From Bacteroidota bacterium (lineage in GTDB: Bacteria > Bacteroidota > Bacteroidia > NS11-12g > UBA955), in contig JAIYAW010000001.1 of assembly GCA_027488835.1 (NCBI GenBank), positions 300,254-364,253 on the forward strand: a stretch of 64,000 nucleotides of DNA, read 5' to 3'. A model generated the notes under the pieces. The model saw nothing but the letters and a program-made list of their open reading frames with translations. It did no database searches and was not told the origin of the DNA. Below are positions 1 to 64,000 of this stretch, piece after piece; the first letter of the stretch is position 1; every line of letters starts with the position of its first letter. Both the position numbers and the translations under genes were made by a program.

Positions 1-1
1 G

Positions 2-739
2 GTAACCGAGCTTTCGAAAAGTTGCTATCTGAGTATGGGTAAATTCCCAGTTGCAAGTGTAATTCGTGTTCCAACAGGTGCTTATGGCGGAGGCGGACCT
101 TATCATTCGGGTACGGTAGAAAGTAGTATTTTGCCAATCAAAGGATTGAAAATTGCCTATCCAAGCAATGCTGCCGATATGAAAGGGTTAATGAAATCCG
201 CTTTTTATGATCCAAATCCTGTAATTATGTTTGAACATAAAGGATTGTATTGGAGCAAAGTTCCAGGCACAGAAATGGCTAAATCGCCAGAACCTTCAGA
301 CGATTATGTCATTCCTTTTGGTAAAGGCAGAACTGTTTTAAGTCCCTCAAAAGAAGCTCTCGAAAACGGCGAAACGGTAGGTGTTGTTACCTATGGAATG
401 GGAGTATACTGGGCATTAACAGCAGCAAAAAAATTAAACAATAGGGTTGAGATATTAGACTTGCGGACATTGGCGCCTTACGACCAAGAAGCAGTTTACA
501 ATTTGGCTAAAAAGCATGGTAAAATTTTGGTGTTAACAGAAGAAACTATAACCAATAGTTTTGCCGAAGCCCTAGCTGGAAGAATTAGTCGCGATTGTTT
601 TAGATATTTGGATGCACCGGTTCAAACATTAGGCAGTGCCGATATTCCAGCAATTCCTTTAAATATGGGAATGGAAGCTGTGATGTTGCCAAATGCAGAC
701 AAAACCTACGATGCGTTGTTAGAGTTACTTGAAAGTTAA
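2..739 (+). CDS. 2-oxoacid dehydrogenase E1, beta (C-terminal) part, 5' truncated
   Basis: C-terminal 245 residues of a thiamine-diphosphate-dependent E1 component of a branched-chain-type 2-oxoacid dehydrogenase. The reading frame is open to the window edge, so the gene starts upstream; the ATG at 35 is internal. The visible part has the E1-beta pyrimidine-binding region (RVPTGAYGGGGPYHSG) and a complete transketolase C-terminal domain (from about VGVVTYGMGVYWAL onward). In Bacteroidota this region is often fused behind the alpha subunit in a protein of about 650-700 residues, but the window does not show whether that is so here. Convergent with the aldehyde dehydrogenase gene. Confidence 0.88.
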   Translation, partial: VTELSKSCYLSMGKFPVASVIRVPTGAYGGGGPYHSGTVESSILPIKGLKIAYPSNAADMKGLMKSAFYDPNPVIMFEHKGLYWSKVPGTEMAKSPEPSDDYVIPFGKGRTVLSPSKEALENGETVGVVTYGMGVYWALTAAKKLNNRVEILDLRTLAPYDQEAVYNLAKKHGKILVLTEETITNSFAEALAGRISRDCFRYLDAPVQTLGSADIPAIPLNMGMEAVMLPNADKTYDALLELLES

Positions 740-764
740 GCTGCAATTTTTGCAGAACTTTTAA
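731..764. terminator. candidate bidirectional terminator
   Basis: A 6-bp perfect stem CTGCAA/TTGCAG with a TTT loop (741-755), flanked by AGTT and AACT arms that can also pair, followed by TTTTAAT. It lies between two convergent stop codons. The stem is short, so this is a moderate call. Confidence 0.4.
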
Positions 765-770
765 TATAAT

Positions 771-2159
771 TTACAAAAACTTCTTTACCAGTTTTAATGC
801 ACTTGCTGTGTATGGAGGATACTTTTGTTTCAAATCAAACCAAAATCCTGTTTTTAATATGCTCTTTTTGTGTGTGAAAGCATCAAATCCAAATTTTCCG
901 TGGTAAGCACCTTGGCCACTACTACGGACTCCTCCAAACGGCATTTCCGGAGAAACCAAATGCATGAGTGTGTTATTGATACAGCCGCCACCAAATGAAA
1001 CTTTTTGAGTAATTCTATCAGAAAAAACATTGTTAGAACTGAATATATAAAGTGCTAACGGATTTGGGTTTGCGGCAATAATTTTATAAATATCTTCTTC
1101 GGTGGTAAAGGGAATAATTGGCAAAATGGGTCCGAAAATTTCTTCCTTCATAATTGGATGTTCCATATTTGGAACTCTTACCAATGTGGGTACTATCTTT
1201 CGATTTTCAACATCAAATTCTCCACCTAGAATGACTTCAGTACCTTCCATTAATTTCAATAACCTATTAAAATGATGTGTATTTACAATCTTTGTGTAAT
1301 CTGTTGATTCTAAAGGGTGGTTGCCAAAAAATTCATGGATGGCAGTTTTCATAGATTGCACAAATTCTGGCAAATGTTTTTCGTAAACCAAAATATAATC
1401 AGGGGCAACACAGGTTTGTCCTGCATTGATTGTCTTGCCCATTAAAATTCTTTTGGCAGTCAAGCTCACAGAGGTAGAGCCATCTACAATACATGGGCTT
1501 TTTCCACCCAATTCTAAAACCGTTGGAATTAAGTACTGAGCGGCTTGTTTGGCAATGATTTTTCCTACTGCCGTTGATCCTGTAAAGAAGATAAAATCAG
1601 GTTGGAAGTAATCAATTGCACTTGAAACAACTTCTGCACCATCTCCCTCCACAATATCTATATAGTTTTCAGAAAAAGTTGCATGAATAATTTTACTCAA
1701 TACAGCTGCAGTTTTCGGAGTTAATTCAGATGGTTTTAGTAAGGATGTGTTTCCTGCGGCAATAGAGGCTATCAGTGGTGCAATTAATAATTGGAAAGGA
1801 TAATTCCATGGCGCAATGATCAGCGTTTTCCCATGGGGCTGATTGATTATTTTGCTTTTTGAGGGAAATAAGGCCATTGGCGATTTGACATTGATGTCGG
1901 CACTCCATTTTCCTATGTTTTTAATTGTATGTTTTAATTCGCTTAGAACAAATCCAATTTCGGTTGTGTAACTTTCAAATTCAGATTTCCCTAAATCAAT
2001 TAAAAGGGCTTCTGTGATTTCATCTTGATAGGCTTCAATTGCTTTTTTTAATAACAAGAGTTGCGATTTTCTAAATTCAACCGATAGGGTAATTCCCTCA
2101 TGGAAATAATCAGATTGCTTTTGATTTAATTCTGAAAAATATGATTTAAAGTTCACCAT
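771..2159 (-). CDS. aldehyde dehydrogenase family protein
   Basis: 462-residue NAD(P)+-dependent aldehyde dehydrogenase of the short, class-3-like type (usual length about 450-460). The catalytic set is intact: Asn119 in APWNYPF, the cofactor-loop motif FFTGSTAVGK (191-200), general base Glu216 in LELGGK, and nucleophile Cys250 in NAGQTC. The C-terminus ends in a hydrophobic/basic stretch (ALKLVKKFL) that might associate with membrane, as in fatty-aldehyde dehydrogenases; this is inference. It starts 3 bases downstream of the Gre-like gene on the same strand, so the two form an operon. The substrate cannot be read from sequence. Confidence 0.9.
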   Translation of the reverse strand: MVNFKSYFSELNQKQSDYFHEGITLSVEFRKSQLLLLKKAIEAYQDEITEALLIDLGKSEFESYTTEIGFVLSELKHTIKNIGKWSADINVKSPMALFPSKSKIINQPHGKTLIIAPWNYPFQLLIAPLIASIAAGNTSLLKPSELTPKTAAVLSKIIHATFSENYIDIVEGDGAEVVSSAIDYFQPDFIFFTGSTAVGKIIAKQAAQYLIPTVLELGGKSPCIVDGSTSVSLTAKRILMGKTINAGQTCVAPDYILVYEKHLPEFVQSMKTAIHEFFGNHPLESTDYTKIVNTHHFNRLLKLMEGTEVILGGEFDVENRKIVPTLVRVPNMEHPIMKEEIFGPILPIIPFTTEEDIYKIIAANPNPLALYIFSSNNVFSDRITQKVSFGGGCINNTLMHLVSPEMPFGGVRSSGQGAYHGKFGFDAFTHKKSILKTGFWFDLKQKYPPYTASALKLVKKFL

Positions 2160-2162
2160 ATC

Positions 2163-2624
2163 TTAATAACAATTAATGATTGAAAATGATTTCTGATTGA
2201 AATTAATTGTATCGCCTATGGTTTTGCCCATAAGTAAATGGCCAAATGGGGAAGCTTGCGAAACCGTTTTGATTTTAACTTGGTTCACAATGACATCACC
2301 AATTGCCGGACCAATAAACAACCACATGTTCTGTTTGTCTTGTTTTAATTCAATTACGGTTCCTACAATAATATTTCCATGAAAATCAAATAAATGGTCT
2401 ATGATATCTAAATGATGTGTAGATTCATTTAATTGATGTTCAGAACGTCGAATGTCAGCTTGAAGCATTTCGCGTTGCGTTTCGTATTTGTCACCAGCAG
2501 AACTTTTGGTTTCTTGTTGAATTGCATTTCTTTCAGATTCTAAACTTTCGGTTACCGTATTTAGCATGGAAAGAATACGATTTTTTACCGCTAAAATAAT
2601 TTCTGTTTTGTTCGGCTGTTCCAT
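2163..2624 (-). CDS. Gre-factor-like small protein (coiled coil plus FKBP-like C-terminal domain)
   Basis: 153 residues, resembling the transcript cleavage factors GreA/GreB in plan: an N-terminal helical hairpin (about 1-75) and a C-terminal domain with the Gre-type signature SPFGHLLMGKTIGDTI (about 126-141). At the likely hairpin tip, GDKYE places Asp45 and Glu48 three residues apart, as the catalytic pair Asp41/Glu44 is spaced in E. coli GreA. Homologues in Bacteroidota are sometimes labelled '3-oxoacyl-ACP synthase'; nothing in this sequence supports that label. Binding to the RNA polymerase secondary channel is inferred. First gene of an operon with the aldehyde dehydrogenase. Confidence 0.7.
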   Translation of the reverse strand: MEQPNKTEIILAVKNRILSMLNTVTESLESERNAIQQETKSSAGDKYETQREMLQADIRRSEHQLNESTHHLDIIDHLFDFHGNIIVGTVIELKQDKQNMWLFIGPAIGDVIVNQVKIKTVSQASPFGHLLMGKTIGDTINFNQKSFSIINCY

Positions 2625-2686
2625 TGTTCGAAGTAAGCGATTTATAGAGATATTTCTATCCTAAAAAATAAAAAAAATAAACACGG

Positions 2687-2706
2687 TAAATTTGATTGTA
2701 AATTTG
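2687..2706 (+). promoter_or_regulatory. tandem TAAATTTG promoter boxes upstream of ribBA
   Basis: Two exact copies of TAAATTTG (2687-2694 and 2699-2706), 12 bases apart, match the Bacteroidota -7 consensus TAnnTTTG and lie 14 bases before the ribBA ATG. Either may set the start site. Confidence 0.5.
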
Positions 2707-2720
2707 TAAAAAATTAGCAT

Positions 2721-3935
2721 ATGTCGTCAGAAAATATCATCGTTTTAAATACCATTGAAGAAGCCATTGAAGACATTAAAAATGGCAAAGTTGTCATTGT
2801 AGTTGATGATGAAGATAGGGAAAATGAGGGAGATTTTTTAACTGCTGCACGCAATATGACTCCCGAGTTGGTTAATTTTATGGCCAAAGAAGGACGTGGA
2901 TTAATTTGCGTTCCATTAACAGAGGAGCGTTGCGAAGAATTGGCATTAGACATGATGGTAGGTAAAAACACCGCTACACATGAAACGGCATTTACAGTAA
3001 GTGTTGATTTACTGGGAAATGGCTGTACTACCGGAATTTCTGCTCAGGATAGGTCAAAAACCATTATGGCGTTAATTGATTCAAATACCAAAAATGATGA
3101 ATTAGGTAAACCAGGACATATTTTTCCATTGCGGGCAAAAAAAGAAGGTGTTTTGCGTAGAGCTGGACATACAGAGGCGGCAATTGACTTATCAAGAATG
3201 GCGGGATTTGAACCAGCAGGTTGCATTGTTGAAATTTTGAATGAAGATGGAAGCATGGCACGTTTGCCTGATCTCGTTCACGTGGCTAAGAAGTTTGATT
3301 TGAAAATTGTAAGTATTGAACAATTAATCAAATATAGAATTGCACATGAAAGCTTGATAAAACGCGAAATCTCTGTTCAAATGCCTACCAAATTTGGAGA
3401 CTTTGACTTAATAGCATACAAACAGAAAGATACTGACCAAGAACATTTGGCTTTAATTAAGGGAACTTGGACTGAAGATGAACCTGTTTTGGTTCGTGTA
3501 CACAGCAGTTGTTTAACCGGTGATATTTTTGGAAGTTGTAGGTGCGATTGCGGTGAACAACTACAAAAGGCAATGGAAAAAATTGAAGAAGAAGGCAAGG
3601 GTGTTATTGTATATATGAATCAGGAGGGACGTGGAATTGGTTTGCTGAACAAATTAAAAGCGTATAAATTACAGGAACAAGGTTTAGATACGGTTGAAGC
3701 GAATTTGCAACTTGGTTTTGGAATGGATGAAAGAGATTATGGTGTAGGTGCTCAAATAATTCGTGATTTGGGAATTAAAAAAATGAGATTGTTAAGTAAT
3801 AATCCCAAAAAGCGCACAGGTTTGATTGGATATGGATTGGAAATTATTGAAAATGTACCTTTGTTGGTTGTGCCTAATCCACATAATGCCAAATATTTAG
3901 ATACAAAAAGAGCCAAGATGGGCCATGTAATATGA
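2721..3935 (+). CDS. ribBA: bifunctional DHBP synthase / GTP cyclohydrolase II
   Basis: 404-residue RibBA, the usual bifunctional length. It supplies both entry steps of riboflavin synthesis: 3,4-dihydroxy-2-butanone 4-phosphate from ribulose 5-phosphate, and the first committed step from GTP. The RibB half (about 1-205) has the acidic loop [10 protein letters not shown] and the RAGHTEA motif. The RibA half (about 210-404) keeps the zinc cysteines in [17 protein letters not shown], the EGRGIGL motif and [11 protein letters not shown], so both halves look catalytically intact. The start ATG follows two promoter boxes. The stop overlaps the start of the flavin reductase gene (ATGATG), which implies translational coupling. 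Confidence 0.96.
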
Positions 3936-4783
3936 TGAAAATGCTTACCATTGATCCCAAAGAAACACCGATTCCTCAATTGCATCAATTTTTAATAGGC
4001 AGCATTGGCCCTAGGCCAATTTGTTTTGCAAGTACAATTGATAAGGATGGCAAACCAAATTTGGCACCATTTAGTTTCTTCAATATTTTTAGTGCAAATC
4101 CTCCGATTGTTATTTTTGCCCCAAATAACAGTGGTAGAGACGGTACTCCAAAGCACACTTATTTAAATGTGAAAGAAGTTCCTGAGGTTGTAATCAATGT
4201 GGTTACCCTTGAAATGGTTGAAAAGATGAATGTTGCGGCAGCACCATGGGAACAAGGTGTAAATGAATTTGAAAAAGCTGGGTTTTCACCCATAGCATCT
4301 GAATTAATCAAACCATTTAGGGTGGCTGAAAGTCCCGTTCAATTAGAGTGCAAAGTAATTGAAGTGAAAGAAATGGGAACGGGTGGTGGTGCCGGAAACT
4401 TGGTAATTTGTCAAGTGATTAAAGTACATATCAACGAGGATGTCTTGGGTGAAGATGGTAAAATATCACAGCTAAAGATCAATTTGGTTGGACGTTTGGG
4501 TGGAAATTGGTATTGCAAAACAGACGAAAACAGCTTGTTTCAATTGGCTCAACCCATGCAAAAAACAATTGGATATGATGCATTACCTGAAGAAATTAAG
4601 CAGAGCAGAGTGCTAACTGCAAATGATATTGGGAAACTTGCAGGTCAACCTAATATTCCAACAAGTGAGGAAATAGACCATGCACTGGAGCAATTTGGAT
4701 TGGGTGATATACACCAAACCGCCAAAAAGTTAATTATTGACGGCCAAATACGCGCAGCCTTGGCGCTTTTCTATAAAAATTAA
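3932..4783 (+). CDS. flavin reductase family protein (FMN-binding split barrel)
   Basis: 283-residue flavoprotein of the flavin reductase-like family. The N-terminal half (about 10-180) holds the FMN-binding split barrel, recognisable from [29 protein letters not shown] and the later [11 protein letters not shown]. The remaining 100 residues form a C-terminal extension common in Bacteroidota members. Its ATG overlaps the ribBA stop codon, so the two are translated together; an enzyme that binds FMN follows the enzyme that starts flavin synthesis. The electron acceptor is unknown. A second ATG (3935) would also work; the first is used because of the overlap. Confidence 0.85.
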
Positions 4784-4818
4784 TTGGCAAAAGGCTTATA
4801 AAAGCTCTTTTACCAATT
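4782..4818. terminator. imperfect hairpin between convergent genes
   Basis: A stem of about 12 pairs, TTGG(C)AAAAGGCT with AGC(T)CTTTT(A)CCAA, around a 6-base loop, spans 4784-4816 and has an A-run on one arm and a T-run on the other. It overlaps the yqeY stop region and lies directly after the flavin reductase stop, the expected position of a bidirectional terminator. Confidence 0.5.
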
Positions 4819-5239
4819 GTGAAATCAATTTACCATCGGCTTGTCCGCTCAATGCTTTCATTGCCAGCGGAATTACTTTGCCCATGTTTTCTGGACCAGA
4901 AAAACCTGATTCGGTAATGACTGCTTGAATTTTTGCACGAACATCGGCTTCGCTCATTTGAGCCGGTAGAAACTCTTTAATGATGCTAAGTTCTTGTCTT
5001 TCAACAACCGCAAGGTCTTCTCTGCCTTGTGTGTTGTAGATTTCTAACGAATCTTTTCTCTGTTTCGCAAGCTTTTGTAGGGCCTTAATGCACATGTCGT
5101 CGGTTACTTCTGTTACACCTTCTCCAGTTTGCAATAACAAAAATGCACTTTTGATACCACGAAGTGCTCTCAACCTATCGGCGTCTTTGGCTTTCATCGC
5201 TGCCATTACCCCAGCATTTACTTGTTCAATTAGATTCAT
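4796..5239 (-). CDS. GatB/YqeY domain protein
   Basis: 147 residues if translation starts at the ATG at 5239 (MNLIEQVNAG), the usual length for the family; an upstream frame extension of five residues would overlap the promoter box and is rejected. The family shares its fold with the C-terminal tail domain of the tRNA-dependent amidotransferase subunit GatB. Its free-standing role is not settled, although tRNA binding is often proposed. Typical family stretches are seen: RLRALRGIKSAFLL, EFLPAQMSEADV and SGFSGPENMGKVIPL. It is divergent from gltX, another tRNA-charging gene, across a shared symmetric promoter. Confidence 0.9.
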   Translation of the reverse strand: MNLIEQVNAGVMAAMKAKDADRLRALRGIKSAFLLLQTGEGVTEVTDDMCIKALQKLAKQRKDSLEIYNTQGREDLAVVERQELSIIKEFLPAQMSEADVRAKIQAVITESGFSGPENMGKVIPLAMKALSGQADGKLISQLVKELL

Positions 5240-5242
5240 GGT

Positions 5243-5279
5243 GCAAAGATACAAAACAAGTTTGTTTCCGTATCTTTGC
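5243..5279. promoter_or_regulatory. divergent yqeY/gltX promoters in a perfect 10-bp inverted repeat
   Basis: GCAAAGATAC (5243-5252) and GTATCTTTGC (5270-5279) are exact reverse complements 17 bases apart. Each arm contains a TATCTTTG box reading outward: 5244-5251 towards yqeY, with 4 bases (CACC) before its ATG, and 5271-5278 towards gltX, 15 bases before its ATG. I do not see a good TTG -33 element at normal spacing for either. Confidence 0.65.
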
Positions 5280-5293
5280 GCCTTTCAATTTTT

Positions 5294-6826
5294 ATGTCAA
5301 CAGAAAGACCCGTTCGCGTACGTTTTGCTCCAAGTCCTACAGGACCTTTACACATTGGTGGTGTAAGAACAGCTTTGTACAATTATTTATTGGCAAAAAA
5401 ACATGGAGGTACCATGATTTTGCGTATTGAGGATACAGATCAAAACCGATTTGTACCCGGTGCTGAAGCGTATATCCGCGAGAGTTTAAAATGGGTTGGC
5501 ATTGAAATTGATGAGGGACCAGAGCAAGGTGGTCCTCACGCACCTTATCGCCAAAGTGAGAGAAAGCCAATGTACCGCCAATATGCCGAAAGATTGATCT
5601 CTGAGGGATTGGCATATTACGCATTTGATACGGAAGACGATTTGGAGCAAATGCGTAAGAGATTAGAAGCGAGTAAAATGCAGCCGGCTTACGATTCAAT
5701 TAGCCGTATGAGTATGAAAAACTCTTTGACTTTGTCTGCCGATGAGGTAAAAGAGCGTTTAGAACGTGGTGATAATTACGTAATTCGTATTAAGCTCCCT
5801 AGAAAAGAAGAAGTTCGTTTTCATGATGTGATTAGAGGTTGGGTGGTTGTAAGTACCAATACCATGGATGATAAAGTCCTCTTGAAAGGAGACGGCATGC
5901 CTACATATCACTTAGCCAACGTAGTTGACGATTATTTGATGGGAATTTCTCATGTAATTCGCGGTGAAGAATGGTTGCCAAGTGCTCCATTGCATGTAAT
6001 GCTTTATCGCTTTTTGGGTTGGGAAGAAAAGATGCCTGAGTTTGCACATTTGCCTTTATTGTTGAAACCTGAAGGAAATGGTAAATTAAGCAAGAGAGAT
6101 GGTGATCGTTTGGGATTCCCAGTTTTTCCTATTGATTGGATAGATCCAAATACAAATGAAAAAAGCTCTGGTTACAGAGAATCAGGTTATTATCCAGAAG
6201 CAGTGGCCAATATGCTTGCTCTTTTGGGCTGGCATCCTAGTGATAACCAAGAAATGTTTACAATGGATGAACTGATTCAAGCATTTAGTTTGGATCGGGT
6301 GAGTAAGAGTGGAGCCAAATTTGATGTTAACAAAGCATTTTGGTTCAACCATCAGTACATGAATAAAAAATCTGTTTCTGAAATTTACGATGCAATTGCT
6401 TCGATTTTTGAAGAAAAATTTGGAAATATTAATCGCAATTATGCGGAAACAATCATTGGTTTAATGAGGGAAAAAGTACAGTTTGCAAATGAAATTCCTG
6501 CTGCTGCTGCATACTTTTTTGTTGAACCAACGCAATATGATCAGGATGTTGTTGCAAAGAAATGGAAACAAGAAACAAATCAACTTTTGTTAGATTTGGG
6601 TATCTATTTTCAAGAAAATGGAGCTTCTAATCCTGCGGAATTCGAACAACAATTTAAAAATTACTGCGAATTTAAGGCTATAAAGACCGGAGAAATTTTA
6701 CAACCACTCCGTGTTGCTGTTAGCGGACAACCAGTTGGTCCTCCAATTTTTGATATGTTGGCATTATTAACCTTGCCCATTGTTACCAATAGATTAACTA
6801 ATTGTACGAATACGGTAAAACTTTAA
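5294..6826 (+). CDS. gltX: glutamyl-tRNA synthetase
   Basis: 510-residue class I aminoacyl-tRNA synthetase that charges tRNA-Glu. The HIGH-type motif is in APSPTGPLHIGG close to the N-terminus and the KMSKS-type motif is KLSKRDG; the anticodon-binding region fills the C-terminal third. The insertion after the KMSKS loop (FPVFPIDWIDPNTNEK) is typical of Bacteroidota GltX. The start at ATG 5294 (MSTERPVRVRF) is preferred over a TTG at 5276 because the latter lies inside the promoter box. Confidence 0.97.
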   Translation: MSTERPVRVRFAPSPTGPLHIGGVRTALYNYLLAKKHGGTMILRIEDTDQNRFVPGAEAYIRESLKWVGIEIDEGPEQGGPHAPYRQSERKPMYRQYAERLISEGLAYYAFDTEDDLEQMRKRLEASKMQPAYDSISRMSMKNSLTLSADEVKERLERGDNYVIRIKLPRKEEVRFHDVIRGWVVVSTNTMDDKVLLKGDGMPTYHLANVVDDYLMGISHVIRGEEWLPSAPLHVMLYRFLGWEEKMPEFAHLPLLLKPEGNGKLSKRDGDRLGFPVFPIDWIDPNTNEKSSGYRESGYYPEAVANMLALLGWHPSDNQEMFTMDELIQAFSLDRVSKSGAKFDVNKAFWFNHQYMNKKSVSEIYDAIASIFEEKFGNINRNYAETIIGLMREKVQFANEIPAAAAYFFVEPTQYDQDVVAKKWKQETNQLLLDLGIYFQENGASNPAEFEQQFKNYCEFKAIKTGEILQPLRVAVSGQPVGPPIFDMLALLTLPIVTNRLTNCTNTVKL

Positions 6827-6923
6827 TCTTAAAACATATATTTATAGAAAACGTTTCCTTTTGGCAATTGGAATCCTTATTTTCGCCTTTTAAATAATCA
6901 ATTAACGAAAAAAATAATATACG

Positions 6924-9900
6924 ATGAATTCATTTTCTCGATTAAATGTAATCATAGGATGGCTCATGTTTGCCATTGCTTTGGTAGTTTACACACTCAC
7001 TTTAGAGCCTTCTGTAAGTTTGTGGGATTGTGGTGAATTTGCTTCCGCAGCATACAAACTTCAAGTAGTTCACCCTCCGGGGGCGCCTTTGTTTTTGATG
7101 ATTGGTAGATTATTCGCTTTGATGGCGAAATCTCCAGATCAAGTAGGATTTTGGGTAAATATGTTGTCTGCTGTTTCTTCTGCAGGTTGCGTAATGTTTA
7201 CTTATTGGATTACGGTAATGTTTGCTGAGAAATTGGTTTCTCCTGAGAATGCACAAAGAAATACCTTGATTTTTTCAGCAGGTATTGTTGCAGCATTAAC
7301 AAATACATTCCTTGATTCTTTTTGGTTTAGTGCGGTAGAAGCCGAGGTATATGCAATGTCATCATTCTTTACTTCTTTGACTTTTTGGGCATTATTAAGA
7401 TGGTACAAAAGCGAGGAATCTGAAGGAGTAGATCGTTGGATCGTATTTATTGGTTTCTTAATTGGTCTTGCATTAGGAACGCATATGTTGAACTTACTTG
7501 TTATTCCAACAGTTTGTTTGGCGTACTATTTCAAAAAATATACAGTTTCACCAAAAGGAATTTTCATGGCCCTTATTGGAAGTGCAGTTGCATTGGGCTT
7601 TGTAATGAAAATCATTTACCCAGGTATTCCTTGGTTATTGGCAAATATGGACAAATTGTTCGTGAATGGATTTAGCATGCCTTTTTATAGCGGATCTATT
7701 TTTGCAATTGCTTTGATTTTTGCGGCAATTATTTATTTGCTAGTTTGGTCACACAAAAAAGGTAGTCATAATTGGAATGTGATTTTCTTGACAATGGGAT
7801 TCATCATTTTTGGTTATTCTTCTTATGCGATGGTAATTATTCGTAGTATGGCTAATCCAGCGATTGATATGAATAACCCTGAGGATCCATTCAAATTTTA
7901 TGGTTACATAACCCGTGAACAATATGGTGATCGTCCTTTACTTTATGGTCCTTACTTTAATGCTCCTGCAACCGGTCAAAAAGACAAAGGTAGAAGGTTT
8001 TTTAAATCAAAAGATCGATATGAAGAAGGAGATGAAAATATCGAGACATTGTTCGAGCCCTACGACATGGATGGTGATGGTCGGCCAGAAAATTACAACA
8101 CTATTTTCCCTCGTATGGGAAGTATGGAGCAACGTCATGCCCGAGGTTATAGAACCAACAGTGGCATGGATGATGTTCAAAATAGGATAGATGAATTGCA
8201 AAATTCGGGCAAGGCCTTGACAGAGCAAGACAAACAAGAATTGCAAACCTTAGAATACGAAACTCCTACATTCGGCAATAACCTAAAATACTTTTTCACC
8301 CATCAAATCCGATATATGTACATGCGTTATTTCGCATGGAACTTTATTGGCCGTTTGAATGACCAACAAGCAGTTTCCGGTAACAGCAAAATCGATGGTA
8401 ATTGGTACTCAGGTATTCCATTTATTGACAATCTAAATGTAGGTCCGATGAAAGACCTGCCAGAATACTATCAAAATCAGAAAGCTAAAAATGCATTTTT
8501 CTTCTTGCCTTTGATTTTAGGTATTTTAGGTTTGGTTTTACAATATGGGAAAAAGAAACATGACTTTTGGTTAATTATGACCATGTTTGTATTTACCGGT
8601 TTATTGATTATTGTATACACAAATCAGCCTCCTTCAGAACCTCGCGAACGTGATTATGCAGTTGTTGGTTCTTTTCAAATATTCTGTATTTGGATTGGAT
8701 TAGGGGTAATTTCGTTGGCCGAAATCCTTAAGAAATATTTAAAAGGTGCTTCTGCAATCGGAGCTGCCGCTCTGAGTATTGTATTGGTTCCAATAAACAT
8801 GGGGTATCAAAACTGGGATGATCACGATCGTTCTGGACGTTATATTGGTATTGACATGGCAAAGAATTTCTTAGAACCATTAGAACCAAATGCAGTTTTA
8901 TTTTGTAATGGAGATAACGATACTTATCCTTTGTGGTATGCACAAAACGTTGAAGGCATAAGAACGGATGTTAGAATTATCAATCAATCATTATTACCTA
9001 CAGATTGGTATAGTATGATCTTAAAAGATACTGTTTATAAATCTGCTCCATTGCCATTATCATGGAACAAAGAAGATTTGCAAACGGGTGCGTTTGAATC
9101 ACCATACGGAATTACAATCAATGCTGCTGCTTATCCTCAGCGCCGTGAACTTTCTCAAATTATTAAAGAAATGCAAGACGCAAAAAAGAGAAATGGTGGA
9201 GAAACCAAAGGTATTGAATGGAACGGAAACAAATTTTTCATTAAAGTTGACAAGGCAGCAGTTATTGCAGCTGGTATAGTTGCTCCTAGTGAGGCTAACT
9301 TAATTGAAGATACAATTTCAGTTGACATTGCAAGTGGTCGTTTATCAAAAGGCGATTTGGTTATGTACGACTTAATTGCAACCGCGGCAAAAGAAGGATG
9401 GAAGAGACCAATTTATTTCACGTCTGTTTCTGGATATGATTTTGCTTTCTTGAATAACTATTTACAATTAGAAGGTTTGGTTTACCGTTTTGTGCCAATT
9501 AAAGGAGGTGCTGATCGTGGTCAACCAATTCGTATTCAAGAGTTTAAATTGTATAATAACTTGACTAAGCGCTTCAAATATTACAACATGAAGGAAAAGA
9601 AAAATTTCTTCTTAGATGATAAAGCAGCATACGTTCCAAATGATTTGCAGCAAATGTCTTTGTTATTGGCCAATTATTATATTGAGAGAATCAATGGTTT
9701 AGAGCAAATTGGTAAAGACATTAAGAATGGATATTCTATGATGACAGCTGGTGGAAGAGATGTTCAAGTGCCAATGGCGCAAGTTCCATCGCCGTTGAGA
9801 GGTTATGCAAATGCAATTGCTTATTATGAAGCTTTCAAAGATTCAATTCCAAATTATAAGACAAGAGGAATTAAAGTGTTAAACCATATTTTGACGGAAA

Positions 9901-10196
9901 TTCCTGAATCGGTAATGCCATTGCGTAGAGAGTACAGAACAGAATATGGTATTGCATTGCTTCAATTGGGTGATGAGAAAAAAGCCAAAGAAGTTTTGGA
10001 TGCAAGTGTAAAAGAAAATGTTCAATTTGCTAAATTCTTCAAAAAGTTGGCTGAAGGACAAGAAGGAAACGGAGTATTTGAAAGAGAGTTGAGCAATAGT
10101 CAATATTTCATCAACAGGGCTGTAGAATTTGCAACGAGTAAAAACAAAATGGCTTGGGCTGCGGAATACAAACGTGAGTCAGCAGGTTTATTTTAA
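6924..10196 (+). CDS. DUF2723 multi-pass membrane protein (TMEM260-like, putative glycosyltransferase)
   Basis: 1090 residues. The N-terminal half has about ten hydrophobic segments between residues 8 and 650. The first loop carries the family signature LWDCGEF (Asp35, Glu38) followed by HPPGAPLF (His50), reminiscent of the acidic first loop of protein O-mannosyltransferases. The C-terminal 400 residues are soluble and end in a TPR-like helical stretch. DUF2723 is shared with human TMEM260, reported to be an O-mannosyltransferase, so a lipid-linked-sugar-dependent glycosyltransferase role is plausible; the substrate here is unknown. A long hydrophilic insert (about 330-490) is rich in charged residues. 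It stands alone between gltX and a strong terminator. Confidence 0.8.
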   Translation: MNSFSRLNVIIGWLMFAIALVVYTLTLEPSVSLWDCGEFASAAYKLQVVHPPGAPLFLMIGRLFALMAKSPDQVGFWVNMLSAVSSAGCVMFTYWITVMFAEKLVSPENAQRNTLIFSAGIVAALTNTFLDSFWFSAVEAEVYAMSSFFTSLTFWALLRWYKSEESEGVDRWIVFIGFLIGLALGTHMLNLLVIPTVCLAYYFKKYTVSPKGIFMALIGSAVALGFVMKIIYPGIPWLLANMDKLFVNGFSMPFYSGSIFAIALIFAAIIYLLVWSHKKGSHNWNVIFLTMGFIIFGYSSYAMVIIRSMANPAIDMNNPEDPFKFYGYITREQYGDRPLLYGPYFNAPATGQKDKGRRFFKSKDRYEEGDENIETLFEPYDMDGDGRPENYNTIFPRMGSMEQRHARGYRTNSGMDDVQNRIDELQNSGKALTEQDKQELQTLEYETPTFGNNLKYFFTHQIRYMYMRYFAWNFIGRLNDQQAVSGNSKIDGNWYSGIPFIDNLNVGPMKDLPEYYQNQKAKNAFFFLPLILGILGLVLQYGKKKHDFWLIMTMFVFTGLLIIVYTNQPPSEPRERDYAVVGSFQIFCIWIGLGVISLAEILKKYLKGASAIGAAALSIVLVPINMGYQNWDDHDRSGRYIGIDMAKNFLEPLEPNAVLFCNGDNDTYPLWYAQNVEGIRTDVRIINQSLLPTDWYSMILKDTVYKSAPLPLSWNKEDLQTGAFESPYGITINAAAYPQRRELSQIIKEMQDAKKRNGGETKGIEWNGNKFFIKVDKAAVIAAGIVAPSEANLIEDTISVDIASGRLSKGDLVMYDLIATAAKEGWKRPIYFTSVSGYDFAFLNNYLQLEGLVYRFVPIKGGADRGQPIRIQEFKLYNNLTKRFKYYNMKEKKNFFLDDKAAYVPNDLQQMSLLLANYYIERINGLEQIGKDIKNGYSMMTAGGRDVQVPMAQVPSPLRGYANAIAYYEAFKDSIPNYKTRGIKVLNHILTEIPESVMPLRREYRTEYGIALLQLGDEKKAKEVLDASVKENVQFAKFFKKLAEGQEGNGVFERELSNSQYFINRAVEFATSKNKMAWAAEYKRESAGLF

Positions 10197-10209
10197 TTAA
10201 TGATATTTC

Positions 10210-10235
10210 GTCCCGCCGAAAGGCGGGACTTTTTT
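10210..10235 (+). terminator. strong rho-independent terminator ending exactly at the rlmB ATG
   Basis: GTCCCGCC (10210-10217), GAAA loop, GGCGGGAC (10222-10229), then six T (10230-10235). This is a perfect 8-bp GC-rich stem with a stable tetraloop. It would terminate the DUF2723 transcript. The following three bases are the ATG of rlmB. Confidence 0.85.
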
Positions 10236-11003
10236 ATGTTCAGAAAAGATCCATTACAGAAAAGAGATTCATTTGTTTACGGGGTTCATCCTGTAATTGA
10301 AGCCTTAGAATCAGGCAAAACTATTGATAAAGTTTGGATTCAAGAAGGAGTTCTTCAAGGTCAATTAAAAGACATTTTAATGATGCTTCGTGATAGAAAT
10401 ATCATTTGGAAGCAAGTTCCTATTCAAAAATTAAACACTTTAGTTCGTGGAAATCACCAAGGAATTGTAGTGGCAATTTCTGCTGTAGATTTTGCTAAAC
10501 TGGAGGATGTTATTGCCGATACATACGAAAAAGGTGAGGAGCCATTCGTTTTGATATTGGATGGAGTTACTGATGTTCGTAATTTTGGGGCCATTGCAAG
10601 ATCTGCCTCTTGTGCCGGTGTTCATGCAATTGTAGTTCCTGAAAAAGGAGGAGCCGCCATAAATCCTGATGCCATTAAAACTTCAGCAGGTGCCTTATTT
10701 AAAATCCCAGTTTGTCGTACAAATTCAATGTACGGAACTGTAAAATTATTAAAAAATAGCGGACTATCAATTGTAGGAGCCTCTGAAAAAGGCGCCTCAA
10801 ATTTGTTTACATCTACGATTGACGGGCCGGTTGCCATTATCATGGGAAGCGAAGAAACCGGTATTAGTTTAGATGTTGCCAAATTGTGTGATCAACTCTT
10901 AAAAATTCCTTTATCGCCAAACGGAGTTGAATCATTAAATGTTTCGGTAGCGTCCGGTATTTTCGTTTACGAAGTAAATCGTCAACGCGCAAAGAATTTG
11001 TAA
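10236..11003 (+). CDS. rlmB: 23S rRNA (guanosine-2'-O-)-methyltransferase, TrmH/RlmB family
   Basis: 255 residues from ATG 10236. SPOUT-class enzyme using S-adenosylmethionine; RlmB modifies G2251 of 23S rRNA. An N-terminal substrate-binding domain (FVYGVHPVIEALESG onward) is followed by the SPOUT motifs: LDGVTDVRNFGAIARSA, IMGSEETGI and the knot motif IPLSPNGVESLNVSVA. The alternative ATG at 10200 would encode a 12-residue extension made entirely from the terminator hairpin, so it is rejected. RlmB is the best match; another TrmH-family target is possible. How the gene escapes the terminator that ends at its ATG is unclear. Confidence 0.9.
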   Translation: MFRKDPLQKRDSFVYGVHPVIEALESGKTIDKVWIQEGVLQGQLKDILMMLRDRNIIWKQVPIQKLNTLVRGNHQGIVVAISAVDFAKLEDVIADTYEKGEEPFVLILDGVTDVRNFGAIARSASCAGVHAIVVPEKGGAAINPDAIKTSAGALFKIPVCRTNSMYGTVKLLKNSGLSIVGASEKGASNLFTSTIDGPVAIIMGSEETGISLDVAKLCDQLLKIPLSPNGVESLNVSVASGIFVYEVNRQRAKNL

Positions 11004-11023
11004 GATTTCATTGCAATTAATTG

Positions 11024-11031
11024 TATTTTTG
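11024..11031 (+). promoter_or_regulatory. TATTTTTG promoter box
   Basis: TATTTTTG lies 8 bases before the ATG of the DegT aminotransferase. A TTG at 10998-11000 is 23 bases upstream, at the long end of the accepted -33/-7 spacing. It predicts a very short 5' leader for the nucleotide-sugar operon. Confidence 0.55.
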
Positions 11032-11039
11032 CGACATTT

Positions 11040-12164
11040 ATGCCGCAGACTATGCCAATGGTAAACCTACAAGCCCAATATCATCGCTTCAAAAATGATA
11101 TTGATGCTGCTGTTATCCAGGTAATGGAATCTGCTGATTTTATTCAGGGTTCCCAAGTAAAGAACTTTGAAAATGCCTTGGCTCAACTGCTAAATGTAAA
11201 ACATGTAATCTCTTGCGCCAATGGAACAGATGCCTTACAATTGGCATTTATGTCTTTGGATTTACCTGAAGGATCTGAAATAATTACCCCATCTTTTTCA
11301 TATGCAGCTTTGGCTGAAGTGATTTATTTACTAAAGTTAAAACCGGTTTTTATAGATATCAATGAAAACTCATTTCTTATTGATGTGAGTCTAATTGAAC
11401 AAGTCATAACTCCAAAATCAAAGGCAATCGCACCTGTGCATTTGTTTGGTCAAGTAGCCAATATGGAATTCATTTTAGAAATTGCAAGAAAACACAATCT
11501 CTATGTAATAGAAGACAATGCACAGGCCATTGGCGCTGAGTATTGTTCGACAAGTGTTTCCGGTTTTGGAGGGACATTGGGCCACATTGGAACCACATCC
11601 TTCTTTCCCTCAAAAAATTTAGGTTGCTTTGGTGATGGCGGCGCCGTATTCACCAATGATGACGATTTGGCCATGAAAATTCGCATGATTGCGAATCATG
11701 GACAAGCTGAAAAATATAAACATCAAGTTATTGGCATTAATTCAAGATTAGACTCGATACAAGCTGCTATACTTGGTGTTAAATTACCACATTTGAAATC
11801 GTTTACACATTCAAGGCAAGCGGTGGCTGATAGATATAACCAAAGTTTTGAATCTTTCGAATGGCTGCGCGTCCCTCAAAAAGAAATGAATTCTACACAT
11901 GTTTTTAATCAATATACCCTTGCGTTAAAATCGAAAGAGGATAGGGATTCATTGAAAGAAAATTTGAGTATTAATGGCATACCTTCAATGATATATTATC
12001 CAATTCCATTGCATAAGCAGCCGGCATATTTTCAAAATGTGAGTTTACCAATATCAGAAAAAATTAGTGATCGTGTTTTGAGTTTACCTATTTGTCCAGA
12101 ATTATCTATTGAAAATCAAGAATATATAATACAAACAATTTTAAAATTTTATAAAAATAAATAA
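11040..12164 (+). CDS. DegT/DnrJ/EryC1/StrS sugar aminotransferase (WbpE-like)
   Basis: 374-residue PLP enzyme that transfers an amino group to a keto-sugar nucleotide. Family marks: ISCANGTDALQLA, a pocket Asp/Gln region in IEDNAQAIGAEY, and Schiff-base Lys192 in FFPSKNLGCFGDGG. The overall pattern is closest to the WbpE/QdtB group that makes 3-amino sugars. It opens a three-gene operon with ugd (7 bases apart) and a UDP-xylose synthase. Both neighbours act on UDP-uronate sugars, so a UDP-uronate-derived substrate is possible, but the substrate is not readable from sequence. A second in-frame ATG at 11052 is an alternative start. Confidence 0.88.
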   Translation: MPQTMPMVNLQAQYHRFKNDIDAAVIQVMESADFIQGSQVKNFENALAQLLNVKHVISCANGTDALQLAFMSLDLPEGSEIITPSFSYAALAEVIYLLKLKPVFIDINENSFLIDVSLIEQVITPKSKAIAPVHLFGQVANMEFILEIARKHNLYVIEDNAQAIGAEYCSTSVSGFGGTLGHIGTTSFFPSKNLGCFGDGGAVFTNDDDLAMKIRMIANHGQAEKYKHQVIGINSRLDSIQAAILGVKLPHLKSFTHSRQAVADRYNQSFESFEWLRVPQKEMNSTHVFNQYTLALKSKEDRDSLKENLSINGIPSMIYYPIPLHKQPAYFQNVSLPISEKISDRVLSLPICPELSIENQEYIIQTILKFYKNK

Positions 12165-12171
12165 CAATAAT

Positions 12172-13479
12172 ATGAAAATAGCTGTAGTTGGTACTGGTTA
12201 CGTAGGTTTGGTAAGTGGAACATGTTTCGCTGAAACGGGTAACGATGTAATTTGCGTAGATATTGATCAAAGTAAAGTTGATCGTTTGAGCAATGGTCAA
12301 ATTACGATTTTTGAACCAGGGTTAGAAGTCTTGTTCAAACGCAACTTAAAAGAAGGTAGGTTAAAGTTTACCATCAATTTGGAAGAGGCCATCAAAGATA
12401 GCGTGGTTATCTTTTTGGCATTGCCAACCCCTCCGGGTGAAGATGGTTCGGCCGATTTACGCTATGTTTTGGGTGTTGCCGATCATTTGGGTAAAATCAT
12501 GACCGGTTACAAGGTTATTGTAGATAAGAGTACAGTGCCTGTAGGTACAGCAGATAAAGTGCATGCTGCCATTGCTGCAAACTATAAAGGTGAATTTGAT
12601 GTAGTTTCAAATCCTGAATTTTTGCGCGAAGGTGTTGCTGTTGATGATTTTATGAAACCAGATCGCGTGGTTATTGGTGCTGCAAATCAAAGAGCGTTCG
12701 ACGTAATGGATGAATTGTATGCACCTTATGTGCGACAAGGAAATCCTGTAATGCATATGGATTGCAAAAGTGCTGAGTTAACCAAGTACGCAGCAAATAG
12801 TTTCTTAGCAACAAAAATTTCATTCATGAATGAAATTGCGCGTTTGTGCGAATTGATGGGTGCAGATGTGGATATGGTTAGAAAAGGAGTTGGTAGTGAT
12901 GATCGTATTGGAAAGCGTTTCTTATTTCCTGGTATTGGTTATGGGGGAAGTTGTTTCCCTAAAGATGTGAAAGCATTGGTTCATAGCGCAGCTCAAGTGA
13001 ACTACGATTTCAAAATTTTGAAAGCGGTAGAAGATGTGAATGCAGATCAGAAAAAAGCCTTATTGCCTAAAATCGATGGTCATTTTGGAAGTATTGCTGG
13101 TAAATCTGTAGCAATGTGGGGATTGGCTTTCAAACCAAATACTGACGATATTCGTGAAGCTCCAGCTTTAGAAATGATTGATGCATTAATTGAAAGAGGT
13201 GCTTCAGTGAAATGTTACGACCCTGAAGCTATGGAAAATGTAAAGGAAGTAATGGGCAATAAAGTTACGTTCTGTGAAACGAGCTATGATACTTTAATTG
13301 GTTCAGATTTCTTGGTAATTGCAACTGAATGGCCAGAATTTAGAACGCCTGATTTTGAGAAAATTGGTGCGCAATTAACTGAAAAGGTTATCTTTGATGG
13401 TAGAAATCTATTTGATCTTGAAGTGGTTAAAAAACATGGCTTCAGTTATTACAGCATTGGCAGACAAGATATTAAATGA
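12172..13479 (+). CDS. ugd: UDP-glucose 6-dehydrogenase
   Basis: 435 residues. Oxidises UDP-glucose to UDP-glucuronate with two NAD+. The N-terminal Rossmann motif is [14 protein letters not shown]; the catalytic Cys261 is in [12 protein letters not shown]; the second domain has [17 protein letters not shown]. Full length and complete. The stop overlaps the next start by four bases (ATGA), so its product UDP-glucuronate is delivered directly to the decarboxylase encoded next. UDP-glucuronate may also feed the surface-glycan locus about 7 kb downstream. Confidence 0.95.
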
Positions 13480-14459
13480 AAAAAGAAAGAGTTTTAATTA
13501 CTGGCGCTGCCGGTTTCTTGGGAAGTCATCTTTGTGATAGATTTATCAAAGAAGGCTACCAAGTAATTGGTATGGATAATTTAATTACGGGTGATTTACG
13601 TAATATTGAACATTTGTTCCATTTGAAAGAGTTCGAATTTTACAATCATGATGTAAGTACTTTTGTTCATGTGCCTGGTGAAATTAAATATATTCTCCAT
13701 TTTGCTTCTCCAGCCAGTCCTATTGATTACCTTAAAATTCCAATTCAAACATTAAAAGTTGGATCTTTGGGTACACACAACCTTCTCGGTTTGGCAATGG
13801 CAAAAAAAGCAAGAATTTTGGTTGCAAGTACGAGTGAAGTATACGGTGATCCAACTGTACATCCTCAAACGGAAGATTATTGGGGAAATGTAAACCCTGT
13901 TGGTCCACGTGGTGTATACGATGAAGCAAAGCGTTTCCAAGAGGCTATTACTATGGCATACCATACATATCATGGGTTGGAAACCAGAATAATACGTATT
14001 TTCAATACTTATGGACCGAGAATGCGTCTAAATGATGGTAGGGTTTTGCCTGCTTTCATGGGACAAGCATTGCGTGGTGAAGATTTAACTGTATTTGGTG
14101 ATGGAAGTCAAACACGTAGTTTTTGCTATGTAGATGATTTGGTTGAAGGAATTTTTAGATTGTTATTGAGCGATTGTGCTGATCCGGTGAATATTGGAAA
14201 TCCTTCTGAAATTACCATTGCTCAGTTTGCTGAGGAAATCATCAAATTAACGGGTACAGACCAAAAGGTGATTTATCATCCGTTGCCAACAGATGATCCA
14301 AAACAACGCCAACCTAATATTACAAAAGCACAGGAAATTTTAGGATGGGAACCTAAGGTAGAAAGAGCCGAAGGATTGAAAATTACTTGGGATTATTTCA
14401 AAGCACTTCCCAAAGAAAGACTATATGAAGATTCTCATCACAGAGAATTTAAAGGTTAA
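13476..14459 (+). CDS. UDP-glucuronate decarboxylase (UDP-xylose synthase)
   Basis: 327-residue extended short-chain dehydrogenase that converts UDP-glucuronate to UDP-xylose through a 4-keto intermediate, keeping NAD+ bound. Evidence: nucleotide motif [12 protein letters not shown], the [11 protein letters not shown] motif that separates this family from plain epimerases, [10 protein letters not shown], and catalytic Tyr148/Lys152 in GVYDEAKR. It has no membrane anchor. It is the last gene of the operon, followed two bases later by a terminator. UDP-xylose would be a donor for glycan synthesis; which transferase uses it is unknown. Confidence 0.93.
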
Positions 14460-14460
14460 A

Positions 14461-14486
14461 AAAAGGCTCGAAAGAGCCTTTTTTTG
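14461..14486 (+). terminator. rho-independent terminator of the UDP-sugar operon
   Basis: AAAAGGCTC (14461-14469), GAAA loop, GAGCCTTTT with a T-run to about 14486. Perfect stem with tetraloop, starting two bases after the stop. Confidence 0.9.
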
Positions 14487-14593
14487 TATTAAAGTAACAT
14501 TTTCATATTTTTAACGTTATACTCCTAATGAAAAGAAAAATACGCTCTTACATACTTGATTCTAAGGCAAATCTCAATTCTGCTCCAAGTGTC

Positions 14594-14640
14594 ATGATAG
14601 AAATCTATCATAGAGTTTTTATTCAACAATTCTATTTTTG
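14594..14640 (+). promoter_or_regulatory. candidate operator dyad and promoter of the TonB-like/GLPGLI operon
   Basis: ATGATAGA-AA-TCTATCAT (14594-14611) is a perfect 8-bp dyad. Twenty-one bases later TATTTTTG (14633-14640) fits the -7 consensus, so the dyad lies around the -33 position. The GTG start of the TonB-like gene is 27 bases further. A similar dyad occurs at 45373-45386. Confidence 0.5.
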
Positions 14641-14667
14641 TTTTAACTAATTTATGGCATTGAATTC

Positions 14668-17481
14668 GTGAAAAAGTTTTTAGCCATTTTATGTATGATC
14701 AATGCTTTGGGTTTGTATGGGCAAACCATTTCTGGAAGATTTATTGATTCTACGAATAATTTGAATTTAGAAAATGTATCGGTTATGGCATTAAATTCCG
14801 CCGATAGCATTTTAATTGGTTTTGCACGAACCAATAAAACTGGGGTTTTTGAATTGAAAAATGTTCAATCTAACTCTATAATTCTTATTGCTACCTCACC
14901 GGGTTATGCAGATTATATTGATAGGGTTGAAATTCAAAATAATCAACTCTACTTAGGCAATATGAATATGATTCAAATGTCGCAATTAATTGAAGCAGTT
15001 TTCATTAAGGCTCAAAGGGGTAAAATGAAAATAAAAGGTGACACACTCATTTATTTGGCCGACAGTTTTAAAACGAAGGCCAATGCCACAGTTGAAGATT
15101 TATTAAAGAAATTACCAGGTTTACAGGTGAATAGAAGCGGTGAAATTACAGCCCAAGGCAAGAAAATCGAACGGGTTTTGGTTGATGGAGAAGAATTCTT
15201 TGGCGATGACCCTACCATTGCTACCCGTAATTTAGATGCTCAAAATGTAAAAGAGGTAAAAGTTTATGACGCCCAAAGCGATGAAGCAAAACGAACCGGT
15301 GATAATACAGCATCTAAAGTCAAAACATTGGATATTCGATTGAACGAGGATTCAAAAAAGGGATATTTTGGCAAAATTGGATTGGCCAGTTCTACAGATT
15401 TGAAATTTTCAGAGCAGCGATTGTTATTTAGTTCATTTAAGGCAAAACGCAAGTTTAGCTTATTTGGACTAAGCGGAAATACTGCCAATATAGGAATGAA
15501 TTGGAATGAAAGAAGTGAGTTTGGTAGTGGCAATAATATTTCGATAAATGGGGATGGAAGCACCACAATAAGCTCTAGAAGTGACGACGATTTAAATTCG
15601 AACCAAGGGTTACCATCTTCAAAGGAATTGGGTATGATTTATTCTAATCAATGGGGAAAGCATAAATTGAATATGAATGCCTCTTATAAAGATTTGGGAG
15701 TTATCAATAGAAATACTTCTAAGAGAATTCAATTGTTAACGAACAAGGAATTTTGGAATGCCTCTGAAATGAATGATACATCCAATAAAAATCAATTCAA
15801 AATTTCAGGGAACTGGGATTATCAAATTGATTCGGTTACATCTCTATTAGTAACTGCAAAAGGAATTGTTGGTGGGTCGTTAACAAATTCATTTTATAAT
15901 GGATTGTCAGCTTTGAATCAAACTGACACGGTGAATAATCAAGGTAAACAAGGATTGGATTCGTCGCTTAGTTATTCGTTTAATACCAATATGAGGCTTT
16001 CTCATAATTTTTCAAAAAAGGGTAGAATTTTGAGCGGCACTATGGGATTTTCAACTTCCAATTTAGATGGAGGCAATAGGCAAAATTCAACCAATGCACT
16101 CCGAAATGCCAATGCAATTTCAGGATATGATAAATTTACGTTGAATCAAACTCGAAATAATATTTCTAAAAGTCAAAACTATGGAGCCTCATTAAATTAT
16201 ATTGAACCATTGAATAAGGCGTTTGATTTAACCTTCGGAGTCGATTATAACTTATCAAAACAATGGAATTTATTGGATGTATTTAATTCTTCAGGGGGAA
16301 TTATGAAAATAGATTCTTTGGGAAATGATTATCTGCTGGGACAATCAAAAATGAGCGGAAATTTTGGTGTACAATGGCATAACAAAAAATGGAATGTAAG
16401 TTTAAGTATGAGACCCCAAACATCGAATATCCTTCAGGATGAAAAAACACGACAATTAAACTTGGATAAGTCTTATTCTGCTTTGTTGCCAAGTGTGAAT
16501 GTGGTTTGGAATTATTCTAAAAGTGGTTCAATTAATTTATTTTACAATGCGCAAGTGAATTTGCCAACTGCATCAATGCTTCAACCGATTTTTAATAACT
16601 CTAATCCGCTTTATATTTCTCAGGGAAATACGAAATTGAGTCAAGGATTGTCGCATAATTATGGATGGAGTTATCATGGTGGAAACATGTTAAAACAATC
16701 TTGGTATATGTTATCTGGTAATTTCAATTATTATGCGAGTAATTTTATAAGTACTTCTAACATTGATAGCTTGGGTAGAACCTTGTCATCTACAGAAATG
16801 GGGAATGGGAATTACAATTTAAATAGTTGGCTTTACTTGAATAAGGGGATTTCTGGAACACCAATTTCCTTTGGATTGAGTGCTGGAATTAATCGGTCAT
16901 CAAGTCAAATAATTCAAAATGAAACTTTGGGCAAAAACATGAGCCAGAGTTTGACTTTGCAGCCAACTACTTATATCGAATTAGGTGGGATTTTTATGAT
17001 AGATTTAAATTATAATTTTACCCGATATAGCAATACCAGTGAGTTGAACTCATCCTTTAGCAATGTAAACTATATTCAAAGTGTTTCTGCAGGAATCAAT
17101 CTTGGCCCATTTAATAAAACTACATTTGATAAAAAGGTAAAAACTAAGGATGAGAGCAATGGTTGGAGTTTGTCGGTTGATTATGAAGCGAATTTCCGTC
17201 AGCAAACTTCCATTTATAACGTACCAAATAATAAGTTGGTTAATGGGCAAATTAGTTATACGTATAAAAAGGAAAGAGAGATTATTTTCAGTTTAAAGGT
17301 GAATGACTTGTTGAATCAAAACATCAGTTACTCTCGATTTGTGTCAGGAAATCAAATTTATGAAACTACAAATTCTGCATTTAAAAGGTATTTTCTATTC
17401 AATGTAGTTTACAAATTCAAAAACAAACCTAAAAGTTCAACCAATAACGAAACTTCAAATGAAATCGGTTCAGTTAAATAA
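14668..17481 (+). CDS. TonB-receptor-like outer membrane beta-barrel protein
   Basis: 937 residues from a GTG start. A signal peptide (MKKFLAILCMINALGLYGQ) is followed by a carboxypeptidase-regulatory-like beta-sandwich (about 20-105), a plug-like region (DLLKKLPGLQVN through VLVDGEEFFGDD) and a long beta-barrel rich in Ser, Asn and aromatic residues, ending in a strand with a near-C-terminal aromatic (FLFNVVYKFKN). The type is the outer-membrane barrel class that often pairs with GLPGLI proteins in Bacteroidota. It overlaps the next gene by 23 bases. The ligand is unknown and no SusD partner is encoded nearby. Confidence 0.85.
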   Translation: MKKFLAILCMINALGLYGQTISGRFIDSTNNLNLENVSVMALNSADSILIGFARTNKTGVFELKNVQSNSIILIATSPGYADYIDRVEIQNNQLYLGNMNMIQMSQLIEAVFIKAQRGKMKIKGDTLIYLADSFKTKANATVEDLLKKLPGLQVNRSGEITAQGKKIERVLVDGEEFFGDDPTIATRNLDAQNVKEVKVYDAQSDEAKRTGDNTASKVKTLDIRLNEDSKKGYFGKIGLASSTDLKFSEQRLLFSSFKAKRKFSLFGLSGNTANIGMNWNERSEFGSGNNISINGDGSTTISSRSDDDLNSNQGLPSSKELGMIYSNQWGKHKLNMNASYKDLGVINRNTSKRIQLLTNKEFWNASEMNDTSNKNQFKISGNWDYQIDSVTSLLVTAKGIVGGSLTNSFYNGLSALNQTDTVNNQGKQGLDSSLSYSFNTNMRLSHNFSKKGRILSGTMGFSTSNLDGGNRQNSTNALRNANAISGYDKFTLNQTRNNISKSQNYGASLNYIEPLNKAFDLTFGVDYNLSKQWNLLDVFNSSGGIMKIDSLGNDYLLGQSKMSGNFGVQWHNKKWNVSLSMRPQTSNILQDEKTRQLNLDKSYSALLPSVNVVWNYSKSGSINLFYNAQVNLPTASMLQPIFNNSNPLYISQGNTKLSQGLSHNYGWSYHGGNMLKQSWYMLSGNFNYYASNFISTSNIDSLGRTLSSTEMGNGNYNLNSWLYLNKGISGTPISFGLSAGINRSSSQIIQNETLGKNMSQSLTLQPTTYIELGGIFMIDLNYNFTRYSNTSELNSSFSNVNYIQSVSAGINLGPFNKTTFDKKVKTKDESNGWSLSVDYEANFRQQTSIYNVPNNKLVNGQISYTYKKEREIIFSLKVNDLLNQNISYSRFVSGNQIYETTNSAFKRYFLFNVVYKFKNKPKSSTNNETSNEIGSVK

Positions 17482-18205
17482 AAAAGCATTCGTTTGGGGT
17501 ATACTTTTATTGGTTGCTTCGGAATTAAGTGCTCAGTTTTCGGATTCTTTCACCATTTATTATACGAAAACAACAAATATTCATAAGCAATTGCCAGATG
17601 AGCCATGGGTAGAACAAATAAAGAAAGGTATTCCAAAGTTTAAGAAGGAAAAATATATACTCGTTGGTAAGAATGGTATTTCAACTTACAGAATAGATCC
17701 TGAAAATGAAACTAGTTTTACAGCTCCAGAGTGGCTAATACCATCGGCAGCGAACGAGGTAATTCTCTATCCAGATTCATTAAAATTAAAAAAAGATTTT
17801 GCAGGCAGTGAATTCATGATTTGTGATTCGCATTTTAATTTTAAGTGGAGAATCACCAATGACAAGCGCAATATTGCGGGTTACAATTGCAGAAAGGCAA
17901 TTGCTAAATTTCAAGATAGCATTATTATTTATGCATTCTTTGCAGAAGAATTGATAGGGTCGCAAGGGCCTGAAGTTATACGAGGACTTCCAGGTGTTGT
18001 TTTGGGACTTGGCATTCCCATGTTTTATACCAATTGGTTTGCAGAAAAAGTTGTGCTCAATGCAAAAGGATATAATCCAAAATTACCAATTAAAAAGAAG
18101 CAAAAGCAATATACAAAGCTCATGCTACATACAGAAATGGAAAAATTATTCGGAGGTAAATGGAATCCCGATGCCGAAAAAATGTATTGGAAGTTATTTT
18201 TTTAG
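17459..18205 (+). CDS. GLPGLI family protein
   Basis: 248 residues with a signal peptide (to about SELSAQ). The family is named after a short motif, seen here as IRGLPGVVLGL (about 175-185). Members are exported, of unknown function and specific to Bacteroidota, and commonly follow a TonB-like barrel gene. The ATG lies inside the upstream gene, giving a 23-base overlap and probable coupled translation. Its stop overlaps the stop of rlmN on the other strand by four bases. Confidence 0.85.
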   Translation: MKSVQLNKKAFVWGILLLVASELSAQFSDSFTIYYTKTTNIHKQLPDEPWVEQIKKGIPKFKKEKYILVGKNGISTYRIDPENETSFTAPEWLIPSAANEVILYPDSLKLKKDFAGSEFMICDSHFNFKWRITNDKRNIAGYNCRKAIAKFQDSIIIYAFFAEELIGSQGPEVIRGLPGVVLGLGIPMFYTNWFAEKVVLNAKGYNPKLPIKKKQKQYTKLMLHTEMEKLFGGKWNPDAEKMYWKLFF

Positions 18206-19227
18206 GATTTTAATGCCAATTGACCACAGGCAGCATCAATGTCTTTACCGCGGCTGCGTCTAACATTTACAATGAGTTTTTTTGCAATTAAACTATCGGC
18301 AAATGCATCTAACCGACTTGTTGGTTGGTAATCGGCCAATGTGATTGGATTGTATTCTATTAGATTGATTTTTGAAGGAAATTTTCTTGCAAAAGTTGCC
18401 AATTCTTTTTCTTCCTCAACGCCATCATTCACGCCGGCAATAACCGTATACTCTAAAGTAGGTCTGTTGCCAGTTTTATCATACCAATAAGCCAAAGACT
18501 CAGCCAACATTTCTAAATTATTAGAATCGTTGATTGGCATAATGGCACTGCGCTTTGCATTGTTTGCAGAATGTAAACTCAATGCCAAATTGGTGCGAAC
18601 TCCGTCGTCGGCAAGTTTCACAATCATTTTGGCAATACCAGCAGTTGAAAGGGTTAACCGTGTTGGTGACATACCCAACCCTTCGGCGCTTGTAATAATA
18701 TTCACACTTCTTAGAACATTGGCATAATTGAGTAATGGTTCTCCCATTCCCATATAAACAATGTTATCTAATCGTTTTCCATGATGTTTTTCAGCAAGTT
18801 CGTTAATCTGCCAAACTTGATCAAAAATTTCAGCAGCGGTTAAATTTCTGCTTCTTTTTAAATATCCGGTTGCACAAAATTTGCAATCTAAACTACAACC
18901 TACTTGGCTACTTACACAAGCTGTTGTTCTTGACATTGATGGAATTAATACCCCTTCAATTTTATTTCCATCGTGTAATTCAAAGACAACTTTAATTGTA
19001 CCGTCGTTTGAATATTGTGAAGTGATAATTTCCGTTTTGTGAAACGTGAAATTTTCTGAGAGCACTGACCTTAAATCTTTCGATAGATTTGTCATTTCGT
19101 CAAAACTTCTGGCGCCTTTTTGCCAAAGCCATTGCCATATTTGTTTGGCACGAAATGATGGCTGCCCCAAAGTTTTTAATTCTTCGGATAACTCGGTTAA
19201 ATCTAGATCTCGAATGTCTTTTGTCAT
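18202..19227 (-). CDS. rlmN: 23S rRNA (adenine-2503-C2)-methyltransferase
   Basis: 341-residue radical SAM enzyme that methylates A2503 of 23S rRNA and also A37 of some tRNAs. The iron-sulfur cluster motif CxxxCxxC is in CSLDCKFCATGY; VYMGMGEPLLNY and LSTAGI are family marks; the methyl-carrying and resolving cysteines are expected near residues 115 (TTACVSSQ) and 335 (DAACGQ). Full length. It lies 43 bases downstream of der on the same strand. A TAATTTTG box at 19266-19273 might give it its own promoter. Confidence 0.96.
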   Translation of the reverse strand: MTKDIRDLDLTELSEELKTLGQPSFRAKQIWQWLWQKGARSFDEMTNLSKDLRSVLSENFTFHKTEIITSQYSNDGTIKVVFELHDGNKIEGVLIPSMSRTTACVSSQVGCSLDCKFCATGYLKRSRNLTAAEIFDQVWQINELAEKHHGKRLDNIVYMGMGEPLLNYANVLRSVNIITSAEGLGMSPTRLTLSTAGIAKMIVKLADDGVRTNLALSLHSANNAKRSAIMPINDSNNLEMLAESLAYWYDKTGNRPTLEYTVIAGVNDGVEEEKELATFARKFPSKINLIEYNPITLADYQPTSRLDAFADSLIAKKLIVNVRRSRGKDIDAACGQLALKS

Positions 19228-19270
19228 GCAAAACGGTTAAATAATTTTAAACTTAACCTGTCCCTCAAAA

Positions 19271-20581
19271 TTATTTTTTTCTGTAAAATAAGCTGATTGG
19301 AATACCTGTAAGTGGAAATTCTTCTCTCATTTTATTTTCAATGAAACGCGTATAACTTTCTGCTACGTATTGTGGCAAGTTACAGAACAAAGCGAAGGCA
19401 AGTCTTTTACTTGGTAATTGTGTAACATACTTAATTTTAACAAATTTACCTTTTCTACTTGGAGGAGGAGTATTTTCCATGATAGGTAAAAGATAATCGT
19501 TCAATTTTCTTGTAGGGATTTTTTGAGTCAAGTTGGTATAGACATTCAAAATTGTTTCCATAGTTTGAAACAAACGCTGTTTGGTTACAGCGGAAATGTA
19601 TAAAATTGGAACGTCTACAAAAGGTGCAATTTGACTTTGAATATGTGCTGTAAATTCAAGATGTGTATTGGTTTCTTTTTCAACCAAATCCCATTTATTA
19701 ACAAGAATTACAACTCCTTTTCCAAGGCGATGTGCCATCCAAAATAAATTTTGATCTTGTGATTCTAATCCCAAAGTTGCGTCAATAACCAAAACAACCA
19801 CGTCTGAATTTTCGAGTGCTCTTAACGAACGCATCACAGAGTAGAATTCAATATTTTCGCTTACTTTACTTTTTCTGCGAATTCCAGCTGTATCAACAAG
19901 TATTACTTCTTTACCATAAGCATTATAAATGGTATCAATACTATCTCTTGTTGTACCTGCAATTTCAGTAACAATATTTCTATCTACACCAATAAGGGCA
20001 TTAATCAAACTACTTTTACCAACGTTTGGTCTACCTACAATGGCAATTCTAGGTAAATCTAATTCATGATCGCTAAGGGGTTGTTCATTTTTAAGATGTT
20101 CAGCAACTGAATCTAACAATTCTCCAGTACCCGATCCATTTGCTGAAGAAACTTCATACAAGGTATCATAACCTAAAGAGTAAAAGGCTGAAGATTCAAG
20201 TCTAAGTCTATCGTTATCTACTTTATTTACGCAAAGCAATACGGGTTTTTTACTTCTGCGTAAAATTTTTGCAAACTCTTCGTCCATTGGATTCACATCT
20301 GTTTGAACATCAACTACAAAAATGATTACAGAGGCTTCTGAAATGGCAATGTGAACTTGGTCGCGAATTGCTGCTTCAAAAACGTCGGACGATAATGGCA
20401 CAAATCCGCCAGTGTCAATAACAGTAAAGTCAATACCATTCCAATCGCTTCGTCCATAATGACGGTCACGTGTAACACCACTAAAATCATCTACAATGGC
20501 TTTTCGCTCTCCTGTAAGGCGATTAAATAATGTGCTTTTTCCTACATTTGGGCGTCCAACAATGGCAACAATACGACTCAT
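19271..20581 (-). CDS. der: ribosome biogenesis GTPase Der (EngA)
   Basis: 436 residues from ATG 20581 (MSRIVAIVGRPN). Two GTPase domains in tandem: P-loops VGRPNVGKSTLFNRL near residue 8 and VGRPNVGKSSLINAL near 185. A KH-like C-terminal domain follows (KYVTQLPSKRLAFALF). Needed for 50S subunit assembly. An upstream extension of 11 residues is rejected because it covers the promoter: TATCTTTG on the minus strand at 20586-20593 lies only 4 bases from this ATG. Confidence 0.96.
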   Translation of the reverse strand: MSRIVAIVGRPNVGKSTLFNRLTGERKAIVDDFSGVTRDRHYGRSDWNGIDFTVIDTGGFVPLSSDVFEAAIRDQVHIAISEASVIIFVVDVQTDVNPMDEEFAKILRRSKKPVLLCVNKVDNDRLRLESSAFYSLGYDTLYEVSSANGSGTGELLDSVAEHLKNEQPLSDHELDLPRIAIVGRPNVGKSSLINALIGVDRNIVTEIAGTTRDSIDTIYNAYGKEVILVDTAGIRRKSKVSENIEFYSVMRSLRALENSDVVVLVIDATLGLESQDQNLFWMAHRLGKGVVILVNKWDLVEKETNTHLEFTAHIQSQIAPFVDVPILYISAVTKQRLFQTMETILNVYTNLTQKIPTRKLNDYLLPIMENTPPPSRKGKFVKIKYVTQLPSKRLAFALFCNLPQYVAESYTRFIENKMREEFPLTGIPISLFYRKK

Positions 20582-20612
20582 TCGGCAAAGATAGTGCAAT
20601 AAAGCGACTTTC

Positions 20613-20738
20613 ATGGTAAAATCGGGAATGAAATGCTTGAAGAAATTGATTTTTAATGCATTGAATTGGTTTGATTCAAGTGCAAAACAAAGTCGTATTG
20701 AAATTGAATTTGGAAGCCTAAAAAAATCTAATCAGTAA
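20613..20738 (+). CDS. possible 41-residue small protein
   Basis: An ATG-started ORF with a basic N-terminus (VKSGMKCLKKLIFNALNWF) and a hydrophilic tail, divergent from der. There is no recognised family and no promoter box directly upstream. ORFs this short arise often by chance in AT-rich DNA, so it is listed only as a candidate. Confidence 0.15.
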   Translation: MVKSGMKCLKKLIFNALNWFDSSAKQSRIEIEFGSLKKSNQ

Positions 20739-20806
20739 ATTGAATGATTTATTCATATTAATGAGCAATTTAAAGGATTTCAGAAAAATAAATGGGTTGA
20801 AAATTG

Positions 20807-20814
20807 TATTTTTG
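20807..20814 (+). promoter_or_regulatory. candidate promoter box of the polysaccharide operon
   Basis: TATTTTTG fits the -7 consensus and is the best match upstream of the locus. No TTG is seen at -33 spacing. It predicts a leader of about 170 bases before the GTG at 20989. Confidence 0.4.
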
Positions 20815-20888
20815 CGAAGGAAATTAGAATTGATTATTTGTTTCTACAAATTACTTCTTTTTCTAAGGGTTATTTGTTTTGTATTCAA

Positions 20889-20917
20889 TCAATTACAAAT
20901 TTTGCATTTGTAATTGA
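20889..20917 (+). repeat. 12-bp-stem hairpin in the polysaccharide operon leader
   Basis: TCAATTACAAAT and ATTTGTAATTGA pair perfectly around TTTGC. No T-run follows, so it is not a standard terminator. It may be an operator or an RNA element that affects readthrough into the long operon. Confidence 0.5.
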
Positions 20918-20988
20918 AGTGGCGAAGCTTAATGAATCCGTGAAATAATTATTGAAATAAACGCAAATTTGATTTATTTTGTTAAAAA

Positions 20989-21762
20989 GTGAAGTATAAA
21001 TTTATATTTTTTTGGTTATCATTGATAATGTTTCTTTCTTGTGGCACAAACAAAGAGGCAATATATCTGATGGGCATCCAAGATACTGCCGTCATTGATT
21101 CAGTTTTTACGAATCCGTTAACAATCCATCCAGGAGATCAATTGTCGATTTCGTTGTCGAGTTTAAATTCAGAGGCTGATGCAATTATTAACCAATCTAA
21201 TTCAGGTGGTGGCGCTTCTAATTCTATTGTAGGAAACGCGGGCACCAATGTTATAGGTTATTATGTAAATGAAAACGGTTCGATAAACATGCCAAGGCTA
21301 GGTTCAATTTATGTTGAAGGAAAGACACATGAGCAGTTAAAGGATACCCTCCAAAAATTATTGGATCCATATACCAAAAATCCTATTGTAAATGTTCGTT
21401 TATTGAATTATCAAATTACGGTTTTGGGTGAAGTGACGCGACCTGGTCAAATAATCATTACGACTCCTCAATCAGACATTTTACAGGTAATTGGGTTAGC
21501 AGGTGATATTACACCTTTTGGGAGGCGAGATAATGTGCTACTTGTGAGAAAATCGGGTTCAACGAGAATTGTAAAAAGATTAAATTTAACCGATCCAAAC
21601 TTATTCCGCAATCCATACTTTCAGCTACAACCCGGCGATTTTCTTTTTGTTGAACCAAATAAGGCAAAGAAGAATCAGACAAGTTTAACATATCAAATTT
21701 GGCCATTGGTAACCGGTTCACTGTCATTTTTAGTGGTAATTTTTGCTACGTTTGTAAGGTAA
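20989..21762 (+). CDS. Wza-like polysaccharide export lipoprotein
   Basis: 257 residues from a GTG start. Lipoprotein signal with lipobox LSCG (Cys18). A poly-export domain (about 40-125, with IHPGDQLSIS) and an SLBB domain (about 130-185, VLGEVTRPGQI) follow, and a C-terminal hydrophobic segment (about 236-256) resembles the membrane-spanning tail of Wza. Shorter than E. coli Wza (about 380), as is usual in Bacteroidota. First gene of the locus; four bases separate it from the kinase gene, its expected partner in the export channel. Confidence 0.9.
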   Translation: MKYKFIFFWLSLIMFLSCGTNKEAIYLMGIQDTAVIDSVFTNPLTIHPGDQLSISLSSLNSEADAIINQSNSGGGASNSIVGNAGTNVIGYYVNENGSINMPRLGSIYVEGKTHEQLKDTLQKLLDPYTKNPIVNVRLLNYQITVLGEVTRPGQIIITTPQSDILQVIGLAGDITPFGRRDNVLLVRKSGSTRIVKRLNLTDPNLFRNPYFQLQPGDFLFVEPNKAKKNQTSLTYQIWPLVTGSLSFLVVIFATFVR

Positions 21763-21766
21763 TTTT

Positions 21767-24145
21767 ATGGATAACAAGAATCAAAATTTTAGTCAAAAAA
21801 ATAAAGAATCGAACCTGTCACCTTATCTAATAGTTAGGCGGGCGATTCTACCTTATTGGCCAATATATGTTTTATCATTGTTGATAGCGGGAGTAATTGC
21901 TAATTTTTATTTGCGATTTCAAGTGCCGATTTATGAAGTTCATGGTAAAGTTTTATTAAAGGTCAATGGAAGCTCTGAAGGTGACTTATTGAAAGAACTA
22001 GATATATTCGCTCCTCAAAAATCAGTTGATAATGAGCTCGAAGTTGTTAAGTCTAGAACTATAGGAAAAGAGGTAGCGAAGAATTTGAATTCTTATGTTA
22101 CTTTTTTGTACCGAGGTAAACTCGCAGATTATGAAGAAAATTGGCAGTTTCCTATTCATTTGGAAGCTGTTAACGAAGATTCATTGTCTGGAATTATACC
22201 CACTGAGTTTGAAATATCTGGTGATCGAAAATATATAAGTATACAAGGTCAGAAATTAATTATAAGGAATCAATTAGTTTCAATTGGTAATGAATCATTT
22301 TTTATGACAGTTGATTCAAATGCGCTTCCTTCTATTGAACCCGGAAAATATTTAGTCCGAATTAATTCTTTAGAAAGTGAAATTAATAAACTTATGGCAA
22401 GCCTAGGTGCCGTGCAAACTGGTAAAAATACGACCATCATAGGTTTGACATTTGCTCATCCAAATGTTGAAAATGCCAAACGCATTCTCAATGAGTTTAT
22501 TCGGGTTTATATTCATTCTGCAGTTGATGATAAAAGAAAAGTTGCTCAGTATACATTGGACTTTATCGACGATCGATTGTCCCTCATCAATAAAGAGTTA
22601 GACAGTGTAGAGCGTAAGATTGAGGTTTTTAAAACGAACAATGGCGCTGTTGATATTTCTTCACAGTCTACTATGTTTCTAAACAATGTGAAGGAAAAAG
22701 ATGTTGAGTTAAGTCATATTAATGTAAAATTGGATATATTAAAGGACATTGAGAATTATATATACGGAAAAGGATTGAATCCAGGCACGGTGCCGTCCGT
22801 AATTGGTTTTGATGATCCAGTTCTCTTGAGTTTGTTGCCGAAATTATATGATTTGGAATTTGAAATTGCAAAAAGAAGTAAAGTAGCTGGCGAGAGGGAT
22901 GAAGTTTTAATTTCATTTAAAGATGAAATTATCAAAGTAAAGGAAAGTATCAAAGAGAATATTAAAAATATTCGCAATAATTTAAATATATCAAAAGCAA
23001 GAATCACTGAAGAATTATATCGACAAAATGGTCTTTTACAAGGTATTCCTTTAAAAGAGAGATTGTTAATAGACATAGGTAGACAACAAAACATTAAAAA
23101 TGAGATTTTCACTTTCTTATTGCAAAAAAGGGAAGAATCAGCAATCGCGTATGCATCTACAGTATCAGATTCACGCATCATTGAAAGCGCGTATGGTGGG
23201 GAATTAACAAGTCCAAAAACTGGTTTAACTTATGCCATGTGGTTTACATTGGGATTGTTTTTTCCACTTATTTTCTTTATCTGGCGCGTTTTGTTGAATC
23301 CTAAAATTCAATTTAAAAACGAAATTGAGAACCTGACCAATATACCTGTAATTGGTGAAATAATGTTTGATTCTGAGGGAAGAGATTTTGTTGTTAGTTT
23401 GAAAGACCGCGGAATTATTGCTGAATCATTGAGAACAATTAGAACTAAACTTTCATATTTTAATACAATTGAATCCAAAACCAAAGTAATTTTAATGAGC
23501 TCAAGTGTGCCCGGTGAAGGAAAGAGTTTTTTAACAATTAATTTGGGGATTAGTTATAGTTTAACCGGTGCTAAAGTTCTTTTGGTTGGGGGAGATATGC
23601 GCAAACCTGTTTTGCATAAACCATTTAAAATTTCAGTTAGAAAAGGATTGTCAAGTTATTTGTCTTCTGATGAAAACATAGACGATATTATATTCAAAAC
23701 GGACTTTGAAAATTTATTTGTATTGCCTTCTGGAGTCGTTCCACCAAATCCTTCAGAACTCCTTGAAGGTGAAAAATTCGGGACATTAATGAGTGATTTG
23801 AAGACCAAATTTGATTTAATAATAATTGATACACCACCAATTGGATTAGTCTCTGATGCTGAGATTTTAGCAAATTATTCGGATATTAATTTATTCCTAG
23901 TTCGTTATGATGTGACGCATAAAGAGGCAGTAGAAGAGGTTTTGGAAAAGGCGAGTAATTCCGGTGTATTTCAAAATATGGGAATCATATATAACGGAAT
24001 AAAGCAAAAGGGATTAGGTAGATATGGATATTATGGCTACGGGTATAATTATGGCTATGGCTATGGATACGGTGGCTACGGTTACTATGGTGGCCGAAAG
24101 AAAACAGGATATAGTTATTTTATTAAGAAGTTTTTAGGTAGATGA
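21767..24145 (+). CDS. Wzc-like chain-length regulator and bacterial tyrosine kinase
   Basis: 792 residues. A Wzz-type domain with a membrane segment near 28-48, a long periplasmic coiled-coil part (about 255-470), a second membrane segment (about 488-508), then a BY-kinase domain: Walker A SSSVPGEGKS (Lys586), Walker A' LLVGGDMRKP and Walker B LIIIDTPP. The C-terminal tail from 753 to 784 holds 14 tyrosines spaced by glycines, the expected autophosphorylation cluster that controls polymer length. No cognate tyrosine phosphatase gene is in the window. Confidence 0.93.
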   Translation: MDNKNQNFSQKNKESNLSPYLIVRRAILPYWPIYVLSLLIAGVIANFYLRFQVPIYEVHGKVLLKVNGSSEGDLLKELDIFAPQKSVDNELEVVKSRTIGKEVAKNLNSYVTFLYRGKLADYEENWQFPIHLEAVNEDSLSGIIPTEFEISGDRKYISIQGQKLIIRNQLVSIGNESFFMTVDSNALPSIEPGKYLVRINSLESEINKLMASLGAVQTGKNTTIIGLTFAHPNVENAKRILNEFIRVYIHSAVDDKRKVAQYTLDFIDDRLSLINKELDSVERKIEVFKTNNGAVDISSQSTMFLNNVKEKDVELSHINVKLDILKDIENYIYGKGLNPGTVPSVIGFDDPVLLSLLPKLYDLEFEIAKRSKVAGERDEVLISFKDEIIKVKESIKENIKNIRNNLNISKARITEELYRQNGLLQGIPLKERLLIDIGRQQNIKNEIFTFLLQKREESAIAYASTVSDSRIIESAYGGELTSPKTGLTYAMWFTLGLFFPLIFFIWRVLLNPKIQFKNEIENLTNIPVIGEIMFDSEGRDFVVSLKDRGIIAESLRTIRTKLSYFNTIESKTKVILMSSSVPGEGKSFLTINLGISYSLTGAKVLLVGGDMRKPVLHKPFKISVRKGLSSYLSSDENIDDIIFKTDFENLFVLPSGVVPPNPSELLEGEKFGTLMSDLKTKFDLIIIDTPPIGLVSDAEILANYSDINLFLVRYDVTHKEAVEEVLEKASNSGVFQNMGIIYNGIKQKGLGRYGYYGYGYNYGYGYGYGGYGYYGGRKKTGYSYFIKKFLGR

Positions 24146-24160
24146 TAAAGTTAATATTTA

Positions 24161-25300
24161 ATGGCTAAAAATTTACATTTTTTAAATGACGACAAATTCG
24201 CCCAATTAGCAATAAATCAATTTGATAAATATTCTAATGAGAATATTTACATAATAAATACAAAAATAAAATTAAGAAATGTAGTTGAAAAAGAAAATAT
24301 AATACCATTACAATTATTTAATAAAAGTTGTAAAAATAAATTACTGAAATTAATAGAACAGAATGGCATTAGTGCTTTATATATTCATGATTTAAATTAT
24401 GTAAAGGCAGCTTTAGCAAACGTATTGAAATCAGAACGTGGTTTAAAATTATTCTGGATATTTTACGGTTACGATTTACATGTACCATTAGTGAAATATA
24501 GAAATTTTAGATATGTAGATGAAGGTTTGGATATTGAAATAAATTTAAAAAATAAAATATTTAATTACATAAAAGACTTTTATTTTTATTTTATTTTCCG
24601 AAAATCAAGTTCAAAATCATTATTTGATTTTTTCATTAATTTAGATTTTTTCTGTTTTTGGAATTATTACGATTATAAACTGTTAGTTGATAATTTTGAA
24701 ACAAAAGCAAAATTCGTACACTTTTATTACGCAAATTCTTTTGTAATTAATAAAAATACATTTTCTGAAAATAATCTTCGGAATATTTTGGTTAACCATT
24801 CATCATCAAAAACAGGTAATCATTCAACAGTTCTTAATAAATTGCATGCATTGGTGGGCCACGATCCTATAGATAAATTGGTGGTCCCATTAAGTTATGG
24901 TGATGAAATCGTTAAATTGAAAACTGTTGATTTAGGTGTTAAGTTGTTTTCCAGTAAATTTTTTCCTATCTTAGATTATATAAGAATAGACGATTATTTT
25001 AGTTTATTAGATGAAATTACAATTGCTTTTTTTGGTGCCAAACGCCAAGAAGGCGGAGCGAATTTATTTTATTTGCTTAATAATGGAGTAAAAATTTTCC
25101 TTCGAAATGATAATTCCTTATTGCAATATTTTCAGGATCTGGGATTTATTGTTTTTAGTTTTGAAGATGATTTTTCATCGGTGTTAGATCTTGCTTCTCT
25201 TTCTAATGAGCAGAAATTACACAATAAACAAGTTTTCATGAGCTTCTTTAATATCGAAAATGAAATTGCTATGATGGGAAATATATTAAAAATTGATTAA
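24161..25300 (+). CDS. glycosyltransferase, WecF/GT56-like
   Basis: 379 residues. Resembles the TDP-Fuc4NAc:lipid II transferase family (GT56): an N-terminal region with FWIFYGYDLHVP and a central LVNHSSSKTGNHSTVL that recalls the donor-binding GNS/NNH motif of WecF. If so, it would add a 4-acetamido-4,6-dideoxy-hexose, which fits the VioA/VioB-like pair encoded 2.5 kb downstream. Very AT-rich and rich in Phe, Tyr, Asn and Lys. Its stop overlaps the flippase start. Confidence 0.65.
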   Translation: MAKNLHFLNDDKFAQLAINQFDKYSNENIYIINTKIKLRNVVEKENIIPLQLFNKSCKNKLLKLIEQNGISALYIHDLNYVKAALANVLKSERGLKLFWIFYGYDLHVPLVKYRNFRYVDEGLDIEINLKNKIFNYIKDFYFYFIFRKSSSKSLFDFFINLDFFCFWNYYDYKLLVDNFETKAKFVHFYYANSFVINKNTFSENNLRNILVNHSSSKTGNHSTVLNKLHALVGHDPIDKLVVPLSYGDEIVKLKTVDLGVKLFSSKFFPILDYIRIDDYFSLLDEITIAFFGAKRQEGGANLFYLLNNGVKIFLRNDNSLLQYFQDLGFIVFSFEDDFSSVLDLASLSNEQKLHNKQVFMSFFNIENEIAMMGNILKID

Positions 25301-26750
25301 TTTGGAATCACTTAAAATACGTTCCATAAATGCGGTTAAATGGACTTCGATAAATCAATTTTTTATCCAAGTAACATCAATTTCGATTGCAATTATATTG
25401 TCTAGAATTCTATCACCTAAGGATTTTGGGATAATTGCATTGATTACGGTTTTTATTAATATAGGCACAATTTTAATGGAGTCGGGGTTAGGATTATCCA
25501 TAATTAGAATGGATAACCCAACTGATTTGGATTATTCGACAGTTTTTATTTATAATTTTTCAATTAGTATACTTTTATATATACTATGTTTTTTTTCAGC
25601 ACCTTTAATATCGTCATTTTATAAAATTCCAATTTTAACTACTGTAATTCAAATTTATTGTTTAATTTTTGTTTTTAATTCTTTGTCTAGTATTTTTTTG
25701 ACGAGACTATCGAAAAGCATGGATTTCAAGACGGATTTTTATTACACATTTCCGGCAGTGCTTTTTGGTGGTTTGGTTGGAATTATTATGGCTTTATTAA
25801 ATTTTGGAGTTTGGAGTTTAGTTGGTAGTGGTTTATCACAATCTTTAATTTTGGCTTTGATATTGTGGTTCAATGGAAATTGGAGGCCCAAATTGAAATT
25901 TGATTTTTTTGTTTTTAAGCATCACTTTAAATTTGGCAATAAATTACTTCTTTCTGGTTTATTGGATACGATTTTTAATAATATTTATACCATATTAATC
26001 GGAAAATATTTCAATTATATTTTGGTTGCACAATACAACAGAGCGGAAAGTCTTAAACAATACCCGATAAATGGTTTAGCGTCTGTATTAAATAAAGTTA
26101 CTTATCCAATGTTTTCTGAGCTAAAAAATAACAACTTGGAATTAAGGAATATTTATGCGAGATTGATGAAAATTGTTTTATTCATTATTGCTCCGATTTT
26201 ATTAATAATTTCTGCATTGTCAAATCCTTTTTTTGCCTTTGTATTTTCGGAAAAGTGGATTCCAGCGGCAGAATATTTTAAAATATTATGTTGGTCAGGA
26301 ATATTATATCCTATCCATTCTTATAATTTAAATATTTTAAAAGTTAAAGGGAGATCAGATTTGTTTTTAAGATTGGAAATTTTCAAAAAAGTTATCTTAG
26401 TTATTATTTTGATAATTTCATTTCAATGGGGGATAAAAGGAATTGTTATAGGAAGTGTAATTACTTCGGTTATTGCATTTTTTGTTAACAGTTATTATTC
26501 TGGAATTTTAATTGGATATAATTTTTTAGACCAAATTAAAGATTTTTTGCCAATTATTTCATTAGCATGGTTCATTAGTTTGATTGTTAATCAAATTGAT
26601 AATTACTTGTTTCAATTAAATTTTTCAGATTTTATCAGATTATTTTTAGGTTTTACTGGAGGGATAATGATATATTTATTTTTAGCGAAACTTTTACACT
26701 TTGAATCAGTGAATGAGATTAAAAAACTATGGAGGAATTTTAAAAAGTGA
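25293..26750 (+). CDS. Wzx-type polysaccharide flippase
   Basis: 485 residues with about 14 hydrophobic segments, of the MOP superfamily (polysaccharide_synt type). Typical opening AVKWTSINQFFIQ and PKDFGIIALI. It would flip the undecaprenyl-linked repeat unit across the inner membrane. TTG start inside the end of the preceding gene (8-base overlap); a second TTG at 25302 is an alternative. The GTG of the next gene lies within its stop region. Confidence 0.9.
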   Translation: MINLESLKIRSINAVKWTSINQFFIQVTSISIAIILSRILSPKDFGIIALITVFINIGTILMESGLGLSIIRMDNPTDLDYSTVFIYNFSISILLYILCFFSAPLISSFYKIPILTTVIQIYCLIFVFNSLSSIFLTRLSKSMDFKTDFYYTFPAVLFGGLVGIIMALLNFGVWSLVGSGLSQSLILALILWFNGNWRPKLKFDFFVFKHHFKFGNKLLLSGLLDTIFNNIYTILIGKYFNYILVAQYNRAESLKQYPINGLASVLNKVTYPMFSELKNNNLELRNIYARLMKIVLFIIAPILLIISALSNPFFAFVFSEKWIPAAEYFKILCWSGILYPIHSYNLNILKVKGRSDLFLRLEIFKKVILVIILIISFQWGIKGIVIGSVITSVIAFFVNSYYSGILIGYNFLDQIKDFLPIISLAWFISLIVNQIDNYLFQLNFSDFIRLFLGFTGGIMIYLFLAKLLHFESVNEIKKLWRNFKK

Positions 26751-27817
26751 TTTCAGTTACTAAACCGTTTCTTCCACCAATTAATGAATATATGGCTCAA
26801 GTTCAAAGAGCCTATGATAATGAGTGGATAACAAACCGAGGAGAGTTGGTTCTTGAATTGGAAGAGAAATTAAAAACATATTTGGATGTTTCAAATATTT
26901 TAATAACCAATAATGGTACAATTCCATTGCAAATTGCTTTGAAGTTACTTGGAAATGGGGGTGAAGTTATTACGACCCCGTTTAGTTATGTTGCGACAAC
27001 TGCGGCAATTGTTTGGGAAAATTGCACTCCGGTTTTTGTTGATATTCATCCAGAATATTTAACAATTGATGAAACATTAATTGAAGCTGCTATTACTCCT
27101 AAAACTACTTGTATTTTGGCAACACATGTATTTGGTAATCCTTGTAATGTTGAGGAAATTGACAGAATTGCAAAAAAGTTCAATTTAAAAGTTATTTATG
27201 ATGCTGCACATTGTTTCGGTGTAAAATATAAAGGAAAATCAATCTTTGAGTATGGTGATATAAGTACTTGCAGTTTCCATGCAACTAAGTTGTTCCATAC
27301 AGGTGAAGGAGGGGCGATTTTTTGTAAGGATGATGAATTAAGACATAAAATATTTTACAGTCATAACTTCGGTCATAATGGACCTATTGATTTTTATGGA
27401 GTAGGAATTAATGGAAAAATTTCAGAATTACAAGCAGCTATGGGATTGTCAGTTTTGCCTTACATGGATTCTATTCTAGGAAAAAGAAAAGAAATTATAG
27501 ATTTTTATAATGCTAATATAGATATTTCTAAATTCGGACCGATTAAAATACGTCAAAATACAATTTGGAATTATAGCTATTATCCTGTTGTTATAGAAAA
27601 GGAATCATTGCTATTGGAATTAATGACTAAATTAAATGAAATGGATATTTTTCCAAGAAGATATTTTAATCCTTCATTGAATACATTAAATTTTATAAAC
27701 AAGCCTTTTTTAAAAATGCATATTTCTGAATCAATATCTCAACGTATTCTGTGTCTTCCTTTATATATTGAGTTAAAATATGAAGAATTAGATAAAATTA
27801 TTAAAACACTTACATGA
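26747..27817 (+). CDS. VioA-like sugar-nucleotide aminotransferase (DegT family)
   Basis: 356 residues from a GTG start. Closest in pattern to VioA, which makes dTDP-4-amino-4,6-dideoxy-hexose: VTKPFLPPINEY, NEWITNRGELVLELE, VITTPFSYVATTAAI and VFGNPCNVEEID. Schiff-base Lys181 is in HATKLFHTGEGG. The next gene, overlapping by 4 bases, is a VioB-like N-acyltransferase, so the pair should yield an N-acylated 4-amino sugar. The required 4-keto precursor is not made by anything in the window. Confidence 0.85.
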   Translation: MISVTKPFLPPINEYMAQVQRAYDNEWITNRGELVLELEEKLKTYLDVSNILITNNGTIPLQIALKLLGNGGEVITTPFSYVATTAAIVWENCTPVFVDIHPEYLTIDETLIEAAITPKTTCILATHVFGNPCNVEEIDRIAKKFNLKVIYDAAHCFGVKYKGKSIFEYGDISTCSFHATKLFHTGEGGAIFCKDDELRHKIFYSHNFGHNGPIDFYGVGINGKISELQAAMGLSVLPYMDSILGKRKEIIDFYNANIDISKFGPIKIRQNTIWNYSYYPVVIEKESLLLELMTKLNEMDIFPRRYFNPSLNTLNFINKPFLKMHISESISQRILCLPLYIELKYEELDKIIKTLT

Positions 27818-28449
27818 TTATAGTTGGAGCAAAGGGATTTGCAAAAGAATTATTATATGTTGCAAAACAAAATCAAATTTCAAATATTGCCTTATTTGAC
27901 AATATCAACAAATATGATGAATATCAATACTTTGGGTATCCCATTTTAACTTGTAAGACAGAAGTTATAAATCATTTTCAAAGTACCAATGATTTTACTT
28001 TTCATATAGGTGTAGGTGGTCCGAAAAACAGAGTAATTTTAAATAATTTATTTGATGATTGGGGTGGAAAAAACATTTCTTTGATAAGTAAAAATACTGA
28101 TATAAGTACCTTTGGTACATCCATAGGTGAAGGTTCAAGCATTTGTTCCGGTGTAATAATAACTAGTGATATTTCTATCGGAAAATGTTGTCTGGTAAAT
28201 TTAAAAGTAACAATTGGCCATGATACAATAATTGGAGATTTTTCGGAATTATGCCCTGGAGTAAATGTTGGTGGAAATTGTAAAATTGGTAATGGTGTAT
28301 TTGTTGGAACGAATGCAACTATTATTCCAAATATTACGATAGGAGATAATGTAATTATTGGGGCTGGAGCGGTTGTTACAAATGATGTCCCCTCCAATGT
28401 TATGATTGCGGGTATACCTGCAGTTATTAAGAAAAATTTAAATAATTAA
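27814..28449 (+). CDS. NeuD/PglD/VioB-like sugar acyltransferase
   Basis: 211 residues. An N-terminal PglD-type nucleotide-sugar-binding fold (IIVGAKGFAKELLYVA) is followed by a left-handed beta helix of hexapeptide repeats (about 95-205), with the usual catalytic His expected in VTIGHDTIIGD. It acetylates, or otherwise acylates, the amino group installed by the preceding aminotransferase. ATG start overlaps the upstream stop. Confidence 0.85.
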   Translation: MIIVGAKGFAKELLYVAKQNQISNIALFDNINKYDEYQYFGYPILTCKTEVINHFQSTNDFTFHIGVGGPKNRVILNNLFDDWGGKNISLISKNTDISTFGTSIGEGSSICSGVIITSDISIGKCCLVNLKVTIGHDTIIGDFSELCPGVNVGGNCKIGNGVFVGTNATIIPNITIGDNVIIGAGAVVTNDVPSNVMIAGIPAVIKKNLNN

Positions 28450-28452
28450 TCA

Positions 28453-30423
28453 ATGTGCGGTATTTCTGTTATTATCTCCAATAATTCACTAAAATATTCA
28501 GATTTAATATCTTTAAATCAGCCAATTGGGCACCGTGGGCCTGATGATGAAGGATATTTGATTGTAGATGAATCTGATAAATTGCAAATTTTTGGTGGTA
28601 ATTCAACACCTCAAACAGTATATAATTCTCCAATTGCATATACTCCAAATGCTCAAAATGAAAATGAAGATTTAAATGTAAAATTTGGAATGGCCCACAG
28701 ACGTTTGTCGATTTTAGATTTATCTGAAAATGGCCATTTACCAATGTCTTTCAATAATAGATATTGGATTACATATAATGGTGAGGTTTATAATTATTTG
28801 GAAATCAAAAAGGAATTGGTCGAATTAGGTTATGAATTTAAAACTGAAACGGATACAGAAGTTATACTTGCAAGTTATATTGAATGGGGTCATCAATGTT
28901 TAAATAAGTTCATTGGAATGTGGGCTTTTATTATTTTTGATTCAGAAACGAATAAATTTTTTGCTTCAAGAGATCGTTTTGGAATTAAACCTTTATATTT
29001 TTATAATTCTCCTTCTGGTGATTTGTTTTTTGCATCTGAAATTAAACAAATTTTAAATTTACCGAAATTTGAGGCTAAATTAAATTTCCATAGGGCTTTA
29101 GATTTTCTTAATTATGGTTTTACTGACCATACAGATGAAACTATGTTCAAAGATATTTTCATTTTTCCGGCGTCTCATTTTTGTGAATTTACCATTGATG
29201 CCATACCGAGTAAAATTGAATTTGTTAATTATTATTCATTAAATGAAAGTGTTTTTTTAGGTACCTATGAAAATGCTTGTCATGAGTTTAAAGAACTTTT
29301 TGAATCGAGTATTGAACTTCAATTAAGGGCTGATGTGGAAATTGGTAGCGCGCTAAGTGGAGGATTAGACTCAACATCAATTGTTTCTGCAATAAATCAA
29401 AAGTTAACCGAATTAAATAAAACAGATATTCAAAAAACTTTTTCTTCTTGTTCTGAATATGTTGATTTCAGTGAAGAAAAGTGGATTAATATCGTAAAAA
29501 ATGAATTGAAATTAAACTCATTTATTTGTTATCCCAACATAGAAAACTTGGAGCAAGAATTACATAACTTGTTGTTTTCTTTAGATGAACCATCCCAGTC
29601 AATGAGTGCATTTTTAGGCTCAAAAGTTTTTAATTTGGCTCATTCGCAAAATATTAAAGTTTTAATTAATGGGCAAGGAGCTGACGAATATTTGGGTGGC
29701 TATGGTCAATTTATAAATTTGGCACTTGCAAGTAATTTAAAAAAATTACAGTTTAGAAGTTTTTTTGAAAGTATTCAGGCTATTCATAAATATAAGAATT
29801 TAACTTTTTTGAATATTTTTAAGGGATTATTATCTTATGTATTAAAGTTTAATTTTCTTATCGCTAAAAAACCTAAGTATATAAATGTTTCAAAAGATAT
29901 TTTGGATAACTACTGTCATCCATATTCGAATTTTGAATATTCAACTTTTAGCAAAATAGGCATTATCCAAAATCAATTGTACAATAACGCATTACCTCGT
30001 TATTTGCGTTGGGAGGATAGAAATTCTATGAGGTATGGTATCGAAGCGAGGGTCCCCTTTTTAGATCATAGATTGGTTGATTTTGTTGCTGCGTTACCAG
30101 TAAGTTTTCTAGAAAACAAAGCGATTTCTAAATTGTTAATGCGCGATTCATTAAGTTCGTATTTGCCAAATGAAATAAAGAATAGAAAAGACAAAAAAGG
30201 ATTTATTACTCCCGAAGAAAAATGGGTAAAAATTGAAAATCCTCAATTATTTCGTAAATTATTGGAAAAATCCATTGAATATTCAAATGGTATTTTAAAT
30301 GAAAATATTTTAGAATATTTTGATAATATGGTAGCTGGATCAGTTCCATTTGATTATACTTATTGGCGATATATCCAATTTGGATTTTGGATGAAAGCAT
30401 TTAAAGTTAGAAATGCAGCGTAA
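28453..30423 (+). CDS. asnB: asparagine synthetase B-like amidotransferase
   Basis: 656 residues. N-terminal glutamine amidohydrolase with nucleophile Cys2 (MCGIS) and RGPDDEG; synthetase domain with PP-loop SGGLDS (302-307) and GQGADEYLGGY. Homologues are frequent inside O-antigen and capsule loci, where some are thought to amidate uronic acids instead of aspartate. The location here, between an acyltransferase and a glycosyltransferase, favours a glycan role, but an ordinary asparagine synthetase cannot be excluded. It overlaps the next gene by 11 bases. Confidence 0.88.
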   Translation: MCGISVIISNNSLKYSDLISLNQPIGHRGPDDEGYLIVDESDKLQIFGGNSTPQTVYNSPIAYTPNAQNENEDLNVKFGMAHRRLSILDLSENGHLPMSFNNRYWITYNGEVYNYLEIKKELVELGYEFKTETDTEVILASYIEWGHQCLNKFIGMWAFIIFDSETNKFFASRDRFGIKPLYFYNSPSGDLFFASEIKQILNLPKFEAKLNFHRALDFLNYGFTDHTDETMFKDIFIFPASHFCEFTIDAIPSKIEFVNYYSLNESVFLGTYENACHEFKELFESSIELQLRADVEIGSALSGGLDSTSIVSAINQKLTELNKTDIQKTFSSCSEYVDFSEEKWINIVKNELKLNSFICYPNIENLEQELHNLLFSLDEPSQSMSAFLGSKVFNLAHSQNIKVLINGQGADEYLGGYGQFINLALASNLKKLQFRSFFESIQAIHKYKNLTFLNIFKGLLSYVLKFNFLIAKKPKYINVSKDILDNYCHPYSNFEYSTFSKIGIIQNQLYNNALPRYLRWEDRNSMRYGIEARVPFLDHRLVDFVAALPVSFLENKAISKLLMRDSLSSYLPNEIKNRKDKKGFITPEEKWVKIENPQLFRKLLEKSIEYSNGILNENILEYFDNMVAGSVPFDYTYWRYIQFGFWMKAFKVRNAA

Positions 30424-31519
30424 AAGAATTTTAATAGTTTCAGGAGCTTTTTTCCCTGAAAATTCACCACGTTCTTTTAGAGCAACTGAACTGGCTAAAG
30501 AGTTTTTAAGACAAGGCCATGAAGTTACAATTTGTGTGAATGATATTGAAGGACGTCAGGATTTTTTTGACAATTATCCTTGTGAATGGCTAAATTTAGG
30601 CCAACGCAAATTCAAACCAATTACAAAATCATCAAAAAATAGAATCCTACAAATTTGTATCAACATATTAAGACGAGCACTAAATTTATTTTTTGAGTAC
30701 CCTGATATCGAGTTATTCTTTCAAGTAAAGAGAGCATTGAAATTAGCGAATAATTTTGATTTGCTTATTTCAATTGCAGTTCCGTACCCAATTCATTGGG
30801 GTGTTGCATTTGCATGGGATTTGAAAAAGCCAATAGCTCAAAAATGGATTGCTGATTGTGGTGATCCATACATGGGTGACATTATGGATTCATTTAGAAA
30901 GCCATTTTATTTCAAATATCTTGAAAAGTATTTTTTCAAAAAATGCACCTATGTTTCTGTACCATTTGAAGGCGCCAAGCAGGGTTATTATAGAGAATTC
31001 CATGACAAAATTAAAATCATACCTCAAGGTTTTAATTTTGGTGAAATAGAAGAACATATTAGTCAGTATAAAAAAAATGATATTCCTAGTTTTTCGTATG
31101 CAGGGACAATCTTTAAAGGTGGCAGAGACCCAAATGTGTTTATTGAATTTTTAATAAAATTAGATTTAGATTTCCGTTTTTATGTATTTACAAATCAGAA
31201 AGACTTAATTATGAACAATGTAAATAATTCGAATGGAAGAATTATCGTAAATAATTATATTCCTAGATTTGAATTATTGAAATTTCAAAGCAAGATGGAT
31301 TTTAACATAAATTTTGAAAATAAGGTTTTACGACAAATTCCATCGAAATTAATTGAATTGTCTATTATAAATAGACCTATTTTAAGTGTGAATCTATTCA
31401 ACATAGATAAAACTAGTTTTGTTTCTTTTTTGAATGGTAATTATAGCAGTCAGTTATTAATAAATAAGGATAATTTTAGAATTGAATTTATTGTAAATTC
31501 ATTTTTGAATTCATTTTAA
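30413..31519 (+). CDS. glycosyltransferase, GT4-like
   Basis: 368 residues. N-terminal Rossmann-like start RILIVSGAFFPENSPRSFRATELAKEF, and a UDP-sugar-binding region around SYAGTIFKGGRDPNVFI with a weak E-x7-E-type motif. Retaining GT-B fold is inferred. Sugar and linkage unknown. Starts within the end of the asnB-like gene, so translation is coupled. Confidence 0.75.
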   Translation: MQRKRILIVSGAFFPENSPRSFRATELAKEFLRQGHEVTICVNDIEGRQDFFDNYPCEWLNLGQRKFKPITKSSKNRILQICINILRRALNLFFEYPDIELFFQVKRALKLANNFDLLISIAVPYPIHWGVAFAWDLKKPIAQKWIADCGDPYMGDIMDSFRKPFYFKYLEKYFFKKCTYVSVPFEGAKQGYYREFHDKIKIIPQGFNFGEIEEHISQYKKNDIPSFSYAGTIFKGGRDPNVFIEFLIKLDLDFRFYVFTNQKDLIMNNVNNSNGRIIVNNYIPRFELLKFQSKMDFNINFENKVLRQIPSKLIELSIINRPILSVNLFNIDKTSFVSFLNGNYSSQLLINKDNFRIEFIVNSFLNSF

Positions 31520-31535
31520 TCGCGTTTGTTTTTCA

Positions 31536-32783
31536 ATGTATAGTGTTCTCTTGTTTTTAATCTCGCCTTTAATTTCTTTGGTTATGGCTTGTAGAGATTT
31601 TGATAAGACGCATACGAGAATTATTATTATTGCATTCATTAGTTATTTCGCAATGGCTATTGATTTGAAGATTTTGGTTGGGGAACCTGATTTAGTTAGA
31701 TATGTTGCAGAATTTCAAAAATTAGGCAATCTAGGAATCTTAAAACCAAACATTATTAAATATGTATTTTTGGATAATGATAAACCAGATTTTTTATTCC
31801 GATTAATTATTTATTTTTTGACGTTTGTTACTCAAAGCAATCGGGTATTTTTAATTGTTATTGGTTTGATTTTTGGATTTTTTTATTCTTATAATATACA
31901 GTTTGTTTATAAGAATATTTTAGAAAAAAGTAAATTTTCTTTATTTTTATTGTTTGTTTTGTCCTTTATCATCGGAATTAATGAATTGAATGGTTTTCGT
32001 TTTTGGACTTCCTCTCACATTGTAATCACGGCATTGTTATCTTATTCAGTAAATAAAAATATCATCCGGACGATTTTATTATTACTGGCTGCTTCTTTTT
32101 TACACTATAGTATGACTATTGTTGTGGTAATATTTTTGTTACATTTAACAACTCAAAATCTCAATATAAAAATATTATTTTATGCTTTCTTGTGTGCATT
32201 ATTATTTTCGCAATTGTTAGAAAATACCATAGCCATATTTTTGGAACAATTTAATTTTGGAGATGAAAATATGCAAAAACAATTAAATAGTTATACAAAT
32301 TCAGATTACAAGTCCAAAGTAGCATCTAGTGCTCAACTAACAAATTGGTATGTAGCGGGAAATGAAAAGTTCCTAAAAAATACGATATTGTTTTTATTTA
32401 TAGTTCAGGTGTATTCTAATTTGAAAGATAAATTACAAAATGTATCTATTTTGAAATATGATTTCTTATTGAGGATAATATTTATTTTTGGAATAGTTGC
32501 CTTTTTTATGGCGACACAAACGAGTGGAGGAAGATTTTTGATTGTTTTAGAATATCTCATGTTGGCATATTTTATTATTGTACATGTGGGCGACAATGTG
32601 CTTATATCAAAAAGTAAATCAGTTATTTATTTTCTCTTAGTATTTGTATTAATCATCAGATTTAGAATTTTATTTGATTTTCTTGGTATAACAACATTAT
32701 TTGGTGGAGTCATATTAAAACTATTTTATGGAGATGATTATACAATAGTTAATTTTTTAAAAATATTTATTCCTTCATTTTGA
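31536..32783 (+). CDS. EpsG/Wzy-like polysaccharide polymerase
   Basis: 415 residues with about 10-11 hydrophobic segments and a hydrophilic loop (about 240-280). The pattern NGFRFWTSSHIVITALLSY followed by AASFLHYSMTIV is typical of EpsG-family polymerases. It would join flipped repeat units at the periplasmic face. The only polymerase candidate in the locus. Its TGA overlaps the TTG start of the next gene. Confidence 0.8.
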   Translation: MYSVLLFLISPLISLVMACRDFDKTHTRIIIIAFISYFAMAIDLKILVGEPDLVRYVAEFQKLGNLGILKPNIIKYVFLDNDKPDFLFRLIIYFLTFVTQSNRVFLIVIGLIFGFFYSYNIQFVYKNILEKSKFSLFLLFVLSFIIGINELNGFRFWTSSHIVITALLSYSVNKNIIRTILLLLAASFLHYSMTIVVVIFLLHLTTQNLNIKILFYAFLCALLFSQLLENTIAIFLEQFNFGDENMQKQLNSYTNSDYKSKVASSAQLTNWYVAGNEKFLKNTILFLFIVQVYSNLKDKLQNVSILKYDFLLRIIFIFGIVAFFMATQTSGGRFLIVLEYLMLAYFIIVHVGDNVLISKSKSVIYFLLVFVLIIRFRILFDFLGITTLFGGVILKLFYGDDYTIVNFLKIFIPSF

Positions 32784-33874
32784 TTCAATTTATTAAAAAT
32801 CTTGGTCCTTCGTTAAAATCTAAATATATAGTTATAGAATCAGACGATTGGGGTTCTTTGAGGATGCCATCAATTGAAGTATATAAAGAACTCGAAAAGA
32901 GCAAAGTTCAGCTAAATTTTCCCGGCTCTGATCAATTTAATCTATATGATACTTTGGAAAATACGCATGATTTGGAATTGCTATTTGAAACGTTAACCTC
33001 GGTTAATGACAGTATGGGTAAATCGGCGAATTTTACCGCTTTGGCATTAACTGCAAATCCAGATTTTGATCAAATTAAAAAATCGGATTTTGAAAATTAT
33101 TCGTATAAAGATTTAAATCAATCTTTTGAGGAATATGGAAAAGGAAACGTATTGTCCTTATATTACCAAGGCATTGACGAAAGAATATTTATACCGCAGT
33201 TTCATGGTAGAGAACATGTGAATGTCCCCATTTGGATGCGCGCGTTGAAAAACAATATTGGTGATGCTCGATTGGCATTTGATTATGGTGTTTGGGGACA
33301 CATAAACACACATCCCAAGAATCTGTTTTATCAAGCTGCTTTTGATGTTGAATTTCCTATTGACATCAACGAACATCATAAAATCATTAAAGATGGCTTA
33401 TCTTTATTTAAACGTACTTTTGGATATGAAGCTACCTATTTTGTCCCTCCAAATGGACCAATGAATAATGCTTTACTTTCAACTTTATCAAAGGGAGGAA
33501 TAAAATTAGTTTCATCTGATTTAATACAAACAGAAGTTTTAGGAAACGGTAGAACCAAGAAACATTTTCGTTACATGGGTATGAAAAACAAATATAATCA
33601 ACGCTTTATTAAGCGCAATTGTTTTTTCGAACCAAGTGGCGAGGGAAAAGATTGGGTTGATTCATGTTTGAGTGATGTTGAGTTGGCATTTAAATATAAT
33701 AAGCCAGCTGTAATTAGCACACATCGTGTAAATTATGTAAGTGGATTATCTGAAAAAAATAGAGATCGTGGGTTGATTGAACTTAAGAAATTACTTCAGG
33801 GAATTATCAAAAATTGGCCCGATGTTCAATTTATCTCTACTTCTGAATTATATAATTTGTTTGAGAATAAGTGA
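32780..33874 (+). CDS. polysaccharide deacetylase-like protein, copy 1
   Basis: 364 residues, TTG start. It carries ESDDWGS (20-26), like the metal-binding Asp pair of carbohydrate esterase 4 enzymes, then HGREH (an HxxxH metal motif), a NGPMNN region and a C-terminal THRVNYV. No signal peptide or membrane segment is seen, so it would act in the cytoplasm. Paralogous to the next gene. The donor sugar, and whether it adds or removes an acyl group, are unknown. Confidence 0.7.
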   Translation: MIQFIKNLGPSLKSKYIVIESDDWGSLRMPSIEVYKELEKSKVQLNFPGSDQFNLYDTLENTHDLELLFETLTSVNDSMGKSANFTALALTANPDFDQIKKSDFENYSYKDLNQSFEEYGKGNVLSLYYQGIDERIFIPQFHGREHVNVPIWMRALKNNIGDARLAFDYGVWGHINTHPKNLFYQAAFDVEFPIDINEHHKIIKDGLSLFKRTFGYEATYFVPPNGPMNNALLSTLSKGGIKLVSSDLIQTEVLGNGRTKKHFRYMGMKNKYNQRFIKRNCFFEPSGEGKDWVDSCLSDVELAFKYNKPAVISTHRVNYVSGLSEKNRDRGLIELKKLLQGIIKNWPDVQFISTSELYNLFENK

Positions 33875-34980
33875 ATTTAGTCAATCATATTAAACACAAT
33901 TTACTGTCAATTAAAGGCACTAGAACGTCAAGAAAAATTGTTGTTATTGAATCAGATGATTGGGGATCCATACGTATTCCGAATAAAGATATTCTAAAAG
34001 CACTTCAAACCAATAAATTGGTTACCAATAATAATCTCTTCAATCAATTAGATTCGCTAGAAAAAGCAAATGACCTAGAAGCTTTGTATGAGTTATTTAA
34101 TAAACATAGAGATAAAAATGGAAATTCACCAATTTTAACAGCTAATTTTTTAACATCAAATCCAGATTTTGACAGAATAAAACAGAGTAATTTTCAGAAT
34201 TACTTTTCTGAGAGTATCAAAGATTCATACTTGAGATATAATGAAAATGAGGACACTTTTGCTTTGATTAAATGGGGTATTGATAATAAATTTATGATGC
34301 CTCAATATCACGGGAGAGAACATCTAAATATAAATTTATGGATGAAAATGCTTCAATTACAAGATTCAGTTTCTAGAAAATCATTTGATTATGGGGTCTT
34401 TTGTTTGGATGAGCCTAGTAAAATCAACAAAAGAGATAACCTAATGGCCGCATTTGATTTCATGGACGAGTCAGAAAAGGCAAGCAAAGTTGAAATATTT
34501 GAACAAGGATTTAGGGAATTCGAAAATATTTTTGGTCATAAATCTAAATCTTTCATTGCTCCATGTTATGTTTCTCATGAATCGTTAGAAAAAAAAGGTT
34601 CAGAATTGGGAATTAATTTGATACAAGGAATTTATAATCAATATATCCCACAAATGAATAACAATCCCTACAAATTGAAATTTAATTATAATGGTCAAAC
34701 AAATGATTTTGGACAAAAGTATATTGTCCGAAATTGTTTTTTGGAGGTGTTCGAGTCCCTTAAAAACCCTTTAGATGATTGTTTGGAAAGAATAGAAATT
34801 TCATTTAGGTGGGGTAAACCCGCAGTAATAGGAATGCACAGGGTTAATTTTGTAGGAAACTTGGATGAAGATAATCGCAATAGAACCTTGGGAATATTGG
34901 ATGATTTATTTGATAAAGTATTAAAAAAATGGCCAGATGTTGAATTTATGTCAACTGACCAACTAGAAAATATTATTTAA
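33871..34980 (+). CDS. polysaccharide deacetylase-like protein, copy 2
   Basis: 369 residues, GTG start overlapping the upstream stop. It shares with copy 1 the motifs ESDDWGS (27-33), HGREH, FDYGV and MHRVNFVGN, and the same spacing, so the pair arose by duplication. The sequences have diverged widely elsewhere, which suggests two substrates or two positions. All proposed metal ligands are kept in both copies. Stop and next start overlap in TAATG. Confidence 0.7.
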   Translation: MNLVNHIKHNLLSIKGTRTSRKIVVIESDDWGSIRIPNKDILKALQTNKLVTNNNLFNQLDSLEKANDLEALYELFNKHRDKNGNSPILTANFLTSNPDFDRIKQSNFQNYFSESIKDSYLRYNENEDTFALIKWGIDNKFMMPQYHGREHLNINLWMKMLQLQDSVSRKSFDYGVFCLDEPSKINKRDNLMAAFDFMDESEKASKVEIFEQGFREFENIFGHKSKSFIAPCYVSHESLEKKGSELGINLIQGIYNQYIPQMNNNPYKLKFNYNGQTNDFGQKYIVRNCFLEVFESLKNPLDDCLERIEISFRWGKPAVIGMHRVNFVGNLDEDNRNRTLGILDDLFDKVLKKWPDVEFMSTDQLENII

Positions 34981-36092
34981 TGGCACTTGAAAAAAAACAA
35001 ATAACCAATCTTCAGCCATATAAAGTGGCAAGTCATAAAATTTGGGATGTTTCTCCGCAAGAGAGATCAAATATTCTTAAATTGGATTGGAACGAAGCAA
35101 CAATTCCCCCATCTCCATTGGTGCATCAACGAATTTTAGGATTGTTGGAGAACCCTAATTTTTATCAACTGTATCCTGCTACATACAGTCTTGAGTTACA
35201 TGAAAAATTATCTGATTATGCGCAAGTCAGCAAGGAAAATTTACAGTACTTTCCAAGTTCTGATTCATTGCATGAATACATTTCTACTGTTTTTCTTGGT
35301 GTGAATGATACGGTATTATTATTGGGTCCCACTTATGATAATTTTAGACTTACATGTGAAGCGCGAGGCGCGAAAACCGAATACTTTAATTACTCAGAAT
35401 CCTTTGAATTTGATGGAGTTGAATTTGAAAATAGGATAATTAATCTACAACCAAAATTGGTTTACATATGCAATCCAAATAATCCAACTGGTAATATAGT
35501 TAGGGCAAATATTATTGAGGGATTCATTCATAAGTTTCCACAAGTAATGTTTTTAATTGATGAAGCTTATTTTGAATTTAGCGATGAAACAGTAAAGGAT
35601 TTTGTAACTCAATATGAAAATTTGCTTGTGACTAGAACATTGTCGAAAGCTTTTGCTCTAGCTAATTTTAGAATTGGATATTTAATTTCTTCTCAAACGA
35701 ATATTATGAATATTTCAAAAGTTCGTAATCCTAAAAACTTTACAACATTTTCACAGGAAGCAACAATTGCTGCGTTGTCTGATGTACCATATACAATGAA
35801 ATATGTGGATGAGGTTAAGCTAGCTAGGAATGAGTTTTTCGAATTTTTAACACAATTAAACAAAGGTGTTAAACCAATTAAAAGCGAAGGCAACTTCATG
35901 TTGATGCAATTTAATTCTGAAGATACAAAACTAAAATTTGTTCAATTCATGGAGGAACAAAATATCTTTTTGCGAAATCTAACACACAGTCCACTCTTGT
36001 TAAATTGTTTGAGAATTACAATTGGCACAGAAGAGCAAATGAAATATGTGTCAAGTAAGATAATAATGTTTTTTAATCTGTTTGGAGAATAA
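34980..36092 (+). CDS. histidinol-phosphate aminotransferase-like PLP enzyme
   Basis: 370-residue class I/II aminotransferase of the HisC/CobD type. Seen: LDWNEATIPPSP, YICNPNNPTGN, LIDEAYFEF and Schiff-base Lys223 in TRTLSKAFALANFRIGYL. Located inside the glycan locus with no other histidine gene, so it probably transaminates a phosphorylated or small amino-acid precursor for a glycan decoration, as proposed for CobD/HisC paralogues in capsule loci. The following gene, a HAD protein, starts within its last codons. Confidence 0.8.
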   Translation: MALEKKQITNLQPYKVASHKIWDVSPQERSNILKLDWNEATIPPSPLVHQRILGLLENPNFYQLYPATYSLELHEKLSDYAQVSKENLQYFPSSDSLHEYISTVFLGVNDTVLLLGPTYDNFRLTCEARGAKTEYFNYSESFEFDGVEFENRIINLQPKLVYICNPNNPTGNIVRANIIEGFIHKFPQVMFLIDEAYFEFSDETVKDFVTQYENLLVTRTLSKAFALANFRIGYLISSQTNIMNISKVRNPKNFTTFSQEATIAALSDVPYTMKYVDEVKLARNEFFEFLTQLNKGVKPIKSEGNFMLMQFNSEDTKLKFVQFMEEQNIFLRNLTHSPLLLNCLRITIGTEEQMKYVSSKIIMFFNLFGE

Positions 36093-36753
36093 AATAGTTT
36101 TCTTTGATTTTTGTGAAACCTTGGTTGATTTCCAAACTGCAGATGGTTTTGTTGATTTTGTGAGAATTACATCGGGAAAAAAGAAAATGATACGTATTGA
36201 AGTAGTGCAGAGATTATTGGTACAAGCAAGGTTTTTTGCTATTTGCAATAAGTTTTTCTCTAAAAAATCAATCGAAAAAAGATTTAAACTATTTCAATTG
36301 AGGGGTTTCAATAAGTTAGAACTTGAAGAATATGCAAGGCTGTTTTATGCAAAACAGATTAAACCCAATTTGATTATTGATATGTATCAAAAATTCCAAA
36401 ATCACCTGAGCAATGCCGATGAAATTGTTTTAATTTCTGGGGGATATTCGATATATCTAAAATACTTTTTGGAAGAGTTCAATTTGTCTCGACTGTTTTC
36501 AAGTGAAATCGAATTTGACAGGAATAATTTATGTACTGGATTTATGACGGGAATGGATTGTTTATATGAAAATAAAGTAACTTTTATTGAGAGAAATGGT
36601 TTTGAAAGAGGAATGAATACAGTTGCCTATTCAGATAGCATCACTGATTTGCCCTTGTTGAAATGGGTAAATAAGGGATATGTTGTTTCTAGGAATGTTT
36701 CTCAAAAATGGGCTTCTCAATTTGGTTTTAGTGAAATAGTTTGGAAAAATTGA
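36082..36753 (+). CDS. HAD-IB-like hydrolase with altered DxD motif
   Basis: 223 residues, TTG start. HAD motif I reads DFCETL (Asp9, Cys11) where phosphatases normally have DxD; motif II is in ISGGYS and motif IV in YSDSITDLPLL. The cap region is helical, as in phosphoserine phosphatase-like enzymes. The nucleophile Asp9 is kept but the general acid/base Asp is replaced by Cys, so activity on phosphate esters is uncertain. It overlaps its aminotransferase neighbour by 11 bases and the ATP-grasp gene by 13 bases. Confidence 0.75.
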   Translation: MENKIVFFDFCETLVDFQTADGFVDFVRITSGKKKMIRIEVVQRLLVQARFFAICNKFFSKKSIEKRFKLFQLRGFNKLELEEYARLFYAKQIKPNLIIDMYQKFQNHLSNADEIVLISGGYSIYLKYFLEEFNLSRLFSSEIEFDRNNLCTGFMTGMDCLYENKVTFIERNGFERGMNTVAYSDSITDLPLLKWVNKGYVVSRNVSQKWASQFGFSEIVWKN

Positions 36754-37697
36754 AACAGTTAATTCAAAATATCAAGTATAAAGGAGAAGTTGGTTTTAAG
36801 TTTTATATCATTGTTTTAAAAATGTATAAAATTTTGACAAATTATATTTTTTCTGATCGTGCATATATTTCAAAAAAATTCAAACATTACCACCAGTATA
36901 ATTTGAATTGGAAAAATTTATTGACACTTAATGAGAAAATGCAGTGGTTTAAAATTTATGATAAGAATCCTAAATTCACAGTTTTGTCAGATAAGTTCTT
37001 AGCAAGGAATTACTTTTGTGATAACTTTGGAGCAGAATATTTGATTCCATTGGTTTTGGAAACTACAAATGTTCACGATTTAAATTTAAACAATCTCCCA
37101 AATTATCCAGTTGTAGTCAAGGCAAATCATGATTCAGGTAATTACAGGATTATACGGAATAAAACTGAGGTTGATTTTCATAAACTTCGAACAGATGCCC
37201 GAGAGTGGATGTGTTTTAATTATTATTGGGAAGATCGCGAATGGCCCTATAAAAATATTAAACCTAGAATTATCGTTGAAAAATTACTCCTAACGAAAGA
37301 GGGTAAAATTCCGAATGATTATAAGTTAAACTGTTTTAACGGGAAGGTTGAATTTGTGTATGTATCTGTAGATCGCGAGGGAATCAACAAACGTAATATT
37401 TACAGTCGAGATTGGAGACCTTTAGATTTTACTTGGAATAAACGATTTTATGATCATTCTAAATTGAGAGGACCAGAAATACAACCACCCCTAACTTATC
37501 AATTAATGATTGAATTTGCTGAGAAAATTGCAAAAGATTATCAATATGTAAGGGTTGATTTTTATGATGTTGATGGTAAGTTATATTTTGGAGAAATTAC
37601 CCAATATCATGGTGGTGGATTTGATGTGATGATGCCAAAAGAATGGGATTATAAATTTGGTAGTATGATAGATATAAATAAAGTTGGAAAAAGATAA
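36741..37697 (+). CDS. TupA-like ATP-grasp protein
   Basis: 318 residues, TTG start. Matches the ATP-grasp family named after TupA of the teichuronopeptide locus of alkaliphilic bacilli: TLNEKMQWFKIYD, VVVKANHDSGNY, a long central PNDYKLNCFNGKVEFVYV and VRVDFYDVDGKLYFGEIT with the metal-binding acidic residues. Such enzymes are expected to form an amide between a carboxyl group and an amino acid using ATP. Together with the aminotransferase and HAD genes it suggests amino-acid attachment to a uronic acid in the glycan (inference). Confidence 0.8.
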   Translation: MEKLKQLIQNIKYKGEVGFKFYIIVLKMYKILTNYIFSDRAYISKKFKHYHQYNLNWKNLLTLNEKMQWFKIYDKNPKFTVLSDKFLARNYFCDNFGAEYLIPLVLETTNVHDLNLNNLPNYPVVVKANHDSGNYRIIRNKTEVDFHKLRTDAREWMCFNYYWEDREWPYKNIKPRIIVEKLLLTKEGKIPNDYKLNCFNGKVEFVYVSVDREGINKRNIYSRDWRPLDFTWNKRFYDHSKLRGPEIQPPLTYQLMIEFAEKIAKDYQYVRVDFYDVDGKLYFGEITQYHGGGFDVMMPKEWDYKFGSMIDINKVGKR

Positions 37698-38748
37698 AAA
37701 ATCCATAATGATTGTAACTCGCGGATTGACCGCTGGCGGGATGGAAAGAACATCTGTTAATTTAGCAACTTATTTTCTTTCTAGGAATTATCGGGTTGTT
37801 TATTTTACACTTTTTAGAACGCCTCATTTTTTTACACTTGACTCAGAAATTGAAATAGTAGAGCCTGCTATTGACAGAGAAAGATACAATAAATTTATGT
37901 ATGCTTTTAAGTTGATTCCAACAATAAGAAAGATAATCAAAGCAAGAAAAATTGATTATGTTTTAGGAATTGGTGAATATTTTAATCCGTTTGTTTTGTT
38001 AGCCACATTTGGCTTAAGTTGTAAAGTTTTTGTTAGCGATAGATTAAGTCCAGATATCAAACTAGGCTTGGTTGATATCTTTAAGAAGATTTCTTATCCT
38101 TTCGCTGATGGCGCAATTTCGCAAACCCAATATGCAGCTAAAAAACTCAAGTTAAATACCAAATTAAAAAATGTTATTGTAATTCCAAATCCTTTAAAGC
38201 CAATTACAAAAGTTGAAGTGCCAATAAAAAAGCAGATTGTTTCTGTGGGTAGATTAAATCGCGAAAAAGGGCATAGAATATTAATTGAGGCATTTGCGAA
38301 AATTGATAATAAAGATTGGATTTTAATGTTAATTGGAGATGGAGTTGAACGAAATAATTTAGAAGAACTAGTTGGCATTTTGAATATTAATAACAGAGTC
38401 ATATTCGCTGGTGAATTAGCCGATTTTAGCAAAGAACTTTCGGAGTCTCAAATTTTTGTTCTTCCTTCACTGTCTGAGGGATTCCCAAATGCGTTGATAG
38501 AGGCAATGTCAGTTCCATTGGCTTGTATAAGTAGTGATTGTATAGCCGGGCCATCTGATATAATTAGAGATGGATTTAACGGGGTTTTAGTGAAACCAAA
38601 CAATGTTGATGCGCTAACTTCAAAAATAAATGCTTTAATTGACGATGAAGTATTAAGAAATCAACTTAAAGATAATGCATTTAGAATCATTCAAGATTTA
38701 GAATTTAATTCCATAGCGCAACGTTATTTAGATTTTATTACAAAGTGA
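37684..38748 (+). CDS. glycosyltransferase, GT4
   Basis: 354 residues from TTG 37684, which overlaps the upstream gene by 14 bases; ATG 37708 (MIVTRGLTAGGME) is an equally good start. GT-B fold: donor-binding SVGRLNREKGHRILIEA and the E-x7-E region in PSLSEGFPNALIEAM are clear. Typical of retaining transferases in glycan loci; the sugar is unknown. Confidence 0.88.
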   Translation: MEKDKKSIMIVTRGLTAGGMERTSVNLATYFLSRNYRVVYFTLFRTPHFFTLDSEIEIVEPAIDRERYNKFMYAFKLIPTIRKIIKARKIDYVLGIGEYFNPFVLLATFGLSCKVFVSDRLSPDIKLGLVDIFKKISYPFADGAISQTQYAAKKLKLNTKLKNVIVIPNPLKPITKVEVPIKKQIVSVGRLNREKGHRILIEAFAKIDNKDWILMLIGDGVERNNLEELVGILNINNRVIFAGELADFSKELSESQIFVLPSLSEGFPNALIEAMSVPLACISSDCIAGPSDIIRDGFNGVLVKPNNVDALTSKINALIDDEVLRNQLKDNAFRIIQDLEFNSIAQRYLDFITK

Positions 38749-39815
38749 AAATAGTATTTAACAATTTGGTTTTTTCATTTCAAAAAGCCGGAGGTATTTC
38801 TATTGTTTGGTTTGAGTTAGTAAAAGGGTTTTTAAAAAATGAGAAGTTTGATTGCTATTTTGTGAGGCATTCATCTGACGATACGAATGTAAATTGGAGT
38901 AACTTAAATCAAGAATCATTTTCATTTATTGATCATAAAGTCAATAAAAAAATGGCGAGGTTGTTTTCTCCGAAAATAAGAATAAGTGAGAAATTTATAT
39001 ATTTAACTTCTGGTTATGATATCTGCAATAATAAAAATGCAATTAATGCGATTATTTTACACGATTTTATTTATGAAATTTTTGGAACATTTCGCGCAGG
39101 TGTATTATTTAATAAGTGGATAAAACACCGTGCCATTAGAAAGGCGGATATTATTTTTTGTGTTTCAGACAATACGAAAAATGATTTATTAAAAAGATAC
39201 CCGAAAATTGAAACTGAAAAAAAAGTAATTACTATACATAATGGTGTATCTGAAAATTATTTTATTCTGGATGAATTAAATAATAACAATACCAAAAAAT
39301 ATCTACTATATGTTGGGGGAAGATCAAAGTATAAGAATTTTGATAAAATTGTTTTTGCTCTCGAACATCTCAGTGAATTTTCACTAATTGTTGTATCGGG
39401 AAATAAGCCAACCGACTTGGAAATTGAATTATTAAATTCAAAATTGGGAGTGTCTAGATATGAATTTAAAATCGGTATTTCGGAACAAGAATTGAATGCA
39501 TTGTATAATCACGCATTTTGTTTGGCTTATCCTTCATCATATGAGGGATTTGGGATTCCAATTATTGAAGCGCAAAGAGCAGGTTGCCCTGTCATTACTT
39601 GCGAGAATTCTTCAATTGCAGAGATTTCGGGTAATGCAGTAATTTATTTAGATGATTTAAGTGTTCAATCTTTCTCAAATGCTTTTCAGACTTTGGAGGA
39701 CATTGAATTTAGAGAAGATTTAATAAATCGAGGGATAAAGAACTCCTCAAATTACAGTTGGGAAAAGATGTCAAGTCAATATCAACTAAATTTATATTCA
39801 CATATTTTTCAATGA
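38745..39815 (+). CDS. glycosyltransferase, GT4 (mannosyltransferase-like)
   Basis: 356 residues from GTG 38745, overlapping the previous stop by four bases. Acceptor half has FQKAGGISIVWFELVKGF; donor half has YVGGRSKYKNFDKIV and AYPSSYEGFGIPIIEAQ, the E-x7-E signature. Resembles WbaZ/MtfB-type mannosyl/rhamnosyl transferases; donor specificity is not certain. Confidence 0.88.
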   Translation: MKIVFNNLVFSFQKAGGISIVWFELVKGFLKNEKFDCYFVRHSSDDTNVNWSNLNQESFSFIDHKVNKKMARLFSPKIRISEKFIYLTSGYDICNNKNAINAIILHDFIYEIFGTFRAGVLFNKWIKHRAIRKADIIFCVSDNTKNDLLKRYPKIETEKKVITIHNGVSENYFILDELNNNNTKKYLLYVGGRSKYKNFDKIVFALEHLSEFSLIVVSGNKPTDLEIELLNSKLGVSRYEFKIGISEQELNALYNHAFCLAYPSSYEGFGIPIIEAQRAGCPVITCENSSIAEISGNAVIYLDDLSVQSFSNAFQTLEDIEFREDLINRGIKNSSNYSWEKMSSQYQLNLYSHIFQ

Positions 39816-40927
39816 AAATAGTATTTGTTAATCAAAGTGCAGGTTATTTGACTACAGATTTAATCGAAAAATTTCATAATGAAAATTATGAGACAATTTT
39901 ATTAACGGGAACTAGTGGAATTGAAAATAAAATTCCTTTCTGTAGAATTGATAAAATTCCTTCATATAACAATAAAACAATTTTCACGAGAATTATTACT
40001 TGGTTAGCATCTTCAATTGTGATTTTTTTTAAGATTTTATTTAAATATAAAAATGATAAAATTGTTTTTTATTCTAACCCTCCGACCAATGTTTTCATTC
40101 ATTTGTTCTTACCCAAATTAAACTTTGGATATATATTATTTGATATTTATCCGGATTTAATAAGAGATTCTTTTCAGCAGAATAAGTTTGTTGATTATAT
40201 ATTAAATATTTGGAAAAATGCCAACCGCAGAGCCTTCAACAAGGCAAATTACTTAATTTATATTTCACATGGTATGTATAAACCATTGCTAAATTATACC
40301 AATGGTACTAAGTTGAATTATGTTGGTCTTTGGTCGAGTTTGTTAAACATTAAAGCAGGTTTAGAAGTTTCTAATTTGAGTCGAAATTACAAGACTAAAG
40401 ATGAATTATTATTGGTTTATTCCGGAAATTTAGGAGTGCATCATCCAATTGAAAAAATATTAGAAATTGCAAAAAAAGTAAAAAATGAGAATATAAAATT
40501 TATCATTTGTGGTTCTGGATCAAAATACAAATTGCTTGAGTCTGAAATTGAAAATTTGCATTTAGAGCATGTAAAATTAATACCCAAATTGCCACAAAAT
40601 GATTATTTGGATTTAATAAATTCAGCAGATTTTATGTTTGTAACAAATTCGATAACTGCATCGAATTTATCTATCCCAAGTAAAATTTTCGATATTCTTG
40701 CCCTAGGAAAGCCAATCATTGCTTTGTGTCATGAACATTCTGACTTATTTGAAATAATCGAAAAATATGAAATTGGATTTAATATAGATCTTTCTAAATT
40801 TGATACAAGTATTATATCGCATGATTTGAGGAAAACAATCCCAGCTTTCATGCTCAATATAGATAAATTCAACATAGCATATAATTCGAATTATCAATTA
40901 CAAAAATTATTTAACATTATCAATTAA
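39812..40927 (+). CDS. glycosyltransferase, GT4 (WbuB-like)
   Basis: 371 residues from ATG 39812, which overlaps the upstream TGA. A further upstream TTG (39758) is rejected because it lies deep in the previous gene. Donor half: LLLVYSGNLGVHHPIEKILEI and the late IPSKIFDILALGKPIIAL. This pattern is common in the transferase that adds the second sugar to the one loaded by a PglC/WecA-type enzyme, and the PglC-like gene follows immediately. Confidence 0.85.
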   Translation: MKIVFVNQSAGYLTTDLIEKFHNENYETILLTGTSGIENKIPFCRIDKIPSYNNKTIFTRIITWLASSIVIFFKILFKYKNDKIVFYSNPPTNVFIHLFLPKLNFGYILFDIYPDLIRDSFQQNKFVDYILNIWKNANRRAFNKANYLIYISHGMYKPLLNYTNGTKLNYVGLWSSLLNIKAGLEVSNLSRNYKTKDELLLVYSGNLGVHHPIEKILEIAKKVKNENIKFIICGSGSKYKLLESEIENLHLEHVKLIPKLPQNDYLDLINSADFMFVTNSITASNLSIPSKIFDILALGKPIIALCHEHSDLFEIIEKYEIGFNIDLSKFDTSIISHDLRKTIPAFMLNIDKFNIAYNSNYQLQKLFNIIN

Positions 40928-41530
40928 GTGTACAGTTTATTTATTAAAAGAATTTGTGATTTAACATTTTCAAGCTTATTATTAATTTGCTCAATACCTG
41001 TGTGGCTTTGGCTATTTTTTCATTGTAAATTTGATTTTTCAAAAATAATTTTCATTCAACCCCGTCCAGGGAGAAATGGTGAAATTTTTCATTTAATTAA
41101 ATTTAAAACGATGACAGATGATCGTGATGCTTCCGGGAAATTGCTCCCTGATAGTTTGAGATTGACAAAACTGGGTCGTTTTTTAAGATCTTCATCATTT
41201 GATGAATTACCACAATTAATTAACGTGCTGAAAGGCGATATGAGTTTAATAGGGCCCAGGCCTCTTTTGGCATCTTATTTGCCCCTGTACAACTCTAGAC
41301 AAATGAAAAGGCATAAAGAAAAACCGGGAATTACAGGATGGGCACAAATAAACGGTAGAAATGAATTAACATGGAATGACAAATTTGAACAAGATTTGTT
41401 TTACGTTGAGAATATTTCATTTAAACTAGATTTCATTATTTTTATGAAAACTATTAAAAATGTTTTTAATAGAACTGGTATTAGTGGCGAAGGCACTGAA
41501 ACAATGATTCCGTTTAAAGGTAATCATTGA
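40928..41530 (+). CDS. initiating sugar-phosphate transferase (PglC-like)
   Basis: 200 residues, GTG start immediately after the previous stop. A single N-terminal membrane helix (about 10-30) then the bacterial sugar transferase core: FIQPRPGRNGEIFHLIKFKTM, SFDELPQLINVLKGDMSLIGPRPL and KPGITGWAQINGRN. Small monotopic type like PglC, which moves phospho-diNAc-bacillosamine to undecaprenyl phosphate. The PglD-like and PglE-like genes downstream support a 4-amino-sugar donor. Confidence 0.92.
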   Translation: MYSLFIKRICDLTFSSLLLICSIPVWLWLFFHCKFDFSKIIFIQPRPGRNGEIFHLIKFKTMTDDRDASGKLLPDSLRLTKLGRFLRSSSFDELPQLINVLKGDMSLIGPRPLLASYLPLYNSRQMKRHKEKPGITGWAQINGRNELTWNDKFEQDLFYVENISFKLDFIIFMKTIKNVFNRTGISGEGTETMIPFKGNH

Positions 41531-41544
41531 TTTTTATTATATTT

Positions 41545-42189
41545 ATGAAACCAATTTTAATATATGGGGCTGGTGGTTTTGGAAAAGAAATCGCTCTCTT
41601 GATCAATGAAATTAATGAAGTAAGTCCAACATGGGAATTAAAAGGTTTTATTGATGATGGATTACCTTTGGGAACGTATATAAAATACGGTTCAGTTTTG
41701 GGTGGAATTGACTTTTTGAACGCTTATCAAAATGAAGTGGCTGTCGTTTTTTCGATAGCAAATCCATTTATATTAAAGGCTGTAGTAGAAAAAATCACGA
41801 ATTCCAATATATATTTTCCTAATATTATATCACCAGGTGTCAAGTTTTATGAGATTGAATCTGTGAAAATGGGTCAAGGAAATGTGTTGATTAATGGTTG
41901 TAGATTAAGTTGCGACATTGAATTGGGAGATTTTAACTTATTCAATGGTTTTGTTGCAATTGGTCATGACGTGAAAGTTGGGAGTTATAATATTTTTAGT
42001 CCAAGTACAAGACTTTCAGGTTCGGTAACTTTGCATGATCAGAATTTCTTTGGTGTAAATTCAATTGTATTGCAAGGCGTAAACATTGGGTCAAATACTA
42101 AAGTTGGTGTGATGAGCGTGATTATGAAGGATACTAAGGATGGATATTTGTATTTTGGAAATCCCGCTAGAAAGGTTTTAGAGCAATGA
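41545..42189 (+). CDS. PglD/NeuD-like sugar N-acyltransferase
   Basis: 214 residues from ATG 41545 (MKPILIYGAGGFGKE); an in-frame TTG at 41527 is less likely. N-terminal sugar-nucleotide-binding fold followed by a left-handed beta helix (about 95-205) with the His of VAIGHDVKVGS as likely catalytic base. It lies between the PglC-like gene and the mini fatty-acid cassette, so it is the best candidate to put that cassette's acyl group on the 4-amino sugar. ATGA overlap with the next gene. Confidence 0.85.
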   Translation: MKPILIYGAGGFGKEIALLINEINEVSPTWELKGFIDDGLPLGTYIKYGSVLGGIDFLNAYQNEVAVVFSIANPFILKAVVEKITNSNIYFPNIISPGVKFYEIESVKMGQGNVLINGCRLSCDIELGDFNLFNGFVAIGHDVKVGSYNIFSPSTRLSGSVTLHDQNFFGVNSIVLQGVNIGSNTKVGVMSVIMKDTKDGYLYFGNPARKVLEQ

Positions 42190-43253
42190 GTTTTTTAAGT
42201 ATTCCCAATGTAGTTATTTCTGGCATCGCTTCATGTGTCCCTCAAGAAATTATTGAGAATATAGATTCTTCTATTTTTGAAAATCGGGATGAGGCACAAA
42301 GATTCATTGATGTAACAGGTATTGAACGTCGACATGTTGTAGGTACAAGAAAAATATGTACGTCAGATTTGTGTGTGCAAGCTGCGAATAAGGTTTTAGA
42401 TGATTTAAATTGGGATAAAAATGATATTGATTGTTTGATTTTTGTAACCCAAACGCCTGATTATATTTTACCTGCTACTTCTTGTATCATTCAAGATAGA
42501 TTGGGTTTATCAAAAGATTGCTTTGCGCTGGATATTTCATTGGGTTGTTCAGGTTGGGTATATGGCTTGTCTGTAATTGCTTCAATGATGCAGTCTGGAA
42601 TGTTTAAAAAAGGACTACTTTTGGCCGGGGATACAACAACGATAACCAAATCAAGTAAAGATAAAAGTACGTTTCCTTTGTTTGGAGATGCAGGAACAGC
42701 AACAGCTTTGGAGTTTCAACAGGATGAAACAGGTTTTCAATTTCATTTTGGCACAGATGGTGCTGGGTATGAATCTATTATAATCAAAGATGGTGGATTT
42801 AGAAATCCATTTTCTGAGAACTCATTGATTGAGAAAGAATATGATGGAGGAATCATTCGCAATGATTCGCAAAGTATTTTGAATGGCGCAAATGTTTTTA
42901 CATTTGGAATTGGCCGCGCACCCAAATCTGTGAAGGCATTAATTGACCGATTTGATATTGATAAACAATCAATTGATTATGTTATTTTCCATCAAGCGAA
43001 CAAAATGATGAACGAGAAAATTCGGATAAAGTTGGGATTTACAGAAGACCAAGTTCCATATTCTCTTAATTCATTTGGAAATACATCGTCTGCTTCAATT
43101 CCATTAACCATGAATTTAAAATTGAGCGATAAACTAAAAAAAACCAATAGAAAAATGCTAGCATGTGGCTTTGGTGTAGGTTTGTCATGGGCAAGTGTTT
43201 ATTTTGAATCAAGGAATATCCTTTGTTCAGAAATTGAATTTTACAAAAATTAA
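42186..43253 (+). CDS. 3-oxoacyl-ACP synthase III (KASIII), copy 1
   Basis: 355-residue FabH-like condensing enzyme. The full triad is present: Cys121 (LGCSGWVYG), His269 (FHQAN), Asn299 (SFGNTSS). It condenses an acyl starter, usually acetyl-CoA, with malonyl-ACP. An ACP gene follows 4 bases later and a second KASIII follows that. Its placement in a glycan locus points to acyl decoration rather than membrane lipid synthesis (inference). Confidence 0.9.
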   Translation: MSFLSIPNVVISGIASCVPQEIIENIDSSIFENRDEAQRFIDVTGIERRHVVGTRKICTSDLCVQAANKVLDDLNWDKNDIDCLIFVTQTPDYILPATSCIIQDRLGLSKDCFALDISLGCSGWVYGLSVIASMMQSGMFKKGLLLAGDTTTITKSSKDKSTFPLFGDAGTATALEFQQDETGFQFHFGTDGAGYESIIIKDGGFRNPFSENSLIEKEYDGGIIRNDSQSILNGANVFTFGIGRAPKSVKALIDRFDIDKQSIDYVIFHQANKMMNEKIRIKLGFTEDQVPYSLNSFGNTSSASIPLTMNLKLSDKLKKTNRKMLACGFGVGLSWASVYFESRNILCSEIEFYKN

Positions 43254-43257
43254 AAAA

Positions 43258-43488
43258 ATGATACAACAAAAATTTATTGACTTATTAATTGAAACACTAG
43301 AAATTACTGATCGTGAAATAACAATTACGGATGAATTTCGTACTTATCCTGAATGGGATTCTTTGGCTCTTTTATCCGTTATTGCAATGATTGATGATGA
43401 ATTTGACGTTATTATAGAAGGCAACGATTTTGCAAAATTGATGACAGTTTCAGATTTAATTCAAGCAATTGACTCTGCAAAGCAATAA
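43258..43488 (+). CDS. acyl carrier protein
   Basis: 76 residues from ATG 43258. Four-helix ACP with the phosphopantetheine attachment Ser35 in EWDSLALLS. It is acidic, as expected. A dedicated ACP between two KASIII genes shows that the acyl chain is built on its own carrier. Upstream in-frame codons reach into the KASIII gene and are rejected as the start. Confidence 0.92.
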   Translation: MIQQKFIDLLIETLEITDREITITDEFRTYPEWDSLALLSVIAMIDDEFDVIIEGNDFAKLMTVSDLIQAIDSAKQ

Positions 43489-43493
43489 TATTA

Positions 43494-44552
43494 TTGGCTG
43501 ATTTACAATTTATTGGAGTTGGAATAACAGCGCTTGCTGCGGCAGTACCAAAGAATATTGTCCGAAATATTGATTACAATAGCCACTTCCCTCAAAATGA
43601 TGTTTTAGAAATCATCGAAAAAACGGGTATTGTTGAAAGGAGATTTGTTTCTGAGGGACAATGCGCAAGTGATTTGTGTTTTGCCGCTGCAGAAAAATTA
43701 ATTTCTGATAATTTTATTGATAAATCTGAAATTGATTTGTTGATATTTATTTCTCAAACACCGGATTACAGAATGCCGGCAACGTCTATTTTATTACAAG
43801 AAAGATTGGGTTTATCAAAGCAAACAATGGCATTTGATATTAATTTGGGATGTTCCGCTTTTGTATATGGTTTATCGGTAGTTTATTCATTGATGGAAAG
43901 GAGCGGCTTCAGGAAAGCGCTGCTATTAGATGGTGAGACTAGGTCTAAGATTTACCATCCTAAAGATAGAAAAACGGCTTTTCTTTTTGGGGATGGTGGC
44001 GTTGCGGCTTTAATTGAAAGAAATATTAAGTTTAATAAGAGTTTTTTTAATTTAGGAAGCGATGGTTCCAAATCACATTTGATTTCTATGAAGTCGGGTG
44101 GATACAGAAATCCAAGTAGTTCTGAATCATTTTTTGAACGCGTTTATGATGAAAATGGCAACGTTTCAACAGATGAACATGGTAGAATGGATGGGGGAGA
44201 AGTTTTTAATTTTGTTTTGAAAGAAATTCCCTCAAGTGTAAAAAAAATAATGAAAACTGCAGATGTCACAAATAATGAAATTGATTATTTTGTATTACAT
44301 CAGGCGAATAAATTCATGAATGGTTATTTGCAAAAAAAGTTCAAACTTGAAGATGAAAAATTTCCCTTGTCCATTGCTAAGTTTGGAAATACTTCTTCCG
44401 TATCTATTCCACTTACAATTGTAAGTGAATTGGAAATTCAAATGGATGGGCACAAGAAATTATTATTATCGGGATTTGGTGTAGGAATGAGTTGGGCAAG
44501 TTGTATTATTGAAACTGACAATTTGAAAATATCTAAATTAATAGAAATATGA
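43494..44552 (+). CDS. 3-oxoacyl-ACP synthase III (KASIII), copy 2
   Basis: 352 residues, TTG start 5 bases after the ACP stop. Triad complete: Cys120 (LGCSAFVYG), His269 (LHQAN), Asn299 (KFGNTSS). Clearly paralogous to copy 1 (same motifs and spacing) but diverged, which fits a different starter: a second round of elongation of the product of copy 1. ATGA overlap with the reductase gene. Confidence 0.9.
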   Translation: MADLQFIGVGITALAAAVPKNIVRNIDYNSHFPQNDVLEIIEKTGIVERRFVSEGQCASDLCFAAAEKLISDNFIDKSEIDLLIFISQTPDYRMPATSILLQERLGLSKQTMAFDINLGCSAFVYGLSVVYSLMERSGFRKALLLDGETRSKIYHPKDRKTAFLFGDGGVAALIERNIKFNKSFFNLGSDGSKSHLISMKSGGYRNPSSSESFFERVYDENGNVSTDEHGRMDGGEVFNFVLKEIPSSVKKIMKTADVTNNEIDYFVLHQANKFMNGYLQKKFKLEDEKFPLSIAKFGNTSSVSIPLTIVSELEIQMDGHKKLLLSGFGVGMSWASCIIETDNLKISKLIEI

Positions 44553-45307
44553 ATCATCCTTTTGATTTAACTGGTAAAAGAATTTTAGTTACTGGAGCTT
44601 CTTCTGGAATTGGGAGAGCTGTTGCCATTGAGTGCAGCAAATTGGGTGCAGAATTGATTCTGTTAGGAAGAAATGAAGAAAGGCTCGTTGATACTCTAGC
44701 CAATTTGACAGGAGATAATCATAAATATTTTATTTTAGATTTCACGAAAAAAAATGATTTTGAGGGACTAAATGAGTTGATTTCAACGCATGGTAAATTG
44801 AATGGATTGGTACATTGTGCTGGCATAACTTCTACATTACCAATAAAGTCTATTTCAGCTGAGCGTTTGCAAAGTGCATTTGAAACTAACGTATTTGGGG
44901 CATTTGAATTAACAAAGTGGTTTACCAAGAAAACGGTGATTCACGAAACAGGAGGAAGTGTTGTATTTATCGCTTCAGTCATGGGAATTGTAGGAGAGGT
45001 TGGTAAGAGTTTATATTCTATGACAAAGGGGGCTTTGATTAGTGGATCTAAATCTATGGCATTAGAGCTTGCATCTAGAAAAATTAGGGTAAATTGTATC
45101 TCTCCGGGTGTTGTTTTAACGCCGATGGTTGAAAATGGAGTTTATGCGAATGATGATAATTTATTTCAAAAAGTAAAAGATCTACATCCACTGGGACTCG
45201 GAAAACCTGAAGATATTGCACATAGCGTAAACTTCCTTTTGAGTGAAGCATCTCAATGGATTACAGGCACAAATATTGTTGTTGATGGTGGATATTCTGC
45301 GCATTGA
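44549..45307 (+). CDS. short-chain dehydrogenase, FabG-like 3-ketoacyl reductase
   Basis: 252 residues. Cofactor motif GASSGIGRA (16-24), Asn114, Ser143, Tyr156 and Lys160 (YSMTK) form a complete catalytic set. In this context it would reduce the 3-oxo group made by each KASIII to a hydroxyl. No dehydratase or enoyl reductase is encoded beside it, so hydroxyls should remain in the product. Last gene before an internal promoter. Confidence 0.88.
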   Translation: MNHPFDLTGKRILVTGASSGIGRAVAIECSKLGAELILLGRNEERLVDTLANLTGDNHKYFILDFTKKNDFEGLNELISTHGKLNGLVHCAGITSTLPIKSISAERLQSAFETNVFGAFELTKWFTKKTVIHETGGSVVFIASVMGIVGEVGKSLYSMTKGALISGSKSMALELASRKIRVNCISPGVVLTPMVENGVYANDDNLFQKVKDLHPLGLGKPEDIAHSVNFLLSEASQWITGTNIVVDGGYSAH

Positions 45308-45363
45308 CAATTACACTGTAATATTAAATTATTTGAATTACCTAAAGTAATTTAATCAAAACC

Positions 45364-45395
45364 TTGGTTTTAGATAGAATTCTATACTACTTTTG
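45364..45395 (+). promoter_or_regulatory. internal promoter with palindrome
   Basis: TTG (45364-45366), 21-base spacer, TACTTTTG (45388-45395): the best -33/-7 pair in the window. The spacer holds a perfect palindrome ATAGAATTCTAT (45374-45385), related to the dyad at 14594-14611 and well placed to block transcription when bound. It would drive the PglE-like aminotransferase gene. Confidence 0.65.
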
Positions 45396-45475
45396 TAAAT
45401 CAAAAAATAAATTTGTAATTGGTAAAACTATTATCAAATAATTATTTTTCATAAAATAAATCCTCTTGCGCTTAA

Positions 45476-46666
45476 ATGATAGAATCAACTGAATTAAAGA
45501 AAAATATTGAAGACCAAAATTCTAATTTTGATTATGAATCAGATAGAATTTGGTTGTCATCACCTCATATGAGTGGTGAGGAGCAAAAGTATATTCAGGA
45601 GGCATTTAAAACAAATTGGATAGCCCCTTTAGGTGCCAATGTTGATGGATTTGAGCAAGATTTATGCGATTTCACTGGTGCTAAATATGCAGCGGCGTTG
45701 TCATCGGGAACAGCTGCTATTCATCTTGCTTTGAAATTATGTAATGTTGGAATTGATGATTATGTGATTTGCCAAAGCTTTACTTTTGTAGCTACTGCAA
45801 ATGCAATTGTTTATGAAAAGGCAATTCCGATTTTTGTTGATTCAGAAACGGAAACCTGGGGAATGGATCCAAAATTATTAGAAAAAGCAATCTTACACTG
45901 TATTTCTTTAGAAAAAAAGCCAAAGGCAATTATACCCGTTCACTTATATGGGATGCCCGTAAAAATGGAAGAAATCATGGAAATTGCCCGAAAATATAAT
46001 ATTCCGGTAATTGAAGATGCTGCAGAAGCGTTGGGTTCGACTATTCATGGCAAACAATGCGGCACTTTTGGTGATTATGGTATAGTTAGTTTTAATGGAA
46101 ATAAAATTATTACCACATCGGGTGGAGGAATGCTGCTGTCGAATGATAAAGTTGCAATAGAGAAGGCAAGGTTTTTAGCTACCCAATCTAGAGACGATGC
46201 ACCATATTACGCGCATTCTGAATTAGGTTATAATTATAGGTTGAGTAATGTTTTGGCTGGAATTGGAAGAGGTCAAATGGAGGTTATTTCAGATAGGGTT
46301 AACCAACGCAGATCAAATTTTGATTTTTATCAAAGTGAATTAAAAAACATTCCGGGAATTTCATTTTTACCTGAGCAGGATTTTTGCGAAAGTAACCGTT
46401 GGTTAACAATTATATTGGTTGATCCAGAACTAACAGGCGGAGTAACTTCTGAGGACATTCGGTTGACGTTGTTGACGGAAAGCATAGAATCTAGACCATT
46501 GTGGAAGCCAATGCACATGCAAACTTTATATGATAAGAATCCATATTTTGGGCATGGGGTTGCAATGAAATTATTTAAAACAGGTCTGTGTTTGCCAAGT
46601 GGAAGTAATTTAACAACTGAGGAGTTACAAAGGGTTGTTGCTGCCGTAAAAAGGTGTTTTAATTAA
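45476..46666 (+). CDS. PglE-like sugar-nucleotide aminotransferase (DegT family)
   Basis: 396 residues. RIWLSSPHMSGEEQKYI and NWIAPLGANVDGFE are typical of the PglE/LegC-type group that aminates C4 of UDP-4-keto-6-deoxy-GlcNAc. Schiff-base Lys210 is in SFNGNKIITTSGGG. With the PglC- and PglD-like genes upstream it completes a bacillosamine-type pathway except for the 4,6-dehydratase, which is not in the window. It has its own promoter. Confidence 0.88.
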   Translation: MIESTELKKNIEDQNSNFDYESDRIWLSSPHMSGEEQKYIQEAFKTNWIAPLGANVDGFEQDLCDFTGAKYAAALSSGTAAIHLALKLCNVGIDDYVICQSFTFVATANAIVYEKAIPIFVDSETETWGMDPKLLEKAILHCISLEKKPKAIIPVHLYGMPVKMEEIMEIARKYNIPVIEDAAEALGSTIHGKQCGTFGDYGIVSFNGNKIITTSGGGMLLSNDKVAIEKARFLATQSRDDAPYYAHSELGYNYRLSNVLAGIGRGQMEVISDRVNQRRSNFDFYQSELKNIPGISFLPEQDFCESNRWLTIILVDPELTGGVTSEDIRLTLLTESIESRPLWKPMHMQTLYDKNPYFGHGVAMKLFKTGLCLPSGSNLTTEELQRVVAAVKRCFN

Positions 46667-46775
46667 GAAGATTCATACGTTATTGTTTTGAATTTTATAT
46701 TCACCAAATAATAAACAAAAACTCAAGTTTATTTAATTTCCCTTTTGCCGTTGATATTAAATTTAAAATTATTCA

Positions 46776-48203
46776 TTGGCCGAAAATAAATCAGTCATTA
46801 TCATAGGCGCAGGTCCTGCAGGGTTAACTGCAGCCTATGAATTAACTAAAAAAGGAAATAAAGTTACCGTAATTGAATCAACTGATTCTGTTGGTGGTAT
46901 GGCGAAAAGTTTTGAGCTTTTTGGCCAAATTGTTGATTGTGGTCCACACAGATTTTTTTCTAGTGACAAAGTTGTAAATGATCTTTTTCATGAAATTATA
47001 GAAGATGATTATACTTTGGTAAATAGATTAACAAGAATTTATTACAAGAATAAGTTTTTTGATTATCCCTTGAAGTTAGGTAACGTATTAAAAAATCTAA
47101 CTCCGCTTGAAATTATACAAATTTTATGGAGTTATGCTTTTCAGCGGGTATTTGCAAAAAAAAATCTAGATACTTTTGAAGATTGGGTAACAGATAAATT
47201 TGGCAAGAAGTTGTTTCAAATGTTTTTCAAAACCTATTCTGAAAAACTATGGGGAATCAGATGCGATCAAATTGATTCTGACTGGGCGGCACAGAGAATC
47301 AAGAAATTATCTTTGTATGAAGCTGTAAAAACTGCAATATTTGGAAACAAAGGAAATAAGCATAAAACTCTGATAGATCAATTTGCCTATCCAAATCATG
47401 GTACCGGAGAAGTATACGAGAAAATGGCGAGATCCATTGTTGAAAAAGGTGGTGAGATATTTTTCAATAAGAAAATTAAAAATATCGAGGTAGTGGATAA
47501 ATCTGTTCAATCAATCACAGATGAAAATGGCATTGTTTATCATGCCGATATCGTCATTTCAACGATGCCTCTGACCTCATTGCTTCAAGGTATGTCGGTT
47601 ATAGATCAGGGAATTTTAGATTTATCTAAAAAGTTATATTTCAGAAATACAACTTTGGTTTATTTGGAAGTTGATAGCAATAAATTGTTCCCAGATAACT
47701 GGATTTATGTGCATTCACCAGAGGTAAAACATGGAAGAATTACCAACTTTAGAAATTGGTGTCCAACTATAAACAAAGAAAAAGATACAACTATTTTATG
47801 TATGGAATTCTGGAGTTTTGACCATGAAGAGCTTTGGCGCTATTCAGACGAGCAATTGGCAGAATTGGCAGCAAATGAAATTAAAACATTAAATTTAATT
47901 CAACCTTCTACTAAGATTTTAAATACTTCGGTGATGAGAATTCCAAAATGTTATCCTGTATATGAAACTGGATATATGGAAAACTTACAACCTGTAATTG
48001 ATTATTTGAAGGGCTTTAAAAATTTATATCCGATTGGTCGATATGGTTCTTTTAAATACAACAATCAAGATCACTCAATTTTAATGGGTATTTTGATTGC
48101 GCGTCAAATAGAATCTGGACGTGATCAGAATTTATGGAGCATTAATACTGATTCTGATTACCAAGAACAAACAGAAATAAATTTAACAGGTTATAACATA
48201 TAA
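46776..48203 (+). CDS. FAD-dependent oxidoreductase, UDP-galactopyranose-mutase/amine-oxidase-like
   Basis: 475 residues, TTG start. N-terminal dinucleotide motif IIIGAGPAGLTAAYEL, then GGMAKSFELFGQIVDCGPHRFF, which recalls UDP-galactopyranose mutase and protoporphyrinogen-oxidase-like proteins. C-terminal YPIGRYGSFKYNNQDHSILMG closes the FAD site. Homologues are common in glycan loci and their reaction is mostly unknown. Last gene of the locus, before a strong terminator; 109 bases upstream carry no exact promoter box. Confidence 0.75.
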   Translation: MAENKSVIIIGAGPAGLTAAYELTKKGNKVTVIESTDSVGGMAKSFELFGQIVDCGPHRFFSSDKVVNDLFHEIIEDDYTLVNRLTRIYYKNKFFDYPLKLGNVLKNLTPLEIIQILWSYAFQRVFAKKNLDTFEDWVTDKFGKKLFQMFFKTYSEKLWGIRCDQIDSDWAAQRIKKLSLYEAVKTAIFGNKGNKHKTLIDQFAYPNHGTGEVYEKMARSIVEKGGEIFFNKKIKNIEVVDKSVQSITDENGIVYHADIVISTMPLTSLLQGMSVIDQGILDLSKKLYFRNTTLVYLEVDSNKLFPDNWIYVHSPEVKHGRITNFRNWCPTINKEKDTTILCMEFWSFDHEELWRYSDEQLAELAANEIKTLNLIQPSTKILNTSVMRIPKCYPVYETGYMENLQPVIDYLKGFKNLYPIGRYGSFKYNNQDHSILMGILIARQIESGRDQNLWSINTDSDYQEQTEINLTGYNI

Positions 48204-48224
48204 CAAAAATCGTAGCCTCTGCAG

Positions 48225-48253
48225 AAAAAGCCCTTGAATTTCGAGGGCTTTTT
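48225..48253 (+). terminator. terminator closing the polysaccharide locus
   Basis: AAAAAGCCCTTGA and TCGAGGGCTTTTT pair around ATT with one G-T wobble, ending in a T-run. It lies 21 bases after the stop of the oxidoreductase. Confidence 0.9.
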
Positions 48254-48318
48254 GCATTTATGGTGAAAAATCATTTTCATTGCTATTCCCTGTAAATAAT
48301 CTTAAATTCGCATAACAA

Positions 48319-48819
48319 ATGCAAATTTCTATTATCGCTGCAATAGGTTCGAATAATGAATTGGGTGCAAACAACCAATTGCTTTGGCATTTGCCAATTG
48401 ATTTCAAATGGTTTATTGAAAAAACAAAAGGCAAACCGGTAATAATGGGACGCAAGACCATGGAAAGTTTGGGCAGGCCGTTAAAGAACCGTTTGAATAT
48501 TGTTTTAAGCAGGCAGTTAAATGAGGTAGCTGATGGATTTGTATTGGTTAAATCATGGGAAGAGGCTTTTGAGGTTGCAAAACAGTCTGAAAACAATGAA
48601 ATTATGATTATTGGAGGTGCACAGATTTATGATCAAGCATTGGTATTTGCCGATAAAATCTATCTTACTCATGTTGATGGGTCTTTTGAAGCGGCAGACA
48701 CTTTTTTTCCTACGGTCGATTATCAAAAATATACTTGTAGTTTTGCGGAAGATCACATTAAAGATGAACAACATCAATTTGATTATTCCTTTAAAATTTA
48801 TGAACGAAATTTGAATTGA
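48319..48819 (+). CDS. folA: dihydrofolate reductase
   Basis: 166 residues. Reduces dihydrofolate to tetrahydrofolate with NADPH. Seen: IAAIGSNNELGANNQLLWHLPIDFKWF (substrate and Met20-like loop), VIMGRKTMESLG and IIGGAQIYDQAL. Usual length. Its TGA overlaps the TTG start of the next gene, so folA and the barrel gene are co-transcribed. Confidence 0.95.
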   Translation: MQISIIAAIGSNNELGANNQLLWHLPIDFKWFIEKTKGKPVIMGRKTMESLGRPLKNRLNIVLSRQLNEVADGFVLVKSWEEAFEVAKQSENNEIMIIGGAQIYDQALVFADKIYLTHVDGSFEAADTFFPTVDYQKYTCSFAEDHIKDEQHQFDYSFKIYERNLN

Positions 48820-50204
48820 GAATATTTCTAACTTTTGTTTTTTTTGCTTTATTTGATATTCCTTTGATCAAGGGAAATAACGAATTTCAAAATATCAAAA
48901 GAGATAATGATTCAATTAGTGCGGTAATAATTAAAGGACTTGTTAGAACCAAAGAAAGAACTATTTTTCGGGAAATCAATTTCGAATTTGGTAAGAAATT
49001 AAAAAGTAATGATTCCCTATTGGAAATTTGGGAATTGCGTATCAGCAGTTTAAGTTTATTCAATGAAGTTATTTGTAAACAAAATCATGATACTTTGTTT
49101 ATTTCGGTAGTTGAGGAATTTTATTATTGGTTATTTCCCCAAGGAGGTTTTGCAGATAGAAATTTTTATAACTGGGCAAAAACGAAAAAAATTAGTAGGT
49201 TATATTTTGGAGGTGACTTTGCTTTTTTAAATTTATTTGGATTAAATCATACCCTTACATTGACATTGGTAGGTGGCTATAATCAAATATATGGTTTGAG
49301 TTATGAATTACCCAGTTCAAGATATAGCAACGGATGGGGAGGGAAGTTTAAAACATCTTATGGACAAAGTCATGAAATATGGGTATCAACTGAGAATAAT
49401 CGGATTAAGTTATATGATTTGGAATCGGATTATGCACAGCGGATTTCAAATTTGGATATTAGTACATTTAGAAAAATTAATTACCAAAATAGTTTGGAAC
49501 TTGGTTATTTTCTTAATTATTATGAAATAAGTAAAACTGCAAGTTTTCTAAACCCAACTTTCTTTGTTTTTGGGAATAAACAGTTATCACAAAGTGGATA
49601 TTTGAATTTAATCCACGATAGTCGTAACCAAAGACATTATCCTACAAAAGGAAACGAAATGAAATTAAATTTTTCTATAACGAATCAAGGTTATGAAAAA
49701 TTTAATTGGGTTAAATCAATCGCGTTTCGTTGGAGAAATTTCCTAAATATTGACAAGAATCATCACTTTGCAACATTGCTTTATTTGCAATATAAATTTG
49801 GAAATTTGACTTATTTGAATGCAAGGCAATTGGGATATAATAATGACTTTGTTAGAGGGTTTGAATCTTATGTTTTAGATGGAAGAGGGGCTTATATGGC
49901 GAAGATTGCATTTAGAAAGGCATTGTTTTTAGGTAAGGTTGATTTGCGAAAAATTGGAATAACAGAAAATTATAGTAAAATGCCTTTAAGTTTGTGGTGG
50001 AGTGTTTTTTCGGATATGGGTAAAATTATAGAGCCTTATTCAATTTCATTGGCTGTGAACAATAATTTAAATTATCAAATGCTAAGAAGTATTGGAATGA
50101 GTATTGATGTCTTGTCTTATTATGATATATTGACTAGATTTGACCTGTCTAAAAACAACTTGGGGAGTTGGACATTTAATATTTCTTTAAGGCATGCCAT
50201 ATAA
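48816..50204 (+). CDS. BamA/TamA-like outer membrane protein with one POTRA-like domain
   Basis: 462 residues, TTG start, signal-like N-terminus (to about IKGNNEF). One POTRA-type domain (about 35-110, IIKGLVRTKERTIFREI) and a beta-barrel of the surface-antigen D15 type, with RGFESYVLDGRG as the conserved barrel-loop motif. Much shorter than BamA (about 800 residues, five POTRA), so a TamA/TpsB-like exporter role is possible; substrate unknown. Confidence 0.75.
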   Translation: MRIFLTFVFFALFDIPLIKGNNEFQNIKRDNDSISAVIIKGLVRTKERTIFREINFEFGKKLKSNDSLLEIWELRISSLSLFNEVICKQNHDTLFISVVEEFYYWLFPQGGFADRNFYNWAKTKKISRLYFGGDFAFLNLFGLNHTLTLTLVGGYNQIYGLSYELPSSRYSNGWGGKFKTSYGQSHEIWVSTENNRIKLYDLESDYAQRISNLDISTFRKINYQNSLELGYFLNYYEISKTASFLNPTFFVFGNKQLSQSGYLNLIHDSRNQRHYPTKGNEMKLNFSITNQGYEKFNWVKSIAFRWRNFLNIDKNHHFATLLYLQYKFGNLTYLNARQLGYNNDFVRGFESYVLDGRGAYMAKIAFRKALFLGKVDLRKIGITENYSKMPLSLWWSVFSDMGKIIEPYSISLAVNNNLNYQMLRSIGMSIDVLSYYDILTRFDLSKNNLGSWTFNISLRHAI

Positions 50205-50207
50205 ATT

Positions 50208-51092
50208 ATGAGAATAGGAGTTTATGCTAAATCGGTAAGAGACCCTAAGCACAGGGATGCTTTGGCAAGTTTAATTTTATACCTCCATAATAGGGGATAT
50301 CAAATCTATTGCCCACCTTCATTGGAAGATTTTATTTATATGCAGGTTTCAACAACTATTGTCCCTCATATTTTTGATTATTTTGACAAAGATAATGTTG
50401 GATTGGATGTTTTGATTAGCGTAGGTGGTGATGGCACAATTTTAGATACATTGCAATTAGTTCGAGACAGCAGAATTCCCGTACTTTCTATAAATACCGG
50501 AAGATTGGGTTTTTTAGCGGGTATTGCAACAGATGAATTAGAATTTGCGATTGATGAATTAGAAAAGGGAAATTACATACTTGAACCTAGATCTTTACTT
50601 AACCTTGAGTCGAATCAAAAAATATTTGATTTCAATTATGGGTTGAATGATTTTGTAATTCACAAAAAAGAAACCTCAAGTATGATTGTTGTTCATGCCT
50701 ATTTGAATGGTGAATTTCTGAATAGTTACTGGAGTGACGGACTTATTGTTTCTACTCCGACTGGGTCAACGGGTTATTCTTTAAGTTGTGGGGGACCAAT
50801 TATTTTCCCCAAGAGTGATAGCTTTGTTATTACTCCAATTGCGCCTCATAATTTAAATGTGAGACCAGTTGTTGTAAGTGATGATGTAGTAATATCGTTT
50901 GAAATTGAAGGTAGAGCAAGTAGCTATCTTGCTAGTTTAGATTCTCGAAGCCAAAGTATTACTGAAGAAGTAAACATGGCAGTAAAAAAAGCCGATTTTC
51001 CGCTCATTTTAATGCGTTTGTCAAATGTCAATTTTATGGATACTTTGAGAAGTAAATTAAATTGGGGCTACGACAAGCGAACAGAGGTTTAA
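50208..51092 (+). CDS. nadK: NAD kinase
   Basis: 294 residues. Phosphorylates NAD to NADP. The GGDGTILDTL motif (with the catalytic Asp), NTGRLGFLAG, and the glycine-rich STPTGSTGYSLSCGGP motif are all present. Usual length. Four bases after the upstream stop, so probably part of the folA transcript. Confidence 0.96.
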   Translation: MRIGVYAKSVRDPKHRDALASLILYLHNRGYQIYCPPSLEDFIYMQVSTTIVPHIFDYFDKDNVGLDVLISVGGDGTILDTLQLVRDSRIPVLSINTGRLGFLAGIATDELEFAIDELEKGNYILEPRSLLNLESNQKIFDFNYGLNDFVIHKKETSSMIVVHAYLNGEFLNSYWSDGLIVSTPTGSTGYSLSCGGPIIFPKSDSFVITPIAPHNLNVRPVVVSDDVVISFEIEGRASSYLASLDSRSQSITEEVNMAVKKADFPLILMRLSNVNFMDTLRSKLNWGYDKRTEV

Positions 51093-51175
51093 AAATCTAT
51101 CAAAAAACACTAAGGAGATTTTCCTTTTTGAATGATTTTTCATATTCGAGGTAATGTGTTAATTTTACACTTGCT

Positions 51176-53656
51176 ATGAATAAGTTCAAATTTATTTTTT
51201 GTTGTATCATTTTCGTTCACTGTAAAAGTCTTTTTTCTCAACAATTCGGGCAAGATTTTTTTAAACCAGTACAGTTAAATGCTGTAAAAACTACAGTTTG
51301 GCTTACTGATTTTGTTGTTGATGCGCAATTGATTCAGTGTGTTTCTATTATTGATGAATTTGGTTACAAAGTAAATTGGGACGGCAAATCAGATTCATGC
51401 GTAATTACTGTTAATCCAAATCTTGCATTATCAATGAATGGATTAAATATAGAACTCAAAAATTCACATCAAATTCTTACTGTTCCACTTAAAAAAAGCA
51501 ACAAAAAATTGAGGCAATTTGTATTTAAAGATGCAAATCACAATTATTCCAAGATTCAAATAAAGGGAACTTTTAATAATTGGAATCCTAATTCTTTAAA
51601 TCTAGTTTATAATAATGGACTTTGGTTAGGTGAGGTATATGTTACAGAAGGAAGCCATCAGTATGTTTTAGTTTTAAATGGAAGTAAAGAAATCCGTGAT
51701 CCAAACAATAAAGATAGCGTGAGTAATGGAATGGGTAGTTATAATTCCCGTTTTATCTATAAAGAAAGGGAAATTGAATTAAAAACAGCAGTTCACTCAA
51801 ACATTGATGAGAATTTTATCAAAGTGGTTTTAGAAACGAATTTACTATCAGGCATTTCAAAGGAGTTTTATCTTAAACACAAAAACAAGTATAATATTAT
51901 TGCATTATTAGACAATAGAATATTGAAAGCTTCAATATTGAGTAAATACACAAAAAATGATTTGATTGAAACCAGCATGGTAGAAGTTATTATACCAACC
52001 AAATCAAAATTGAGTAGAAGTTATTTAAGATGTTGGGTTTCTAGTATTGAAGGTGTAAGTAATGATATTTTGGTGCCAGTAGTAGGAAATGAAATATTGG
52101 GGGACATTGACAAGTATAAAGATAGAACAGACCCGCGTACCATGGTAATTTACAATCCCATGATTGATAGGTTCAAAGATGGCAATAAATTAAATAACAA
52201 ACCATTAAATAGACCTGATGTAAATAAAAAGTTAGATTTTCAAGGTGGTGATATTGTTGGGATAAAGCAAAAGATTGAAAGTGGTTATTTTAAAAATTTA
52301 TCCATCAATACCATTTGGATATCTCCAATTATTAAAAATCCTGCGGGACCTTATGGTCAATGGGATAATCCAAAAACAAAATTCAGCGGTTACCATGGTT
52401 ATTGGCCAATTTCTAGTACGCAAACAGATGAAAGGTTTTGTACAAAGAAAGAATTAGAAGACATGATTGAGGTGGCGCATAAAAATGGAATAAATGTATT
52501 GTTTGATTACGTTGCACATCATATTCATGAAGAGCATCCATTATACAAACAACATCCTGATTGGTATTCTTCGCTGTATCTTCCTGATGGCTCAAAAAAC
52601 ACAGAAAGGTGGGATGAATATAGACTCACAACTTGGTTCGATGATTTTATGCCTACATTCAATTTTTTCAAACCTGAAGTGGTAGATGCAATGACAGACA
52701 GCGCTGTTTGGTGGTTCCAGAATTATAATGTTGATGGATTTAGACATGACGCAACAAAGCATATTCCAGATATTTTTTGGAGGACATTAACGAAAAAATT
52801 AAAAGCCAAGGTTATTATCCCTCAAAATAGAAGTTTGTATCAAATTGGAGAAACGTATGGTAGTCCCGAATTAATTGGATCATACTTGGGTTCCGGACTT
52901 TTGGATGCTCAATTTGATTTTAACTTATACGATGCAGCTGTTTCGGCATTCAAGGATACGAAAGGGGGTTGTTCGAACTTGGCTCAAGTATTAAACGACA
53001 GCAAAAAGACATATGGTTCTCACCATTCCATGGGGAATATTACAGGGAATCAGGATAGACCCAGATTTATTTCGTTGGCTGATGGAAGTTTAAAGGAAGG
53101 AGAAAATGTGAAACAGGCAGGTTGGGATAGAAATATTTTGGCGAATGTAATTGGTTACAATCGACTTCAGAATTTGTTTGCATTTATGATAGCGGCTCCC
53201 GGAGTTCCGGTAATTTATTACGGAGATGAAATAGGAATGCCTGGCGCCAATGATCCAGATAGCCGAAGGATGATGAGATTCAAAGACGATGGTGACAGTC
53301 TTACTTTACAAGAATTAAACAATAAATTGACGGTAGCGCATTTGCTTAAATTTCGTTCTGAATCAATGCCGCTGTTATATGGAGATTGCAAAGTAGCTGC
53401 ACCATCAGAAAATCAATTGATTATAGAAAGAAATTATTTCGGTAAGAAAGTAATATTTCTATTTAATACCTCAACCTCTGATACTGAATTTGATTTAACA
53501 AATTTCTTTGATGATAATCGAAAATTGGATGGGGTAGATTTAAGTGATAATAGTCTTTATCCTTTGAAATTAAACATCTATAAAACCAATGGGAACTTAG
53601 TAACCAAAAAGCTATTGGTAAAAAGTGAAGATTTTGTAATTCTGAACCAGAACTAA
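51176..53656 (+). CDS. secreted GH13 alpha-amylase-family enzyme with CBM48-like domain
   Basis: 826 residues with a signal peptide (to about SLFSQ). A beta-sandwich glycogen-binding-like domain (about 112-195, GTFNNWNPNSL) precedes the (beta/alpha)8 domain (about 320-720). Catalytic residues: nucleophile Asp525 (GFRHDATKH), acid/base Glu559 (QIGETYG), third acid Asp627 (GNQDRP). Region I reads DYVAHH instead of the more common DxVxNH. A C-terminal beta domain follows. It is likely to cleave alpha-1,4-glucans or maltodextrins outside the cytoplasm; exact specificity is unknown. Confidence 0.88.
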   Translation: MNKFKFIFCCIIFVHCKSLFSQQFGQDFFKPVQLNAVKTTVWLTDFVVDAQLIQCVSIIDEFGYKVNWDGKSDSCVITVNPNLALSMNGLNIELKNSHQILTVPLKKSNKKLRQFVFKDANHNYSKIQIKGTFNNWNPNSLNLVYNNGLWLGEVYVTEGSHQYVLVLNGSKEIRDPNNKDSVSNGMGSYNSRFIYKEREIELKTAVHSNIDENFIKVVLETNLLSGISKEFYLKHKNKYNIIALLDNRILKASILSKYTKNDLIETSMVEVIIPTKSKLSRSYLRCWVSSIEGVSNDILVPVVGNEILGDIDKYKDRTDPRTMVIYNPMIDRFKDGNKLNNKPLNRPDVNKKLDFQGGDIVGIKQKIESGYFKNLSINTIWISPIIKNPAGPYGQWDNPKTKFSGYHGYWPISSTQTDERFCTKKELEDMIEVAHKNGINVLFDYVAHHIHEEHPLYKQHPDWYSSLYLPDGSKNTERWDEYRLTTWFDDFMPTFNFFKPEVVDAMTDSAVWWFQNYNVDGFRHDATKHIPDIFWRTLTKKLKAKVIIPQNRSLYQIGETYGSPELIGSYLGSGLLDAQFDFNLYDAAVSAFKDTKGGCSNLAQVLNDSKKTYGSHHSMGNITGNQDRPRFISLADGSLKEGENVKQAGWDRNILANVIGYNRLQNLFAFMIAAPGVPVIYYGDEIGMPGANDPDSRRMMRFKDDGDSLTLQELNNKLTVAHLLKFRSESMPLLYGDCKVAAPSENQLIIERNYFGKKVIFLFNTSTSDTEFDLTNFFDDNRKLDGVDLSDNSLYPLKLNIYKTNGNLVTKKLLVKSEDFVILNQN

Positions 53657-53658
53657 AG

Positions 53659-56600
53659 TTACTTTTTATTGCGGTTATTATAATCAACGTCTTGGTCAAT
53701 AATTAGACCAAATTCTCTTGGATCATTGGCAAATCGGACTGTAGTTCTTCTATTTTGCCGATGTTGAAATTCGTTACATTTAACATATAATTTACCGTCG
53801 ATGGTTTCAATTTCGGTTGAATCATAGCTTTGGTAAACGGTTTTTGTAACATTTCCATCATCATCCAATTCCACAAACATTTTCTTGGTTTTATCGGGGA
53901 TATATTCAGTATATCCAGTTGGGGTTGTTCCGTCTTCACAAGCACAATCATTGATTAACTGCGTTTCGCCATAACCAACTGCAACAACTCTATTTTGGTC
54001 TAAGTTTTTCCTAGTTAAGAGATAATTAACCGCACTATCTGCTCTTCTATTTGATAGTTTAACGTTGTAATCATAAGGCATGCGACAATCAGTATGTGAA
54101 CCCAATTCAGCAACCAAATTAGGGTGTTTTTCCATGATTTTCGACATAAATGAATCGAGTGTTTTTTGAGCATCGGGACGAATTTCTGCCTTATCTAAAT
54201 CATAGAAAATTGGCAAAACATAAGCTTGTGTGAGTGCTTCTTTGATGTCAAAATCATTGATATCCTTTAAATTCTTTCTTAATTCTAATACATCTTCCTT
54301 AATAAAACCACGACCACCTTTTCTTCCTTTGGCAAAAGTATTGGAGTTACCTTCATTTGTGTTATTCGCGTCTCGGGTTACATCCATTTTAATTCCAAAT
54401 TTGGCTGGGTCATTGGCAAATCGAACTGTAGTTCTTCTATTTTGGCGGTGTTGGAATTCATTACATTTTACATAAGGATCACCGTTGAAAAATACAATTT
54501 CCATAGAATCATAATCTCTATAAATGGTTTTTTGAATATTTCCGTCGTCATCTAGTTCTACTAACATTTTCTTGGTTCGACCTTTAATATATGGCGTGTA
54601 ATCAACCATTGCAGAACCTTCACAATGGCAATCATTCATTAACTGAGTTTCACCATAACCTACAGCCACAATTCTATCAGGACCAATATTCCATACTTTG
54701 CGTAAATATGCCACTGCGCTATCAGCTCGTCTTTTAGCGAGTTTTTCATTATACTCATATGGCATACGACAGTCAGTGTGCGAACCTAATTCAGTAATTA
54801 GATATGGATATTTATATAAAATATTTACTGCGAATGAATCTAACACTCTTTGCGCGTCTGGTCTAATAATTGATTTGTCCAAATCATAGAAAATAGGCAA
54901 TACAAATACATCTGTTAGAGCGCGTTCAATTGTGAAATTTTCAATTGCATTGGCATCTTTCATGACAATAGGTGCTGGTGGAGGAGTTGTATCGATGGGA
55001 ATTGGTACATCAATGCATAAATCTTTAAAATCGTAAGCAAATCGAAGAGTTGTTCTCTTGTTTTGTCGATGTTGTTTTTCATTGCATGGAACGTAAGGAT
55101 TTCCATCAATAATTTTTATTTCTCTGCTTGAATAAGGCTGGTAGAATGATCTGATTTGTTTTCCCCTCGCATCTAATTCAACTTCCATTTTTTGTGTAAC
55201 GCCAGTTATATATGGTGTAAATCCACTCAAAGCTGTATTGCAATCACATTTGTTTACCAATTTAGACTCACCATAGCCGGTTGAATGTAACCGTATTGGA
55301 TTTATATTGTGTTTGGTAATTAAATAAGAAGCAATACTATCAGCTCTTTTTTGTGATAAACTCAAATTAAATTCATCTGTTTGTCTGCAATCTGTATGTG
55401 AGCCAATTTCTAAAACAAGATTGGGATTGGGAATTAGAATTTTTGAAGCGAGTGAGTCAAGTAAATCAAAGCTAGAAAGTTCATTGATGATTTTAGATTG
55501 TTCGTAAATTAGAGGAATATCATAAATTCCTTTGGTTGCAGATTCAGCGTCAAGTTTGGAAAATTCAATTGAACCATCACTGAAATTATCTCTACAATTA
55601 GGCAAAATAACAATACTATCGGCAATCCTATTACATGTGTCAGCTATTTTGGCAAATCGTTTTATTTTCTTTTTGAATCGCAGCGTAATTCTATCGTTCT
55701 GAATTGCTTGTAAACTATCACATTTTACATATTTTTTATTCTTGAAGACATATATTTCCGAATCAGAATAATTCAAATATTGCTTACCTATATACTTTCC
55801 AAGTTTATCAAATTTTAATATTTCTTTTTTGGTAATTGTATCAATAAATGGTGTGAAACCAATTACTTCAGAACCCTCACACTTGCAATCATTTATTAAT
55901 TTTGATTCACCATATCCTCTAGCGAGTATTTTCGCTGTATCTGCACCGTAAACAATAGCGAGATGGTTTTTAATGGTATCGGCTCTTCTTTGTGTAAGTT
56001 GTTGATTGTATTCTTTCCGATTGCTACATGGAGTATGCGATCCAATTTCGACACTTAAATCAGTGCGGTTTTTCAGAATACCTACTAAGTAGTATTTAAT
56101 AATATTTTTATTGAATGAGGATAAATTAGCTTGATTGTTTTCGTAGTGCAATGGCAAATTAAAAACTGCCGAAGTAGCGTTTCTTTCGTTAAAGCTATCA
56201 ATAGGTATAGGAACCTCACAAATCGCTTTAGATGGCTTCGGATTGATCCAAATTGTATCGTTAACATATTCAATAGAAGAATCCCTTTTCAACCATTCTA
56301 GGGTACAAGGTATGCTTCTATCAATATTGGTATATTTACCATCCCCATTGCGATCTTTTTTAACCAGTGGAATCTCATAATAAAACTGAAAGGTAGGACC
56401 GAGGGTAAAAGAATATCCAATTTCCCATTGAACTGGGGCATCTCTAGAGATATATCCCATTCCCATTTCTTTACGCAAACCATTCAGAACATTATCTGGA
56501 ACTTGTGGGTTTATCAGTCCTTTCTCAAAAATACCAAGCCCGGCCCAAATACGAAATACACAGTTTACTTGATAATTTATGCCAATTGCATCTCTACCGT

Positions 56601-56805
56601 AATTGTTGGTCGGATTTAATTCCCACATACCGTATACCCCAAATCGGTTAACTAGATTTACAACAGCTGCTTTTAAGCGTAAAGAAGAAAACGAATAATA
56701 TGGAGAAAATGGTGTGATACCCGCACCCAAAATCAATTGCTGAGACGTTCCATATTTCGCAATGAATAAAAATAGAATTAAAAAAGTAGTTTTTAAAAAT
56801 CTCAA
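53659..56805 (-). CDS. outer-membrane-associated protein with four tandem OmpA-like domains
   Basis: 1048 residues, TTG start with a signal peptide (to about KYGTSQQ). A unique N-terminal 200 residues is followed by four OmpA C-terminal-like peptidoglycan-binding domains at about 212-310, 425-525, 632-730 and 860-960, separated by repeated linkers (KMFVELDDDGN..., CNEFQHRQNRRTTVRF). Each has an RRAD/KRAD motif. Copies 2-4 keep the diaminopimelate-binding Asp in SHTD; copy 1 has Pro259 instead. Paired cysteines recur in each copy (HTxC and NDCxCE). Likely binds peptidoglycan at several points. Confidence 0.82.
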   Translation of the reverse strand: MRFLKTTFLILFLFIAKYGTSQQLILGAGITPFSPYYSFSSLRLKAAVVNLVNRFGVYGMWELNPTNNYGRDAIGINYQVNCVFRIWAGLGIFEKGLINPQVPDNVLNGLRKEMGMGYISRDAPVQWEIGYSFTLGPTFQFYYEIPLVKKDRNGDGKYTNIDRSIPCTLEWLKRDSSIEYVNDTIWINPKPSKAICEVPIPIDSFNERNATSAVFNLPLHYENNQANLSSFNKNIIKYYLVGILKNRTDLSVEIGSHTPCSNRKEYNQQLTQRRADTIKNHLAIVYGADTAKILARGYGESKLINDCKCEGSEVIGFTPFIDTITKKEILKFDKLGKYIGKQYLNYSDSEIYVFKNKKYVKCDSLQAIQNDRITLRFKKKIKRFAKIADTCNRIADSIVILPNCRDNFSDGSIEFSKLDAESATKGIYDIPLIYEQSKIINELSSFDLLDSLASKILIPNPNLVLEIGSHTDCRQTDEFNLSLSQKRADSIASYLITKHNINPIRLHSTGYGESKLVNKCDCNTALSGFTPYITGVTQKMEVELDARGKQIRSFYQPYSSREIKIIDGNPYVPCNEKQHRQNKRTTLRFAYDFKDLCIDVPIPIDTTPPPAPIVMKDANAIENFTIERALTDVFVLPIFYDLDKSIIRPDAQRVLDSFAVNILYKYPYLITELGSHTDCRMPYEYNEKLAKRRADSAVAYLRKVWNIGPDRIVAVGYGETQLMNDCHCEGSAMVDYTPYIKGRTKKMLVELDDDGNIQKTIYRDYDSMEIVFFNGDPYVKCNEFQHRQNRRTTVRFANDPAKFGIKMDVTRDANNTNEGNSNTFAKGRKGGRGFIKEDVLELRKNLKDINDFDIKEALTQAYVLPIFYDLDKAEIRPDAQKTLDSFMSKIMEKHPNLVAELGSHTDCRMPYDYNVKLSNRRADSAVNYLLTRKNLDQNRVVAVGYGETQLINDCACEDGTTPTGYTEYIPDKTKKMFVELDDDGNVTKTVYQSYDSTEIETIDGKLYVKCNEFQHRQNRRTTVRFANDPREFGLIIDQDVDYNNRNKK
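53690..56175 (-). repeat. four-fold internal repeat of about 210 codons in the OmpA-domain gene
   Basis: Conserved SHTx positions fall at residues 257, 470, 676 and 904, giving spacings of 213, 206 and 228 codons. Copies 3 and 4 are still visibly alike in DNA (compare around 53731 with 54417), so that duplication is the youngest. Confidence 0.75.
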
Positions 56806-56829
56806 GGGGTAAACGCGCTAAACTTGCTT

Positions 56830-56837
56830 CAAATTTA
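56830..56837 (-). promoter_or_regulatory. TAAATTTG box upstream of the OmpA-domain gene
   Basis: On the minus strand TAAATTTG lies 24 bases before the TTG start. There is no clear TTG at -33 spacing. Confidence 0.35.
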
Positions 56838-56910
56838 GACCAAAATAGATAAAAATTAGCATCACTTAAATTTGTTTTTTTATAAAATGTTAAAACGAGG
56901 AATCACTAGG

Positions 56911-59900
56911 TCAATATCCCTTCTGTTTTGGAATTATTTGGATAGTCTCTTTTTTTAATTGTGCTGTGAAAGGGTTCCAAATTTTACCCAAAAAAACATT
57001 CATACGTTGACAAACTTTATCAGTTTCTATTTTTGCATTTTTTATTGCATTAAGAGCATTTTGATTCATATTTAACCCCTGAGAAATGAGGCTATTTGCA
57101 TTGTCTAATAAATTATTTAACCTAACTGTTGATTCTTCATAATAGGTAATCTCATCAGGCATCATGAATAAATTTTTTAAATTAGAAATACTATCTGAGA
57201 GTGGTTTTTTCATTTTTTCGATATAGGCTTTAACACTATCATTTTCCCATTTGTAATCGCTCAATGAATTCAAAGTTTTTTCAATCTGTTTAATTCCTTC
57301 AAATGCCTCATAGGCCCTTTTCACAATTGGCTTGAATTCATCATAGGCGGCACTTTGTTGAACATATAAATTTGTATCAAACCTGTATCGAGGATAAATC
57401 ACTTCCACAAATGCACTGTCATTATTATTATTATTGTCAGATATAATTAATTTGTATTTGCCAGGTTCAACAGTTCTACCTGATGGTAAGGTTTCATCTG
57501 GCTTAGGTGTTTGATTACTTGGGAAATAGAATCCATCTTCAATCATTCTCCATGAAATTCTATAAAATCCTCCACTATCATAACTAAATTTATGGGTGCG
57601 AATTAATTGATTCTTCCAATTGTATACCCTACCTGTTAATTCAATTTTTTTATCATCAGGTTTCTTAATCAAATACATATTTACATTGCAACCATAGGGT
57701 TTATTCGGAGCGTTCCAAATGCCATCCGCACCAAAACGCATTCCATTGGGTTGGTTGTAATCAAAGATATATCCATGATTGGTTCCTAAAATTTGAATGT
57801 TTTTTGTTAAGTTGAATTCTGTGGTTAATTTTCTTAATGCTGAGATGTCGTCAATAATCCAAATCCCTCTGCCGAAAGTACCAATAACCAAATCATTTTC
57901 GGTGGTTTGGATTTTCAAGTCTTGTACTGGACACGAAGGAAATTTCTTCCATTTCTTCCAAGTTGTTCCACCATTAAAGCTTACATAAAGTCCTTGATCT
58001 GTGCCTAAAAATACAAGTTGATGATTTTTGGGATCTACTGTAATTGACAAACAGTATCCTTTAACTACTGCCGTAATCATATTCTGCCAAGTCGTTCCTC
58101 CATCTGTTGATTTAAATAAATAAGGATTCCAATCGTTTTGACGGTAATTATTGGCTATAACCCAAATATTAATTTTTGTATCAATGAACTTATTATTTTT
58201 AGATTGAACAGTTTGATTTATTGTATCAATAAATATAACAGGAATCCAAGCATTTTTAGGTATTCCTTTCACATTTCCAGTCAAATTAGTCCAGCTCTTT
58301 CCGCCATCAATAGTTTGTTGAATTTGGCCATCGTCTGTACCAATTATTATTTCTTTTTCCGGATTTATTGGGTTCGGAGCAATACTAAGAATTGTACAAT
58401 AATTTTCGGCACCTGTTGCATCAATGGTCAAACCACCACTTTGCGATTGATGTAATTTGGCAGTATCATCTGTTGTTAAATCTGGCGAAATTATTTCCCA
58501 ACTTGCACCTTTATTGTGGCTAACATGTAAAAACTGGCTCCCATAATACAATGAATTTGGTTTTTGAGGGATAAGACTCAGCGCCGCATTCCAATTAAAT
58601 CTTAAGTTAATCCCACTTGGGTGAACCGGTTTAATAAATGATGTCTTTTGTAATTTTAGATTGTAATGAAAGAGATTACCACTTTGATACATGGCATAAC
58701 CCTCATTTGGATTATTTTCAATAGGTGCAACATCAAATCCATCTCCATAGAGTAATTCTTGCCAATTGTGATTTTGAATTCCACCATTCTTAAACAAAAA
58801 TCCTGGCCCAATCCAACTACCATTATCTTGAAGTCCTCCATAAACATTATACGGAATCTGATTGTCAACGTTTACATGATAAAATTGACCAACAGGAATA
58901 TTTTCTGCAAATCTCCAAGTTTGTCCTCCATCATAAGAAATATTTAAACCGCCGTCATTTCCATTGATCATATAATTTGGATCGTCTGGGTGAACAAAAA
59001 AAGCGTGGTGATCAGGATGTATATGTCCCCAATCTGCTAATATTTCCCAGTTTTTTCCACCGTCTTCGCTTTTTGAAATTTGACTCCAAATGCTGAAAAC
59101 ACGGTTTTCATTTTTTGGGTCTACATATATTTCAGAATAATAAAAGGGTCGGTTTCCTATATTGGGATTTTGAGAAGTTTTAAACCAATTATTTCCACCA
59201 TCATTGGTTCGATAAAAGGCGGTATTTTTTGATTCAATTAAAGCATAGATTCTGTCAGGATTCGAGGATGAAATAGCAATTCCTATTCTTCCTAAATTAC
59301 CCTCTGGTAATCCATTTTTGGTTGATAATTTTGTCCAATTGCCGCCGCCGTCATTTGAAACATACAATCCACTACCGTTACCTCCACTTCTATAGGTATA
59401 TGGTTTCCTTTGGAAATCATACATGTTGGCAATGATTTTATTTGGATTATTTATATCGAGAATCAATTCTGCGCAACCTGTAGTTGAATTTGTAAATAGA
59501 ACCTTTTGCCAAGTTTGTCCACCATCGTTACTTTTAAAAACTCCACGGTCATTATTTGGTCCCCAAACACTACCCATGGCAGCCACATAAATCTGGTTGG
59601 AGTTTAATGGATTAATTACAATTCTATGAATTGTTTTTGTTGCTTCAAGTCCAATACATTTCCAAGATTTACCCGCATCTAAACTTTTGTAAATTCCTTT
59701 GCCGCTGTTGTGGCTATTTCGGGGATTTCCTTCACCGGTGCCCACATAAATCACATTGGCATTGTTTGGATCAATGGCAATGGAACCTATACTTTGAATA
59801 TCTTGCTCGTCGAAAATTGGATTCCATGAAATACCTGCGTTCGTGCTTTTCCAGACGCCACCACTGGCTGCACCAACATAAATTGTGTTCTTAAAATTGA

Positions 59901-60060
59901 TTGTAGCTGTATTTCTGGGGACTGCGATGGCGGTAATTCTTCCACTCATTGCTGCTGGGCCAATATTTCTAATTGGATAATTGTCTATAATTTTATCAAT
60001 TTGAGCTGATAATGTGATTGTTGCAAAAATTGCAATTACAAAACCCAATATTCTCTGCAT
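56911..60060 (-). CDS. secreted BNR/sortilin-like beta-propeller protein
   Basis: 1049 residues with a signal peptide (to about TITLSAQ). About 40-740 is built from BNR/Asp-box repeats (SxDxGxxW forms such as STNAGISW, SLDAGKSW, SNDGGQTW, TNDGGNNW), predicted to fold as one or two seven-bladed propellers like those of GH74 and sortilin/VPS10 proteins. A beta-sandwich region (about 800-890) and a C-terminal helical part (about 905-1030) follow. No type IX secretion C-terminal domain is obvious. Ligand or enzyme activity unknown. A promoter box lies 5 bases before its ATG. Confidence 0.82.
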   Translation of the reverse strand: MQRILGFVIAIFATITLSAQIDKIIDNYPIRNIGPAAMSGRITAIAVPRNTATINFKNTIYVGAASGGVWKSTNAGISWNPIFDEQDIQSIGSIAIDPNNANVIYVGTGEGNPRNSHNSGKGIYKSLDAGKSWKCIGLEATKTIHRIVINPLNSNQIYVAAMGSVWGPNNDRGVFKSNDGGQTWQKVLFTNSTTGCAELILDINNPNKIIANMYDFQRKPYTYRSGGNGSGLYVSNDGGGNWTKLSTKNGLPEGNLGRIGIAISSSNPDRIYALIESKNTAFYRTNDGGNNWFKTSQNPNIGNRPFYYSEIYVDPKNENRVFSIWSQISKSEDGGKNWEILADWGHIHPDHHAFFVHPDDPNYMINGNDGGLNISYDGGQTWRFAENIPVGQFYHVNVDNQIPYNVYGGLQDNGSWIGPGFLFKNGGIQNHNWQELLYGDGFDVAPIENNPNEGYAMYQSGNLFHYNLKLQKTSFIKPVHPSGINLRFNWNAALSLIPQKPNSLYYGSQFLHVSHNKGASWEIISPDLTTDDTAKLHQSQSGGLTIDATGAENYCTILSIAPNPINPEKEIIIGTDDGQIQQTIDGGKSWTNLTGNVKGIPKNAWIPVIFIDTINQTVQSKNNKFIDTKINIWVIANNYRQNDWNPYLFKSTDGGTTWQNMITAVVKGYCLSITVDPKNHQLVFLGTDQGLYVSFNGGTTWKKWKKFPSCPVQDLKIQTTENDLVIGTFGRGIWIIDDISALRKLTTEFNLTKNIQILGTNHGYIFDYNQPNGMRFGADGIWNAPNKPYGCNVNMYLIKKPDDKKIELTGRVYNWKNQLIRTHKFSYDSGGFYRISWRMIEDGFYFPSNQTPKPDETLPSGRTVEPGKYKLIISDNNNNNDSAFVEVIYPRYRFDTNLYVQQSAAYDEFKPIVKRAYEAFEGIKQIEKTLNSLSDYKWENDSVKAYIEKMKKPLSDSISNLKNLFMMPDEITYYEESTVRLNNLLDNANSLISQGLNMNQNALNAIKNAKIETDKVCQRMNVFLGKIWNPFTAQLKKETIQIIPKQKGY

Positions 60061-60065
60061 AAATT

Positions 60066-60073
60066 CAAAAATA
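60066..60073 (-). promoter_or_regulatory. TATTTTTG box 5 bases before the BNR-protein ATG
   Basis: Minus-strand TATTTTTG followed by AATTT and then ATG (60060-60058). This predicts a leaderless or nearly leaderless transcript. Confidence 0.5.
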
Positions 60074-60146
60074 TCTCATGAATTTGATTTTAACTAACAT
60101 TTTTCATTTTTTGACGATGATCATCTGTATTCAAATATGATTCATG

Positions 60147-60154
60147 TAATTTTG
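60147..60154 (+). promoter_or_regulatory. TAATTTTG box 6 bases before the metallophosphoesterase ATG
   Basis: TAATTTTG followed by CAAGTA and the ATG at 60161. It also argues that the upstream ATG at 60137 is not the start, since that codon lies before the box. Confidence 0.5.
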
Positions 60155-60160
60155 CAAGTA

Positions 60161-61408
60161 ATGTTAAAGAGCAAACTATTCGGTCCTATAACTTTCTTCT
60201 TAATTTTTATTGGAATTGATTTATACGTTTGGCAAGGAATTAAATTTCTAATGCGAAACGCAAGTCCCTCCAAAATTAAAAAGGCCAAATATATTTACTG
60301 GGGTTATTCTATATTGATGTACGCAGTATTCGTTTGTTTAAGACTTATTCATCTTCAACCATCGCCATTCATGAAGGTTTTTGGGGCATTGGTACTGATT
60401 ATATTTATTGTAAAATTGATTTGGGTAATTTTCTTGTTGATTGACGATTTGATAAGACTTTTTAGATGGGCAATTCAGTATGCTACTAAGAAAGAGATCA
60501 TTCAAAATACCACCAATGACGGAATTTCGCGTTTGAAATTTCTAAATTACATGGCTTTAGGAATTGGTTCTTTATTTATTAGTTCAGCAGTATGGGGTAT
60601 TTTTAAAGGCGCGCACAATTATATCATTAGGCGGAGAACATTGAAAATTGACGGTTTACCAGAAGCATTCAAAGGATTAAAAATTGTACAAATTTCAGAT
60701 ATTCATACAGGTAGTTTTTGGGATAAGGATGCTGTAATACGTGGTGTGCGTTTGATTATGAATGAAAAGGCAGATTTGATTTTCTTTACGGGTGATTTGG
60801 TGAATGATACATCAAAAGAAGCCGAAGCCTGGATTGAAGTTTTTAAAGAAATAAAAGCGCCATTGGGTGTTTATTCAACCTTGGGAAATCATGATTATGG
60901 AGACTATGTGCAATGGGAATCTCCAGAAGCTAAGGAGCAGAATTTTTTAGATATTTTGCAACATCATAAATCTATGGGCTGGAATTTATTGATGGATGAG
61001 CACCGCATCATAGAAAAAGAGGGGGACAGAATAGCAATCTTAGGTATTCAAAATTGGAGTAATCTTGGAAAATTCCCCAAATATGGTAATTTAGAAAAAG
61101 CATATACAGGCACTGAAGATATTCCCGTGAAATTATTATTGAGCCATGATCCAACACATTGGCGCCAGCAGGTTTTGAATTTCAAACCTGATATTAAGGC
61201 AAGTTTTGCAGGACATACCCATGGATTGCAGTTTGGGGTTGATACGGCATTTTACAGATGGAGTCCGGCTAAATTTATTTATAATGAATGGATGGATTTA
61301 TACACTGAAAACAATCAGCATTTGTATGTAAATAGGGGATTTGGTTATTTAGGGTATCCGGGTAGAATGGGAATTTACCCTGAAATTTCAGTTTTCACTT
61401 TGGTTTAA
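60161..61408 (+). CDS. membrane-anchored metallophosphoesterase (YkuE/YaeI-like)
   Basis: 415 residues. Four N-terminal hydrophobic segments (to about residue 160) anchor a calcineurin-like phosphoesterase domain. Metal-binding motifs in order: QISDIHTG, FTGDLVND, LGNHDYG, LLSHDP and AGHTHG, all intact. YkuE/YaeI-type relatives act on lipid-linked or envelope substrates such as UDP-diacylglucosamine; the substrate here is unknown. Start chosen at 60161 because of the promoter box. Divergent from the BNR gene. Confidence 0.88.
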   Translation: MLKSKLFGPITFFLIFIGIDLYVWQGIKFLMRNASPSKIKKAKYIYWGYSILMYAVFVCLRLIHLQPSPFMKVFGALVLIIFIVKLIWVIFLLIDDLIRLFRWAIQYATKKEIIQNTTNDGISRLKFLNYMALGIGSLFISSAVWGIFKGAHNYIIRRRTLKIDGLPEAFKGLKIVQISDIHTGSFWDKDAVIRGVRLIMNEKADLIFFTGDLVNDTSKEAEAWIEVFKEIKAPLGVYSTLGNHDYGDYVQWESPEAKEQNFLDILQHHKSMGWNLLMDEHRIIEKEGDRIAILGIQNWSNLGKFPKYGNLEKAYTGTEDIPVKLLLSHDPTHWRQQVLNFKPDIKASFAGHTHGLQFGVDTAFYRWSPAKFIYNEWMDLYTENNQHLYVNRGFGYLGYPGRMGIYPEISVFTLV

Positions 61409-61423
61409 AACCTGAGATACAAA

Positions 61424-61453
61424 AAAAAGGGTTGGTGAATACCAACCCTTTTT
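61424..61453. terminator. bidirectional terminator between metallophosphoesterase gene and htpG
   Basis: AAAAAGGGTTGGT and ACCAACCCTTTTT pair perfectly around GAAT, with an A-run on one side and a T-run on the other, between convergent stops. Confidence 0.9.
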
Positions 61454-61471
61454 ATGTATTTACTAAAAATA

Positions 61472-63280
61472 TTATAACAATTGTTTTGCTTTGAGAATAA
61501 AGCGCTCAAGCGCTTCACCTTTTAATTGTTGCTTCTCAAGCAAAGCCAAATCAATACAATATTGAATTGATTCTTTTTGCTCAGACTCGCTTTTTTGTAA
61601 TATTTTAATGGCAATTGGGTTGTTAGCATTTATGACCATCGTTTGTTTTTTTAATCCCAAATCGCCAAAGGGCATAGATTGTCCCATTTTAGCATATTCA
61701 TCCATCCTGCGTTCCCATTCACTTCTGTGAATTGAAATAAACTCTTGTTGTGGTGGCATCGATTCCATTTTAACATCAAATGCAACTTCGTTGATAATTG
61801 ATTTTACTTGTTTTTCAATTTCTTCTTGTTGTTCCTTAGTTAAAACAGATTCGATGGTAACATCTTTTTCGATGAGTTGATCCATTGGACCTCCATCAAC
61901 ACATCTGAATTTGGTTTTTTCAAATTTACCTTCGGCAAACCCTGCAAAGTGAACATCCAATTGTCCATCAAGAACAATTACTTCATAGCCCATATCTTTC
62001 GCATTTTTAACACTCATATGTTGAGCACTTAAATCAGTTGCATATAATACAACAGTTTCGCCATTTTTGTCAGTTTGATTTATTTTGCAATGATCAATCC
62101 ATTCTTGAATGGTATATAATTTGCCTTCAGTATTTTTCACTAAACAGAAGTCTTTCATTCTTTCAGCAAATTTCTCATCTGAAAGCATGCCATATTTTGC
62201 AATAAGGTCTAAATATTCCCATTTATTTTCATAATCAGTTCTATCTAAATTGAAAATTTCCTGAAGTTTGTCGCTCACTTTTTTAGAAATGTGAGAAGTG
62301 ATTTTCTTTACATTTAAATCGCTTTGCAAAGCACTTCTGCTCACATTCAAAGGAATATCTGGAGAATCAATTACACCTTGGAGCAGCACCAAGTATTCTG
62401 GTAAAACATCTTTTACATCTTCTGTAACGAAAACTTGGTTGCAATAAAGTTGAACCCTATCTTTTCTGTTATCTAAAGCTTGATTAATTTTAGGAAAATA
62501 CAAAACGCCGGTTAAATTGAATGGATAATCGGTATTGATATGTATTTGAAACAATGGAGCTTCCTGCATTGGATAAAGTTCTTGGTAGAAATTCTTGTAA
62601 TCTTCATCCGTTAATTCTCCTGGTTTTTTAGTCCAAATAGGATTGGTATTGTTTACCACTTCGCCCTCAAACTCAACAGGAATTGGAAGGAAACGACAAT
62701 ATTTACGCAATAGTTCTTTTACTTTCCATTGAGATAAATATACTTCCGCATCTTCATCTGTTAGATGCAAAATGATATCTGTCCCGCGTTTTTTGCGTTT
62801 TCCTTTGTCTAATGTGTAGGAAGTTGATCCATCACAATTCCATTCAACTGCTTCTGAACCTTTTTGGAATGATTTGGTTTGAATGGTCACATTTTTTGCA
62901 ACCATAAATGCGGAATAAAATCCCAAGCCAAAATGACCAATCATTTGATCTGGTTCTTTGTCCTTCCATTTTTCAACGAATTCTGTAGCCCCTGAAAAAG
63001 CCAATTGAGTAATATACTTCTCAACTTCTTCTTCTGTCATTCCAATACCGCTATCGGAAATGGTAATGGTTTTTTTCTTCTCGTCAATTTTAACCTCAAC
63101 TTTACAATTGTTGATATCATCATCAAATTCACCAACCCTAGAAAGTGTAGAAAGTTTTTTTGTTGCGTCAACTGCATTACTTACCAATTCTCTTAAAAAA
63201 ATCTCTTGATCTGTATAGAGAAACTTTTTAATTATTGGAAAAATGTTTTCTGATTGTACTGATATTTGTCCGGTTTTCAT
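61472..63280 (-). CDS. htpG: chaperone HtpG (Hsp90)
   Basis: 602 residues, slightly shorter than the E. coli protein (624). N-terminal ATP-binding domain with RELVSNAVDATKKL, SDSGIGMT and GHFGLGFYSAFMV; middle domain with the catalytic-loop-like NVSRSALQSD; C-terminal dimerisation domain from about 480. ATP-driven folding helper active under stress. No CIRCE or clear heat-shock element was found in the 160 bases upstream. Confidence 0.96.
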   Translation of the reverse strand: MKTGQISVQSENIFPIIKKFLYTDQEIFLRELVSNAVDATKKLSTLSRVGEFDDDINNCKVEVKIDEKKKTITISDSGIGMTEEEVEKYITQLAFSGATEFVEKWKDKEPDQMIGHFGLGFYSAFMVAKNVTIQTKSFQKGSEAVEWNCDGSTSYTLDKGKRKKRGTDIILHLTDEDAEVYLSQWKVKELLRKYCRFLPIPVEFEGEVVNNTNPIWTKKPGELTDEDYKNFYQELYPMQEAPLFQIHINTDYPFNLTGVLYFPKINQALDNRKDRVQLYCNQVFVTEDVKDVLPEYLVLLQGVIDSPDIPLNVSRSALQSDLNVKKITSHISKKVSDKLQEIFNLDRTDYENKWEYLDLIAKYGMLSDEKFAERMKDFCLVKNTEGKLYTIQEWIDHCKINQTDKNGETVVLYATDLSAQHMSVKNAKDMGYEVIVLDGQLDVHFAGFAEGKFEKTKFRCVDGGPMDQLIEKDVTIESVLTKEQQEEIEKQVKSIINEVAFDVKMESMPPQQEFISIHRSEWERRMDEYAKMGQSMPFGDLGLKKQTMVINANNPIAIKILQKSESEQKESIQYCIDLALLEKQQLKGEALERFILKAKQLL

Positions 63281-63428
63281 AACTAATGTTAAACTATCAA
63301 TCTGTATTCCAAACTAGATTGGCTGAAAAATTGTCAGTATGATAGCATTAGTTTTGCGTTTTTTGTCATATTTGAAGAATTTTTTTGCATTTATTAATGG
63401 ACAAGGTGTATCTAATTTGTTTCCTTGT

Positions 63429-63436
63429 TAATTTTG
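63429..63436 (+). promoter_or_regulatory. TAATTTTG box upstream of recX
   Basis: TAATTTTG ends 9 bases before the ATG at 63446, again predicting a very short leader. An in-frame TTG at 63440 would be an alternative start. Confidence 0.4.
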
Positions 63437-63445
63437 TGATTGAGC

Positions 63446-63925
63446 ATGAGTTTTCAAAAGCCAAATAAAGTAAGTTCAAAGACGGAAGCGCTTAAAAAGC
63501 TTGAGAAATATTGCGCGTATCAGGAACGGAGTCACAAACAAGTTTTTCAAAAGTGTAGAGACTATGGATTAACTGAAGATGAAGCGAATCAAATTTTAAT
63601 TGAGTTAATTTCCAGTAATTTTTTAAATGAACAGCGATTTGCAGAAGCTTATGTGAAGGGGAAATTCAAAATTAAATCTTGGGGGAAGCAGAAAATTATT
63701 CAGGGATTAAATACAGCTGGGGTTAGTAGGAAGCTGATAGAAAATACGGTTGAAGAAATAGACCCAAAAGCGTATAAAGAAACCTTAATTCATCTTGCCA
63801 ACAAAAAAAGAGCTACATTAAAAACCGGCACTGAATTTGAAAAAGCGATTAAAATTCAGAGATACCTGTTATCAAAGGGATACAAGTATGATGAAATTTC
63901 GGAAGCTTTAAAGCTTCAAGATTAA
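63446..63925 (+). CDS. recX: regulatory protein RecX
   Basis: 159 residues from ATG 63446. RecX binds RecA filaments and limits their activity. Three-helix repeats are seen: KLEKYCAYQERSHKQVFQK, LISSNFLNEQRFAEAYV, KSWGKQKIIQGL and a C-terminal KIQRYLLSKGYKYDEI. Usual length. recA is not in the window. Its stop is one base from the stop of the gene on the opposite strand. Confidence 0.9.
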   Translation: MSFQKPNKVSSKTEALKKLEKYCAYQERSHKQVFQKCRDYGLTEDEANQILIELISSNFLNEQRFAEAYVKGKFKIKSWGKQKIIQGLNTAGVSRKLIENTVEEIDPKAYKETLIHLANKKRATLKTGTEFEKAIKIQRYLLSKGYKYDEISEALKLQD

Positions 63926-63926
63926 T

Positions 63927-64000
63927 TTATTTCCAAACATTTGAAGGGTCCATTGACCATTCATTTACTTTCATGGTGACGTCGTAAGGTTCCATCTTGC
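63927..64000 (-). CDS. 3' end of an unidentified gene, truncated by the window edge
   Basis: A minus-strand frame open from the window edge for 23 residues, ending EWSMDPSNVWK and TAA. It is the only open frame of the three on that strand, looks like normal protein and ends one base from the recX stop, as convergent genes here often do. Too short to name. Confidence 0.5.
   Translation of the reverse strand, partial: KMEPYDVTMKVNEWSMDPSNVWK

Follow-up and report, generated by a model that had tools for sequence, protein, structure and literature searches.

Two condensing enzymes and a dedicated acyl carrier protein beside amino-sugar genes of a Bacteroidota bacterium: a candidate mini-synthase for a dihydroxyacyl group

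Why would a gene cluster for an amino sugar contain two condensing enzymes of the KASIII family, an acyl carrier protein (ACP) and a reductase? We addressed this question for the window, i.e. the whole 64,000-nucleotide stretch of a Bacteroidota genome analysed here, and propose from sequence comparison that the locus may encode a self-contained type II mini-synthase, in which a short dihydroxyacyl chain would be made on its own ACP and passed to an amino sugar of a surface polysaccharide (probability roughly 0.6). Between positions 40928 and 46666, the genes are arranged as follows:

40928 to 41530, plus strand: PglC-like phosphoglycosyl transferase, 200 amino acids (PF02397, 191 bits)
41548 to 42189, plus strand: PglD/NeuD-like left-handed beta-helix N-acyltransferase, 213 amino acids, ATG start (PglD_N and hexapeptide repeats)
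42186 to 43253, plus strand: KASIII copy 1 (KAS1, clade A; PF08541/PF08545, Cys-His-Asn intact)
43258 to 43488, plus strand: acyl carrier protein, 76 amino acids (PF00550, 31 bits)
43494 to 44552, plus strand: KASIII copy 2 (KAS2, clade B; PF08541/PF08545, Cys-His-Asn intact)
44549 to 45307, plus strand: FabG-like short-chain reductase (SDR), 252 amino acids (PF13561, 177 bits; also PF00106)
45476 to 46666, plus strand: PglE-like DegT aminotransferase, 396 amino acids (PF01041, 322 bits)

Every reading frame from the PglD-like gene through the SDR is intact, and the spacing is tight: the PglD-like gene overlaps KAS1 by 4 bases, the ACP follows KAS1 after 4 bases, KAS2 (with a TTG start codon) follows the ACP after 5 bases, and KAS2 and the SDR overlap by another 4 bases. 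Both KASIII proteins, which share 42 % identity, score above the cut-offs of PF08541 and PF08545 and resemble E. coli FabH in family and in possessing its Cys112-His244-Asn274 triad. Frames, Pfam matches and residues hence agree with the original prediction of two catalytically intact KASIII enzymes flanking an ACP and followed by a FabG-like reductase. The neighbours were described correctly with regard to the PglD-like gene upstream, but the PglE-like gene, said to lie “immediately” downstream, is separated from the SDR by 168 bases. In addition, the PglC-like gene directly upstream of the PglD-like gene is part of the cassette set, and such a gene adjoins many related cassettes; its product probably puts the acylated sugar on a lipid carrier. 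A promoter and terminator scan returned 29 promoter-like sites versus 31.1 in shuffled sequences.

Since the genome yields only three KASIII matches and two ACP (PF00550) matches in all, one of the latter being the cassette's own, this ACP looks dedicated, as had been claimed. Its translation contains a DSL serine, which we take to be the ACP motif, and that of the SDR contains YxxxK with what is presumably the spacing of the reductase type and not of FabI; the best NCBIfam matches of the SDR are SDR/FabG models, below their cut-offs. The acyltransferase exceeds the Pfam cut-offs for PglD_N and hexapeptide repeats, reaches 144.2 bits against NCBIfam NeuD_NnaD (below the cut-off of 160.8), and matches the solved VioB, perosamine and bacillosamine N-acetyltransferases. 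As for the sugar, the aminotransferase is 64 % identical to one encoded beside a PglF-like gene in a related cassette (L057), and the only full-length PglF-type match of the genome (PF02719) is located at contig 1:181610.

The arrangement is reminiscent of two published systems. In Flavobacterium psychrophilum, NMR is reported to have shown a 3,5-dihydroxyhexanoyl group in amide linkage to Qui2NAc4N of the O-polysaccharide, and Cisar 2019 predicted that wfpC-G, encoding two ketosynthases, an ACP, a reductase and a PglD homolog, make this group (PMC6519341). The precedent invoked for the window is therefore real, with the role of the cassette published as a prediction, and together with the gene set it speaks for the earlier idea of a mini type II synthase in which two condensing enzymes feed an amino-sugar N-acyltransferase. 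The idea of the product is thus already in print for F. psychrophilum, and the window cassette is a further example. Likened by described gene content, it shares with the wfpB-G R-group cassette the combination of two distinct KAS, an ACP, a ketoacyl reductase and a PglD homolog, and with the R-group cluster as a whole a PglC homolog and PglE. However, pglF lies within the F. psychrophilum cluster but ~160 kb from the cassette in the window's genome, and PglD would be last in the wfp cluster, if its letters follow gene order, whereas it is first in the window. The second system, the viosamine island of Pseudomonas syringae (vioA, vioS, vioB, vioR, acp), likewise combines, as far as its description goes, KASIII, ACP, reductase, acyltransferase and aminotransferase in making a 4-amino sugar with an N-hydroxyacyl group, and deletion of its reductase is reported to have removed the modified sugar; in contrast to the window with its two KASIII, a single KASIII there accompanies a C4 group, 3-hydroxybutyryl, on a sugar of flagellin (PMC3927599).

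Which of the two KASIII enzymes might start the chain? We compared 62 cassettes with ACP, SDR and LbH acyltransferase, deduplicated only insofar as L139, L145 and L112 were dropped as copies of L042, L043 and L111. The set of ACP, two KASIII of clades A and B, SDR and LbH acyltransferase also occurs in Chlorobium, Bacteroidales, Prevotella, Balneolaceae and Methylotenera assemblies, so that its presence in the window is not a matter of chance. In the tree of all cassette KAS, clades A, B, C and D received supports of 99, 99, 90 and 100, respectively (three labels changed with this tree, and X denotes a KAS placed in none of the four, not a clade). Clade B occurs alone in 24 of the 62 cassettes and clade A alone in none, although it is found with a partner in 22. 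Cassettes with clade B as their only KAS, together with ACP, SDR and PglD-like acyltransferase, occur in Flavobacterium and relatives (L052, L054-L058, L092-L100 and others), mostly with a PglC-like gene and often with PglE and PglF; they differ from the window in the missing clade A enzyme, in an acyltransferase of another clade and in a predicted C4 product. Flavobacterium loci with PglD in last place (L109, L110) possess clades C and D instead of A and B.

The clades also separate at FabH position 36, an arginine of the CoA site in E. coli, which is valine in KAS1 and lysine in KAS2. Lysine occupies it in all clade B (34/34) and clade C (21/21) enzymes, whereas neither lysine nor arginine does so in clade A (23/23) and clade D (8/8), the latter having a lysine one residue earlier in the printed sequences. 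Of 31 cassettes with two KAS, 28 have exactly one that is basic at this position, and the same holds for the single three-KAS cassette. Trp32 of E. coli FabH is replaced by arginine in KAS1 and glutamate in KAS2, tryptophan being absent at this position among the listed residues of every cassette group, and position 151 is lysine in KAS1 and arginine in KAS2. A structure prediction of KAS1 from its single sequence had a mean pLDDT of 37.2 and was not used. Furthermore, two Parabacteroides plasmids outside the 62 cassettes each carry a single KASIII that belongs to clade A and lacks the basic residue 36; its neighbours are two ACPs, an AMP ligase and an LbH acyltransferase. Given the solitary occurrence of clade B but not clade A, residue 36 and the company of these lone clade A enzymes, we infer that KAS2 uses acetyl-CoA as its primer, the ACP-bound product being extended by KAS1. 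The first two of these observations led us to give up the converse assignment of the original prediction, in which copy 1 initiated and copy 2 extended. That KAS1 nevertheless starts with acetyl-CoA and KAS2 extends would agree with gene order alone, as KAS1 precedes KAS2, and Arg36 is no proven switch between CoA and ACP, being named for ACP binding too (PMC9040583). A genome of the same genus (L222) is likewise at odds with a KAS2 start, as its cassette has two clade A enzymes, with serine and histidine at position 36, and no clade B or C KAS or loader was seen there. Against the distribution of clades, their residues and the Parabacteroides loci, we nonetheless regard the reversed order as unlikely.

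With KAS2 as the starter, the catalytic steps, chain length and sugar of the mini-synthase would be the following. KAS2 would condense acetyl-CoA with malonyl-ACP, and the reductase would convert the product to 3-hydroxybutyryl-ACP; KAS1 would then accept this ACP-bound chain and add a second malonyl unit, and a second round of reduction would yield 3,5-dihydroxyhexanoyl-ACP. The PglD-like enzyme would acylate the 4-amino group of a UDP-4-amino-4,6-dideoxy sugar, itself presumably made by the distant PglF and the PglE-like aminotransferase, and the PglC-like enzyme would begin the lipid-linked unit.

The second reduction is the less sure one, because the window reductase falls among those of one-KAS cassettes in the best tree, whereas the other nine two-KAS reductases form their own clade (100/99). 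If only the first keto group were reduced, or if the two KAS differed in their starters, the product could be 5-hydroxy-3-oxohexanoyl or a C4/C6 mixture, in line with one reductase having to serve two rounds here and with the two reductases of the same-genus cassette. However, an AU test did not reject placing the window reductase among those of two-KAS cassettes (p 0.19), and the F. psychrophilum group is described as fully reduced with one named reductase (PMC6519341), which leaves such an outcome rather improbable.

In a tree of the cassette acyltransferases, from which fragments below 170 aa were omitted (2/62; L190 and L051), the window's copy groups with those of other two-KAS cassettes (6 rows, support 99/94). 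L141, which has one KAS and FkbH, is among the nearest neighbours of this group; a separate clade (100/100) unites all 24 acyltransferases from cassettes where clade B stands alone and contains no two-KAS member. KASIII heterodimers exist in the style of PqsB/PqsC, and an adjacent paralogous pair around one ACP might be read as such, or one partner as an acyl transferase, with a single condensation and a C4 group; the two intact triads and the separate acyltransferase clades render this very unlikely.

Beyond the dihydroxyacyl pathway, the survey suggests that the condensing enzymes may reveal the length of the acid and the way in which its synthesis begins. An ACP-loading gene is present in six of the seven cassettes without a basic KAS (FkbH in five, AMP ligase in one) versus 2 of the 55 with one; L156 contains an AMP ligase. 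The Fisher p of 3e-6 ignores kinship and overstates independence, since the loader models were built after the exceptions had been seen and the KAS of the five FkbH cassettes are close kin. Tentatively, then, KASIII genes might constitute a readable N-acyl code, in which the number of KAS gives the two-carbon extensions, a basic residue 36 indicates a CoA primer and a non-basic one an ACP primer with FkbH or AMP-ligase loader, and the window cassette would be mosaic, its clade B KAS and reductase coming from a one-KAS core and its clade A KAS and matching acyltransferase from an extension module. For the mosaic origin, the AU tests of the reductase (above) and of the clade B KAS (p 0.08) are suggestive only. 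We rejected the idea that residue 36 obeys a strict, universal rule: such a rule fails in L222, in L187 (where neither a basic KAS nor a loader was seen, the locus being at a contig end) and often outside LbH cassettes, where 5 of 19 two-KAS sets lack a basic KAS, 29 of 38 sets without one show no loader, and clade A, as assigned by BLAST, is alone in 23.

A search of open PMC papers found no rule based on KAS number or FkbH for O-antigen loci. Sugar acyl groups help decide serotype; in F. psychrophilum, for instance, LPS antigenicity is reported to vary between strains that have different R-group genes in otherwise matching O-polysaccharide loci (PMC6519341). Should the acyl chain prove predictable from the KAS complement, genome sequences could disclose part of the glycan chemistry in many Bacteroidota as well as some other phyla, and the KASIII set assembled here offers concrete material for the question of how CoA-bound or ACP-bound primers are chosen.

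Azospirillum plasmid loci with KASIII and SDR near GNAT genes, both with threonine at position 36 and outside clades A-D, were not counted. Seven pattern matches on viral contigs included no relative, and phage records contained KASIII of up to 38.6 % identity, that match extending over half of the query.

From sequence comparisons, we propose that KAS2, the second KASIII copy of the cassette, would act as starter and KAS1, the first, as extender, a single reductase (SDR) serving both rounds and the PglD-like enzyme, a left-handed beta-helix (LbH) acyltransferase, transferring the product. The seven genes lie where originally predicted, as borne out by reading frames and by Pfam, which assigned all of them to families:

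40928-41530, PglC-like gene
41548-42189, PglD-like gene
42186-43253, KAS1
43258-43488, ACP
43494-44552, KAS2
44549-45307, SDR
45476-46666, PglE-like aminotransferase gene

The tight packing described earlier holds from PglD to SDR, with 4-base overlaps (PglD/KAS1, KAS2/SDR) and gaps of 4 (KAS1-ACP) and 5 bases (ACP-KAS2), but the aminotransferase gene does not abut this run, following the SDR after 168 bases. KAS1 and KAS2 are 42% identical, and the predicted intact Cys-His-Asn triads were confirmed by alignment to E. coli FabH, as Cys112, His244 and Asn274 are retained in all KAS groups.

PF08541 (KASIII) is matched three times in the 2.49-Mb genome, twice within the cassette, and PF00550 (carrier protein) twice, once by the cassette ACP; two weaker SDR relatives occur elsewhere (34-35% identity, E up to 1e-20), and the one full-length PglF-type match lies ~160 kb away. 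The surroundings (~20989-46666) look to encode export/chain-length proteins, a flippase, glycosyltransferases, deacetylase-like proteins and two aminotransferase/acyltransferase pairs, names beyond the family scans being our own reading of translations. GC content, in 2-kb steps, is 26-31% over 24-42 kb and 33-34% over 42-46 kb. The second pair (26747-28449) comprises a DegT aminotransferase, 67% identical to one adjoining the Flavobacterium A+C cassettes L045, L047 and L048 (L-numbers denote sampled KASIII loci), and a NeuD/PglD-like acyltransferase.

The cassette type is already known from print. In Cisar 2019 (PMC6519341), NMR data support a 3,5-dihydroxyhexanoyl group on Qui2NAc4N; its synthesis and transfer are predicted to depend on two ketosynthases (wfpC, wfpE), an ACP (wfpD), a reductase (wfpF) and a PglD homolog (wfpG). 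Thus, the pathway originally proposed here was in print for F. psychrophilum, as a prediction, and the window cassette likewise carries two ketosynthases, an ACP, a reductase and a PglD homolog. The P. syringae viosamine island (vioS, acp, vioR, vioB, vioA) has one KASIII, vioS; its sugar is a 4-(3-hydroxybutyryl)amino sugar, and vioR deletion caused loss of modified viosamine (PMC3927599). Both precedents would fit one KASIII yielding C4 and two yielding C6. What appears new is the roles proposed for the two KAS types and a possible connection, open to testing, from KAS complement to acyl group; neither was found in the literature searched.

The search of other Bacteroidota suggested originally recovered related cassettes in Flavobacterium, Bacteroidales and Prevotella. 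Within the phylum, 28 of 296 genomes have a KAS1 relative (E up to 1e-50), as do 3 of 57 close relatives, the window genome included in both; KAS2 relatives (E up to 1e-70) are present in 38 of 348 Flavobacterium genomes, and a pattern scan of named genomes gave at least 80 loci. The resulting set is a sample seeded from the window cassette rather than a census. Closest among the sampled loci are three f18 genomes, two of them matching Chlorobium/Chlorobiaceae assemblies (KAS1 58-60%, PglD 55-58%), and the Bacteroidales assembly L152 (KAS1 59%, acyltransferase 59%). The latter locus (L152:4026-10790), with two ACPs, two SDRs and three KASIII, two of clade A and one of clade B, could either build its chain in three rounds or consist of two cassettes.

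Clades A (with KAS1), B (with KAS2), C and D were resolved in a tree of 59 KAS, and best BLAST hits gave the labels of further loci. On a quick tree of all KAS from the 62 cassettes with ACP, SDR and LbH acyltransferase (three duplicates removed), labels A, B, C and D required one change each (support 99, 99, 90, 100), and the leftover label X three. The order in which KAS1 starts and KAS2 extends is disfavoured by the one-KAS cassettes, where B stands alone in 24 (X in 4, C in 2) and A in 0 of 62, and by position 36 (E. coli FabH numbering), which is K in 34/34 clade B sequences and neither K nor R in 23/23 of clade A. Multiple KAS occur as A+C (9), A+B (9), C+D (8), A+X (3), C+X (2) and A+A+B (1). 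Clade A, by BLAST label, does stand alone in 23 other sets lacking a same-strand LbH acyltransferase, 22 with an ACP; the two with neighbours scanned (L050, L126) contain GT2 and GNAT genes, and in L132 a truncated KAS adjoins. In L050, L126, L163 and others, a clade A-like KAS and ACP, often with SDR, occur with GT2 and GNAT in place of the LbH acyltransferase.

Arg36 is described as a CoA contact in two papers (PMC4606726, PMC9040583), the second of which also lists it for ACP binding. Position 36 is likewise K in 21/21 clade C, T in 8/8 clade D, whose printed sequences have K one residue before, and S, T or M in nine X. Exactly one basic (K/R) KAS is present in 28 of 31 two-KAS cassettes and none in 3, while 26 of 30 one-KAS cassettes have a basic KAS. 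An ACP-loading gene occurs in 6/7 cassettes lacking a basic KAS (FkbH 5, AMP ligase 1) versus 2/55 others; NCBIfam confirmed FkbH in L102, L129, L141 and L164, the AMP-ligase matches of L103 being below cut-offs. Outside the 62, two Parabacteroides plasmids each combine a single KASIII with an LbH acyltransferase, an AMP-binding protein and two ACPs; neither KASIII has a basic residue at 36, and both were placed inside clade A, one of them with a long branch.

Running counter to the residue-36 rule are L187, at a contig end, and L222, from the window's genus, which has two SDRs and whose two KAS, with S and H at 36, both belong to clade A; among its scanned genes, neither a loader nor a clade B KAS was seen. 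Its order (L222:5159-12701) is PglC, PglD, ACP, SDR, KAS, SDR, KAS, GT9, DegT. Among non-LbH two-KAS sets, 14/19 have one basic KAS and 5/19 none, and no loader was seen in 29 of 38 non-LbH sets without a basic KAS. FkbH with two ACPs was observed at L102, L119, L120, L129 (which also has a glyoxalase-family gene), L134, L137, L138, L140, L141 and L164, possibly, given the function of FkbH, for glyceryl-primed acyl groups.

In the tree of 60 acyltransferases (ACYLTRANSFERASE), those of the 24 cassettes with clade B alone fall into a single clade (100/100). The window acyltransferase clusters with those of two-KAS cassettes in f18/Chlorobium, Bacteroidales and Prevotella (6 rows, 99/94), and the next larger set (8 rows, 99/97) includes a single one-KAS member, L141, with FkbH. 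The one/two-KAS label required 5 changes versus 20.3 in shuffles, a contrast inflated by near-copies. For B-containing cassettes, the same label needed 1 change on the acyltransferase tree (a quick one, in which L165 has a very long branch), 2 on that of the reductases and 4 on that of clade B. The window reductase was placed among one-KAS reductases, the other placement not being rejected (AU test, p 0.19).

Finally, the two-KAS cassettes L045, L047, L048, L103-L106, L108, L111, L113, L170, L172, L174 and L185 contain a gene for a Rieske ring-hydroxylating-type oxygenase (identified by Pfam in L045 and L047, by BLAST in the remainder), which might point to further oxidation of the acyl chain.
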